From Actinomycetota bacterium (GTDB taxonomy: Bacteria > Actinomycetota > Acidimicrobiia > Acidimicrobiales > Ilumatobacteraceae), in assembly GCA_009702045.1 (NCBI GenBank), contig WLIV01000034.1:1-38678 (forward strand): 38,678 nucleotides of DNA. The letters are read 5' to 3'. The translations under genes were made by a program, and so were the position numbers. This document shows, piece after piece, positions 1-38,678 of the stretch (the stretch's first letter is position 1; each line of letters starts with the position of its first letter). Below the pieces are notes generated by a model. That model was not told where the DNA came from. It saw only the letters and a list, made by a program, of their open reading frames with translations, and searched no databases.

Positions 1-681
1 CGCGGCAATGTCGTGCAACGCGTCGGCATCGCGCTGCGTCTTGGTGCGCGTGTCGTACTCGCCCTCGAACGTGGCCGCGGTCTTCAGCGCGGCCTCCACT
101 TCGGCGGCCGCCCCGCCGTACAGCTCGAACGTGCCCAGCAGCGCACCGTCCGAAGCACGGCTCATCCGCAGCGAGCGATCGGCCTCCGACGGCGGGGCAT
201 CCGCATCCACCACTGCCTCGGCCTTCTTGCGCCAGGTGTCCATCACCTTCACCGTGCACTCCGCGTCCAGCGCTGCGAGGAACGGCATCAGTTCACGGTG
301 CTGCTGATCCATCAGCGGCTGCAGCTTGGGCGGGCAGAACGCGCGCACCGTGTCGGCCTGGCCGGCAGAGACGGCGCCGCAGAGCGCGAGGCCGGCGATG
401 CTGTCGAAGCGGTCGAGGAAGCGGCCCTGGGCAACCCAGCGGCCGGCCAGTACGTCGGTCATGCGGCAGCGATCGCGCAGCCAGGCGCGAGTGGACACGG
501 CACCATCGATACCCAGCTCACCCGAATTCTCCAACCGTCGCAGCGCCAACGCGAGGCGGGCCGCATTGCGTTCGTGAGCGACCATCGCCGCCACGAACTC
601 GTCCGCTGACAGGATGATGTCCTGCTCGTCCGCCGGGGTGTCCGGTGCCAGATCCGAGATCGAACCCATGTTCGTGAACAT
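1..681 (-). CDS. DUF222 (13E12-type) protein, N-terminal part, cut by the left edge
   Basis: An open frame runs from ATG at 681 to the window edge (227 codons visible, no stop). The protein begins MFTNMGSISDLAPDTP and continues as an acidic helical domain with the pattern 'RLENSGELGIDGAVSTRAWL', typical of the DUF222/13E12-repeat family. In that family a helical DUF222 domain usually precedes a C-terminal HNH nuclease domain, which would lie left of position 1. Members are multi-copy in many actinobacteria and are treated as mobile-like or recombinogenic; the cellular role is not established. A second in-frame ATG at 669 is possible. No good Shine-Dalgarno precedes either start. The hairpin at 716-762 lies just upstream. 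The family call is fairly firm; the nuclease domain is expected but not seen. Confidence 0.75.
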   Translation of the reverse strand, partial: MFTNMGSISDLAPDTPADEQDIILSADEFVAAMVAHERNAARLALALRRLENSGELGIDGAVSTRAWLRDRCRMTDVLAGRWVAQGRFLDRFDSIAGLALCGAVSAGQADTVRAFCPPKLQPLMDQQHRELMPFLAALDAECTVKVMDTWRKKAEAVVDADAPPSEADRSLRMSRASDGALLGTFELYGGAAAEVEAALKTAATFEGEYDTRTKTQRDADALHDIAA

Positions 682-715
682 ATCAGTTCACTCGCGTGGC
701 AACAACTCCGAAAAC

Positions 716-762
716 ACACTGCTACCAGGACTTTTTCTGGGAAGAAATAGTCCCAGCAGTGT
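716..762. repeat. Imperfect hairpin containing a TGGGA-N8-TCCCA repeat
   Basis: Outer arms ACACTGCT (716-723) and AGCAGTGT (755-762) are exact reverse complements. GGACT and AGTCC extend the stem across a bulge, and an inner TTTCT/AGAAA pair closes it. Inside lies CTGGGAAGAAATAGTCCCA (737-755), which matches the spacing of two copies near 24.4 kb. It sits between the vapC stop and the DUF222 gene start, so it could end the vapBC transcript or be a small dispersed palindromic repeat. Confidence 0.6.
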
Positions 763-824
763 CAGCCGGCCAGCGGTTCTCGCAGGCCAATTCGCCCTCA
801 TCCAGCGGGACCACCTGGGCCCCG

Positions 825-1232
825 TCACGCCACGTCGAGGCGTTCCACCGGCTGCCCGGTGAGCTCCGCGATCAGTTCGAAGTCCTTGTCGAAGTGCAAC
901 ACGGTCAGGTCGGCCAACTCGGCAGTCGCGGCAATCAACAGGTCGGGAACCGACGGAGCGCGGTGTTGGCCGCGCTCGGCGAGCGCCAGCTGCAGCTCGA
1001 GCGCACGGTCTTCGATCTTCGGGGTGAGGTACTCCACGGGCATCGACGAGACGGGTGGCTCAGCCAGCAGCGTGCGGTGGTCGGCAGCAGTGCGAGCCGA
1101 GTAGCCGACCTCCAGCCGCGTGACCGTGGAGATGCGCACGAGACCACGATCGATCCGACCGGCCCATTCCACAGCGTTCACCGCAGTGCTCAGTCGGACG
1201 AGCGCCGACTTGTCGATCAGCCAGGCAGTCAC
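825..1232 (-). CDS. vapC: VapC-family PIN-domain toxin (ribonuclease)
   Basis: 135 aa PIN-domain protein. The acidic residues expected for the Mg-dependent RNase site are visible: D7 in 'WLIDKSAL', E41 in '[10 protein letters not shown]', D97 in '[12 protein letters not shown]', and D115/D117 in 'VLHFDKDF'. The length is normal for VapC. In the family the toxin cleaves RNA (often tRNA or rRNA) and is held inactive by VapB. I place the start at GTG 1232 because its GTGA overlap with the antitoxin stop is the coupling typical of such pairs and is also used by tam in this window; GTG 1238 is the alternative. The antitoxin is immediately upstream. The RNA target cannot be told from sequence. Confidence 0.85.
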
Positions 1233-1450
1233 GACCACGCGCCGGACATCACATCCGGGTCGTCGAGGTCGGCCGCCAGCGACGCGACGCGTGCGAGGTG
1301 ATCGAGGCTGATGGGACTCGCGCTACCGGCACGCTCCCGTTCGAGCGTGCGGCGGAGGTACTCGGAGCGCGACAGCCCCACTCGCTTGGCCCGAGCGTCG
1401 ATCGCGGCGATCACCTCGTCGGGAATGTCGCGGATGAGGATGTCGGTCAT
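1229..1450 (-). CDS. vapB: VapB-type antitoxin (ribbon-helix-helix)
   Basis: 73 aa protein beginning [18 protein letters not shown], a ribbon-helix-helix start (beta strand 'DILIRDIP', then helices through '[12 protein letters not shown]'). This is the DNA-binding fold of many VapB/FitA-like antitoxins; the C-terminal '[12 protein letters not shown]' would be the toxin-wrapping tail. The ATG at 1450 is preceded by a strong Shine-Dalgarno AGGAGGTGG (1457-1465, minus strand). Its stop overlaps the vapC GTG by 4 nt. A perfect inverted repeat just upstream (1465-1482) is the likely autoregulatory operator. It neutralises VapC and, as a complex, should repress its own promoter. Confidence 0.85.
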
Positions 1451-1464
1451 GGCGTGCCACCTCC

Positions 1465-1482
1465 TGATATCTGACGATATCA
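1465..1482 (-). promoter_or_regulatory. Probable VapB operator palindrome
   Basis: TGATATC-TGAC-GATATCA is a perfect 7-bp inverted repeat with a 4-bp spacer, ending directly at the vapB Shine-Dalgarno sequence. Ribbon-helix-helix antitoxins bind such palindromes to repress their own operon. A TATCGT -10-like hexamer lies inside it on the minus strand; no clear -35 is seen. Confidence 0.6.
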
Positions 1483-1493
1483 CGCAGACGCGC

Positions 1494-2420
1494 TCACTGC
1501 CAGTGCAGGCGCAGACCGCGGGTGTGCCAGCGCATGTGGAACAACCGGCCGGTCGACGACCCAGTGATGTAGGCGTCGCGGTACTCGCCACTGCCGTCTG
1601 CATCGCCGAAACAGATGTTCGTGACCAGACGATCATCGACCGGGATGTGCCGCATACTGCCGTCGTGCGGCGAGATCACCGTGATGCCGCCATTGATCAG
1701 CGTGCCGACGCACACGTTGCCGTCACCATCGACGGCCAGCGAATCGAGCAGTTGGTGGCCGGGCAGACCCGCCAGGCACGGCCAGTCGTCGAGCGCGGCC
1801 GGCTTCTCCAGCACACCAGGTGCCACCACCCGGCGGCGCCACACGCGGCCCGTGTCGGTCTCGGCCCAGTACAGCACGTTGCCGTCGGGCGACAGCCCAA
1901 TGCCGTTGGGAGCGTCCGTGGGGAACACTTGCTCGCTGATGTGCGACCCATCGGGCAGTGCGTAGTAGACACCGGTGATGTCGCCTGTGCGGCGGGCGCG
2001 GTCGCGGATGCCGTGGTCGGTGAACCAGAAGCCACCGTGTGCATCGAAGACCAGATCGTTGGGCGCCCGCAGCGCACGCCCATCGCAGTGTGTGTACAGC
2101 GTGGTGAGTTCACCCGTGGCTGGGTCGAGTCGCTGGATGCTGCCACCGAGGTAGCGCGAGTCGTCGAAGCGCCCCGGGAACGTCATCGCGCGGAACTCCT
2201 GCGCAGTGAAACTGCCACCGTTGTTACACAGGTAGAACGCTCCATCGGGGCCCACTGCCAACCCGTTGGGGCCACCGGGCACTTCCGCCACCGTGCTCTG
2301 CGACCCGTCGGGGTGCACGCGGGTGACACGCTGACCGAACATCTCCACCAGCACAACGCTGCCGTCGGGCATCGCCACCGGCCCCTCCGGGAACCGCAAA
2401 CCCTCGGCGACCACCTTCAT
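1494..2420 (-). CDS. SMP-30/gluconolactonase-like beta-propeller lactonase
   Basis: 308 aa soluble protein with no signal peptide, built of six-bladed propeller repeats: 'LRFPEGPVAMPDG', 'GGPNGLAVGPDGAFYLCNNGG', 'APNDLVFDAHGGFWFTD', 'APNGIGLSPDGNVLYWAET', 'LLDSLAVDGDGNVCVG'. Expected metal ligands are present by position: E12 in EGP, the Asn of PND, and the Asp of LDSLAVD. Family members hydrolyse sugar lactones or other lactones and esters using a divalent metal; the substrate here is unknown. The ATG at 2420 overlaps the ftsK stop as ATGA, so it is probably translated by coupling to ftsK, an unusual pairing. Length is normal for the family. Confidence 0.85.
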   Translation of the reverse strand: MKVVAEGLRFPEGPVAMPDGSVVLVEMFGQRVTRVHPDGSQSTVAEVPGGPNGLAVGPDGAFYLCNNGGSFTAQEFRAMTFPGRFDDSRYLGGSIQRLDPATGELTTLYTHCDGRALRAPNDLVFDAHGGFWFTDHGIRDRARRTGDITGVYYALPDGSHISEQVFPTDAPNGIGLSPDGNVLYWAETDTGRVWRRRVVAPGVLEKPAALDDWPCLAGLPGHQLLDSLAVDGDGNVCVGTLINGGITVISPHDGSMRHIPVDDRLVTNICFGDADGSGEYRDAYITGSSTGRLFHMRWHTRGLRLHWQ

Positions 2421-4795
2421 CGATTGCGGTGCGCTTCTTGCAGCAGGTCGTACTCCTCGACCGTCATCAGCACCGAGCGGGCCTTGGAGCCTTCGCTGGG
2501 GCCGACCACACCGCGCTGCTCGAGCAGATCCATCATGCGGCCGGCGCGAGCGAAGCCGACCTTCAGCTTGCGCTGCAACATCGAGGTACTGCCCAGTTGG
2601 CTGCGCACCACGAGTTCCATCGCCTGACGCATGAGCACTTCGTCTTCGTCGCTGTCTTCGCCGTTGCCGCCGAAGTTGCCGCCGCCGAGAATGCCACCAT
2701 CGGCGTCCTCACCCTCGACGCCGGTGGCGTACACCGGCTCGGGCGCCTGACGTCGCCAGTGACCGACGACCTTGCGCACCTCTTCCTCGCTGACGAATGA
2801 CCCCTGGATGCGCTGCGAAACATTGCTGTTTCCCGGCAACAGCAACATGTCGCCCTTGCCCACCAGCTTCTCCGCGCCGGGCTGGTCGAGGATCACCCGA
2901 CTGTCGGTGAGGCTGTTGACCGCATACGCGATGCGAGCCGGGATGTTGGCCTTGATCACACCGGTGATGACGTTCACCGACGGACGCTGCGTGGCGACGA
3001 TGAGGTGAATGCCCACCGCACGGGCCTTCTGCGCGATCCGGGTGATGCTCTCCTCCACATCGCGCGCTGCCACCATCATCAAGTCGTTCAACTCGTCGAC
3101 CACCACCACGATGTAGGGCAGCCGTTCATGCACCGTGGAGCTGTCGGCTTCGGTGCCCGACTCGGGTGCCAGCTCGCCGCGTTCGTAGGCCGCGTTGTAA
3201 CCGGTGATATCGCGGAAGCCGACCTCGAACAACAGGTCGTACCGACGGTCCATCTCCTTGCACGCCCAACTCAGCGCATTGGCCGCCTTCTTCGGGTTCG
3301 TGACCGGTTCCGTCAGCAAGTGCGGCGAACGGTTGTACTGCCCCATCTCGACCTGCTTGGGGTCGATCAGGATCAAGCGCACCTGATCCGGCGTGGTGCG
3401 CATCAGCAGCGACGTGATGATGCAGTTAAGACCACTGGACTTGCCCGAACCGGTGGTGCCCGCGATCAGCAGGTGCGGCATCGTGGACAGGTTGAGGAAC
3501 ACAGCCCGACCGGCGATGTCTTTACCGATGGCCACGTCGAGCGGGTGCGTGGCGGTCTTCGACTCGGGGGCATTCATGATGTCGCCCAGACTGACCAACT
3601 GACGCGTGTGGTTCGGTACCTCGACACCGATCGCCGAACGACCGGGGATGGGGGCCAAAATGCGCACATCGACCGCAGCCATCGCATACGCGATGTCGCG
3701 AGTGAGGCTGGTGATCCGCGCCACCTTGACGCCTTGCCCCAACTCGAGTTCGTAGCGCGTGACGGTGGGGCCGACCGTCTGGCCCACCAACTTGGTCTCG
3801 ACACCATGCGACATCAGCGAATCGACCAACGTGCGACCGCGGGCCTCCACCTCGGCCTTGTTGATCACCTGGTTCGCGCTGCGCTGCAGGTGGCTCATCG
3901 GTGGCAACTGCCACTGACCACGCTGCGCGCCGGGACCCAGTTCCAGTTCGTCCTGCTCGCCAGGGCCGGTGTCCACAGGGACCTGACGTGGTGCACCTTT
4001 GGGCTGGCGGGTCTTCTTCGGCTCCGCCGGCGGATCCCAGTCGTTCTCGGCCTCACCGTCGTACAGCGCCGGCCCGGCAAACCCACCGGGATCGGCGTCG
4101 GCACCCTCGCGATCGCTCTGCAACGACGACACCTGATCCATCGTCGAGCGGATCTTGCGACCGAGCGGACGGAACAACGTGTTCATGCCGTTCCCGGCAC
4201 TTCCTGCCATCGTGCGCAGCGAGTTGCCAGTGATGAGCATCATGCCGACGATGAGTAGCAGCACCAGCACCAGCGCTGCGCCGGCGGGCGCCAACAAGCC
4301 ACGTAGTGGCGCGCCGAACATCGCCCCCAGCCAGCCACCGGCCTTGCCCATCTCCTTCAACCCGTGCGGGTTGCGGGCAACGTGCAGAACCCCGAGCACG
4401 GCCGTCACGCACAGCCCCCACCCGAGGGTGAGCCGCCACCGGTGGCCGTTGTGACCGCGCTTGATGAATGCCACACCGGCGCTCACCAGCGCAACGGGCA
4501 CGAGGTAGCGGCCCACACCGGAGAACCAGCCAACGACCGTGGCCACGCCACGACCCACCGGGCCGGCATGGCCGCCCATGTAGACACCGAGGCCCAGCAG
4601 CAGGCCAATGGCCACCAGCCCGATACCCCAGAACTCGTGCTCGCGGCCTTCAACCGCCTCGCGCAGCTCGGACGACGCGTTGTCGCGACGCGAACGGGGC
4701 AGTTCAGCCGTCTCGGGACGCGTCGTTGTACGCGCTGTCGGGGCCGCCTGCGGCTTCGTCTTTGATCGTCGGTTGGGTTGGCCCCAGGTTGCCAT
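2417..4795 (-). CDS. ftsK: DNA translocase FtsK/SpoIIIE
   Basis: 792 aa. The N-terminus is basic, followed by four hydrophobic segments (about residues 54-74, 85-112, 122-143, 163-190), an acidic/proline linker, then the motor. Walker A is GTTGSGKS at about 445-452, followed by 'LILIDPKQVEM', the Walker B-type 'VVVVDELNDLMM' near 565-575, and 'ATQRPSVNVITGVIKANIP'. The C-terminal winged-helix gamma domain that reads KOPS-type sites is present ('LLEQRGVVGPSEGSKARSVLM'). It pumps chromosome DNA through the division septum. I chose ATG 4795 (MATWGQPN) over GTG 4804 because a TACCGT -10 box ends 7 nt upstream, fitting a leaderless start. The downstream SMP-30 gene overlaps by 4 nt. Confidence 0.95.
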   Translation of the reverse strand: MATWGQPNRRSKTKPQAAPTARTTTRPETAELPRSRRDNASSELREAVEGREHEFWGIGLVAIGLLLGLGVYMGGHAGPVGRGVATVVGWFSGVGRYLVPVALVSAGVAFIKRGHNGHRWRLTLGWGLCVTAVLGVLHVARNPHGLKEMGKAGGWLGAMFGAPLRGLLAPAGAALVLVLLLIVGMMLITGNSLRTMAGSAGNGMNTLFRPLGRKIRSTMDQVSSLQSDREGADADPGGFAGPALYDGEAENDWDPPAEPKKTRQPKGAPRQVPVDTGPGEQDELELGPGAQRGQWQLPPMSHLQRSANQVINKAEVEARGRTLVDSLMSHGVETKLVGQTVGPTVTRYELELGQGVKVARITSLTRDIAYAMAAVDVRILAPIPGRSAIGVEVPNHTRQLVSLGDIMNAPESKTATHPLDVAIGKDIAGRAVFLNLSTMPHLLIAGTTGSGKSSGLNCIITSLLMRTTPDQVRLILIDPKQVEMGQYNRSPHLLTEPVTNPKKAANALSWACKEMDRRYDLLFEVGFRDITGYNAAYERGELAPESGTEADSSTVHERLPYIVVVVDELNDLMMVAARDVEESITRIAQKARAVGIHLIVATQRPSVNVITGVIKANIPARIAYAVNSLTDSRVILDQPGAEKLVGKGDMLLLPGNSNVSQRIQGSFVSEEEVRKVVGHWRRQAPEPVYATGVEGEDADGGILGGGNFGGNGEDSDEDEVLMRQAMELVVRSQLGSTSMLQRKLKVGFARAGRMMDLLEQRGVVGPSEGSKARSVLMTVEEYDLLQEAHRNR

Positions 4796-4802
4796 TTGTC
4801 TC

Positions 4803-4808
4803 ACGGTA
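4803..4808 (-). promoter_or_regulatory. Leaderless -10 box of ftsK
   Basis: TACCGT on the minus strand, 7 nt before ATG 4795. No Shine-Dalgarno and no recognisable -35. Confidence 0.45.
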
Positions 4809-4840
4809 CCAAGGGGGCGCGCGTCGGGGTGGCCACTCGC

Positions 4841-5404
4841 TCAGTTCACCGGGTCGACCGACTTGACCTCACCCTTCGGACCGAGCACCACATCGAGGCC
4901 ACCACCTTGTGCCGAGGTGAGCAGTACGCCGTACAGGAGGTGCCCCTGGCCATCGCCATGAATGTAGAAACTGTCGAGCGTCGCACCGGGTAGCTGCTCC
5001 CTCACTTTGCTGAACACCAGGGCCGGATCAAAATCGAGACCGGTCGCCGCGAAGGTGCCGCCACTGGCGGCCTCACCCTCGCGTGCCGACAGTTCGCCAC
5101 CGACGAACACCCATGACTGTGCGATCGCGCCATTGTTGAGGGCGACGAACAGGTTCACCAGTTTGGCAGTGGCGTTGATCTCGAAGTACTGCTGCGGCCC
5201 GCCCAACTGGGCCTCGATCGCCGCGATCGCCAGCGGAATCTGGTCGAGCACCGGCAACTCGGTCGAGGACGGATCGGGCGCTGATTGCTGTGCCACGGTG
5301 GTGGAGGTGGCGGCCGACGAGCCGCCGTTGTCGCTGCACGCCACGGTTGCGATGGCAGCGATGCCGATTAACACAGCGGTGACGGGGTTCTTCACGGCAT
5401 GCAC
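4841..5404 (-). CDS. Hypothetical secreted lipoprotein
   Basis: 187 aa. A signal peptide ends in a lipobox-like TVAC (C23), followed by a Ser/Thr-rich linker, as in bacterial surface lipoproteins. The mature domain ('LPVLDQIPLAIAAIEAQLGG...YFEINATAKLVNLFVAL', then 'FYIHGDGQGHLLYGVLL') matches no family I recognise. The GTG start at 5404 is supported by a TAGCCT -10 box (5411-5416) that ends 6 nt upstream. It sits between ftsK (its own promoter lies in the 45-nt gap) and the divergently transcribed LCP gene, so a cell-envelope role is plausible but unproven. Confidence 0.7.
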   Translation of the reverse strand: MHAVKNPVTAVLIGIAAIATVACSDNGGSSAATSTTVAQQSAPDPSSTELPVLDQIPLAIAAIEAQLGGPQQYFEINATAKLVNLFVALNNGAIAQSWVFVGGELSAREGEAASGGTFAATGLDFDPALVFSKVREQLPGATLDSFYIHGDGQGHLLYGVLLTSAQGGGLDVVLGPKGEVKSVDPVN

Positions 5405-5410
5405 ACCGGA

Positions 5411-5416
5411 AGGCTA
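5411..5416 (-). promoter_or_regulatory. Leaderless -10 box of the 4841-5404 lipoprotein gene
   Basis: TAGCCT on the minus strand, 6 nt before GTG 5404; no Shine-Dalgarno between. Confidence 0.4.
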
Positions 5417-5433
5417 GGCCCCGTGCGCATGAT

Positions 5434-6936
5434 GTGAAGATGCAGCCGGACGAGACAGCGGACACCAACCGGCCCGGCACGAACTTGCACGGCCTGTGGG
5501 TCTGCACCGCCGCTGTGCTGTGCTCGCTACTCACCCCTGGCGCGGGCCACATCGTCATCCGCGCGAACACCCGCCGATGGAGTGTCATCGTCGCCGCAGC
5601 CAGCAGCCTTGTCGCCACTGCCGTGCTGCTGTGGGTGATCACCACCTCGCATTCCAGCGGCAGCCTTGCGGCCCTGGCCGCCGGTATCGTCGCCGATCGC
5701 GTCCGGTTCCTTGCCGTCGCCGCCGCGTTGATCGTGCTGGCCGTCACCCGCCTGTGGTCGGCGGCGGAGGTGGCCTGGCTGGCCCGTCCGCTGAACAGCG
5801 TGTGGCGCACGATCGTTGCCACAACGGCAGCCCTGACGCTCGTCATCGTTGGCGTCACCCCGCTCGTAGTCGCTGCCGGCTACGTCTGGCGCACCGATCG
5901 GGCCGTCGAGCGGGTGTTCGGTTCCGGCGATGCCCAGACGGCTCAGCCCGGCGTGCTGCCCCCTACCACCGACCAGGAGACCGACTCGCTGCCCAACAGC
6001 AGCAGCACGACGTCCACCACGATGCCGCCGTTCCCGGGCACCGACCGAGTCAACGTGCTGTTGTTGGGCGGCGACGCCGGCAAGGGGCGCTGGAGTCTGC
6101 GCACCGACTCGATGATCCTCGTATCGATCGATCCCGAGACGGGCGACACCGCGATGATCTCTGTGCCGCGCAACCTCACGATGCTGCCATTCCCGCCCGG
6201 CACTGCCTTGGCCGAACAGTTCCCGCACGGCTTCACCGACCTGGCCAACGCGGTGTATCCCTATGTCAACGCTCGTCCGGCACTCGCTGGCGGAGTCGCT
6301 GACGCCGGCGCGCAGGCCATCAAACTCGGTATCGCCCAACTGCTCGGTGTGCCCGTTCAGTACTACGTGCTGGTCGATATGGGCGGGTTCATCGATGTGG
6401 TGGATGCCCTCGGCGGAATCGACGTCACCATCACCAAGCGGGTGCCTGCGCCAGGGAACCCGTCCGAGGCCAAGCACAACGTCCCGCAGTGGTTCGAGAA
6501 GGGCATCCAGCATCTGGACGGCACCCTCGCGTTGTCCTACGCCCGTTCGCGTCATGCCGACGACGACTACCAACGAATGGGACGCCAGCGCTGCGTACTG
6601 GCAGGTATCGCCGCGGCCGCAACGCCGAAGGCGCTCGCCACCGGGCTCGGCTCGCTGGTCGACGCGTTCGGCGCCTCGGTGCGCACCGACATACCCCGCG
6701 AACGTCTTCCAGAGTTCGTGCAACTCATCGAACGCTATGCGGCGGCTGGCGGACAGGACTCGGTACGCACACTGCTGCTGACACCTCCGGTGATCATCCC
6801 CAACCTCAACAACTGGGATGCAGCGCACGTGCGCGAACTGGTGAAGACGCTGCTGACCGAACCCTCGGCGCTGCCCACGATCGGCGGCCTCCCACCCTTG
6901 GGTGATCAGCTGACCGCCGAGTGCACGGTGTCCTGA
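5434..6936 (+). CDS. LytR-CpsA-Psr (LCP) family cell-wall glycopolymer ligase
   Basis: 500 aa membrane protein. Several hydrophobic segments lie in the first about 155 residues ('LWVCTAAVLCSLL', 'WSVIVAAASSLVATAVLLWV', 'LAVAAALIVLAV', 'ALTLVIVGVTPLVVAAGYV'), more than the single anchor of classical LCP proteins. A Ser/Thr linker leads to the extracellular LCP domain (about 205-400): 'RVNVLLLGGDAG...RTDSMILVSIDPETGDTAMISVPRNL', 'VDMGGFIDVVDALGGIDV', 'GIQHLDGTLALSYARSRHADDDYQRMGRQRCVL'. The Arg/Asp residues of RTDSM, VPRN and YARSRHADDDYQR are those that bind lipid pyrophosphate. LCP enzymes attach teichoic-type polymers or arabinogalactan to peptidoglycan. The start may be GTG 5434 or ATG 5440; neither has a Shine-Dalgarno. 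Its stop is 2 nt from the convergent rnj stop. Confidence 0.9.
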   Translation: MKMQPDETADTNRPGTNLHGLWVCTAAVLCSLLTPGAGHIVIRANTRRWSVIVAAASSLVATAVLLWVITTSHSSGSLAALAAGIVADRVRFLAVAAALIVLAVTRLWSAAEVAWLARPLNSVWRTIVATTAALTLVIVGVTPLVVAAGYVWRTDRAVERVFGSGDAQTAQPGVLPPTTDQETDSLPNSSSTTSTTMPPFPGTDRVNVLLLGGDAGKGRWSLRTDSMILVSIDPETGDTAMISVPRNLTMLPFPPGTALAEQFPHGFTDLANAVYPYVNARPALAGGVADAGAQAIKLGIAQLLGVPVQYYVLVDMGGFIDVVDALGGIDVTITKRVPAPGNPSEAKHNVPQWFEKGIQHLDGTLALSYARSRHADDDYQRMGRQRCVLAGIAAAATPKALATGLGSLVDAFGASVRTDIPRERLPEFVQLIERYAAAGGQDSVRTLLLTPPVIIPNLNNWDAAHVRELVKTLLTEPSALPTIGGLPPLGDQLTAECTVS

Positions 6937-6938
6937 GC

Positions 6939-8612
6939 TCAGGTCTCCATCACGACGGGCACGATCATCGGCCGACGCTTGGTGCGTTCGCTGACGAACT
7001 TGCCGGCCGCCTTGCGCACATCGCGCTCGAGCGACTCGACATCCTTCACACCGGCGGCCAAGGATGCCTCGAGGACCGCCGCCACCCGGTCGCATGCCTC
7101 GTCGAGCAGATCCTCTGCCTCCGGGGCGTACACCCAGCCACGGGTGATGATCTCGGGGCCGGTGAGCACCTTGCGCGTCTGGAGATCGACCGTGACCACG
7201 ACCACCACGACGCCCTCCTCGGCCAACACCCGACGGTCGCGCAGGACGCCCTGGCCGACATCGCCGACGATGCCGTCGACGTACAGGTAGCCAGCAGGCA
7301 CCCGGCCGATCGCCTTCAGCCCGTCGTCGCTGAGTTCGAGTACGTCGCCGTCCTCGCACACCAGCACGTGGTCCTTGGGGATGCCCATCAGGTAGCCCAG
7401 CTTGGCGTTGGCCACCATGTGGCGGTACTCGCCGTGAATCGGCACCAGCCACTCGGGCTCGGTGATCGACATGTAGGTCTTCAGCTCGTCGGCCTGGGCG
7501 TGGCCGGTGGCGTGCACATCGGCGACGCCACTGTGCACCACCTCAACACCGGCGCGCAGCAGGTCGTCGATCACTCGGTTCACGTTGCTCTCGTTGCCGG
7601 GGATCGCATGGCTGGAGAGGATCACCGTGTCGTTGTCGCTGACCTTCACCCACTTGTTTTCGCCACGGGCCAACAGCGCCAGCGCCGACATCGGCTCGCC
7701 CTGCGAACCGGTGGAGATCACACACAACTGCTCGGGCTTGTACTTGCCCGCATCCTCGATGTCGATCAGCTTGTCGTCGGGGATCGTCAGCACGCCGAGG
7801 TCGCGGCCCATGCGCACGTTCTTGCGAATGCTCATACCCAGCGTGGCCACCACGCGCCCATTGGCAATTGCGGCGTCAGCAATCTGTTGGATGCGGTGCA
7901 GGTGGCTGGCGAAGCTGGCGGTGATGACTCGGCGGCCCTTCTGATCGGCAAACACCGCCCGCAGCACGGCGCCGACGCTGCTCTCGCTGGGGGCGTGGCC
8001 GTGCTCCTCAGCGTTGGTGCTGTCGGCCATGAGCAGCCGGATGCCCTCCGTATTGGCGATCGCACCGATACGTCCGAGGTCGGTGCGGCGGCCGTCGACC
8101 GGTGTGAGGTCGAGCTTGAAGTCGCCGGTGTGCAGAATCACGCCCTGCGGTGTGTGCAGCGCGATGGCGTGGGCGTGCGGGACGGAGTGCGTCACCGGCA
8201 GGAACTCCACGTCGAACGGCCCGATCATCCGCCGCTCACCGTCCTTGACGACGTTGAGTGCGGTGCGGCCCAATAGGCCGGCTTCCTCGATGCGGTTGCG
8301 GGCCAGACCCAGCGTGACCGCCGAGCCATAAATCGGGAAGCTCAGCTCGCGCAGCAGGTACTGCAGCGCCCCGACGTGATCCTCATGGCCGTGCGTGGCG
8401 ACGAGGCCGACGATGTGGTCGGCGTTCGCGCGTAGCCATGTGAAGTCGGGCAGCACGAGGTCGATGCCGTGCATATCGGCGTCGGGGAACATCAGACCGC
8501 AGTCGATGAGCAACACCTTGCGCTCGTCACCTTCACCCTGCTCGATGGCCATGCAGTTGCGGCCGATCTCACCGAGTCCACCCAGGAAAATGATGCGGAC
8601 GGGAGTTGCCAT
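6939..8612 (-). CDS. rnj: Ribonuclease J
   Basis: 557 aa metallo-beta-lactamase/beta-CASP RNase. The start MATPVRIIFLGGLGEIGRN is the canonical RNase J beginning. Zn ligands lie in HGHEDH (74-79), 'VTHSVPHA', 'LHTGDFKLD' and 'VHATGHAQADEL'; beta-CASP motifs include 'LMADSTNAEEHGHAPSE', 'SFASHLHRIQQI' and 'ISTGSQGEPM'. A C-terminal domain follows. It performs 5'-3' exonucleolytic and endonucleolytic mRNA decay and rRNA maturation. The ATG at 8612 follows the dapA stop by 10 nt, so the two are co-transcribed, an order conserved in actinobacteria (Rv2752c-Rv2753c in M. tuberculosis). Here the pair also sits at the end of a TetR-headed gene run. Confidence 0.95.
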   Translation of the reverse strand: MATPVRIIFLGGLGEIGRNCMAIEQGEGDERKVLLIDCGLMFPDADMHGIDLVLPDFTWLRANADHIVGLVATHGHEDHVGALQYLLRELSFPIYGSAVTLGLARNRIEEAGLLGRTALNVVKDGERRMIGPFDVEFLPVTHSVPHAHAIALHTPQGVILHTGDFKLDLTPVDGRRTDLGRIGAIANTEGIRLLMADSTNAEEHGHAPSESSVGAVLRAVFADQKGRRVITASFASHLHRIQQIADAAIANGRVVATLGMSIRKNVRMGRDLGVLTIPDDKLIDIEDAGKYKPEQLCVISTGSQGEPMSALALLARGENKWVKVSDNDTVILSSHAIPGNESNVNRVIDDLLRAGVEVVHSGVADVHATGHAQADELKTYMSITEPEWLVPIHGEYRHMVANAKLGYLMGIPKDHVLVCEDGDVLELSDDGLKAIGRVPAGYLYVDGIVGDVGQGVLRDRRVLAEEGVVVVVVTVDLQTRKVLTGPEIITRGWVYAPEAEDLLDEACDRVAAVLEASLAAGVKDVESLERDVRKAAGKFVSERTKRRPMIVPVVMET

Positions 8613-8622
8613 CAGAGGTACC

Positions 8623-9516
8623 TCATGCAGTTCGGGCGGCCTGAAGGTTGGCCCACACCTGTGGTGTGCGCTCCTCCACAAAGGCCGGGGCGGGCCCCAT
8701 CGGCAGGCGGGCTTGGCCAACCTTGAAACCGAGGTGGCGCATCATCGCTTTGGTGGGAATCGGGTTGGGTGCGTCATCGCCGGTCTCGAAGGCGAAGCTT
8801 TCGAGCATACGGGCGTTGACGCGGCGGGCACCGGCAGTGTCGCCGGCCTCCCAGAGATCGAACATTTCCTGGTGGTCGGGTGCGGTCCAGTGCGTCGCCA
8901 CACCGACGGTACCGACGATGCCGCTGGCGAGCAGTGGCAGGGTGAGGCCGTCGTCGCCGCTGTAGACCTCCACCCCGGCCGGGGCGTTGGCGATCAACAC
9001 GGCGGTCTCGCCCGGGTTCCCAGCAGCGTCCTTCAGCGCCACGATGTTCGGCACATCGCGGAACAGTCGCAGCAGTGTGGACGTGAGGATCTTGCGACCG
9101 GTGCGCACCGGGATGTCGTAGACCATCTGCGGGAGCGGGGTGCATGCGGCCAGCGCACGCAGGTGCGCCTCGATACCGGCCTGCGACGGGCGGTTGTAGT
9201 ACGGGCAGAGAGCCAAGACGCCGGCAGCACCGAGCGCTGTGGCTTCCTTCGTCATGTGCACAGAGTGCGCAGTGTCGTTCGTACCCGATCCAGCGATCAC
9301 GGGGATCGTGACTGCCTCAATCACTGCAGCGAACAGGCTGAGGCGTTCGTGGTCGGTCAGCACCGGGGCCTCACCGGTGGTGCCGGCGACCACCAGACCG
9401 TCGTGACCCTCGGCCTGCAGGTGACGAGCGAGGCGTCGAGCCTCGTCGAGGTCGAGCGCACCGTTGTCGTCGAAGGGCGTAATCATCGCCGAGAGCACAC
9501 GCCCGAAGCGGGCCAT
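8623..9516 (-). CDS. dapA: 4-hydroxy-tetrahydrodipicolinate synthase
   Basis: 297 aa TIM-barrel aldolase. The Schiff-base lysine is K162 in 'NIVALKDAAGN', the catalytic tyrosine Y133 in 'QMVYDIPVRTG', and the GTTGE loop lies at 45-49 with 'CPYYNRP' at 104-110. It condenses pyruvate with aspartate semialdehyde, the first committed step of the diaminopimelate/lysine pathway needed for peptidoglycan and lysine. The start ATG 9516 overlaps the preceding stop as TGATG, implying translational coupling to the upstream 206-aa gene. dapB lies about 10 kb away in this window, and rnj follows by 10 nt. Confidence 0.95.
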   Translation of the reverse strand: MARFGRVLSAMITPFDDNGALDLDEARRLARHLQAEGHDGLVVAGTTGEAPVLTDHERLSLFAAVIEAVTIPVIAGSGTNDTAHSVHMTKEATALGAAGVLALCPYYNRPSQAGIEAHLRALAACTPLPQMVYDIPVRTGRKILTSTLLRLFRDVPNIVALKDAAGNPGETAVLIANAPAGVEVYSGDDGLTLPLLASGIVGTVGVATHWTAPDHQEMFDLWEAGDTAGARRVNARMLESFAFETGDDAPNPIPTKAMMRHLGFKVGQARLPMGPAPAFVEERTPQVWANLQAARTA

Positions 9517-10136
9517 CAGAAGCTCCCCTCGGCAACGCGGTCCATTCCCAGTGTGAGAATCAAGTCTTCGTGGAGTTCCATCCACACATCGTGGTAGCTC
9601 CCGCACATCACACCCGTAATCATTTCCGTTTCACCTTCCACCACCCGCTGACACGTCCGTGCCAGTCGTGATCCATACGGCACCAATCGGTGCAGCACAC
9701 TCCCCATCTGTTGCACCACTGGCGCGATCTCCTGATCGAGCGCCACCAACCGGTTGATGACGCTGCGGTCGTACTCGGCATCGGCGTGATCGTTGTGCTC
9801 GCCGTCGCGCAGCTGCCAGTCGCCGCACAACTCCTTGAAGCGTTCGTTCGCTGCCAGGAACGCCGCATACGGCCCAGCCAACGCATCGTGCAGGTTGCCG
9901 CCGCCCACATCCTGGGCAAGCGCCACACGGTGCTCTTCGCGACCCACGGGAGTCAACTGCCAGAGTTGGCGGGCCTGACGAAACATGGCCCACTCCCTCT
10001 GCTGCAGGCCATCGAGGTGCTCATTCACCACGGACAGCGGCAGATCCGCCACTTCCGCGATCGTCTCGGCCTTGGAGAACCCTTTGATGCGCACCGCATG
10101 GAACGTGCGGAAGAACGGATCGGAAGCGTGGGACAT
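9516..10136 (-). CDS. Winged-helix-like protein of unknown function
   Basis: 206 aa. Residues about 10-75 ('FHAVRIKGFSKAETIAEVADLPLSVVNEHLDGLQQREWAMFRQA...WQLTPVGREEH') look like a MarR-type winged helix: helix-turn-helix, then a wing and the common 'LTPxGRE' motif. The rest is an unrecognised helical domain ('LHDALAGPYAAFLAANERFKELCGDWQLRDG', 'INRLVALDQEIAPVVQQM') rich in acidic residues and Trp. I chose ATG 10136 because homology-like content begins there and upstream codons are low-complexity shadow sequence. It overlaps dapA by one base. It could be a DNA-binding regulator with a ligand-sensing C-terminal domain, or an effector using the fold otherwise. Confidence 0.6.
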   Translation of the reverse strand: MSHASDPFFRTFHAVRIKGFSKAETIAEVADLPLSVVNEHLDGLQQREWAMFRQARQLWQLTPVGREEHRVALAQDVGGGNLHDALAGPYAAFLAANERFKELCGDWQLRDGEHNDHADAEYDRSVINRLVALDQEIAPVVQQMGSVLHRLVPYGSRLARTCQRVVEGETEMITGVMCGSYHDVWMELHEDLILTLGMDRVAEGSF

Positions 10137-10165
10137 ACCGAGTCGCAGCGTACTGGACACCTGGT

Positions 10166-10951
10166 TCAGCTCGGCAGGCTGCCCCAGATCAACACCCGCC
10201 GGAACGGGAAGAAGTAGGGGGTGTGATCGCCCACGCGCTGCAGCAGCGCGTCCTCGAAGTCGACGAGGAACCGCGCGTAGAGCGACGGGTCGAGCAACTT
10301 CTCGAAGCGCGTCAGGGCCGTACCGCGCAGCCACTCCACCACATGCCGCGTGGACGGCAGTACGTGCGGGTACACCTGCAATCGGACGTGCTGACGTTCG
10401 AAGCCGAGGTCGTAAAGCAGTTGCGCATATTCCTCTGGCGCCAAGACGTTCGTGGCCACGGGGTCGGGTGGCGGGTCGCCGCCCATCGCTGAACAGTACG
10501 GCTCGCGCCGAGCCACTTCGTCAGCCAACAGGTGCGCCGGCATGTAGGCATTCGCTGGCACCTGCACCGCCAGTTGGCCGCCCGGGGCGAGCGCTGCGGT
10601 CCAGCGTGTGAGGACCTCACGATGCTTCGGCGTCCAGTGCAGACTGGCATTGGCGAAGACCAGATCGTGGTCGCGGTTCGACGTCCACTCCCCCAGATCT
10701 CCCGACGCGAAGCTGACTCCAGCGCGACTGTGCTCGGCAGCAGAGGTCAACATCGCCGGCGAGTTGTCGACACCGACGATGTCGGCCGCACCGGTTCGAT
10801 CAGCCACCAGGACGGTCAGTTCACCCGGCCCACAGCCAAGGTCGACGGCACGGCCAATGCGGCCCGGCTCGATGAGGGCCAACAGGTCGTGGATCGGTTG
10901 CGCGCGTTCCTCCGCGAACTTGCGGTACTGCGCCGGACTCCAGTCGCTCAC
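10166..10951 (-). CDS. tam: Trans-aconitate 2-methyltransferase
   Basis: 261 aa class I SAM-dependent methyltransferase. From memory it aligns well with E. coli Tam (252 aa) over its length: 'SDWSPAQYRKFAEERAQP' at the N-terminus, the SAM-binding 'VDLGCGPGELT' (37-46), 'DLVFANASLHWTPKH', 'PGGQLAVQVPANAYMPAH', then a C-terminal 'FPFRRVLIW'. Tam methylates trans-aconitate, a spontaneous isomer that inhibits aconitase, so it counts as metabolite repair. The GTG start at 10951 overlaps the upstream stop by 4 nt (GTGA), showing coupling to the diiron protein gene. The next gene downstream begins 29 nt after its stop. Confidence 0.88.
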   Translation of the reverse strand: MSDWSPAQYRKFAEERAQPIHDLLALIEPGRIGRAVDLGCGPGELTVLVADRTGAADIVGVDNSPAMLTSAAEHSRAGVSFASGDLGEWTSNRDHDLVFANASLHWTPKHREVLTRWTAALAPGGQLAVQVPANAYMPAHLLADEVARREPYCSAMGGDPPPDPVATNVLAPEEYAQLLYDLGFERQHVRLQVYPHVLPSTRHVVEWLRGTALTRFEKLLDPSLYARFLVDFEDALLQRVGDHTPYFFPFRRVLIWGSLPS

Positions 10952-12084
10952 GCGCCCGGTACGGGCGACGGCATGTCCGAGCCGATCTCGAACTTGAGGT
11001 ACTCGTCGTCGGTGTTCTCCCAGTCCTCGAACTGGATGACGTTCATCTCCTCGAAGCGGCGGCGCAGCCACTTGTCGTTGCGGTCGAGCAGTCCGAGCTT
11101 CTTGCAGTTGGGCACAATCTTGCTGAACAGCATTCCCTGGAACACCAGCCGGGTGGGATCGTGGATGACCAGCGGGAGGATGTCCTTGGTGCTCACGCCC
11201 ATACGGTTCCACACCTCTTGCTGCATGAAGCGATCGCGCATGCGCACGGCTGCCTCGAAGGCGAACTCCTGGCGGTCTTTGATCTCGGCATCGCTCATCT
11301 GGTCGTAGACCTCTTTGAGGCTGAGCACACCGAACGCAACATGACGGGCCTCATCGCTCATGACATAGCGGAGCAGCTGCTTGAGGAGCGGCTCCTGCGT
11401 CAGCTGGTGCATGAACCCGAACGCGGCGAGGGCCAAGCCCTCCACCATGATCTGCATGCCGAGGTAGGTCATGTCCCAGCGACTGTCGCTGACGATGTCG
11501 TCGAGCAGCATGCGCAGGTGAGCGTTCACCTGGTACTCGCCGCCCAACTTCTCGTGCAGGTAGCGAGCAAAGACCTCGACGTGGCGGGCTTCGTCCATCA
11601 CCTGCGTGCTGGCGTAGAGCTTGGCGTCGTACCACGGCACGGTCTCGACGATCTTGGCGGTACAGATCAGCGCACCCTGCTCACCGTGGAGGAACTGGCT
11701 GAGCATCCAGTTGCGGCCTTCGATGCCGAACTGCAGCCACTCTTTGTCGCCCCACTTCGCCACCGGCGTGCCGATGTACATGTTGGGGTCGAGGCCCGTA
11801 CCGAGCAGTGCCTGATCCTGGGCAATGGTCTTCTCGACGTCGACGTCGATACTCCAGTCGAGGTCGGTGCTGCCGTTCCACTGACCAGTCTTGGCCTTCT
11901 CGTACAGCTTGCGCAGCGGCGGCCGCGAGAGTGTGTAATCCCAGGTGAAGACCGTATCGGCGTTGTTCTCGACGACATGTTCGATCTCGTTCGGATCGGT
12001 CATCGGAATCGAGAGGATGGCATCGACATCGTCGATCTCCGAGCGTCCGAGAATCGTTTCGTTGGAGTTGTGGGTAACGGTCAT
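10948..12084 (-). CDS. Ferritin-like diiron protein (oxygenase/oxidase-like)
   Basis: 378 aa helical protein with two complete carboxylate-bridged diiron half-sites: E135, then E165 and H168 in the first DEARH motif (164-168), and E215, then E245 and H248 in the second DEARH motif (244-248). This E...DEARH doubling is the hallmark of the ferritin-like superfamily branch that includes fatty-acid desaturase-, AurF- and R2-type enzymes. The substrate is unknown. No signal peptide. The start is ATG 12084 (MTVTHNSNETILG), 7 nt after the TetR stop; upstream codons are proline-rich shadow sequence. Its genetic coupling to TetR and Tam suggests an oxidative reaction on a small acid or lipid, but this is inference. 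Confidence 0.85.
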   Translation of the reverse strand: MTVTHNSNETILGRSEIDDVDAILSIPMTDPNEIEHVVENNADTVFTWDYTLSRPPLRKLYEKAKTGQWNGSTDLDWSIDVDVEKTIAQDQALLGTGLDPNMYIGTPVAKWGDKEWLQFGIEGRNWMLSQFLHGEQGALICTAKIVETVPWYDAKLYASTQVMDEARHVEVFARYLHEKLGGEYQVNAHLRMLLDDIVSDSRWDMTYLGMQIMVEGLALAAFGFMHQLTQEPLLKQLLRYVMSDEARHVAFGVLSLKEVYDQMSDAEIKDRQEFAFEAAVRMRDRFMQQEVWNRMGVSTKDILPLVIHDPTRLVFQGMLFSKIVPNCKKLGLLDRNDKWLRRRFEEMNVIQFEDWENTDDEYLKFEIGSDMPSPVPGA

Positions 12085-12091
12085 ATCAGGG

Positions 12092-12679
12092 TCAGCTCCT
12101 GGTGAGTGAGGCGTGGAAGGCGGGAAGGACAAAGGTGCGGAGGAACTCGCGGGCCGAGTCGGCGTCGGCAAAGTCGACGTGCTCGGAAGGTGCGAGGAAG
12201 TAACTGATGACCAGACGGGCCAGCAGTTCGACGAGCTGGACGGACTCGCGGCGCGGCAGGTAATGATCCACCATCGGCACGAGGAACACGGTGGCGACGC
12301 GCATGATGCGCGGCAGGCCCTCGACAGTGAGTTGGCTCAATGTGTCGCCCGGTTCGCTCGCGAGCATCAGCGACAGGTGCTGGTCGTCGCGCAGTTCACG
12401 GGTGGCAACGCCCACGATACGAATCAGCAGACTCTCGAGGTCGTCGTGCCCGTCGACGTGGGTGCCGACACGGGTGAAGAAGTCTTCGAGTTCGCGCACA
12501 CGAAGCGCGTCGAACATCACGTCCTTGCCGCCGGGGAACATCCGGTAGAGCGTCGCTCGGCTGACACCTGCCTCGCCAGCGATGTCGTCGATCGTGACCT
12601 TGGCGATCCCCCATTTGGCGGTGCACAGCTTGGCTGCATCGAGCACTCTGGTCTCGACATCACGTGTGACGGGGGTCAT
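12092..12679 (-). CDS. TetR-family transcriptional regulator
   Basis: 195 aa. The N-terminal helix-turn-helix is classical: 'LCTAKWGIAKVTIDDIAGEAGVSRATLYRMFPGGKDVMFDAL'. The C-terminal ligand domain carries no recognisable specificity. It heads a run of minus-strand genes (diiron protein, tam, winged-helix protein, dapA, rnj). The start is ATG 12679, not GTG 12691, because the promoter's -10 (12688-12693) overlaps the GTG and predicts a transcript beginning at about the ATG. A 13-bp imperfect palindrome over the promoter (12687-12715) is the expected binding site, so autorepression is likely. The inducer is unknown. Confidence 0.88.
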   Translation of the reverse strand: MTPVTRDVETRVLDAAKLCTAKWGIAKVTIDDIAGEAGVSRATLYRMFPGGKDVMFDALRVRELEDFFTRVGTHVDGHDDLESLLIRIVGVATRELRDDQHLSLMLASEPGDTLSQLTVEGLPRIMRVATVFLVPMVDHYLPRRESVQLVELLARLVISYFLAPSEHVDFADADSAREFLRTFVLPAFHASLTRS

Positions 12680-12686
12680 GGGCTGA

Positions 12687-12715
12687 GACACTAAGACGCT
12701 TTGCGTCTCAGTGTC
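12687..12715. promoter_or_regulatory. TetR operator palindrome
   Basis: GACACTAAGACGC, then TTT, then GCGTCTCAGTGTC: arms of 13 bp, 12 of 13 positions symmetric. It covers the region from the -35 to the -10 of the TetR gene promoter on the minus strand and lies 42 nt before the start of the divergent binding-protein gene, so it could affect both. Confidence 0.75.
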
Positions 12716-12717
12716 AA
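12688..12717 (-). promoter_or_regulatory. Promoter of the TetR gene run
   Basis: Perfect consensus -35 TTGACA (12712-12717) and -10 TAGTGT (12688-12693) with 18-nt spacing on the minus strand. The predicted transcript starts at or near ATG 12679, so it is leaderless. This is the only promoter in the window where I see a full -35, which fits a repressor-controlled strong promoter. Confidence 0.65.
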
Positions 12718-12742
12718 GTGAACTTCACACGAACGCCTTTGC

Positions 12743-12748
12743 TAACCT
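12743..12748 (+). promoter_or_regulatory. Leaderless -10 box of the amino-acid binding protein gene
   Basis: TAACCT, 8 nt before ATG 12757; no Shine-Dalgarno. Confidence 0.4.
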
Positions 12749-12756
12749 CGGCAACC

Positions 12757-13665
12757 ATGAAGAAAATCATCGCTATTGCCGCCCTGAGCGGTCTTCTTGT
12801 CGTCTCCTGCGGCGACGACAAGAAGACCGACACCACTTCGGCCCCCACCACCTCGGCTGGCCCGGTCGAGTTCGACCTGGCCTCCGTGTCTGCCGACGAC
12901 GCCGCCAAGGCCTGTGCCGAGGGCAAGACGCTCGCAACTGGCAAGCTCACCCTGGCCACCGGCGACCCTGCCTTCCCGCCCTACGTGATCGACGACAAAC
13001 CCGAGTCTGGCCAAGGATTCGAGTCGGCCATCGCACTGGCCGTTGCCAAGTCGATGGGTTTCGAGGGCGCCGCTATCTCATGGGTGCGCACCTCATTCGA
13101 CACCGCCGCCGCCGGTAGCGACAGCAACTTCGACTTCAACCTGCAGCAGTTCAGCATCAACGAAGATCGCCTGAAGGTCGTCTCGTTCAGCGACCCGTAC
13201 TACACCTCGGCCCAATCGGTGCTCGGCTACGCCGACGGCCCGGCCGCCGGTGTCACCAAGCTCAGCGACTTGAAGAAACTGAAGTTGGGCGGGGCCGCCG
13301 GCACCACCAGCCTGCAGTTCATCACCGACGTGATCAAGCCCGACACGGCGCCGTTCGCCTTCAACAGCAACGCCGACGCCAAGACTGCGCTGGACAACAA
13401 GCAGATCGACGCGATCATCACCGACCTGCCGACCGGTCTCTACATCTCGGCCGTCGAGATCGAGGGCACCAAGGTCTTCGGTCAGTTCGCGATCGACGCT
13501 GGCGGCGCCGGCGATCAGTGGGGTCTGCTGTTCGTGAAGGACAACCCGCTGGTCGAGTGCGCCAACCTCGCACTCAAGGCGCTCACCGCGTCCGGCGCGC
13601 TGGCCGCGATCACCCAGCAGTGGATGGGCGACTACAACGGCGCACCCACACTCGGCAAGGACTGA
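12757..13665 (+). CDS. Polar amino-acid ABC transporter, substrate-binding lipoprotein
   Basis: 302 aa. Signal peptide MKKIIAIAALSGLLVVSC with the lipid-modified cysteine at C18, then an Asp/Thr-rich linker. The body is a family-3 extracellular solute-binding protein: 'LTLATGDPAFPPYVIDDKPESGQGFESAIALAVAKSMGF', 'DFNLQQFSINEDRLKVVSFSDPYYTSAQSVLGY', 'GAAGTTSLQFI', 'DAIITDLPTGLY'. It captures a polar amino acid or related solute outside the membrane for the permease and ATPase that follow. I chose ATG 12757 because the signal peptide starts there and a -10 box sits 8 nt upstream. Ligand specificity cannot be told by eye. Confidence 0.9.
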   Translation: MKKIIAIAALSGLLVVSCGDDKKTDTTSAPTTSAGPVEFDLASVSADDAAKACAEGKTLATGKLTLATGDPAFPPYVIDDKPESGQGFESAIALAVAKSMGFEGAAISWVRTSFDTAAAGSDSNFDFNLQQFSINEDRLKVVSFSDPYYTSAQSVLGYADGPAAGVTKLSDLKKLKLGGAAGTTSLQFITDVIKPDTAPFAFNSNADAKTALDNKQIDAIITDLPTGLYISAVEIEGTKVFGQFAIDAGGAGDQWGLLFVKDNPLVECANLALKALTASGALAAITQQWMGDYNGAPTLGKD

Positions 13666-13670
13666 TCTTC

Positions 13671-13676
13671 TACAGT
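13671..13676 (+). promoter_or_regulatory. Possible internal leaderless -10 box before the permease gene
   Basis: TACAGT, 8 nt before ATG 13685 in the 19-nt gap after the binding-protein stop. No Shine-Dalgarno for the permease, so either this promoter or read-through initiation is used. Confidence 0.3.
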
Positions 13677-13684
13677 CCTCAACC

Positions 13685-14551
13685 ATGACGAAGCACGACA
13701 CCCGGCGCCAGCTGTGGCTACGCCGACAGCGGCGCCGGGCCGTGCTCATCGCCACCGTCTCCACGGTGGCGGTCGCCACGATCACGTGGTATCTGGTCAC
13801 CAACGCCGCAGGGTGGCCGAAGGTCAAACAGATCTTCTTCGACGGCGACCGTTTCCGGCAGGACTTCCCCGAGGTGCTCAGCTTCCTGTGGGAGGACGTC
13901 AAGCTGTTCTTGCAGTGCGCCCCGTTCATCCTGATCTGGGGCATGGTGCTGGCGCTGTTCCGCAACACGCGTAACCCTGCACTCTTTCCGCTGCGAGCAT
14001 TCGCCGCCGCCTACACCGACTTCTTTCGCGGTGTGCCCGTCATCCTCACGATCTACCTCGTCGGCTTCGGCATCCCCAAGCTCACCAAGGAATGGGGCGA
14101 CTTCCACATTCTTGGGTTCGGCGGCGCATGGAACTCGCCGTATCTGTGGGGGCCCGTCGCACTGGTGCTGGCTTACAGCGCCTACGTCAGCGAGGTGTTC
14201 CGTAGTGGTATCGAAGGTGTGCACGAGAGCCAGCGCGCGGGCTCGCGCTCATTGGGCCTGACGCACGGTCAGACCATGCGGTTCGTCGTTCTGCCGCAGG
14301 CGTCGCGCCGGGTGATCCCGCCGCTGATGAACGACATGTTGTCGCTGCAGAAGGATGTCGCACTGGTCAGCCTGCTCGGCCCGATCGAAGTGTTTCGTCG
14401 GGCAACCTCGATCAAGGACCGCACCGCCAACTTCACACCCCTCGTCGCCGCGGCAGTGATCTTCCTGATCATCACGATCCCCGAAACACGCCTCGTCGAT
14501 TGGTATTCGGCACGTCAACGCAGACGCACCGGCGGGACGGTCATCTCATGA
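13685..14551 (+). CDS. Polar amino-acid ABC transporter, permease
   Basis: 288 aa HisM/GlnP-type membrane protein. An Arg-rich cytoplasmic N-terminus precedes a first transmembrane segment ('AVLIATVSTVAVATITWYLV'). The core includes 'FILIWGMVLALFRN', 'FFRGVPVILTIYLVGFGIPKL' and the EAA-loop-like 'ESQRAGSRSLGLTHGQTMRFVVLPQASRRVIPPLMNDMLSLQKDVALVSLLGPIEVFRRA', typical of amino-acid permeases (the family pattern is QxEAxRALGLsxxQxxxxVvLPQAlR). The segment between helices 3 and 4 is somewhat longer than in enteric homologues. Its stop overlaps the ATPase start as ATGA. A single permease probably forms a homodimer. Confidence 0.92.
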   Translation: MTKHDTRRQLWLRRQRRRAVLIATVSTVAVATITWYLVTNAAGWPKVKQIFFDGDRFRQDFPEVLSFLWEDVKLFLQCAPFILIWGMVLALFRNTRNPALFPLRAFAAAYTDFFRGVPVILTIYLVGFGIPKLTKEWGDFHILGFGGAWNSPYLWGPVALVLAYSAYVSEVFRSGIEGVHESQRAGSRSLGLTHGQTMRFVVLPQASRRVIPPLMNDMLSLQKDVALVSLLGPIEVFRRATSIKDRTANFTPLVAAAVIFLIITIPETRLVDWYSARQRRRTGGTVIS

Positions 14552-15306
14552 ACCCCAAGGTCGCGATCAAGAATGTGCGCAAGTCGTTCGGCTCGAAGGT
14601 CGTGCTCGACCATGTGTCGCTCGATGTCGGCGAGCACGATGTGGTGTGCCTCATCGGCGCCAGTGGCTCGGGCAAGAGCACTCTGCTGCGGTGCATCAAC
14701 CTGCTCGAACCGATCGACGACGGCGAGATCCTCCTCGACGGTCCCGATGGCCCGCGCGACATCAGCGAACCTGGTCTGAACCCCGACCCGATCCGTCGCC
14801 GTATCGGCATGGTGTTCCAGAGCTACAACCTGTTCCCACACATGAGCGTGCTGCACAACATCACGCTCGGGCCTACCAAGGTGCTGAAGCAGCCGAAGTC
14901 AGAGGCCACCGAACGGGCACTCGACCTGCTCTCCCGTTTCGGCCTCGACGACAAGTCGCACGCCTACCCGGACCAACTCTCAGGCGGACAACAACAGCGC
15001 GTCGCCATCGTGCGGGCCCTCGCGATGCAACCCGAACTGATGTTGCTCGACGAGGTCACCGCCGCACTCGACCCGGTGTTGGTCGGGGAAGTGCTGAACG
15101 TGATCCGCGATATGCGCGGTCAGGGGATGACCATGATTCTGGCGACGCACGAGATGGGGTTCGCCAAGGAGATCAGCGACCTGGTCTGCTTCTTGAAGGA
15201 TGGCGTGATCCTGGAGTCCGCTCCCCCGGCGAAGCTGTTCAGCGCGCCCGATCGCCCCGAGACTGCAGAGTTCCTGCAGCGCGTCATCGCTTCCGGGCGG
15301 CTCTAA
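14548..15306 (+). CDS. Polar amino-acid ABC transporter, ATP-binding protein
   Basis: 252 aa GlnQ/HisP-type ATPase. Walker [10 protein letters not shown] (37-45), Q-loop '[21 protein letters not shown]', signature LSGGQQQR near 144-151, Walker B '[13 protein letters not shown]' near 163-175, and the H-loop '[14 protein letters not shown]'. It powers import of the substrate bound by the 12757-13665 lipoprotein. The ATG at 14548 overlaps the permease stop by 4 nt. Its stop is 4 nt from the convergent DUF1996 gene stop. Confidence 0.95.
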
Positions 15307-15310
15307 CGCG

Positions 15311-16219
15311 TCAGCCGCTCTTGCGGCCGCTGGCGACGCCGCACACGACGTTGCGGTGCAGGCAGAGCTCCACCTCGCTCTTCAGCTTGGCCTCATCCCA
15401 TCCGTTCATGAAGTCCGCGTGGCCGCTCAGCAGCCCACCGCTGGACAGTTCCATCCCAGCGGTCGAGCCGTGCACCGGGTACTCGACGCTGAACTGCAGC
15501 TGCGGGATCGGCACGGGGTAGCCCTTCGGGCAGAGACCCTTGGAGCTGTAGGCGATGTGCGTGTGATGGTTCGCGCTGTCGAGGTGGGCGCCGTCCCAAC
15601 AGTCGGGGAACGTGATCAGCAGGCGCAAGTTGCGCCCTTGTCTGCACTCCGGCGGAAGCAACGACCGCTCGATGCCCGCACCGCATCCCCAGGCCACGAT
15701 CGATAACGGCTGCTGACCCGTGGCGCCAGCGTTGCCGGCGATCATCACCAGACCGACGGGGAACGGCTGCACTGTGGTGGGGTCGACCGACAGACCGGGA
15801 CGGTAGTACGCGGTGCTCTTCACCGGACGCAGTGCTTCTAAGCCCTTCAGCAATGCCGGCGCCCAGTACGCGGCCTTGTCGAGCGGTTGGTCGCAGGTAG
15901 TGCCACCGTCGGCCAGCGACTCAATCGTGGTCTTCGCGTCCACCGCGGTGTTGCCGAAGAAGGCGTGGAGGTGGCTGGCCCCGAACTCGCCGGGGGCGAC
16001 GATCGGATCGTCGGACGCGGCATGGCTGTAGGCACACTCCACTACGAACTGGGGCACCGCGCCCTGCGGACCGGCAATCGGTTCGTCGGGCTGTCCCAAC
16101 GACGTCGCGCCGGTGGAGGGGTGCAACTGCACACCCGCACCATTGCCATCGGAATCGGCGCAGCCCGCCGCCGTCAACGCCAGAACGGCGACGGCGGCGA
16201 GCGCACGACGACAGGTCAT
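15311..16219 (-). CDS. DUF1996-family secreted lipoprotein
   Basis: 302 aa. The signal peptide ends in a lipobox TAAGC (C20). The mature protein has the DUF1996 hallmarks: 'ASHLHAFFGNTAVD', 'TFPDCWDGAHLDSANHHTHIAYSSKGLCPKGYPVPIPQLQFSVEYPV', and 'LSSGGLLSGHADFMNGWDEAKLKSEVELCL', with conserved His, Trp, Asp and Cys residues that may form a metal or catalytic site and disulfides. The biochemical activity of DUF1996 is not established as far as I know; it is common in secreted fungal and actinobacterial proteins. It is the last gene of a three-lipoprotein run, 7 nt after the beta-helix gene stop. Confidence 0.85.
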   Translation of the reverse strand: MTCRRALAAVAVLALTAAGCADSDGNGAGVQLHPSTGATSLGQPDEPIAGPQGAVPQFVVECAYSHAASDDPIVAPGEFGASHLHAFFGNTAVDAKTTIESLADGGTTCDQPLDKAAYWAPALLKGLEALRPVKSTAYYRPGLSVDPTTVQPFPVGLVMIAGNAGATGQQPLSIVAWGCGAGIERSLLPPECRQGRNLRLLITFPDCWDGAHLDSANHHTHIAYSSKGLCPKGYPVPIPQLQFSVEYPVHGSTAGMELSSGGLLSGHADFMNGWDEAKLKSEVELCLHRNVVCGVASGRKSG

Positions 16220-16226
16220 CTGTGGA

Positions 16227-17630
16227 TCAGGCCGGCTTCTTGGGCACCGTGATCGCGGCCAGGTCGACCGTCATCGGCACGTCGGTGGCCGGGCGGGCCG
16301 GAGCGGTGGCCGCGTCCGGCATGTTCTCCTGCAGTTCGAGGGCCGGGAGCGACGAGGTCTTCCAGTCGACCGACGGCGGGTGCACCTCAGTCAGCCAGGG
16401 CAGGATGTCGTACGCGCCATCGGCCCAGTCGCCGGTTCCGGTGGCATCGCACGGGGCCAGCATCTCGATGTTCTTCGGCAGGCTCGTGGTGAACGTGTTG
16501 CCAGCGAAGCAGTTGCCCAGTGTGCTGGTGTCGGTACCAACCGAAGCGACGAGAATGTCGGCACCGCGGTTGTTCTCGAGCACGTTGCCCTTGACGGTGT
16601 TCTGCATCGAGTCCCACAGAATGGCGCCGCCCGGATCAACGGGGCGCACCTGCTTGGACTCGGCGCAGGTCATACTCCACTTCTCCGGCGCGGGCACACT
16701 GTCGTTCGGATCGTCTTCGAGGAACGGCACCAGCGAGATACCACCCTTGTCGTGGTCGTACACCAGGTTGTTCTCGATGTCGTTCAGCACGCCACCGGGA
16801 ACGATGATTCCGTTCCCCATCGCCAACAACGCCACGTCAATGGCCGGCGTATCACCCTGGTTGTTGCTGTACACGAGGTTGCCGATGATCGTGGTCTCGC
16901 GCTCGGGGTAGCACAGCTCATAGCTGCCGCTGTTGGGCACGATGCCTGCACGGTTGAAGCGGAATGTCGAGTTGATGATCAGCAGATTGCCACCCGAGTT
17001 GGTGCCCGAGTAGCCGAGGCCGTTGTGCTCGCTGACGGTGTCGGAGAGCACCGCGTTGCACGGGTAGCACTCGCCGATGTACACACCGGCGTCGGGGCTG
17101 CCCGCAGCGTAGATGTGGTCGATCTGGCCGTTGACCGAGTCGAACGCATACACGCCATAATCGCCGGTGCGGTACGTCGTGAGGTACGAACCGCGGTAGC
17201 CATCGACGCCGGTCCAGAAGAACCCGTTCTTGGTGAAGTTCATCGCGGTCATGTTTTCGACGGCGACACCCTTGGCACCGAGAATGCGGATGCCGTTGTC
17301 GAGATCAAACTTGCCGTCGAGCACCACCGTGTTGCGATCGAGGCCGCGGATGGTGAGCTGGTCGGTGGAGACCTGGACGGCCTCGTGATAGGTGCCGGGG
17401 GCGATGAGGATCAGCTCGCCCGGCTTGGCCGCGTCCACCGCGGCCTGGATGGTGGGATAGTCGCCGGGCACCCGCAACGCGGCCAACTCGGCACCGGTGG
17501 TGTCCGGAGCGGGCATGGAATCGCTGGTCGGTGTGGCGGCCGTAGTGGTGGTGGACGACTTGCGGTCTCCGCCGCAGCCCACGATGAACACCGACGCGGC
17601 AACGGCCGCGGCAATGAGTTTCCGACGCAT
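16227..17630 (-). CDS. Secreted right-handed parallel beta-helix lipoprotein (NosD/pectate-lyase-like)
   Basis: 467 aa. MRRKLIAAAVAASVFIVGC gives a lipobox at C19, followed by a Ser/Thr linker. The body starts with 'VPGDYPTIQAAVDAAKPGELILIAPGTYHEAVQV', the standard opening of right-handed beta-helix proteins, and continues with coil repeats ('GIRILGAKGVAVENMTAMNF', 'NLLIINSTFRFNRAGI', 'ETTIIGNLVYSNNQGD', 'GVLNDIENNLVYDHDKGGISL', 'NTVKGNVLENNRGADIL'). Several Cys pairs ('ECYPCN', 'ELCYPER', 'GNCFAGN') suggest disulfides. No lyase catalytic set is obvious. It could be a surface carbohydrate-binding or carbohydrate-acting protein. The start is 20 nt after the cupredoxin stop, so the two are co-transcribed. 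Confidence 0.85.
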   Translation of the reverse strand: MRRKLIAAAVAASVFIVGCGGDRKSSTTTTAATPTSDSMPAPDTTGAELAALRVPGDYPTIQAAVDAAKPGELILIAPGTYHEAVQVSTDQLTIRGLDRNTVVLDGKFDLDNGIRILGAKGVAVENMTAMNFTKNGFFWTGVDGYRGSYLTTYRTGDYGVYAFDSVNGQIDHIYAAGSPDAGVYIGECYPCNAVLSDTVSEHNGLGYSGTNSGGNLLIINSTFRFNRAGIVPNSGSYELCYPERETTIIGNLVYSNNQGDTPAIDVALLAMGNGIIVPGGVLNDIENNLVYDHDKGGISLVPFLEDDPNDSVPAPEKWSMTCAESKQVRPVDPGGAILWDSMQNTVKGNVLENNRGADILVASVGTDTSTLGNCFAGNTFTTSLPKNIEMLAPCDATGTGDWADGAYDILPWLTEVHPPSVDWKTSSLPALELQENMPDAATAPARPATDVPMTVDLAAITVPKKPA

Positions 17631-17650
17631 ATGGTTCTCCCCCAAGAAGG

Positions 17651-18082
17651 TCACGGTGCCGTGACCACGATCGTGCCAAACATACCGGCCTTCGAAGTGC
17701 CGTGAATGGTGCAGTAGTAAATGTAGGTGCCGGGTGTGGTGAACACGTACGAGTACTTGTCCTTCGGCTGGAACGCGGCATCGAGCACACCCCAACTCGA
17801 CGCAGTGGGATCATCGGCCGGGACCACGTTGTGCCCGTTGCGTCCGTTGTTGTCGAACACCACCTCTGTCCCGGCGGCGACGCTCAACGTGCCCGGAATG
17901 AAGTTGTTGTCGATCGCCAGCACGGAGTCGGACTTGCCATTCGCAGCGTACGTAACCACAGGTGGCGCCCCTGCCACCGTGGTCGTCGCGCCCAACGCAT
18001 CATCAGGGTCGGGCGCGCACGCTCCCAGGGTCAGTTCCATCAGGCAAAGCGCGAGCACACCCGCAACACCATGTCGATGCAC
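17651..18082 (-). CDS. Cupredoxin (plastocyanin-like) lipoprotein
   Basis: 143 aa. The signal peptide has a lipobox LGAC (C22). The mature domain has a full type-1 copper ligand set: H84 in 'NGHNVV', C124 and H127 in 'YYCTIHGT', and M134 in 'KAGMFG'. 'FIPGTLSVAAGTEVVFDNNG' is the usual cupredoxin strand before the first ligand. It should carry electrons at the outer face of the membrane. The GTG start at 18082 has a G-rich Shine-Dalgarno (GAGGGGG, minus strand, 18087-18093) 4 nt upstream. It is the first gene of a run with the beta-helix and DUF1996 lipoproteins; none of these genes is a known redox partner. Confidence 0.9.
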   Translation of the reverse strand: MHRHGVAGVLALCLMELTLGACAPDPDDALGATTTVAGAPPVVTYAANGKSDSVLAIDNNFIPGTLSVAAGTEVVFDNNGRNGHNVVPADDPTASSWGVLDAAFQPKDKYSYVFTTPGTYIYYCTIHGTSKAGMFGTIVVTAP

Positions 18083-18101
18083 GATTCCCCCTCATTCGCC
18101 G

Positions 18102-18107
18102 TAGTGT
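18102..18107 (+). promoter_or_regulatory. Leaderless -10 box of the 18116 membrane protein gene
   Basis: TAGTGT, 8 nt before GTG 18116. It lies in the 33-nt divergent space with the cupredoxin gene. Confidence 0.4.
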
Positions 18108-18115
18108 GCGATCGC

Positions 18116-18745
18116 GTGACCGTCGACGAAGATACCGCGCCCGCGCCGATTCCACGAAGCGGACCGATCTGGATCGCCGCGTTCGTCGGTCTGGTGGTGT
18201 GCACCAACATCGCCGCCGCCTCGTGGGTGACGATGGACGACGAGCACCCGGCCAGCCTGCTGCTGTTGTCCTCGCGCAACCGCTTCCTGGTGGCCACCGT
18301 GCCCAGCGGCATCAGTCCCTTCGAGTGGGCGTTGATCGCCTGTCTGCGCCTCAGCGCTGCGGCGATCGTGTGCCACATGCTCGGACGCGCCTATGGCGAT
18401 CAAGCCCTCCGTTGGTTCTGGAAGTTCATGGGCATGCCGCAAGAGCAGGTCAGTAAGTTCGAGAAGGCCGTCGACAACGCCGAGTGGTTCGTCGTGCCGT
18501 TCTTCGTGGGCAGCAACATCGTGTGGGTGCTCAGCGGGGCGGCGAAGACCACTTGGAAGCGACTGCTGCCACTCGCCGCCGTGGGTATGGCCATGCGACT
18601 GGCGCTGCTGTGGTGGCTGTCGAAGGAGTTCGAGTCAGAACTGCGCAGCACGCTCAAGTGGCTGGATCACTACCAGTGGTGGATCCTCATCGGGTCAGTG
18701 CTGATCGTGGTCTTGGTGAACGTGCGCAACTTCCGCGGCCGGTGA
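18116..18745 (+). CDS. Multi-spanning membrane protein, DedA/SNARE-associated-like
   Basis: 209 aa. Hydrophobic segments '[20 protein letters not shown]', '[19 protein letters not shown]', '[17 protein letters not shown]', '[19 protein letters not shown]' and '[14 protein letters not shown]'. The central part ('[17 protein letters not shown]', then '[41 protein letters not shown]') resembles DedA/VTT-type proteins, where an amphipathic helix is followed by re-entrant loops with an essential Arg; the match is partial. I place the start at GTG 18116 from the -10 box; ATG 18071 is in frame but would overlap the divergent gene. It may share control with the cupredoxin operon, or with tpx 23 nt downstream. 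Confidence 0.65.
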
Positions 18746-18755
18746 CGACGCTCGG

Positions 18756-18761
18756 TAACAT
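18756..18761 (+). promoter_or_regulatory. Leaderless -10 box of tpx
   Basis: TAACAT, 7 nt before ATG 18769, in the gap after the membrane-protein stop; no Shine-Dalgarno. Confidence 0.45.
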
Positions 18762-18768
18762 TCCCGGC

Positions 18769-19269
18769 ATGGCAACCACCACCCTCGGGGGCAACCCCGT
18801 CAACACCAGCGGCGATCTCCCGGCAGTCGGCTCACAGGCACCTGACTTCACCCTCACCTCGTCGGCCGATCTCAGCGATGTCACCGCCGCCTCCCTCGTC
18901 GGCAAGCGCGTTGTGCTGAACATCTTCCCCAGCATCGACACCCCCACCTGCGCCACCAGCGTGCGCAAGTTCAACGAGCTGGCCTCGTCGCTGGCCAACA
19001 CCACCGTTGTGTGCGTGGCCGCCGACCTCCCGTTCGCGATGAAGCGCTTCTGCGGCGCCGAAGGTATCGAGAACGTCGTCACCGCCAGCACCTTCCGCAG
19101 CGAGTTCGGAACCGCCTACGGCGTGAAGATGGTCGATGGTCGTCTGGCCGGTCTGCTGGCCCGCTCGGTCGTCGTGCTCGACGAGACCGGCAAGGTCATC
19201 CACAGCCAGCTGGTCCCCAGCATCGGCGACGAGCCGAACTACGACGCCGCCATCGCCAGCCTCGGCTGA
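18769..19269 (+). CDS. tpx: Thiol peroxidase
   Basis: 166 aa atypical 2-Cys peroxiredoxin. Peroxidatic cysteine C61 in '[16 protein letters not shown]' and resolving cysteine C95 in '[12 protein letters not shown]', spacing and context exactly as in Tpx; '[31 protein letters not shown]' completes the fold. It reduces hydrogen and alkyl peroxides using thioredoxin. The N-terminus '[27 protein letters not shown]' is the usual Tpx start. ATG 18769 is preceded by a TAACAT -10 box and no Shine-Dalgarno. A perfect hairpin follows the stop. Confidence 0.95.
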
Positions 19270-19281
19270 ACGAGTGCTGCT

Positions 19282-19320
19282 TCGGCGCTGAGATGGGGTC
19301 CTGCCCCATCTCAGCGCCGA
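19282..19320. terminator. Perfect 17-bp hairpin between convergent tpx and dapB
   Basis: Arms TCGGCGCTGAGATGGGG (19282-19298) and its exact reverse complement (19304-19320) around a 5-nt loop TCCTG. Being symmetric, it can act on both converging transcripts. Neither side has a T-tract, so it is either a U-less terminator, an RNA end-stabiliser or a palindromic repeat. Confidence 0.7.
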
Positions 19321-19363
19321 CATTGGTCAAGAGACCGCGCGACGCTTCCCGCGGGCGGCTGAC

Positions 19364-20134
19364 TTAGATGCCCAGGAAGGCGTCGAGGCCCATCGTCAGG
19401 CCGGGGTGGTCGGCGATGCGCTTGCAGGCCAGCACCACGCCCGGCATGTAGCTGGCGCGGTCGTAGCTGTCCTGGCGGATGGTCAGCGTCTGACCCTGCG
19501 CACCGAGGATGACCTCCTGGTGCGCCACCATGCCGCGCATGCGCACGCTGTGCACGCGGATGCCGGCGGGGCCTTCGCCACCGCGGGCGCCGGGGTACAC
19601 CTCGTGCTGTGTCGGGTCCTTCGCCCACGCGGACGATGCGACCGCCATGCGCTGCGCCGTGGTGACCGCCGTGCCCGAGGGTGCGTCGATCTTCGCGTCG
19701 TGGTGCAACTCGATGATCTCGGCCGTGTCGAAATACGGCGCTGCCAGTTCGGCGAAGCGCATCATCAACACCGCGCTGATCGCGAAGTTGCTGGCGATGA
19801 GGCAGTTGCTGCCGCTGAACTCGGTGCGGAACAGCGCAAGGTCGTCGTCGGTGAAGCCCGTGGTACCGACAACAGCGTGGATGCCGTGCATCGCCAGGAA
19901 CGGCAGCGTGGTTCGCGCTGCCACGGCGACGGTGAAGTCCACGACCACATCGCACGCTGCGTCGACGAGTGCTCGTGGCTCGCCGGCCACGGTGATTCCC
20001 TCACGGGTCTGACCCGCCGCAAACGGGTCGACTGCAGCCACCAGCTGCAGGTCAGGGTCGGCGGCGACCGCCTCACACACTGCCGTGCCCATCCGGCCAC
20101 CGGCTCCGACCACACCCACGCGAACTGCTGTCAT
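19364..20134 (-). CDS. dapB: 4-hydroxy-tetrahydrodipicolinate reductase
   Basis: 256 aa. The nucleotide-binding glycine loop is 'VGVVGAGGRMG' (6-16). The catalytic/substrate motif 'IELHHDAKIDAPSGTA' has H144, H145 and K148; 'VVGTTGF' (88-94) and 'ASNFAISAVLMMRF' are also standard. It reduces the DapA product with NAD(P)H in diaminopimelate and lysine synthesis. The start is ATG 20134 (MTAVRVGVVG), with a TAGTTT -10 box ending 7 nt upstream. It is divergent from the small helical protein and convergent with tpx. 'Asp36' follows the second strand, as in NAD-preferring enzymes, but cofactor choice is uncertain. Confidence 0.95.
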   Translation of the reverse strand: MTAVRVGVVGAGGRMGTAVCEAVAADPDLQLVAAVDPFAAGQTREGITVAGEPRALVDAACDVVVDFTVAVAARTTLPFLAMHGIHAVVGTTGFTDDDLALFRTEFSGSNCLIASNFAISAVLMMRFAELAAPYFDTAEIIELHHDAKIDAPSGTAVTTAQRMAVASSAWAKDPTQHEVYPGARGGEGPAGIRVHSVRMRGMVAHQEVILGAQGQTLTIRQDSYDRASYMPGVVLACKRIADHPGLTMGLDAFLGI

Positions 20135-20141
20135 GCTGACG

Positions 20142-20147
20142 AAACTA
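20142..20147 (-). promoter_or_regulatory. Leaderless -10 box of dapB
   Basis: TAGTTT on the minus strand, 7 nt before ATG 20134. Confidence 0.45.
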
Positions 20148-20164
20148 ACCCGCCAGCCATGGTG

Positions 20165-20170
20165 TAGAAC
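20165..20170 (+). promoter_or_regulatory. Leaderless -10-like box of the 98-aa gene
   Basis: TAGAAC, 7 nt before ATG 20178; the last base departs from TANNNT. It lies 17 nt from the divergent dapB -10 box. Confidence 0.3.
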
Positions 20171-20177
20171 AACAGGT

Positions 20178-20474
20178 ATGAGCAGCTTCCTCGACAAAGC
20201 AAAAGAGAAGGCCCAGCAACTGGGAACCGCCGCCAAGGAGAAGGCGGATGAAGTGAAGGACAAGCGCAAGGCCGACGATCTGCTCGACGACCTGGGCCGC
20301 ATCCTCTACGCCCAGCGCACAGGTCGCCCCGCCGTCGACGACGAGACCAAGATCGCCGACCTCGTCGGGCAGTTGAAGACGTTGGAAGACACCGGCACAC
20401 CGATCCTCGGCGAGAAGTCGACCGACAGCACGCTGCCGCCTCCGGCGCCGAACTTTCCGGCGCCGAACGCCTGA
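20178..20474 (+). CDS. Small charged helical protein, unknown function
   Basis: 98 aa. The first about 45 residues are lysine/glutamate-rich amphipathic helix ('FLDKAKEKAQQLGTAAKEKADEVKDKRKADDLLDDLGRILYAQRTG'), then a short helix 'IADLVGQLKTLED' and a proline-rich tail ending 'PPPAPNFPAPNA'. No signal peptide or membrane segment. It resembles small YtxH/CsbD-like stress proteins in composition only. It is conserved-looking in codon use, and the ATG at 20178 has a -10-like box 7 nt upstream. Its TGA abuts the TAG of the convergent M16 peptidase gene without a gap. Confidence 0.7.
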   Translation: MSSFLDKAKEKAQQLGTAAKEKADEVKDKRKADDLLDDLGRILYAQRTGRPAVDDETKIADLVGQLKTLEDTGTPILGEKSTDSTLPPPAPNFPAPNA

Positions 20475-21701
20475 CTACTCGGTCGGGCCGACCGTCACCA
20501 CGATCGGCTCGACGGTGAGCACATCGCGGATCACGTCGCGCACCGCATCCTGATCGACCGCAGCCCAACGGGCAACCTGCTCGCCGATCGGGCGCACCGC
20601 GCCAGTGGTGATCAGCAGTCCGCCAGCACGCGCCATACGCGCGCCCGTGTCCTCCAGCCCGAGTTCGAACGAACCGGTGAGATAGCCGCGGGCAATGTCG
20701 AGTTCCTCGTCGGTGATGCCCTCGGCGACCAGTTTGTCGAGTTCGCCGCGCAGCAGCGACTGCACCTCATCGGCGTGCTCGGGCTGCGTGCCCGCGTACA
20801 TCTGGAATGCACCGGCATCAGCGAATGCGGACACTCCGGAGTACACCGCGTAGGCCAGACCGCGCCGCTCTCTGATCTCCTCGAACAGTCGGCTCGACAG
20901 TCCACCGCCGAACACATGGTTCACCACGTCGAGCGCCTCGCGACGCGGGTCGCGCCGAGCCAACGAACGTGAACCCATGACGATGTGCACCTGCTCGGTG
21001 TCGTCGTCGATTGCCTCGCTGGGGCCCACAAATGTGGGTGCCACCCGTTGCGGCCGTGTGCCACCGTGACGCACCCCAGCGAAGGCTGCCTCAATGTCGG
21101 CCAACATCTCGTCGTGTTCCAGCGGGCCCGCAGCAGCGACCACCATGCCCTCGGCGCGGTAGTACTGCTGGAAGAACTCGCGCACGTCGTTCGGGGTGAT
21201 CGCCTGCACGTGCTCGCGATCGCCCGCTGGGTCGCGACCGAGCGAGTGCCCGGAGAACAACGCAGCGGCGAATCGGCGGTGGGCGATATCGTCCGGAGAC
21301 TCGTCGTCCATCGCCAGTTCTTCAAGGATGACTGCCCGCTCGGAATGCACGTCGTCATCGCGTAGCGCTGGTCGGCACAACACATCGCCGAGCAGTTCGA
21401 TACAGAACGGGGCGTGCCGTGCCGGCAGACGGCAGTAGTACGCCGTGTATTCCTTGGTGGTGAAGGCGTTGAAGTCGCCGCCGAGGCGATCGACACCACG
21501 CGCCAACTCCTGCGCCGAGCGTGTGTCGGTGCCCTTGAACAACAGATGTTCGAGGAAGTGACTCACGCCGCTGAGGCGATCGGACTCGTCACGCGAGCCC
21601 ACACCAACCCAGACACCGGTGGCCACCGACAGCGCGCCAGGCACGCGTTCGGTGGCCACCGTGAGGCCGGAGTCCAGTTGTGTGATCCGGAGGTCGGTCA
21701 C
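20475..21701 (-). CDS. M16-family zinc metalloprotease (PepR/processing-peptidase-like)
   Basis: 408 aa. The inverted zinc motif HFLEH (H48, E51, H52) with 'LLFKGT' after it, and the third ligand E128, 76 residues on in 'ERAVILEELAMDDE', define an active M16 subunit. The second half has the usual M16 features ('VFGGGLSSRLFEEIRERRGLAYAVYSGVSAFADAGAFQMYAGT'). The length of one two-domain M16 unit suggests a dimeric enzyme. The GTG start at 21701 is 3 nt after the pnp stop, so it is co-transcribed with pnp, as in mycobacteria (gpsI-pepR). The natural substrate is not known. Confidence 0.93.
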   Translation of the reverse strand: MTDLRITQLDSGLTVATERVPGALSVATGVWVGVGSRDESDRLSGVSHFLEHLLFKGTDTRSAQELARGVDRLGGDFNAFTTKEYTAYYCRLPARHAPFCIELLGDVLCRPALRDDDVHSERAVILEELAMDDESPDDIAHRRFAAALFSGHSLGRDPAGDREHVQAITPNDVREFFQQYYRAEGMVVAAAGPLEHDEMLADIEAAFAGVRHGGTRPQRVAPTFVGPSEAIDDDTEQVHIVMGSRSLARRDPRREALDVVNHVFGGGLSSRLFEEIRERRGLAYAVYSGVSAFADAGAFQMYAGTQPEHADEVQSLLRGELDKLVAEGITDEELDIARGYLTGSFELGLEDTGARMARAGGLLITTGAVRPIGEQVARWAAVDQDAVRDVIRDVLTVEPIVVTVGPTE

Positions 21702-21704
21702 GGG

Positions 21705-24200
21705 TCAGCGGTGACGACGACGGCCGCCGCGGTCGCCGCCACGGTCGCCACGATCGCCACCACCGGCGTTGCCGCCGGCTTCGCCACCGGGGCCCAGGTC
21801 GCCCAGTTCGCCGGCAAGCTCGGCGTCGAACGCATCGTCGAACGACACGGCAACGGCGCCATCCACCGGCGCGGCCGGGGCCGCAGCCGGGGCTGCCGAA
21901 CGCTCGGGACGGTCGCTGCGCTCGCGGCGCGGGCCACGATCGCGGTCGCCGCTGTTGCTGCGCTCACTGCGCTCACTGCGCTCGCTGCCGCCGCCTGCAC
22001 CTTCGGGAATCACAGGATCCCACGAGTCGGCGGGGGTCAGGCTGACCTTGCCCTTCTCGTCGATCTCCTCGACGATGACCTCGATCTCCTGACCGAGCGT
22101 CAGCACATCTTCCACGTTGTTGATGCGCTTGCCCTTGCCGAGCTTGCTGATGTGCACCAGACCGTCGCGGCCGGGGAGGATGTTGACGAAGGCACCGAAC
22201 TTGGTCATGTTGACGACGCGGCCCGGGTAGACCTTGCCGACTTCAGCCATCGGCGGGGAGACGATCGCCTGGATGCGGGCCTTGGCCTCTTCCATGCGCC
22301 ACGCCTCGACGGCGCCGATGGTGACGATGCCCTGGGCGCCGTCGTCATCGACGGCGATGTCGGCGCCGGTCTCCTGCTGGATGGTGTTGATGACCTTGCC
22401 CTTGGGCCCGATGACCTCACCGATCTTGTCCATCGGGATGAAGATCGTGGTGATCTTCGGTGCCGTTGCGGCAACCTCGGCACGGGGAGCGGCGAGACAT
22501 GCATTCATGTTCTCGAGGATCGCCGTACGGGCTTCCTTGGCCTGATCCAGAGCGGCGGCCAGGACGTCGGCGGGGATGCCGTCGATCTTGGTGTCGAGCT
22601 GCAGGGCGGTGATCGCATCGGACGTACCGGCGACCTTGAAGTCCATGTCGCCGAAGGCATCCTCGGCGCCGAGGATGTCGGTGAGCGTGGTGTACTTACC
22701 CTCGGCAAAGACCAGACCCATGGCGATACCGGCCACGGCAGCCTTCACCGGCACGCCGGCGTCCATCAGGGCCAGCGAACCCGAGCAGACCGACGCCATC
22801 GAGGTGCTGCCGTTGGAGGCGAGCACTTCGGCGACGAGGCGCAGGGTGTAGTTGAACTCGTCGAGACCCGGCAGCACCGGCAACAGCGCACGGGCGGCGA
22901 GCGCACCGTGGCCGATCTCGCGGCGCTTGGGCGAACCCACGCGACCCGTCTCACCGTTGGCCCACGGGGCCATGTTGTAGTGGAACAGGAAGTACTTGTG
23001 CGTCTCCGGGCCGAGCGTGTCGAGCAACTGGTTCATGCGCGGCATGGCCATGGTGACGACGTTCATCACCTGGGTCTCGCCACGCTGGAACAGGCCGGTG
23101 CCGTGAGCGGTGGGCAGTGTGCCGACTTCGCTGGACAGCGGACGCAGATCGCGGGGACCGCGACCGTCGATGCGCAGGCCCTCGTCGACGATGCGCTTGC
23201 GCACCAGCTTCTTGGTGAGGCTGCGCACAGCCTCCTTCACAGCCTTCTCGCTGCCGGCGAAGGCAGCGCCCTCGCCACACAGCTGGGCGATCGCGTTCGC
23301 CGACGCAGCGTCGGTGGCGGCGTTGCGCTCGGCCTTCCCGGCGATGGCGACAGCGGCCTTGATGGCCGGGGTGCAGATGCCCTCGACCGCGGCGAACACC
23401 TCGGGGCTGTAATCGGCGGTGACGCTGTACGGCATCGGCACGATCGGGCCCTTGGTGGCGATGACGCTGGCGACGAGCTGGCGCTGCAGGGCGATGCTGT
23501 CCTTGATGTACTGCTTGCTGGCATCGAGGCCACGGGCCAGGGCGGCCTCGTCGACCTTCGGGGCGCCATCGGCGTAGTACTTGAAGCTGTTGGCGGTACC
23601 GCCAGCCTCAACCATCATGATCGCGACGTCACCGTTGTCCAGCTGACGGCCGGCGACGACGAGCTCGAAGGTGCTCTGGGCGCCCTCTTCGTAGGTGGGG
23701 TGCGGGATCCACTCGCCGGCCTGGGTGTGGGCGACGCGGACGGCGCCGATCGGGCCGTCGAAGGGGATACCACTGATCATCAGCGAGGCGCTGGCGGCAT
23801 TGATCGACAGCACGTCGTGCGGGTTGGCCATATCGGCGCCGAGGATCGTGAGCACGACCTGGGTCTCGTTGCGGAAACCATCAGGAAATGCGGGGCGAAG
23901 CGGCCGGTCGGTGAGGCGGCAGGTGAGGATCGCGTCCTCGGTGGGGCGGCCTTCACGACGGAAGAACGAACCCGGGATCTTGCCGGCCGCATAGGCCCGC
24001 TCTTCCACGTCGATCGTGAGGGGGAAGAACTCCATCCCCGGCTTCACGTCCTTGGCGGCGTTGGCCGTGGCCAGCACCGTGGTGCCGCCCAGGGTGGCAA
24101 CGACGGCACCCATGCTCTGCTGAGCAAGCTTGCCGGTCTCGAACGACAGGGCTTTGTCCGTGCCAGTAATGGCGCCGGACACTCGAATGGCTTCTGCCAT
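21705..24200 (-). CDS. pnp: Polyribonucleotide nucleotidyltransferase (PNPase)
   Basis: 831 aa. Two RNase PH domains with a helical linker; 'GRPTEDAILTCRLTDRPLRPAFP' in the first and 'DGRGPRDLRPLSSEVG', 'RTHGTGLF'-like 'TAHGTGLFQRGETQ' in the second. KH domain at about 583-620 with GPKG ('IGEVIGPKGKVINTI'), S1 domain at about 653-720 ('GRVVNMTKFGAFVNILPGRDGLVHISKL'). A tail of about 110 residues is Ser-Glu-Arg, Ala-Pro and Arg-Gly rich. It degrades or tails RNA 3' ends and works in the degradosome. ATG 24200 has a Shine-Dalgarno AAGGAG; an upstream in-frame ATG at 24236 is less likely. It follows rpsO, the classical order. Confidence 0.96.
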   Translation of the reverse strand: MAEAIRVSGAITGTDKALSFETGKLAQQSMGAVVATLGGTTVLATANAAKDVKPGMEFFPLTIDVEERAYAAGKIPGSFFRREGRPTEDAILTCRLTDRPLRPAFPDGFRNETQVVLTILGADMANPHDVLSINAASASLMISGIPFDGPIGAVRVAHTQAGEWIPHPTYEEGAQSTFELVVAGRQLDNGDVAIMMVEAGGTANSFKYYADGAPKVDEAALARGLDASKQYIKDSIALQRQLVASVIATKGPIVPMPYSVTADYSPEVFAAVEGICTPAIKAAVAIAGKAERNAATDAASANAIAQLCGEGAAFAGSEKAVKEAVRSLTKKLVRKRIVDEGLRIDGRGPRDLRPLSSEVGTLPTAHGTGLFQRGETQVMNVVTMAMPRMNQLLDTLGPETHKYFLFHYNMAPWANGETGRVGSPKRREIGHGALAARALLPVLPGLDEFNYTLRLVAEVLASNGSTSMASVCSGSLALMDAGVPVKAAVAGIAMGLVFAEGKYTTLTDILGAEDAFGDMDFKVAGTSDAITALQLDTKIDGIPADVLAAALDQAKEARTAILENMNACLAAPRAEVAATAPKITTIFIPMDKIGEVIGPKGKVINTIQQETGADIAVDDDGAQGIVTIGAVEAWRMEEAKARIQAIVSPPMAEVGKVYPGRVVNMTKFGAFVNILPGRDGLVHISKLGKGKRINNVEDVLTLGQEIEVIVEEIDEKGKVSLTPADSWDPVIPEGAGGGSERSERSERSNSGDRDRGPRRERSDRPERSAAPAAAPAAPVDGAVAVSFDDAFDAELAGELGDLGPGGEAGGNAGGGDRGDRGGDRGGRRRHR
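21717..22035 (-). repeat. Low-complexity repeats coding the PNPase tail
   Basis: Short repeats encode SER-SER-SER-type (around 21958-21990), Ala-Pro and Gly-Asp-Arg-Gly units (21720-21780). They lie in frame and are a property of the pnp C-terminus, not a separate element. Confidence 0.6.
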
Positions 24201-24413
24201 GACGAGCTCCTTTCGACCGCGCGCGAATCGGCGCACGGTGTTGTGGAGCGGAGGACGGTTCCCAGTCGACAGTGCCGACGCTGCTGACCCAACGGGTGGG
24301 GAGCCTCGGCACTCGCGACTGACAACCGATCCAGGTATCCGCTCGGTTGGTTTATCAAGTGCCAGGCTAGCAGCGATGATGCCCGTTGGGTGGGCAGACG
24401 GCGGCGGCGGCTT

Positions 24414-24460
24414 CTGGGAAGAACCCGTCCCACAACGAGCTCTGGGAAGGACCCGTCCCG
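24414..24460. repeat. Two direct copies of TGGGA-N8-TCCC(A/G)
   Basis: Copy 1 CTGGGAAGAACCCGTCCCA (24414-24432) and copy 2 CTGGGAAGGACCCGTCCCG (24442-24460) differ at two positions and share the layout of the 737-755 element at the other end of the window. Confidence 0.55.
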
Positions 24461-24483
24461 GAAACCGGAACTGACCCTTCCCA
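24443..24483 (-). terminator. Possible rpsO terminator or pnp leader hairpin
   Basis: TGGGAAGG (24443-24450) pairs exactly with CCTTCCCA (24476-24483). The inner part can extend with CCGG-rich pairing. No T-tract on the minus strand. It lies 50 nt after the rpsO stop. Confidence 0.4.
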
Positions 24484-24533
24484 AAGCGGAGTTCAGTGGT
24501 GCGTTGGCCGCCGGTACGGGCGGCTCGAAGGGC

Positions 24534-24788
24534 TTAGCGGCGCAGGCCGTTGGCAGCGACGATGCGGCGGTAACGCTCGATGTCGATGTTCTTCACGTAG
24601 TCGAGCATGCGGCGACGCTGACCGACCAACTTGAGCAGACCGCGACGGCTGTGGTGGTCCTTCTTGTGGGTCTTGAAGTGCTCGGTGAGGTGGTTGATGC
24701 GACCGGTGAGCAGAGCAATCTGCACTTCCGGTGAACCAGTGTCGCCCTCGTGCAGCGCGTGCTTCGCGATGATGTCCTGATCAGCCAT
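24534..24788 (-). CDS. rpsO: Ribosomal protein uS15
   Basis: 84 aa, slightly shorter than the common 88-89. Canonical S15: '[53 protein letters not shown]', ending '[14 protein letters not shown]'. It binds the 16S rRNA central domain early in 30S assembly. ATG 24788 is preceded by a GGAAGG-type Shine-Dalgarno. Its 128-nt upstream region has two small hairpins that may be an S15 autoregulatory leader. pnp follows after 333 nt. Confidence 0.96.
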
Positions 24789-24815
24789 TGTTCAGCCTTC
24801 CATGAGGAGGTCGCC

Positions 24816-24861
24816 GTGGCAGGAGAGCCACTGGCATCACATCGGAGGTTGCGCCCCGATG
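24816..24861 (-). promoter_or_regulatory. rpsO leader with two small hairpins
   Basis: GTGGC/GCCAC around a 6-nt loop (24816-24831) and CATCGG/CCGATG around a 10-nt loop (24840-24861), both in the untranslated leader of rpsO. A TAGCGT -10-like box lies at 24872-24877 (minus strand), which would place both hairpins in the transcript. S15 commonly represses its own mRNA through such structures; the match to a known class was not tested. Confidence 0.35.
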
Positions 24862-24903
24862 GACGGGCGAAACGCTATCGGCTGCTGGGTGCAGTTGCAT
24901 CTC

Positions 24904-24909
24904 TACACT
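24904..24909 (+). promoter_or_regulatory. Leaderless -10 box of the NMT1-type ABC operon
   Basis: TACACT, 7 nt before ATG 24917; no Shine-Dalgarno. Confidence 0.45.
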
Positions 24910-24916
24910 CGCAGGA

Positions 24917-25675
24917 ATGAGTCGGATCGTCCTACGCGACCTCACTAAACAGTTCGGTGAGCTCGCCGTGGTCGACCCACTGTCGCTCGATATCGAGGCC
25001 GGCCAGTTCGTCAGCATCATCGGCCCGTCGGGATGCGGCAAGACCACCCTCGTGCGCGTGATCGCCGGCCTCGAACCCGCCACAGGCGGTGAAGTGGAGG
25101 TCGACGGCGCAGCGCCGATCGAGGCACGCACGCACAAGCGAGTGGCGATGGTGCCGCAACAGCCCGGTCTGCTGCCGTGGCGCACCGTGCGGGCGAACGC
25201 CCGACTGCTGCTCGACGTCAACCGCTCCACCAACCCGGTGGACGCCGTGGCCCCTGAGACGCTGCTGGACGAAGTCGGCCTGGGCGCGTTCCTCGATGTC
25301 TTCCCCCACGAACTGTCGGGTGGCATGCAACAGCGCGTCGCCCTTGTGAGGGCCCTGGCGCTCCACGCTCCCCTGCTCGTGATGGACGAGCCGTTCGCAG
25401 CACTTGACGAGATCACACGCGCCGAGATGCGCGTGATGTTGAACCGCCTGGTAGAGGGCAAGGGCGTCACTGTGCTGTTCGTCACCCACAGCATCACCGA
25501 GGCCGTGGCGCTCAGCGACCGGGTGCTGGTCAGCAGTCCTCGGCCGACACGCCTCATCGCCGACATCGCCATCGACCTGGATCGGCCGCGATCTGCCGAG
25601 GTGGAAGACGACCCCCGTTTCGTCGAGCTGTGCGCCGAGGTGCGCCATGCGCTGCACCGGGGGATGAACGCATGA
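24917..25675 (+). CDS. ABC transporter ATP-binding protein (SsuB/TauB/ThiZ-like)
   Basis: 252 aa. Walker A GPSGCGKTT (36-44), Q-loop 'MVPQQPGLLPWRTVRANA' with the 'LLPWRTV' wording typical of nitrate/sulfonate/taurine/pyrimidine ATPases, signature LSGGMQQR, Walker B 'LLVMDEPFAALDEITR', H-loop 'FVTHSITEAVALSDR'. It drives the permease that overlaps its stop (ATGA). The substrate is set by the binding protein two genes on, which is of the NMT1/THI5 kind. Confidence 0.93.
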   Translation: MSRIVLRDLTKQFGELAVVDPLSLDIEAGQFVSIIGPSGCGKTTLVRVIAGLEPATGGEVEVDGAAPIEARTHKRVAMVPQQPGLLPWRTVRANARLLLDVNRSTNPVDAVAPETLLDEVGLGAFLDVFPHELSGGMQQRVALVRALALHAPLLVMDEPFAALDEITRAEMRVMLNRLVEGKGVTVLFVTHSITEAVALSDRVLVSSPRPTRLIADIAIDLDRPRSAEVEDDPRFVELCAEVRHALHRGMNA

Positions 25676-26436
25676 ACAAGCGACTCCTCGCCCCCGTTGT
25701 TGGCATCCTGGTCTTCCTCGGCGCGTGGGAGGTGCTCGTGCGTGCGGGACACGTCCGCCCGTTCGTGTTGCGCGCACCGTCGCGCATCGTGCGCTATCTC
25801 ACCCAGCATCCGAGCGGGTACGCGAGCGCCGCATGGGTCACCATCCAGCACGCCTCCATCGGCACGCTCATCGCGCTCCTGGTGGCGCTGTTGTTCGGCT
25901 CGGCGATGGCCGCCTCCGAGTTCTTCGAACACGCCGCGCAACCGGTGCTGACGCTGTTGCAGGTCACGCCGTTCGTCGCCTATATCGCCTCGGTCGTGCT
26001 CTGGATCGGCTCTGGCACCAAGCCGGCGTTGTTCATCGTCGCCCTCGTGTGCATGCCGGCGTTCACGTTCGCCACCGTGGACGGTATGCGCAGCGCCGAC
26101 CCTGCCACGCGCGAGTTGCTGGCATCGGTTGATGCCGCTCGCTGGGAAGTGCTCTGGCGACTGCGGCTGCCGTCGGCCTTGCCGTCGCTGTTCACCACCG
26201 CTCGCTACAACGTCGGCCTCGCGCTGATCGCCGCGTACCTGGTGGAGGGCGGCAACTTTGCCGATGAAGGACTTGGCTCCATCGGGCGGCGCGCGGCCTC
26301 GCTGAACCAGGGCGACGCCTTGTGGTCGGCCATCTTCGCGATGGCACTGCTGGGCACGATCTCGCTGGTGCTGCTGTCCCTGTTGCAGCGGGTGGCGATG
26401 CGTTGGCACGTCTCACAGCGTCGCCAACTACGGTGA
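25672..26436 (+). CDS. ABC transporter permease (SsuC/TauC/ThiX-like)
   Basis: 254 aa BPD-type permease. The N-terminal segment 'LLAPVVGILVFLGAWEVLVRAG' and 'FVLRAPSRIVRYLTQHP' are typical of the SsuC/TauC group (which has 'LPSPxxv'). The coupling motif is 'ELLASVDAARWEVLWRLRLPSALPSLFTTARYNVGLALIAAYLVE'. About six membrane segments. The start ATG 25672 overlaps the ATPase stop. A 5-nt gap, which contains the end of a promoter box, leads to the chorismate mutase-VOC gene. Confidence 0.92.
   Translation: MNKRLLAPVVGILVFLGAWEVLVRAGHVRPFVLRAPSRIVRYLTQHPSGYASAAWVTIQHASIGTLIALLVALLFGSAMAASEFFEHAAQPVLTLLQVTPFVAYIASVVLWIGSGTKPALFIVALVCMPAFTFATVDGMRSADPATRELLASVDAARWEVLWRLRLPSALPSLFTTARYNVGLALIAAYLVEGGNFADEGLGSIGRRAASLNQGDALWSAIFAMALLGTISLVLLSLLQRVAMRWHVSQRRQLR
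26429..26434 (+). promoter_or_regulatory. Leaderless -10 box of the chorismate mutase-VOC gene
   Basis: TACGGT, 7 nt before ATG 26442, overlapping the last codons of the permease gene. Confidence 0.4.
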
Positions 26437-26441
26437 ACCCG

Positions 26442-27239
26442 ATGTCAACGCCCGAGCCACCCCGCCCCGAACTCGCCGCACTGCGCACCCGCATCGATCA
26501 ACTCGACGCGGCGCTCATCGCGATCGTCGCTGAGCGTCTCGCCGTGTGCCGGGAAGTGGCTGCGGTGAAACAGGGCAGCGACACGCCGGTCATCCAACCA
26601 GCGCGGGTGCGCGACGTCGTCACCTCCCGTCGGCAGCAGGCGATCGAGGCGGGGGTCGACGCCGACTTCGCCGAGCAGTTGTTCCGCGTGCTGCTCACCG
26701 AGACCCATCGCATCGAGGTTGCCGGCCACCGCCCCGACTCGGCCCCGGACAAACAGGCGGCCGCCGGCGAACGCTCGGGGCTCGACACCGTCGCCAGCCG
26801 TGTCGATCACATCGTCATTGCGGTGCACGATCTTCGCGCCGCCATCGACTCGCTGGTGCAGCGCTTCGGCTTCCACGAGGTCTCCCTCGCCGACCCGCGC
26901 CCCGGTATCGCAGCTCTCGCTGCCGGTGGCGTCACGTTCGTGTTCGTCGGCCCCGAAGCATCCCCCTCGGTGGCCGCCTATCTCGCCGATCGAGGCGACG
27001 GCGTGCAGCACGTCTCGATCGAGGTGTTGAATGCTGGTTACGCCCGGTCGTGCCTCGAAGGGGGCGGTGCACCGCTGCTCACCGAGGTGGCCGTCGATGC
27101 CGACGGCCATGAACAGTTCTTCGCTGCCAACGATCCGGCAACTGGCGTTCAGTTGGGTTTCATCTCCCGAGTCGGCCACCGCGTGGGAGTGGGTACTGAA
27201 AACGTACTGACTATGTTCGATGCGATGCTGCACCGCTAG
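26442..27239 (+). CDS. Chorismate mutase (AroQ-type) fused to a VOC domain
   Basis: 265 aa in two parts. Residues about 8-95 are an AroQ-type helical chorismate mutase: 'ELAALRTRIDQLDAALIAIVAERLAVCREVAAVK' with R15, R32 and K43 at active-site positions, then 'IQPARVRDVVTSRRQQAIEAG' and a final 'LTETHRIE' where E92 replaces the usual Gln. After a linker, residues 121-250 form a vicinal-oxygen-chelate domain resembling the first half of 4-hydroxyphenylpyruvate dioxygenase ('VDHIVIAVHDLRAAIDSLVQ', 'YLADRGDGVQHVSIEV'). H123 and H190 could bind metal; the usual Glu in the last strand appears as Gly239. It lies between transporter genes with its own -10 box. Prephenate or a related aromatic acid is a reasonable ligand guess; function is unproven. 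Confidence 0.8.
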   Translation: MSTPEPPRPELAALRTRIDQLDAALIAIVAERLAVCREVAAVKQGSDTPVIQPARVRDVVTSRRQQAIEAGVDADFAEQLFRVLLTETHRIEVAGHRPDSAPDKQAAAGERSGLDTVASRVDHIVIAVHDLRAAIDSLVQRFGFHEVSLADPRPGIAALAAGGVTFVFVGPEASPSVAAYLADRGDGVQHVSIEVLNAGYARSCLEGGGAPLLTEVAVDADGHEQFFAANDPATGVQLGFISRVGHRVGVGTENVLTMFDAMLHR

Positions 27240-27242
27240 CCT
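27237..27242 (+). promoter_or_regulatory. Leaderless -10 box of the NMT1-type binding protein gene
   Basis: TAGCCT, 6 nt before ATG 27249. Its first three bases are the TAG stop of the preceding gene. Confidence 0.4.
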
Positions 27243-27248
27243 CGTCGC

Positions 27249-28400
27249 ATGTTGCGTCGAATCGCCGTTCCGTCGGCCGTCTCCGTTCTGATTCTGCTCA
27301 CCGCCTGCAGCGCAGACAACACCGCCATCGGCAGCCCCGAGCCCACCTTCCTAGGATCCTCACCGACCGCCGTGGTACCCGAGGTCACCGCCGACGCACC
27401 GTTCCCCGCAGCGCGCTGCGAAGCGAATAAGGCCGCCGGCGTCATCACCTACCTGTCCAGTTTCGACTTCGCGGCCTCGGCCTCGATCGTCGACGTGGTG
27501 ATGGCCAGCACAGCCCACTATTACGAAGCGATGTGCCTCGATGTCGTCTACAAGCCCAGCTTCTCGGTGGACAACTACCCGCTCGTGGCCGCCAACGAGG
27601 TGCAGTTCTCGTCGGGCGGATCGTTCAGCGAAATGGTCGACTTCGCCGGAGCGAATGATGCCGGGTTCGTCGCGCTCGCAGTCGAGGGCCGCACCGGCAT
27701 CGACACGCTCATCACCAAGGACGGCGCAGTTCCCACTCTCGCCGACATCAAGGGCAAGAAGATCGGCGTCAAGGGTGCCATCACCCCATCAGTGAAAGCG
27801 ATGCTCGCCAAGCAGGGCCTTGTGGAGGGCACCGACTACAACACCGTGCTCCTCGACGGGTTCGACCCCACCGTGCATATCGAGGTACCCGACATCGTCG
27901 GGTTTCCCGGTTACAAGAGCAACGAACCCAACCAGCTCACCGCAGCGGGCATCAAGTTCAAGGCCTACGATCCGGCCGACTTCGCAATCCCTGGCAGCTT
28001 CGGCATTCTGTACACGAACCAGCAGTTCCTGACTGAACACCCCAGCGCGGCGCAGGACTTCATGCGCGCCACCATGCGCGGCCTCGCCGATGCACTCGCC
28101 GACCCCACACTCGCTGCCACCACTTGTGTCGATCTCATCAACTCGCTCGGCAACACACTGCACCTGTCAGCCGATGGCGAACTCGCTCGCTGGAACGTCG
28201 AGTCAAAGCTCGTCGCCGACAGTGCAACCGTCGACGCACCCCTGGGTCTGCCGCTGATCGATCAGCTCACAGCCGAGGTCACCGCCTACGCGGCGATCGG
28301 ACTGTTCAACGGAGTGGTTCCCATGATCGACACACTCGTCGACGCCAGCGTGTTGGCCGGGATCTACGACAAGGGCACGCTGATCTGGCCCAAGGTCTGA
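27249..28400 (+). CDS. NMT1/THI5-like ABC substrate-binding lipoprotein
   Basis: 383 aa. Signal peptide with lipobox LTAC (C20). The body is the NMT1/THI5-type periplasmic-binding fold: 'YYEAMCLDVVYKPSF', 'EVQFSSGGSFSEMVDFAGANDAGFVALAVEGRTGIDTLITKDG', 'TLADIKGKKIGVKGAITPSVKAMLAKQGL', 'GSFGILYTNQQFLTEHPSAAQDFMRATMRGLADAL'. Family members bind thiamine pyrimidine precursors, riboflavin, sulfonates or other small organics. It should serve the ATPase and permease at 24917-26436 although a third gene intervenes. No TPP or FMN riboswitch is visible upstream. Its stop is 3 nt from the convergent ribF stop. Confidence 0.88.
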   Translation: MLRRIAVPSAVSVLILLTACSADNTAIGSPEPTFLGSSPTAVVPEVTADAPFPAARCEANKAAGVITYLSSFDFAASASIVDVVMASTAHYYEAMCLDVVYKPSFSVDNYPLVAANEVQFSSGGSFSEMVDFAGANDAGFVALAVEGRTGIDTLITKDGAVPTLADIKGKKIGVKGAITPSVKAMLAKQGLVEGTDYNTVLLDGFDPTVHIEVPDIVGFPGYKSNEPNQLTAAGIKFKAYDPADFAIPGSFGILYTNQQFLTEHPSAAQDFMRATMRGLADALADPTLAATTCVDLINSLGNTLHLSADGELARWNVESKLVADSATVDAPLGLPLIDQLTAEVTAYAAIGLFNGVVPMIDTLVDASVLAGIYDKGTLIWPKV

Positions 28401-28403
28401 ACG

Positions 28404-29348
28404 TCAGCCACCCACAACCGTACGGGCGTGATCGATGTCGTTCTTCAACTGACCCTTCAACGCCTCGAACCCGTCGAACTTGCGCTCACTGCGCAGGAAG
28501 TTCGTGAACTGCACGCGTGCCGCCTCGTCGTAGAGGTCGCCGGTGAAATCGATGAGGTGCGCCTCCAGCAGCGACGTCTCTGCATGTTCGTAGAACGTGG
28601 GGCGCCGCCCGAGGTTCATCGCGCACGCGTGCCGGCTGCCGTCAGGCCGAAAGTACCAGCCGGCGTACACGCCGTCCGCAGGCAGGCAGGCGCTGACAGC
28701 GACCTCGACGTTGGCAGTGGGAAACCCCAAGAGACGCCCGCGCTGATCGCCAAGACGAACGATGCCTCGAGCCTCGAACGGGTGGCCCAGCATTCGCGAT
28801 GCCAGTTCCACTTGCCCACCCGCCATCGCTCGGCGAATGGCGGTCGAGCTGATCGGTTCGTCGGGCCCGTCAGTGCGCGGCACCAGCGTCATCCCTTCGA
28901 CGGCGAAGTCGTTGGCGGCGCCGAGTTCACGAAGCGTGGCGACGCTGCCGCTTCGGTTGCGCCCAAAGTGAAAATCGTCGCCGACCACCACGTGCAAGGC
29001 ACTGAGGCAGTCCACGAGCACCCGCTGGGCGAACGCCATTGGCTCTTCCTGCGACTGGCTCTGATCGAAGCTCACGACCACCGTGGCATCGACGCCGGTA
29101 GCTGCCAACAACTCCAGCTTCTGGTCGAGGTCGGTCAACAGGCGCGGCGCTGACTCTGGCCGCACCACCGATGCGGGGTGACGATCGAAGGTCACCACCA
29201 CAGAGCGGGCGCCGGTCGCGGCTGCACGGCTACGGACCTCGGCGATGACCGCCTGGTGGCCCAGATGCACTCCATCGTACGCGCCGATGGTGACGACCGA
29301 ACGCTGCCCCGGGAAGGGCTGCGTGGAGAGATCAGTGACGATGAGCAC
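28404..29348 (-). CDS. ribF: Bifunctional riboflavin kinase/FAD synthetase
   Basis: 314 aa. The N-terminal FMN adenylyltransferase domain has 'IGAYDGVHLGHQ' (21-32), 'VTFDRHP', 'VVGDDFHFGRNRSGS' and 'ISSTAIRRAM'. The C-terminal riboflavin kinase domain has 'GRLLGFPTANVEV', 'LPADGVYAGWYF' and 'MNLGRRPTF'. It converts riboflavin to FMN and then FAD. The start is GTG 29348, supported by a TATCGT -10 box ending 8 nt upstream, in the 28-nt gap after truB. It follows rbfA-truB, the common actinobacterial order. Confidence 0.95.
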   Translation of the reverse strand: MLIVTDLSTQPFPGQRSVVTIGAYDGVHLGHQAVIAEVRSRAAATGARSVVVTFDRHPASVVRPESAPRLLTDLDQKLELLAATGVDATVVVSFDQSQSQEEPMAFAQRVLVDCLSALHVVVGDDFHFGRNRSGSVATLRELGAANDFAVEGMTLVPRTDGPDEPISSTAIRRAMAGGQVELASRMLGHPFEARGIVRLGDQRGRLLGFPTANVEVAVSACLPADGVYAGWYFRPDGSRHACAMNLGRRPTFYEHAETSLLEAHLIDFTGDLYDEAARVQFTNFLRSERKFDGFEALKGQLKNDIDHARTVVGG

Positions 29349-29356
29349 GATAAGAA

Positions 29357-29362
29357 ACGATA
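29357..29362 (-). promoter_or_regulatory. Leaderless -10 box of ribF
   Basis: TATCGT on the minus strand, 8 nt before GTG 29348. Confidence 0.4.
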
Positions 29363-29376
29363 GCCGTACGACTCGT

Positions 29377-30255
29377 TCAGGCCACTACAACGGCGGGCTT
29401 GGCAGCGTCAGCGCCGAACGATTCATACATCGCCAACAGAACGCCGTCGGAGCCGAGCACTGCCCACGGACCATCGCCATGCATACCGGCGCGAACGCGA
29501 TCGAGCACACGCCCGTTCCCGACCAACGCTGCGGCAGCGGCGTCGACCGTCACCTGTGGGTAGTCGCGCACGGCCTGCGGAAGTGGGAGTAACTGCACAT
29601 CGTCGGGGTCCGCTGATTCGGCCACGGTGAAGCTGCCGACCGCTGTGCGGCGCAGGTTGCGCAGGTGCGCACCGCCTCCGCACAGCCGACCCAGGTCGTC
29701 GGCCAGCGTGCGAATGTAGGTGCCCTTGGAGCAGTGCACTTCGGCCCGGTACACCATCGGGTCGGCGGTGGGTTCGATGTCGAAGCGGTAGACCGTGACG
29801 GGCCGCGGTGCGCGTTCAACCTCGATGCCCTCTCGGGCGAGTTCATGCAACCGCTTGCCGTCGATCTTCACAGCACTCACCATCGGCGGAATCTGATGGA
29901 TCGCCCCGGTGAGGTGCTCGACCACCATGGAGCGCACGGTGTCGGCTGCAAGACCGCTCATGTCGAACGTGCCTGTCACGACTCCAGTGGAGTCCAGAGA
30001 GTCGGTGGTGCTGCCGAACACGACCTCGGCGGTGTAGGTCTTGCCGAGATCGGTGAGGAACCGCAACAAGCGTGTGGCTTTGCCAACCCCCACCAGGAGC
30101 ACTCCCGTGGCATCTGGGTCGAGCGTGCCTGCATGCCCGACCTGACGCTCGCCGAACTTGCGACGCAGCATCGCGACGACGTCGTGGCTGGTCACTCCGG
30201 ACGGCTTGTCCACCACGGCCAGACCGTGGGTCGTGGGCGGCTTACGATTCGCCAT
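29377..30255 (-). CDS. truB: tRNA pseudouridine(55) synthase
   Basis: 292 aa. The motif 'VGHAGTLDPDATGVLLVGVGKATR' contains the catalytic aspartate D46; 'LAVVDKPSGVTSHDVV' at the start, 'KTYTAEVVFGSTTDSLDSTG' and 'YIRTLADDLGRLCGGGAHLRNLRRTAVGSF' are all standard TruB. It makes pseudouridine 55 in the T-loop of tRNAs. ATG 30255 overlaps the rbfA stop by 14 nt, indicating coupling. The C-terminal part ('PWAVLGSDGVLLAMYESFG') looks like a PUA-type extension. Confidence 0.95.
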   Translation of the reverse strand: MANRKPPTTHGLAVVDKPSGVTSHDVVAMLRRKFGERQVGHAGTLDPDATGVLLVGVGKATRLLRFLTDLGKTYTAEVVFGSTTDSLDSTGVVTGTFDMSGLAADTVRSMVVEHLTGAIHQIPPMVSAVKIDGKRLHELAREGIEVERAPRPVTVYRFDIEPTADPMVYRAEVHCSKGTYIRTLADDLGRLCGGGAHLRNLRRTAVGSFTVAESADPDDVQLLPLPQAVRDYPQVTVDAAAAALVGNGRVLDRVRAGMHGDGPWAVLGSDGVLLAMYESFGADAAKPAVVVA

Positions 30256-30658
30256 CGTGCTCGGGGTCCGCAGGACGCACCGGCAACGTGCTTTCGTTGT
30301 GGAGGATTTCCTCGATCCGCAGTGCGGAGCGGATGGCCGTGTCCGGCTTGAACGACAGGATCGGCGTCTTCTTCGAGCGGATCTGCTTGCCCACCGCGCT
30401 CTGTAGGCGAACACGGTGAGCGCCCAACGCGGCGACGATGTCGGCGTCGGCCTCCTCGCCGAACAGCGAGTCGAAATGAATGATCGCGCGGTTCATTTCC
30501 GGGTCGACGTCGACCGCGGTGACAGTGACCAGTGACAGTCGCTCGTCGTCGATACGGGTCAGTTCCTCGGCGATCACTTCGCGCAGCGACGTGCTGAGGC
30601 GCGCTTCACGCGGGTAGCGGTGTTGGCTGGGTGCAGCGGGGCGGCGGGGCTTGCTCAC
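30242..30658 (-). CDS. rbfA: Ribosome-binding factor A
   Basis: 138 aa. KH-like RbfA fold: 'LREVIAEELTRIDDERLSLVTVTAVDVDPEMNRAIIHFDSL', later 'LQSAVGKQIRSKKTPILSFKPDTAIRSALRIEEILH'. It binds the 30S subunit during 16S maturation. The GTG start at 30658 has an AGGA Shine-Dalgarno in the 11-nt gap after the preceding oxidoreductase stop. The N-terminal basic 'VSKPRRPAAPSQHRYPREARL' is longer than usual, and the tail is Asp/Glu-rich. Confidence 0.93.
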   Translation of the reverse strand: MSKPRRPAAPSQHRYPREARLSTSLREVIAEELTRIDDERLSLVTVTAVDVDPEMNRAIIHFDSLFGEEADADIVAALGAHRVRLQSAVGKQIRSKKTPILSFKPDTAIRSALRIEEILHNESTLPVRPADPEHDGES

Positions 30659-30669
30659 GTCATGTCCTG

Positions 30670-31308
30670 TCAGTCGAAGCGGGGCCTGGAGCGCAGGGAG
30701 CGCTTCAGTTCTGCCATCCCGCTGGTGGTGGCGATGGTCTCGATTGCGTCCCACAACCTCGTGGCGGCCTCGCCACGGGGGATGGATGCAATCACGGGGC
30801 CGAAGAAACTGGACTCGTTGTCAGCTCCAGGGTGGAACGTGATGATCGGCGTACCGACATCGCGTCCGGTGCGAGCGAACGCGGTCTCGGTGTCCTCACG
30901 CACGTACGTGTCGTGCGACTCGTCGAGCGCGTGCGCCGCAAGCTCGTCGGGCAAACCGGCAACCGACAACATCTCAGCGATGAATGCCACCGGCTCGTCC
31001 GTGATTTCCGGCCGCCGCCCATCTGGGTGGAATGCCGTGCCGATCGCGGTGTACAACGCTCCGACGGCATCGTTGCCGTGCTGCATGCGCACCTCGTCGC
31101 AGACGCGGTGCGTGTACAACCCAGCCATGTGCACGGCGCGGTAGCCATCGTCGTACGACTCCTGATCGCGACCCTCGTTGATCATCTTCAACGAGATGAA
31201 GCGCCAGTGCACCGTGTAGTGCCGTTGTTGTTGCACCTCGACAACCCAGCGCGACGTGATCCAAGCCCACGGGCACACAGGGTCGAAGAAGAACTCGAGA
31301 TCGGCCAT
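30670..31308 (-). CDS. DsbA-fold oxidoreductase, mycothiol-dependent nitroreductase-like, CPWA active site
   Basis: 212 aa. From memory it follows M. tuberculosis Rv2466c along its length: 'FFFDPVCPWAWITSRWVVEV', 'SLKMINEGRD', 'ALYTAIGTAFH', 'AGLPDELAAHA', 'DVGTPIITF', 'FFGPVIASIPRGEAATRLWDA'. Rv2466c uses a CPWC motif with mycothiol; here it reads C12-P-W-A15, so the second cysteine is missing and a monothiol mechanism or altered activity is implied. It lies between infB and rbfA, where most actinobacteria have no such gene, and has its own TAGCGT -10 box 6 nt before ATG 31308. A 2-hydroxychromene-2-carboxylate isomerase-like role is the main alternative. Confidence 0.8.
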   Translation of the reverse strand: MADLEFFFDPVCPWAWITSRWVVEVQQQRHYTVHWRFISLKMINEGRDQESYDDGYRAVHMAGLYTHRVCDEVRMQHGNDAVGALYTAIGTAFHPDGRRPEITDEPVAFIAEMLSVAGLPDELAAHALDESHDTYVREDTETAFARTGRDVGTPIITFHPGADNESSFFGPVIASIPRGEAATRLWDAIETIATTSGMAELKRSLRSRPRFD

Positions 31309-31314
31309 GAGATG

Positions 31315-31320
31315 ACGCTA
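31315..31320 (-). promoter_or_regulatory. Leaderless -10 box of the DsbA-fold gene
   Basis: TAGCGT on the minus strand, 6 nt before ATG 31308, in the 43-nt gap after infB. Confidence 0.4.
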
Positions 31321-31351
31321 CCCAGCCTGCCCGCCAAAGATGACCGAGGCG

Positions 31352-34300
31352 TCAGACGCGAGCGATCTCGCGCTCTTCGAAGGTCTCGATCAGGTCGCCA
31401 GGCTTGAGGTCTTGGAAGTCGCTGAGGCCGATACCGCATTCGAAGCCCTCGCGGACCTCGCGTGCATCGTCCTTGAAGCGCTTGAGCGACGTGATCGCGC
31501 CCTTCCAGATGATCGTTCCGTCGCGCAGGAAGCGCACCTTCGAACCACGAGTGATGGCTCCACTGCGCACCATGCAACCGGCGATGGCGCCGAGGCGAGG
31601 AACACGGAAGATCTCGCGGACCTCGGCTTCGCCGGTGACCACTTCTTCGAACTCGGGGGCAAGCATGCCGACCATCGCCCGCTCGATGTCTTCGAGCAGT
31701 TTGTAGATGATCTCGTAGGTGCGAATCTCGACGCCCTCGGCCTCGGCCATCCCTCGGGCCTTCTTGTCCGGGCGGACGTTGAAGCCGATGAGTGTGGCGT
31801 TGGTGGTGGCAGCGAGGCTGATGTCGTTCTCGGTGATACCACCGACCCCACGGTGCACGAAGGCCAACTTGACCTCTTCGCGTTCGAGGCGCCGCAGTGC
31901 CTCGGTGACCGCTTCGAGCGAACCCTGCACATCGGCCTTGAGCACCAGGTTGAGGGTGGCGATCTCGCCGGCCTGAATCTGGTTGAAGATGTCTTCGAGC
32001 TTCACGCCGGTGCTGAGACGGGCATCGCCGCGCTGCGCCTTGAGGCGGTAACGCTGCTCACGAGCCTCGGCCACGGTACGAGCTGTCTTTTCCGTCATCG
32101 ACGAGCGGAACTCGTCTCCTGCGTTCGGAACGCTCTGCAGACCAAGCACCTGCACCGGGGTGCTGGGGCCAGCCGACTTCACTTGCTCGCCCTTGTCGTT
32201 GATCATGGCGCGAACGCGGCCCCAGGCGGCGCCGGCGACGATCGGGTCGCCGACCTTCAGCTCGCCCTTGTCGACGAGGATCGTGGCCACCGGGCCACGA
32301 CCGATGTCGAGCTTGGCCTCGAGCACGACGCCCTTGGCCCGACCGGTTGGGTTAGCGGTGAGCTCTTCGATTTCGGCGACGGCAGCAAGCTGCTCGAGCA
32401 GATCGTCGACACCGAGGTTCTGCTGCGCCGACATCTCGACGACGATGGTGTCGCCACCCCAGGACTCGGGCACGAGTTCGTGTTCCGAGAGCTGCGAGAG
32501 CACACGCTGTACGTCGGCGTTCTCCTTGTCGATCTTGTTGAGCGCCACGACGATCGGCACATCTGCCGCCTTCGCGTGGTTGATCGCCTCGATCGTCTGG
32601 GGCATGACGCCGTCGTCGGCCGCCACCATCAAGACCACGATGTCCGTCACCTGTGCACCGCGAGCGCGCATCTTGGTGAAGGCCGCGTGGCCAGGTGTGT
32701 CGAGGAACGTGATCTTGCGACCATCGATATCGACCATGTAGGCACCGATGTGCTGGGTGATGCCACCAGCTTCGCCGGCGACCACGTTGGCGTTGCGGAT
32801 CTTGTCGAGCAGCGTCGTCTTACCGTGGTCGACGTGACCCATGACGGTGATGACCGGAGCACGCGGCACCTGCAGCGTCTCGTCGTCGTCGTCGCTGTCA
32901 TCGAACAGCGCCTGCAACTCGAGCTCTTCTTGCTGACCGGGCTCGACCAGCAACAGGTCGGCACCGACCTCCAGCGCGAACAGTTCCATCTGCTCGTCGG
33001 TGAGCGTCATGGTCGCAGTGACCATCTCACCGTTCTGCAGCAGGAAGCGGATCACGTCGGCAGCTGTGCGATTCAGCTTGGGAGCGAACTCCTGGGCCGA
33101 CACGCCACGCTCGACGATGATCGTGCCCTCGGGCACGGGTGCATTCGTCGCGGTGTAGTTGCTGTTGTAGTTCGGCTGCATCTCGTCGAAGTCACGACGA
33201 CGACGAGCACGGCTCTTCTTGCGCGGGGCACGGCGCTGACCATTGGGGCGCGGACCGCCGCCACCACCGGGACGAGCACCGGGACCGCCACCGGGGCCGC
33301 CACCGGGACCACCGGGGCCGCCACCGGGCCCACCGGGACGCGGGCCGAAGCCACCGGGACGAGCGCCACCAGGACCACCGGTGCGCGGGGCAAAGCCACC
33401 CGTGCGCGGGGCGCCGGGACCACCGGGACGAGCACCAGGACCACCAGGGCCACCGGGACGAGCGGTGTAGCCACCCGTGCGCGGCGCGCCAGGGCCACCG
33501 GGACCACCGGGACGAGCGCCAGGGCCACCCGGACGCAGACCGCCAGGCGGCGGCGGAATCGGCTTGCCCGATGAGGACATCGGGCGACCGCCACCGGGCG
33601 GCGGCGGAATCGGCTTGCCAGACGGTGCCGTGGGGCGACCAGCCTGAGGTGCCGGCGGCCGACCGGGGGGCGGACCTACCGGACGGGTGGGCGGCGGACC
33701 GGCGGGTGAGCGCGGGGCGTCGGCAATCGACGGGGCTGGCGGACGAGCGACGGGCGGCGGACCGGCAGGACGCGGCGGTTCGCCAGATGTGGGGCGACCG
33801 CTGGAGATACGGGCAACCGGGGCTTCCGCCACCGGCGCAGGAGCCTCGACAACGGCAGCCGGAGCAGGAGCCTCGACGACGGGCGCCTCCACCACGGGAG
33901 CAGGAGCAACCGCAACAGGAGCAGGGGCCGGGGCGACGACAGCAGGAGCAGGGGCAGGAGCCTCGACGACGGGGGCCGGGGCAGGAGCCTCGACGACCGG
34001 CTTCGGAGCAGGTGCAGGGGCCGGAGCAGGTGCGGGTGCGGGTGCCTCGACGACAGGTGCTGGCGCCTCAGCCACGGGCGCAGGAGCGACCGCAGGGGCA
34101 GCCTCTTCGGCCTTGGGCTCGGCAACCTTCCTGGCGGCGGCCTTCTTCACCGGCTTGGCGTCAACCTGCTCGTCGGCGGTCGCGTCAAGCTTCGGCTCGA
34201 CGCTGGCGGCCTTCTTGGCGGTCTTCTTGACCGCCTTGGGCTCTTCGGGCTGCTCGGGGCGCGTGAGACCCTCACGTTCCGCGCGACGACGGAGACGATC

Positions 34301-34420
34301 GGCCTGCGCCTCGATGAGCGTGGAGGAGTGACTCTTCACCCCGACACCCATCACGTCACAGAGAGTCATCATCTCCGCATTCGTCATTCCGAGCACTTTT
34401 GCGAGCTCGTGCACGCGCAT
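31352..34420 (-). CDS. infB: Translation initiation factor IF-2
   Basis: 1022 aa. The N-terminal IF2-N motif '[33 protein letters not shown]' sets the start at ATG 34420. Residues about 60-110 are Lys/Ala-rich, about 103-197 an Ala-Pro-Val repeat, and about 273-393 a Gly-Pro-Arg repeat, then the basic '[13 protein letters not shown]'. GTPase motifs follow: G1 GHVDHGKT (528-535), G3 'DTPGHAAF', G4 'NKID'. Domains II, III and the fMet-tRNA-binding C2 domain complete it. It places initiator tRNA on the 30S subunit. The long linker is typical of actinobacterial IF2 but strongly repetitive here. The gene is 20 nt downstream of ylxR; the Shine-Dalgarno is weak. Confidence 0.96.
33240..33600 (-). 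repeat. GC-rich repeats coding the Gly-Pro-Arg linker of IF2
   Basis: Degenerate in-frame units such as CCACCGGGACGAGC encode GGPGARPGG and APRTGG motifs. The repetition is in the DNA itself, so length variation between strains is likely. Confidence 0.7.
33835..34080 (-). repeat. Repeats coding the Ala-Pro-Val linker of IF2
   Basis: Units around GCAGGAGCCTCGACGAC encode VVEAPAPAP repeats in frame with infB; about nine to ten imperfect copies. Confidence 0.7.
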
Positions 34421-34440
34421 GTTCTTTGCCAAAACCCGTT

Positions 34441-34755
34441 TCAGCCTTTCGTCGAACTGAATTGTTCCATGTTGATGATCACGCCTTCGAATGCAAACCG
34501 CACCTTCTCGTCGAGATCGCGCACGATCGCGGCCGAGATCGAGGCCTTCCATGCACGTTCGAACGCCTTCTTGCGTTCGGCAGTGCGGAAGCACTCGTAT
34601 GAGCACAACCACGCACCCCTGCCGGCCGCAGTGCGGCTGACGGTGGCGACATGGGCGCTCAGAGCACACCTGATCATTTCCGACTGCGGCCGATGGCGGC
34701 GGCAGCCGATGCAGGTGCGTTCAGGTACAGCGGTTCGGGTATCAGACGTGGTCAT
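34441..34755 (-). CDS. ylxR: YlxR (DUF448) RNA-binding protein
   Basis: 104 aa. The YlxR pattern is clear: 'PERTCIGCRRHRPQSEMIRCAL', then 'GRGAWLCSYECFRTAERKKAFERAWK'. It is a small nucleic-acid-associated protein almost always placed between nusA and infB; in some bacteria it acts in gene regulation or RNase P function, but its role is not settled. ATG 34755 (or GTG 34758) overlaps the end of nusA by 14 or 17 nt. The C-terminus ('DEKVRFAFEGVIINMEQFSSTKG') is slightly longer than common. Confidence 0.92.
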   Translation of the reverse strand: MTTSDTRTAVPERTCIGCRRHRPQSEMIRCALSAHVATVSRTAAGRGAWLCSYECFRTAERKKAFERAWKASISAAIVRDLDEKVRFAFEGVIINMEQFSSTKG

Positions 34756-35899
34756 CACCCGACTTCTCTTCTGACGGCGGTACGGGCTCGGCGGCCGCAG
34801 CCGCTTGCTCGTTCCACTGCTCTTGGGTCAGCACGGTGCCGTCGGCAGCATGCCATTCCATCGCGCCGGATTCGGCGTTCGGGACCCACTCGCCCTCTTC
34901 GTAATCCGCGTCGTCGAGACCCTGCATGGGCTCGGTCTCGCCACGGATATCGATACGCACGCCAGTGAGGCGAGCGGCGAGGCGGGCGTTCTGGCCCTCC
35001 TTGCCGATGGCCAGGCTGAGCTGGTTGTCGGGCACGATCACATCGGCCTGGGTGGCGTCGTCGCTGATGATCACCGCAGTGACCTTGGCGGGCGACAGTG
35101 CCTTGGCGACGAAATCGGCGAGGTCTTCGCTGAACGGGACGATGTCGATCTTCTCGCCGCGCAGTTCGTTGACGACCATGCGGACGCGACCGCCACGGGC
35201 ACCGACGCAGGCGCCGACGGGATCCACGTTGTGGTCGTTGCTCCACACCGCGATCTTCGTGCGGTGGCCGGGTTCGCGAGCGCAACCCTTGATCTCGACG
35301 ATGCCGTCGGCGATCTCGGGCACTTCCAGCTCGAACAACCGCTTGATCAGACCCGGGTGCGTACGGCTGACGACGATCTGCGGACCCTTGGCGGTCTTGC
35401 GCACCTCGACGATGTACGCCTTGACACGGTCGCCGGGGACCGGACGCTCGAACGGCACCTGCTCGGCCTTGGGCAGCAGGCTCTCGACGCGACCGAGGTC
35501 GAGCAATGTGTAGCGGTCGTCTGCCTGCTGGATGATGCCGGTGACGATGTCGCCCTCGCGGTTCGCGTATTCCTCGAACTTGCGATCGCGCTCGGCCTCA
35601 CGGATGCGCTGGCTCATCACCTGACGGAAGGTCTGGGCAGCGATGCGGCCCATCTCTTCCTTACGCGGGGTGTCGTCGCGCTCGTTGATCCAGGCTCCGT
35701 CGTCATCGAGGTCGTAGGCCAGGAATGTGAACTCGAACGTATCGGGGTTCACTTCCACGACGACCTCTTGCGCGGCACCGGGGCGACGCTTGTAGGCCGT
35801 GGCCAGTGCGTCGACGAGCACGTGGAGCAGAGTGTCGACCGAGATGTTCTTCTCGTTGGCCAGCATCTTGATGGCTTCCGACATGTCGAGGTTGCTCAT
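34742..35899 (-). CDS. nusA: Transcription termination/antitermination factor NusA
   Basis: 385 aa. N-terminal domain binding RNA polymerase ('[32 protein letters not shown]'), S1 domain ('GDIVTGIIQQADDRYTLLDLGRVESLLPKAEQ'), KH1 and KH2 ('DPVGACVGARGGRVRMVVNELRGEKIDIV', 'LAIGKEGQNARLAARLTGVRIDI'). A short acidic tail ends 'EEKSGDDHV'; no C-terminal acidic repeats, as usual outside proteobacteria. It controls pausing, termination and rRNA antitermination. ATG 35899 overlaps the rimP stop (ATGA) and has a GGAGG Shine-Dalgarno. Confidence 0.96.
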   Translation of the reverse strand: MSNLDMSEAIKMLANEKNISVDTLLHVLVDALATAYKRRPGAAQEVVVEVNPDTFEFTFLAYDLDDDGAWINERDDTPRKEEMGRIAAQTFRQVMSQRIREAERDRKFEEYANREGDIVTGIIQQADDRYTLLDLGRVESLLPKAEQVPFERPVPGDRVKAYIVEVRKTAKGPQIVVSRTHPGLIKRLFELEVPEIADGIVEIKGCAREPGHRTKIAVWSNDHNVDPVGACVGARGGRVRMVVNELRGEKIDIVPFSEDLADFVAKALSPAKVTAVIISDDATQADVIVPDNQLSLAIGKEGQNARLAARLTGVRIDIRGETEPMQGLDDADYEEGEWVPNAESGAMEWHAADGTVLTQEQWNEQAAAAAEPVPPSEEKSGDDHV

Positions 35900-36423
35900 C
35901 TCGCGTCCTCCTTCTTGACGGCTTTCGTGGGTTGCTTGGGGGTCGGACCCCACACGAAAATCGTGCGGGCCCGATCAATCTGGTCGTAGTCGACTGTGCG
36001 CTCGAGGGTGCCATCTTTGGCAGGTGTGTCGAGCAGCACGGTGCAACTACGGTCGCCGGCGGAGGTGAGCACACCTTGGAAACGCCGATCGGCGTTCACG
36101 GCGTTGCTCAGCCGCACGGACACGGTCTTGCCAACCTCGCGCTGGAAGTGCGCCGGTGTGCGCATCGTGCGCTCGAGACCGGGGCTGGTGACTTCCAACG
36201 TGTAGTGCCCGGCGACGGGGTCGAGGTGGTCGAAATCGCGTCCGACGAGGCGAGTGACCAGCGTGATGTCTTCGAGCGAGACGCCTGCTTCGCTGCCGAC
36301 CGGGGTATCGATCGTGATCCGCAGAGTGCCACCGCGGAACTCGAGGTCGTAGAGGTCGAGCTTGAGGTCGGCAACGATTGGCTGCACGATCTTGCGGATC
36401 TTCTCAAGGTTTTGCTCGCTCAT
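35896..36423 (-). CDS. rimP: Ribosome maturation factor RimP
   Basis: 175 aa. The RimP pattern is visible: '[20 protein letters not shown]', '[59 protein letters not shown]', then an SH3-like C-terminal domain and a Lys-rich tail. It assists 30S subunit maturation. ATG 36423 has an excellent Shine-Dalgarno (AAAGGAGGT) about 8 nt upstream. It is the first gene of rimP-nusA-ylxR-infB. The roughly 90-nt leader contains a strong hairpin followed by TTCTTT. Confidence 0.95.
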
Positions 36424-36466
36424 CTGTCGACCTCCTTTCTCGCGTCTGGCCCCTAGCAGTAAAGAA

Positions 36467-36491
36467 GGCGTGGGCCGTGAGAGCCCACGCC
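36467..36491 (-). terminator. Intrinsic-terminator-like hairpin in the rimP-nusA leader
   Basis: Minus strand: GGCGTGGGC (36491-36483), 7-nt loop, GCCCACGCC (36475-36467), then TTCTTTACT. The perfect 9-bp GC-rich stem followed by a U-rich run sits 43 nt before the rimP ATG. No gene upstream reads into it from the minus strand within the window, so it most likely attenuates the rimP operon itself. Confidence 0.65.
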
Positions 36492-36522
36492 TCCAGTTCA
36501 GGGAACTTCAAAGGACCTGCCG

Positions 36523-36528
36523 AGTATA
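36523..36528 (-). promoter_or_regulatory. -10 box of the rimP-nusA-infB operon
   Basis: TATACT on the minus strand. Transcription would start near 36516, giving a leader of about 90 nt that includes the hairpin and Shine-Dalgarno. No clear -35. Confidence 0.5.
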
Positions 36529-36540
36529 TCTCCCAGCCGG

Positions 36541-36546
36541 TATTCT
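36541..36546 (+). promoter_or_regulatory. Leaderless -10 box of proS
   Basis: TATTCT, 7 nt before GTG 36554. It is 12 nt from the divergent rimP -10 box. Confidence 0.5.
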
Positions 36547-36553
36547 TCGGCCC

Positions 36554-38311
36554 GTGCTCCGAATGTCGACGTTGTTCCTCCGTACGCTCCGAGAGGACCC
36601 CGCTGACGCTGAAGTGGCCGGTCACCGGCTTCTGCTGCGCGCGGGGTATATCCGCCGTGCCGCCCCAGGAGGGTTCACCTGGCTGCCGCTGGGCTGGATC
36701 GTCTACCGCAACATCGAGCGGATCGTCCGCGAAGAGATGGACCGCGAGGGCTTCCAAGAGGTGCACTTTCCGGCGCTGCTGCCTCGCGAACCGTACGAGG
36801 CCACCGGCCGCTGGGCCGACTACGGCGACAACCTGTTCCGCCTGAAAGACCGCAAGGGCGCGGATTTCTTGTTGGCGCCCACGCACGAGGAGATGTTCAC
36901 GCTGCTCGTCAAAGACCTGTACAGCAGCTACAAAGACCTCCCGGTCGTGCTCTACCAGATCCAGACCAAGTACCGCGACGAGGCTCGGCCGCGAGCCGGC
37001 CTGCTGCGCGGCCGCGAGTTCGTGATGAAGGACTCGTACAGCTTCGATATCGACGATGCCGGCCTCGAGGCCAGCTATCAGAAGCATCGCGTCGCCTACC
37101 AGCGCACGTTCGACCGGCTCGGCCTCCCAATCGTCATCGTCTCGGCGATGAGCGGCGCGATGGGCGGTTCGGCAAGTGAGGAGTTCCTGGCGCCGATGGC
37201 CGTCGGCGAGGACACCTATGTGCGTTGCACCACCTGCGACTACGCCGCGAACACCGAGGCTGTGCGGGTTGCCGCACCCACGCCCGTGCCGTTCGAGGGT
37301 CTGCCCGCCGCGGTGGTGGCCGACACCCCCGACACTCCCACCATTGCGACGCTGGTCGATCTGTTCAACGCTCGCGCCGACCTGCGTCGCCCCGACCGCG
37401 ACTGGACGGCAGCCGACACGCTGAAGAACCTGGTCGTGAAGCTGAAGCACCCGGACGGCACCACCACTGCGCTCGCCATCGGCGTGCCCGGCGACCGCGA
37501 CGTCGATATGAAGCGTCTCGAGGCGCAAGTCTCGCCCGCCGAGATCGAACCGTTCACCGAGGCCGACTTCGCCCTGCAGCCCACCTTGGCCAAGGGCTAC
37601 ATCGGGCCAGGCGCGCTCGGCCTCGATCGCCCGGCCGGTGTGCAGTACCTCGTCGACCCGCGCATCGTCGACGGCACGCTGTGGATCACCGGCGCCGATC
37701 AGTCCGGACGCCACGTGTACAACCTGGCGATGGGCCGCGACTTCACACCTGACGGCACCATCGAAGCGGCCGAAGTGCACGATGGCGACGAGTGCCCCAA
37801 CTGTGGCGCTGCGCTGGAGATGGCCCGCGGTATCGAGATGGGCCACATCTTCCAACTCGGCCGCAAGTACGCCGAGGCGCTGGGTCTGACGGTGCTCGAC
37901 GAGCACGGCAAGACCCGCGTGGTCACGATGGGCTCCTATGGCATCGGCGTCTCACGAGCGCTCGGTGCTCTGGCCGAAATGAACAACGACGCCAAGGGTC
38001 TCATCTGGCCGCGCGAGATTGCGCCGGCCGATGTGCACATCGTCGCCACCGGCAAGGCCACCGACCCGCAACTCCCCGCCGCCGAACTGCTGGCAGCCGA
38101 GTGCGAAGCCGCCGGCCTGCGCGTGCTGTTCGACGACCGCGTTGGGGTCTCCCCCGGCGTGAAGTTCAACGACGCGGAGTTGGTGGGCGTGCCCACCATC
38201 GTGGTGGTCGGCCGAGGTCTGGCCGACGGCGTGGTCGAGGTGAAGGATCGCCGCACCGGCGAGAAGGCCGACATCGCTCTGGCTGATGTGGTCGCCCATC
38301 TGAAAGCGTAA
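36554..38311 (+). CDS. proS: Prolyl-tRNA synthetase, bacterial type
   Basis: 585 aa. The start GTG-CTC-CGA-ATG matches the typical 'MRLSQMFxxTLRE' beginning (here [15 protein letters not shown]), so I use GTG 36554 and not ATG 36563; a TATTCT -10 box 7 nt upstream agrees. Class II motif 2 is '[32 protein letters not shown]', motif 3 '[17 protein letters not shown]'. The YbaK-like editing insertion lies between (about residues 230-400, '[15 protein letters not shown]...[25 protein letters not shown]'), and the C-terminal anticodon-binding domain ends '[21 protein letters not shown]'. It charges tRNA-Pro in the cytoplasm. Confidence 0.97.
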
Positions 38312-38316
38312 ATCCG

Positions 38317-38334
38317 CTCTCAGCCGTGTGAGAG
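38317..38334 (+). terminator. Weak hairpin after proS
   Basis: CTCTCA/TGAGAG with a 6-nt loop, 5 nt after the proS stop; no T-tract. A possible terminator. Confidence 0.35.
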
Positions 38335-38367
38335 GCTTCCGGTTCGCGCACCAACGATCGGACCAGC

Positions 38368-38678
38368 ATGCCCACCACCCGTTCCCGACGCCTCCGCATC
38401 GCTGCTGCGCTCACCGCTGCTGCGGTGCTCACCTCGGTGGTCGCCTACCGCTTCGGCGCTGACGCTGGCGCACCCGCCACACCATCGGCGATCGTCACCA
38501 TCACCCCCTGCCGCCTCGCCGACACACGCGTCGCTCCCGACAACGTCGGCACACGCAACACACCCATCGGCACCGGCGAAAACGTCACGTTCAACGTGTG
38601 GGGCACCAACGGCAACTGCACCATCCCCACCAACGCCACCGGCATCATCGCCAACATCACCATCGTCGCCCCCACCGC
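38368..38678 (+). CDS. Secreted surface protein, 'PCRLADTR' family, cut by the right edge
   Basis: 103 codons visible from ATG 38368, no stop. It opens with a signal peptide (MPTTRSRRLRIAAALTAAAVLTSVV), then 'ITPCRLADTRVAPDNVGTRNTPIGTGENVTFNVWG' and 'GNCTIPTNATGIIANITIVAPT'. This 'P(C)RLxDTR ... GENVTFNVxG ... GxCxIPxxAxGxxxNxTxxxPT' unit recurs in large secreted proteins of Acidimicrobiia and other actinobacteria, often as tandem repeats with a C-terminal anchor. The domain's role is not known to me; surface adhesion or S-layer-like function is a guess. No Shine-Dalgarno is obvious; AACGAT 9 nt upstream of the ATG is a poor -10. Confidence 0.75.
   Translation, partial: MPTTRSRRLRIAAALTAAAVLTSVVAYRFGADAGAPATPSAIVTITPCRLADTRVAPDNVGTRNTPIGTGENVTFNVWGTNGNCTIPTNATGIIANITIVAPT

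Follow-up and report, generated by a model that had tools for sequence, protein, structure and literature searches.

A chorismate mutase-VOC fusion that is probably the sole chorismate mutase of many genomes in one bacterial family and is often encoded beside F420-precursor genes

In this study, a gene encoding a fusion of a chorismate mutase (CM) and a VOC domain was identified at 26442..27239 (+ strand) of the window, the whole stretch of 38,678 nucleotides that was analysed. The fusion is the only match to the CM_2 family in nearly all genomes that carry it, its VOC domain lacks the carboxylate metal ligand, and its gene often lies beside genes for F420 precursors. Taken together, we hold with moderate confidence that the protein is the sole CM of its hosts with a built-in ligand-binding domain that is not an oxygenase, and that it often stands next to F420-precursor genes.

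Structure and reality of the fusion gene

The gene is a single open frame of 265 aa. The Pfam search placed CM_2 at residues 14-92 (62.9 bits, cut-off 27) and Glyoxalase (PF00903) at residues 120-237 (24.9 bits, cut-off 20.6); Glyoxalase_4 (PF13669) also exceeded its cut-off (28.6 bits against 27). No NCBIfam model scored above its cut-off for the window protein. Based on Pfam and conservation, the AroQ CM domain was assigned to 26481..26717 (+, residues 14-92). It is followed by a linker at 26718..26798 (+, residues 93-119; pLDDT below 50 at residues 99-117), a VOC domain at 26799..27185 (+, residues 120-248; Pfam, profile match and conservation) and a C-terminal helix at 27195..27233 (+, residues 252-264), which matches the last helix of HPPD and hydroxymandelate synthase (HMS). 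The initial annotation had read an AroQ mutase and a VOC domain in one frame and had proposed an HMM search of both parts, and the results bore out this reading. Although the linker was modelled with very low confidence, P102, K104 and A106 are each present in 49 of 50 fusions, and S112, D115, T116 and V117 are conserved as well. The model of the full-length protein was only moderately confident (pLDDT 75, pTM 0.54), so the arrangement of the domains cannot be taken from it.

The dN/dS ratio was 0.01-0.08 for the CM part in all 11 pairs and 0.03-0.25 for the VOC part in 9 of the 11 pairs, the other two being saturated; dS exceeded 1 in several pairs. This indicates that purifying selection acts on both domains. 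A frameshift or an assembly error joining two genes, which would have undone the annotation, is ruled out by these low ratios and by the nearly full-length single-frame copies in 125 of the 200 genomes of the window's family (a count of listed rows) and in 45 of the 51 loci that a scan of GTDB contigs returned. No Pfam family was matched by the frame antisense to the fusion (26445-27233) or by two frames on the opposite strand of the adjoining ABC transporter genes.

The stop counted in the copy of genome G011 is the gene's own end. Fusion-bearing genomes belong to 15 of the 27 sampled genera (g1-g4, g6, g9-g11, g14, g15, g18, g21-g23 and g25), and the fusion is retained even in genomes of about 1.5 Mb. 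Of the GTDB loci that were not near full length, five were cut by contig ends and one was a cyanobacterial match to the CM part only; the GTDB loci and the 200-genome set overlap, and some records are the same contigs. When a profile was run against 395 genomes of the class, with at most six candidates scored per genome, 20 full-length rows were obtained, all from the fusion's own family and none from outside it. The next row (54.8 bits) matched the CM part only. Phyla beyond the class were covered by the GTDB pattern scan alone, which is sensitive to close relatives only. The phylogenetic spread, which the annotation had suggested checking, is thus wide within one family and confined to it in the class sample.

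The fusion as the sole chorismate mutase

CM_2 was found in 178 of the 200 family genomes and occurred exactly once in 174 of the 178. Two matches were present in G157, G102, G176 and G185, and in G102 and G185 both matches are copies of the fusion. The 178 include each of the 125 genomes that carry the fusion, which is the sole CM_2 match in 121 of them. The window genome (99.45% complete) has the fusion as its single CM_2 match, and a search of this genome for AroH gave no match, so no second CM of either the CM_2 or the AroH type was found there. CM_2 was not detected in 22 of the 200 genomes, which speaks against the sole-CM reading; many of the 22 are incomplete, but G020, G085 and G125 are listed as 90-92% complete. 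Stand-alone CMs were found in genera without the fusion.

The enzymes that would use the product are separate. Prephenate dehydratase (PheA) is encoded on contig 23 of the window genome and prephenate dehydrogenase (TyrA) on contig 13, and TyrA was present in all 13 genomes tested. An ACT domain was detected above the cut-off in the PheA of the window genome and slightly below it in the TyrA (25.7 against 27). Because of the exclusive distribution of the fusion and the retention of PheA and TyrA, the fusion is very probably the sole, housekeeping CM of these genomes.

A Val-type pocket in the mutase domain

R15, R32, K43 and R55 are invariant in the 50 fusion sequences of a set below 90% identity; we take them to be the catalytic R11, R28, K39 and R51 in the E. 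coli numbering. Glu92 is also present. At the position of E. coli Glu52, all 50 fusions carry Val56 (codon 26607-26609), whereas Glu occupies this position in all 19 stand-alone CM rows. Of these rows, 12 come from genera of the family that lack the fusion and 7 from outside the family, and one gene is represented twice, as L111 and L152. With regard to the AroQ family (PF01817), the fusion therefore has the Pfam score and the catalytic Arg/Lys set and lacks the equivalent of Glu52. The best NCBIfam match in all five fusions examined was TIGR01803, a CM-like model that we assume to be of the PchB/PapB type, at 63.9-69.4 bits (63.9 for the window), below its cut-off of 73.35. PRK07075 (isochorismate lyase) scored 57.5 bits in the fusion of L050, also below the cut-off. 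Two stand-alone CMs tested from fusion-less genera were assigned to clade E (TIGR01795) above the cut-off. The fusion shares with such stand-alone AroQ CMs the fold, the catalytic Arg/Lys set and the usual single copy per genome. It differs from them in its VOC partner, its Val in place of Glu and its scores under the listed NCBIfam CM cut-offs.

The passages of Kunzler et al. (2025, PMC12329711) that concern this site describe Glu as the rule among AroQ mutases, where it contacts the 4-OH of chorismate. They describe Val in the PchB isochorismate pyruvate lyase and in the secreted *MtCM of M. tuberculosis, and state that Val accompanies lyase activity. According to the same passages, *MtCM is a genuine CM despite its Val, with another Glu positioned for the substrate hydroxyl, and replacing Val with Glu cut its CM activity 13-fold (PMC12329711). 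On our data, the fusion combines a Val-type pocket with the predicted role of sole mutase. Unlike PchB and *MtCM, it has a VOC domain and is mostly the sole CM_2 match of its genome.

The VOC domain and its lost carboxylate ligand

Two of the expected metal ligands are kept in the VOC domain. H123 (26808-26810) is present in 50 of 50 fusions and H190 (27009-27011) in 46 of 50; in L061 and L066, Gln replaces H190 and the adjoining motifs are intact. Position 239 (27156-27158), the site of the carboxylate ligand, is Gly in 42, Ser in 7 and Ala in 1 of the 50 sequences and is never acidic. All three residues lie where the initial annotation had put them. Further invariant positions are H223-E224-Q225, R243, G245 and R247, and H246 is present in 49 of 50. 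V167 (48 of 50) stands at the place of the fourth ligand of epimerase-type VOCs; its equivalence and that of G239 to the epimerase ligands were set by eye, since alignments with the epimerase-like protein of the genome are unreliable in the last third.

The domain belongs to the VOC/glyoxalase superfamily by its Pfam scores and by the fold of its model (pLDDT 81, pTM 0.78). A profile of 18 VOC parts reached HMS 2r5v (1.7e-13) and 7yvv (3.3e-11) ahead of methylmalonyl-CoA epimerases. The C-terminal half of HPPD and HMS holds an iron site of His, His and Glu. In the profile alignment, the second His of the fusion (GVQH) stands opposite a His of the C-terminal half and opposite an Asp of the N-terminal half of the HPPD/HMS chains, and G239 stands opposite the Glu of the iron site. 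The tail of the fusion (I-S-R-T-G-H-R ... N-V-x-A-L-F) aligns with the strand and helix that end the C-terminal half; these stretches are individually weak (for example i-Evalue 33 in 2r5v) and were treated as segments of a single colinear match. The model of the VOC domain aligned over its whole length, last helix included, with the C-terminal halves of 3zgj (Z 12.5, rmsd 3.6, 149 residues) and of HPPD 1cjx (Z 11.6, rmsd 3.8, 149 residues). The highest Z, 13.0 (rmsd 3.2, 128 residues), was obtained with the N-terminal half of 2r5v in an alignment that ends at residue 141, and the top two or three structures are to be read as tied in Z. Foldseek ranked BH1468 and epimerase-type VOCs first by E-value with both models. 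Because the Z values are tied and Foldseek favours BH1468 and the epimerases, the assignment to a half rests on the ligand pattern and the terminal helix. The annotation had likened the VOC part to the N-terminal half of HPPD. A local HMM search also matched that half, but both His residues and the terminal helix agree with the pattern of the C-terminal, catalytic half. The domain therefore resembles the catalytic half of HPPD/HMS, and its relation to HPPD is not exclusive.

Membership in a known enzyme class does not follow from this resemblance. The fusion scored 31.3 bits against the HPPD model TIGR01263 (cut-off 277) and 24.6 bits against the methylmalonyl-CoA epimerase model TIGR03081 (cut-off 114.95). 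It shares with HPPD and HMS (TIGR01263; 1cjx, 2r5v, 3zgj) the VOC fold, the two His of the catalytic half and the I-x-R-x-G...N-x-x-A-L-F terminal helix, but it has one VOC domain of about 130 residues instead of two halves (about 350 residues), and the Glu ligand, found in 0 of 50 sequences, is replaced by Gly, Ser or Ala. A remnant of HPPD from tyrosine catabolism was considered and rejected, as no full-length HPPD match was present in the window genome. A different gene of this genome encodes a VOC protein that was classed by eye as epimerase-like. The viral structure library gave no useful match.

Gene neighbourhood

In the window, the fusion lies between an ABC permease gene (SsuC/TauC type by HMM matches; 25675..26436, +) and the gene of an NMT1/THI5-type substrate-binding protein (27249..28400, +; Pfam and a profile against structures), with gaps of 5 and 9 bases. 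The annotation had placed the fusion in an ABC transporter locus, and this holds for the window, but such a neighbourhood is found in some genera only. The nearest neighbours were determined among a defined list of genes that had been searched for. Of the 79 distinct loci, 40 had ribE (riboflavin synthase) upstream and fbiC downstream, and 17 were flanked by the permease on the upstream side and the binding protein on the downstream side; the other 22 had mixed neighbours or were truncated by a contig end. Among the 41 rows of the ribE/fbiC type, ribE was at most 84 bases away in 37, and the gap to fbiC exceeded 500 bases in 7 and reached 2.4 kb. Pfam confirmed ribE (Lum_binding) and fbiC (Radical_SAM and CofH_C) in L067. 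The locus L095 holds ribE, the ATPase, the permease, CM-VOC, a 2.3-kb stretch, the binding protein, fbiC and ribF all in one row.

The borders of the locus are more constant. We take the genes at 21705..24236 (-), 24546..24779 (-) and 28404..29348 (-), from their sequences, to be pnp (polynucleotide phosphorylase), rpsO (ribosomal protein S15; 67% identity to the L067 frame) and ribF (riboflavin kinase/FAD synthetase), respectively. Both pnp and rpsO form the usual left border (32 of 36 distinct loci with at least 6 kb on that side), and ribF forms the usual right border (37 of 42 with at least 6 kb there). To state that the fusion always lies between pnp and ribF would be too strong.

About 2 kb separate CM-VOC and fbiC in the small-genome loci L054, L056 and L058-L060. 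The gap in L056 (8849-10695) contains HNH-endonuclease-like and MazF-like frames, judged by eye, and is likely an insertion in a compact row. A transposase-like frame, also judged by eye, lies between the permease and CM-VOC at L091:4969-5820, in a genus whose cluster is loosened. The fbiC of the window genome is on contig 53, away from the fusion and adjoining folate genes. There (L169:4965-9927), it is followed by a PabB-PabC-like fusion of a chorismate-binding enzyme and a class IV aminotransferase, and by a pterin-binding enzyme of the dihydropteroate synthase type.

In the parts of two papers that treat these reactions, riboflavin synthase is described as releasing 5-amino-6-ribitylaminouracil, and FbiC as condensing the same compound with tyrosine to FO (PMC12855090, PMC8498797). 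A row of ribE, CM and fbiC would gather steps to both FO precursors, and on gene order we regard this link to FO as a tentative possibility. The order may also be mere proximity, because the gaps to fbiC reach 2.4 kb and the fbiC of the window genome is elsewhere.

The flanking transporter and riboflavin

The ATPase of the transporter (24917..25675, +) is of the NitT/TauT/Ssu type according to Pfam and NCBIfam-type HMM matches. The binding protein is a candidate RibY-like protein; among solved structures its profile reached only 4nmy and the ThiY-type 3ix1 at E 0.001. No match to ribE or ribH was found in the window genome, although fbiC and ribF are present; counting this genome, 9 of the 18 family genomes tested lacked matches to both ribE and ribH. 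In G012, ribE was matched more weakly (42% identity) and ribH was missing. From its gene content, the window genome is probably a riboflavin auxotroph that retains FO synthase.

PMC4418817 describes RibXY as a pair of a permease and a binding protein belonging to the sulfonate/nitrate/taurine type. For Chloroflexus, the pair was shown to support riboflavin uptake; it is also reported in Actinobacteria, and an FMN riboswitch is given as the criterion for its assignment. The permease and binding protein of the window are of the same type, and flavin genes adjoin them in some relatives (L095). Unlike RibXY, the locus gave no Rfam match at the gathering threshold to the FMN riboswitch or another RNA family, whether in the window or across nine related loci, and riboflavin is only a candidate substrate. 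All 10 tested genomes of the window's genus keep the three transporter genes, and five of them have ribE and five do not, so the presence of the transporter does not discriminate with respect to the loss of ribE and ribH. Riboflavin import is favoured because ribE and ribH are missing and the transporter type is like RibXY; it is disfavoured because the FMN riboswitch was not found and five transporter-bearing genomes keep ribE. The transporter may therefore be a riboflavin-type importer.

Proposed role and alternatives

We propose that the N-terminal AroQ domain converts chorismate to prephenate, which would feed the separate PheA and TyrA. The C-terminal VOC domain, with its carboxylate metal ligand lost, would be a built-in ligand-binding domain, and its ligand is most likely of the arylpyruvate type or aromatic, such as prephenate, 4-hydroxyphenylpyruvate or tyrosine. 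Ligand binding would tune the mutase activity, like ACT domains in other aromatic pathway enzymes. Co-expression of the steps to both FO precursors would be the likely reason for the order ribE-CM-VOC-fbiC, and in the window's genus a probable riboflavin importer would occupy the flanking places. Whether the VOC domain is a ligand-binding control domain is, in our estimate, an evenly balanced question. In a more specific version, the VOC domain would chelate the alpha-keto acid of prephenate at a two-His metal centre with an open carboxylate position, and the fusion would gate or divert prephenate to tyrosine for F420 in step with the supply of 5-amino-6-ribitylaminouracil; we regard this version as a long shot.

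The VOC domain could still be an enzyme, acting on prephenate or a nearby arylpyruvate through a two-His metal site, perhaps with a non-standard third ligand. The conservation of H123 and H190, the invariant or nearly invariant polar residues H223, E224, Q225, R243, H246 and R247 and the retained HPPD-type terminal helix would suit such an enzyme, and prephenate bears an alpha-keto acid of the kind chelated by HPPD-type sites. However, no sequence is acidic at position 239, V167 occupies the fourth-ligand place of the epimerases as placed by eye, and Gln stands for H190 in L061 and L066 beside intact motifs. Since the carboxylate is lost everywhere and H190 is lost in 4 of 50, oxygenase chemistry is unlikely, and we consider an active VOC enzyme improbable. 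The annotation had favoured binding or sensing over HPPD-type oxygenation, and this fits the residues at these two sites better. A VOC domain that binds no ligand and serves dimerisation, stability or docking of partners such as TyrA or FbiC is somewhat less improbable. The loss of the metal ligands agrees with it, and the three nearly invariant linker residues would suit an interdomain contact, but the charged and polar residues that never vary are grouped in the second VOC module, as expected of a binding site. This conserved polar cluster therefore favours a bound ligand.

The AroQ domain, in turn, might be an isochorismate pyruvate lyase or a 4-amino-4-deoxychorismate mutase rather than a CM. 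The Val56 change, which in other AroQ enzymes goes with isochorismate pyruvate lyase activity in the account of PMC12329711, speaks against the CM role by analogy; Val56 matches Val55 of PchB, and TIGR01803 and PRK07075 were among the matches. Their scores are both under the cut-offs, though, fusion genomes mostly have no other CM_2 while the window genome retains PheA and TyrA, and *MtCM is a genuine CM with Val, if with another Glu for the hydroxyl. We judge a lyase or aminodeoxychorismate role quite unlikely. The annotation had further suggested that the transporter next to this binding or sensing domain could import a related aromatic compound. The tight packing in the window and the same neighbours in 17 of the 79 loci agree with this, but 40 loci have ribE and fbiC instead, and both the type of the transporter and the lack of ribE and ribH suggest riboflavin. 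The aromatic importer is not supported, and a sensor tied to it is very improbable.

The control modules of CM, a classic branch-point enzyme, are well known, and its known fusions include those with PheA, TyrA, DAHP synthase or ACT domains. The fusion described here likewise joins a CM to a second pathway or regulatory domain, but its partner is a VOC domain. No description of a CM-VOC fusion was found among open-licence PubMed Central papers. If our preferred reading of a mutase with a ligand-binding control domain is correct, the VOC partner in these 15 genera would be a control module derived from a former oxygenase half, undescribed in the searched literature, and the location of its gene between those for riboflavin synthase and FO synthase, seen in many relatives, would tie aromatic amino acid supply to F420 synthesis. 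A sole housekeeping mutase with a Val-type pocket is also relevant to the interconversion of mutases and isochorismate pyruvate lyases. The locus also occurs in several public MAGs whose records bear the titles Bifidobacterium breve or Acidimicrobium ferrooxidans (L047, L049, L068, L070 and L053), and these titles appear to be wrong.
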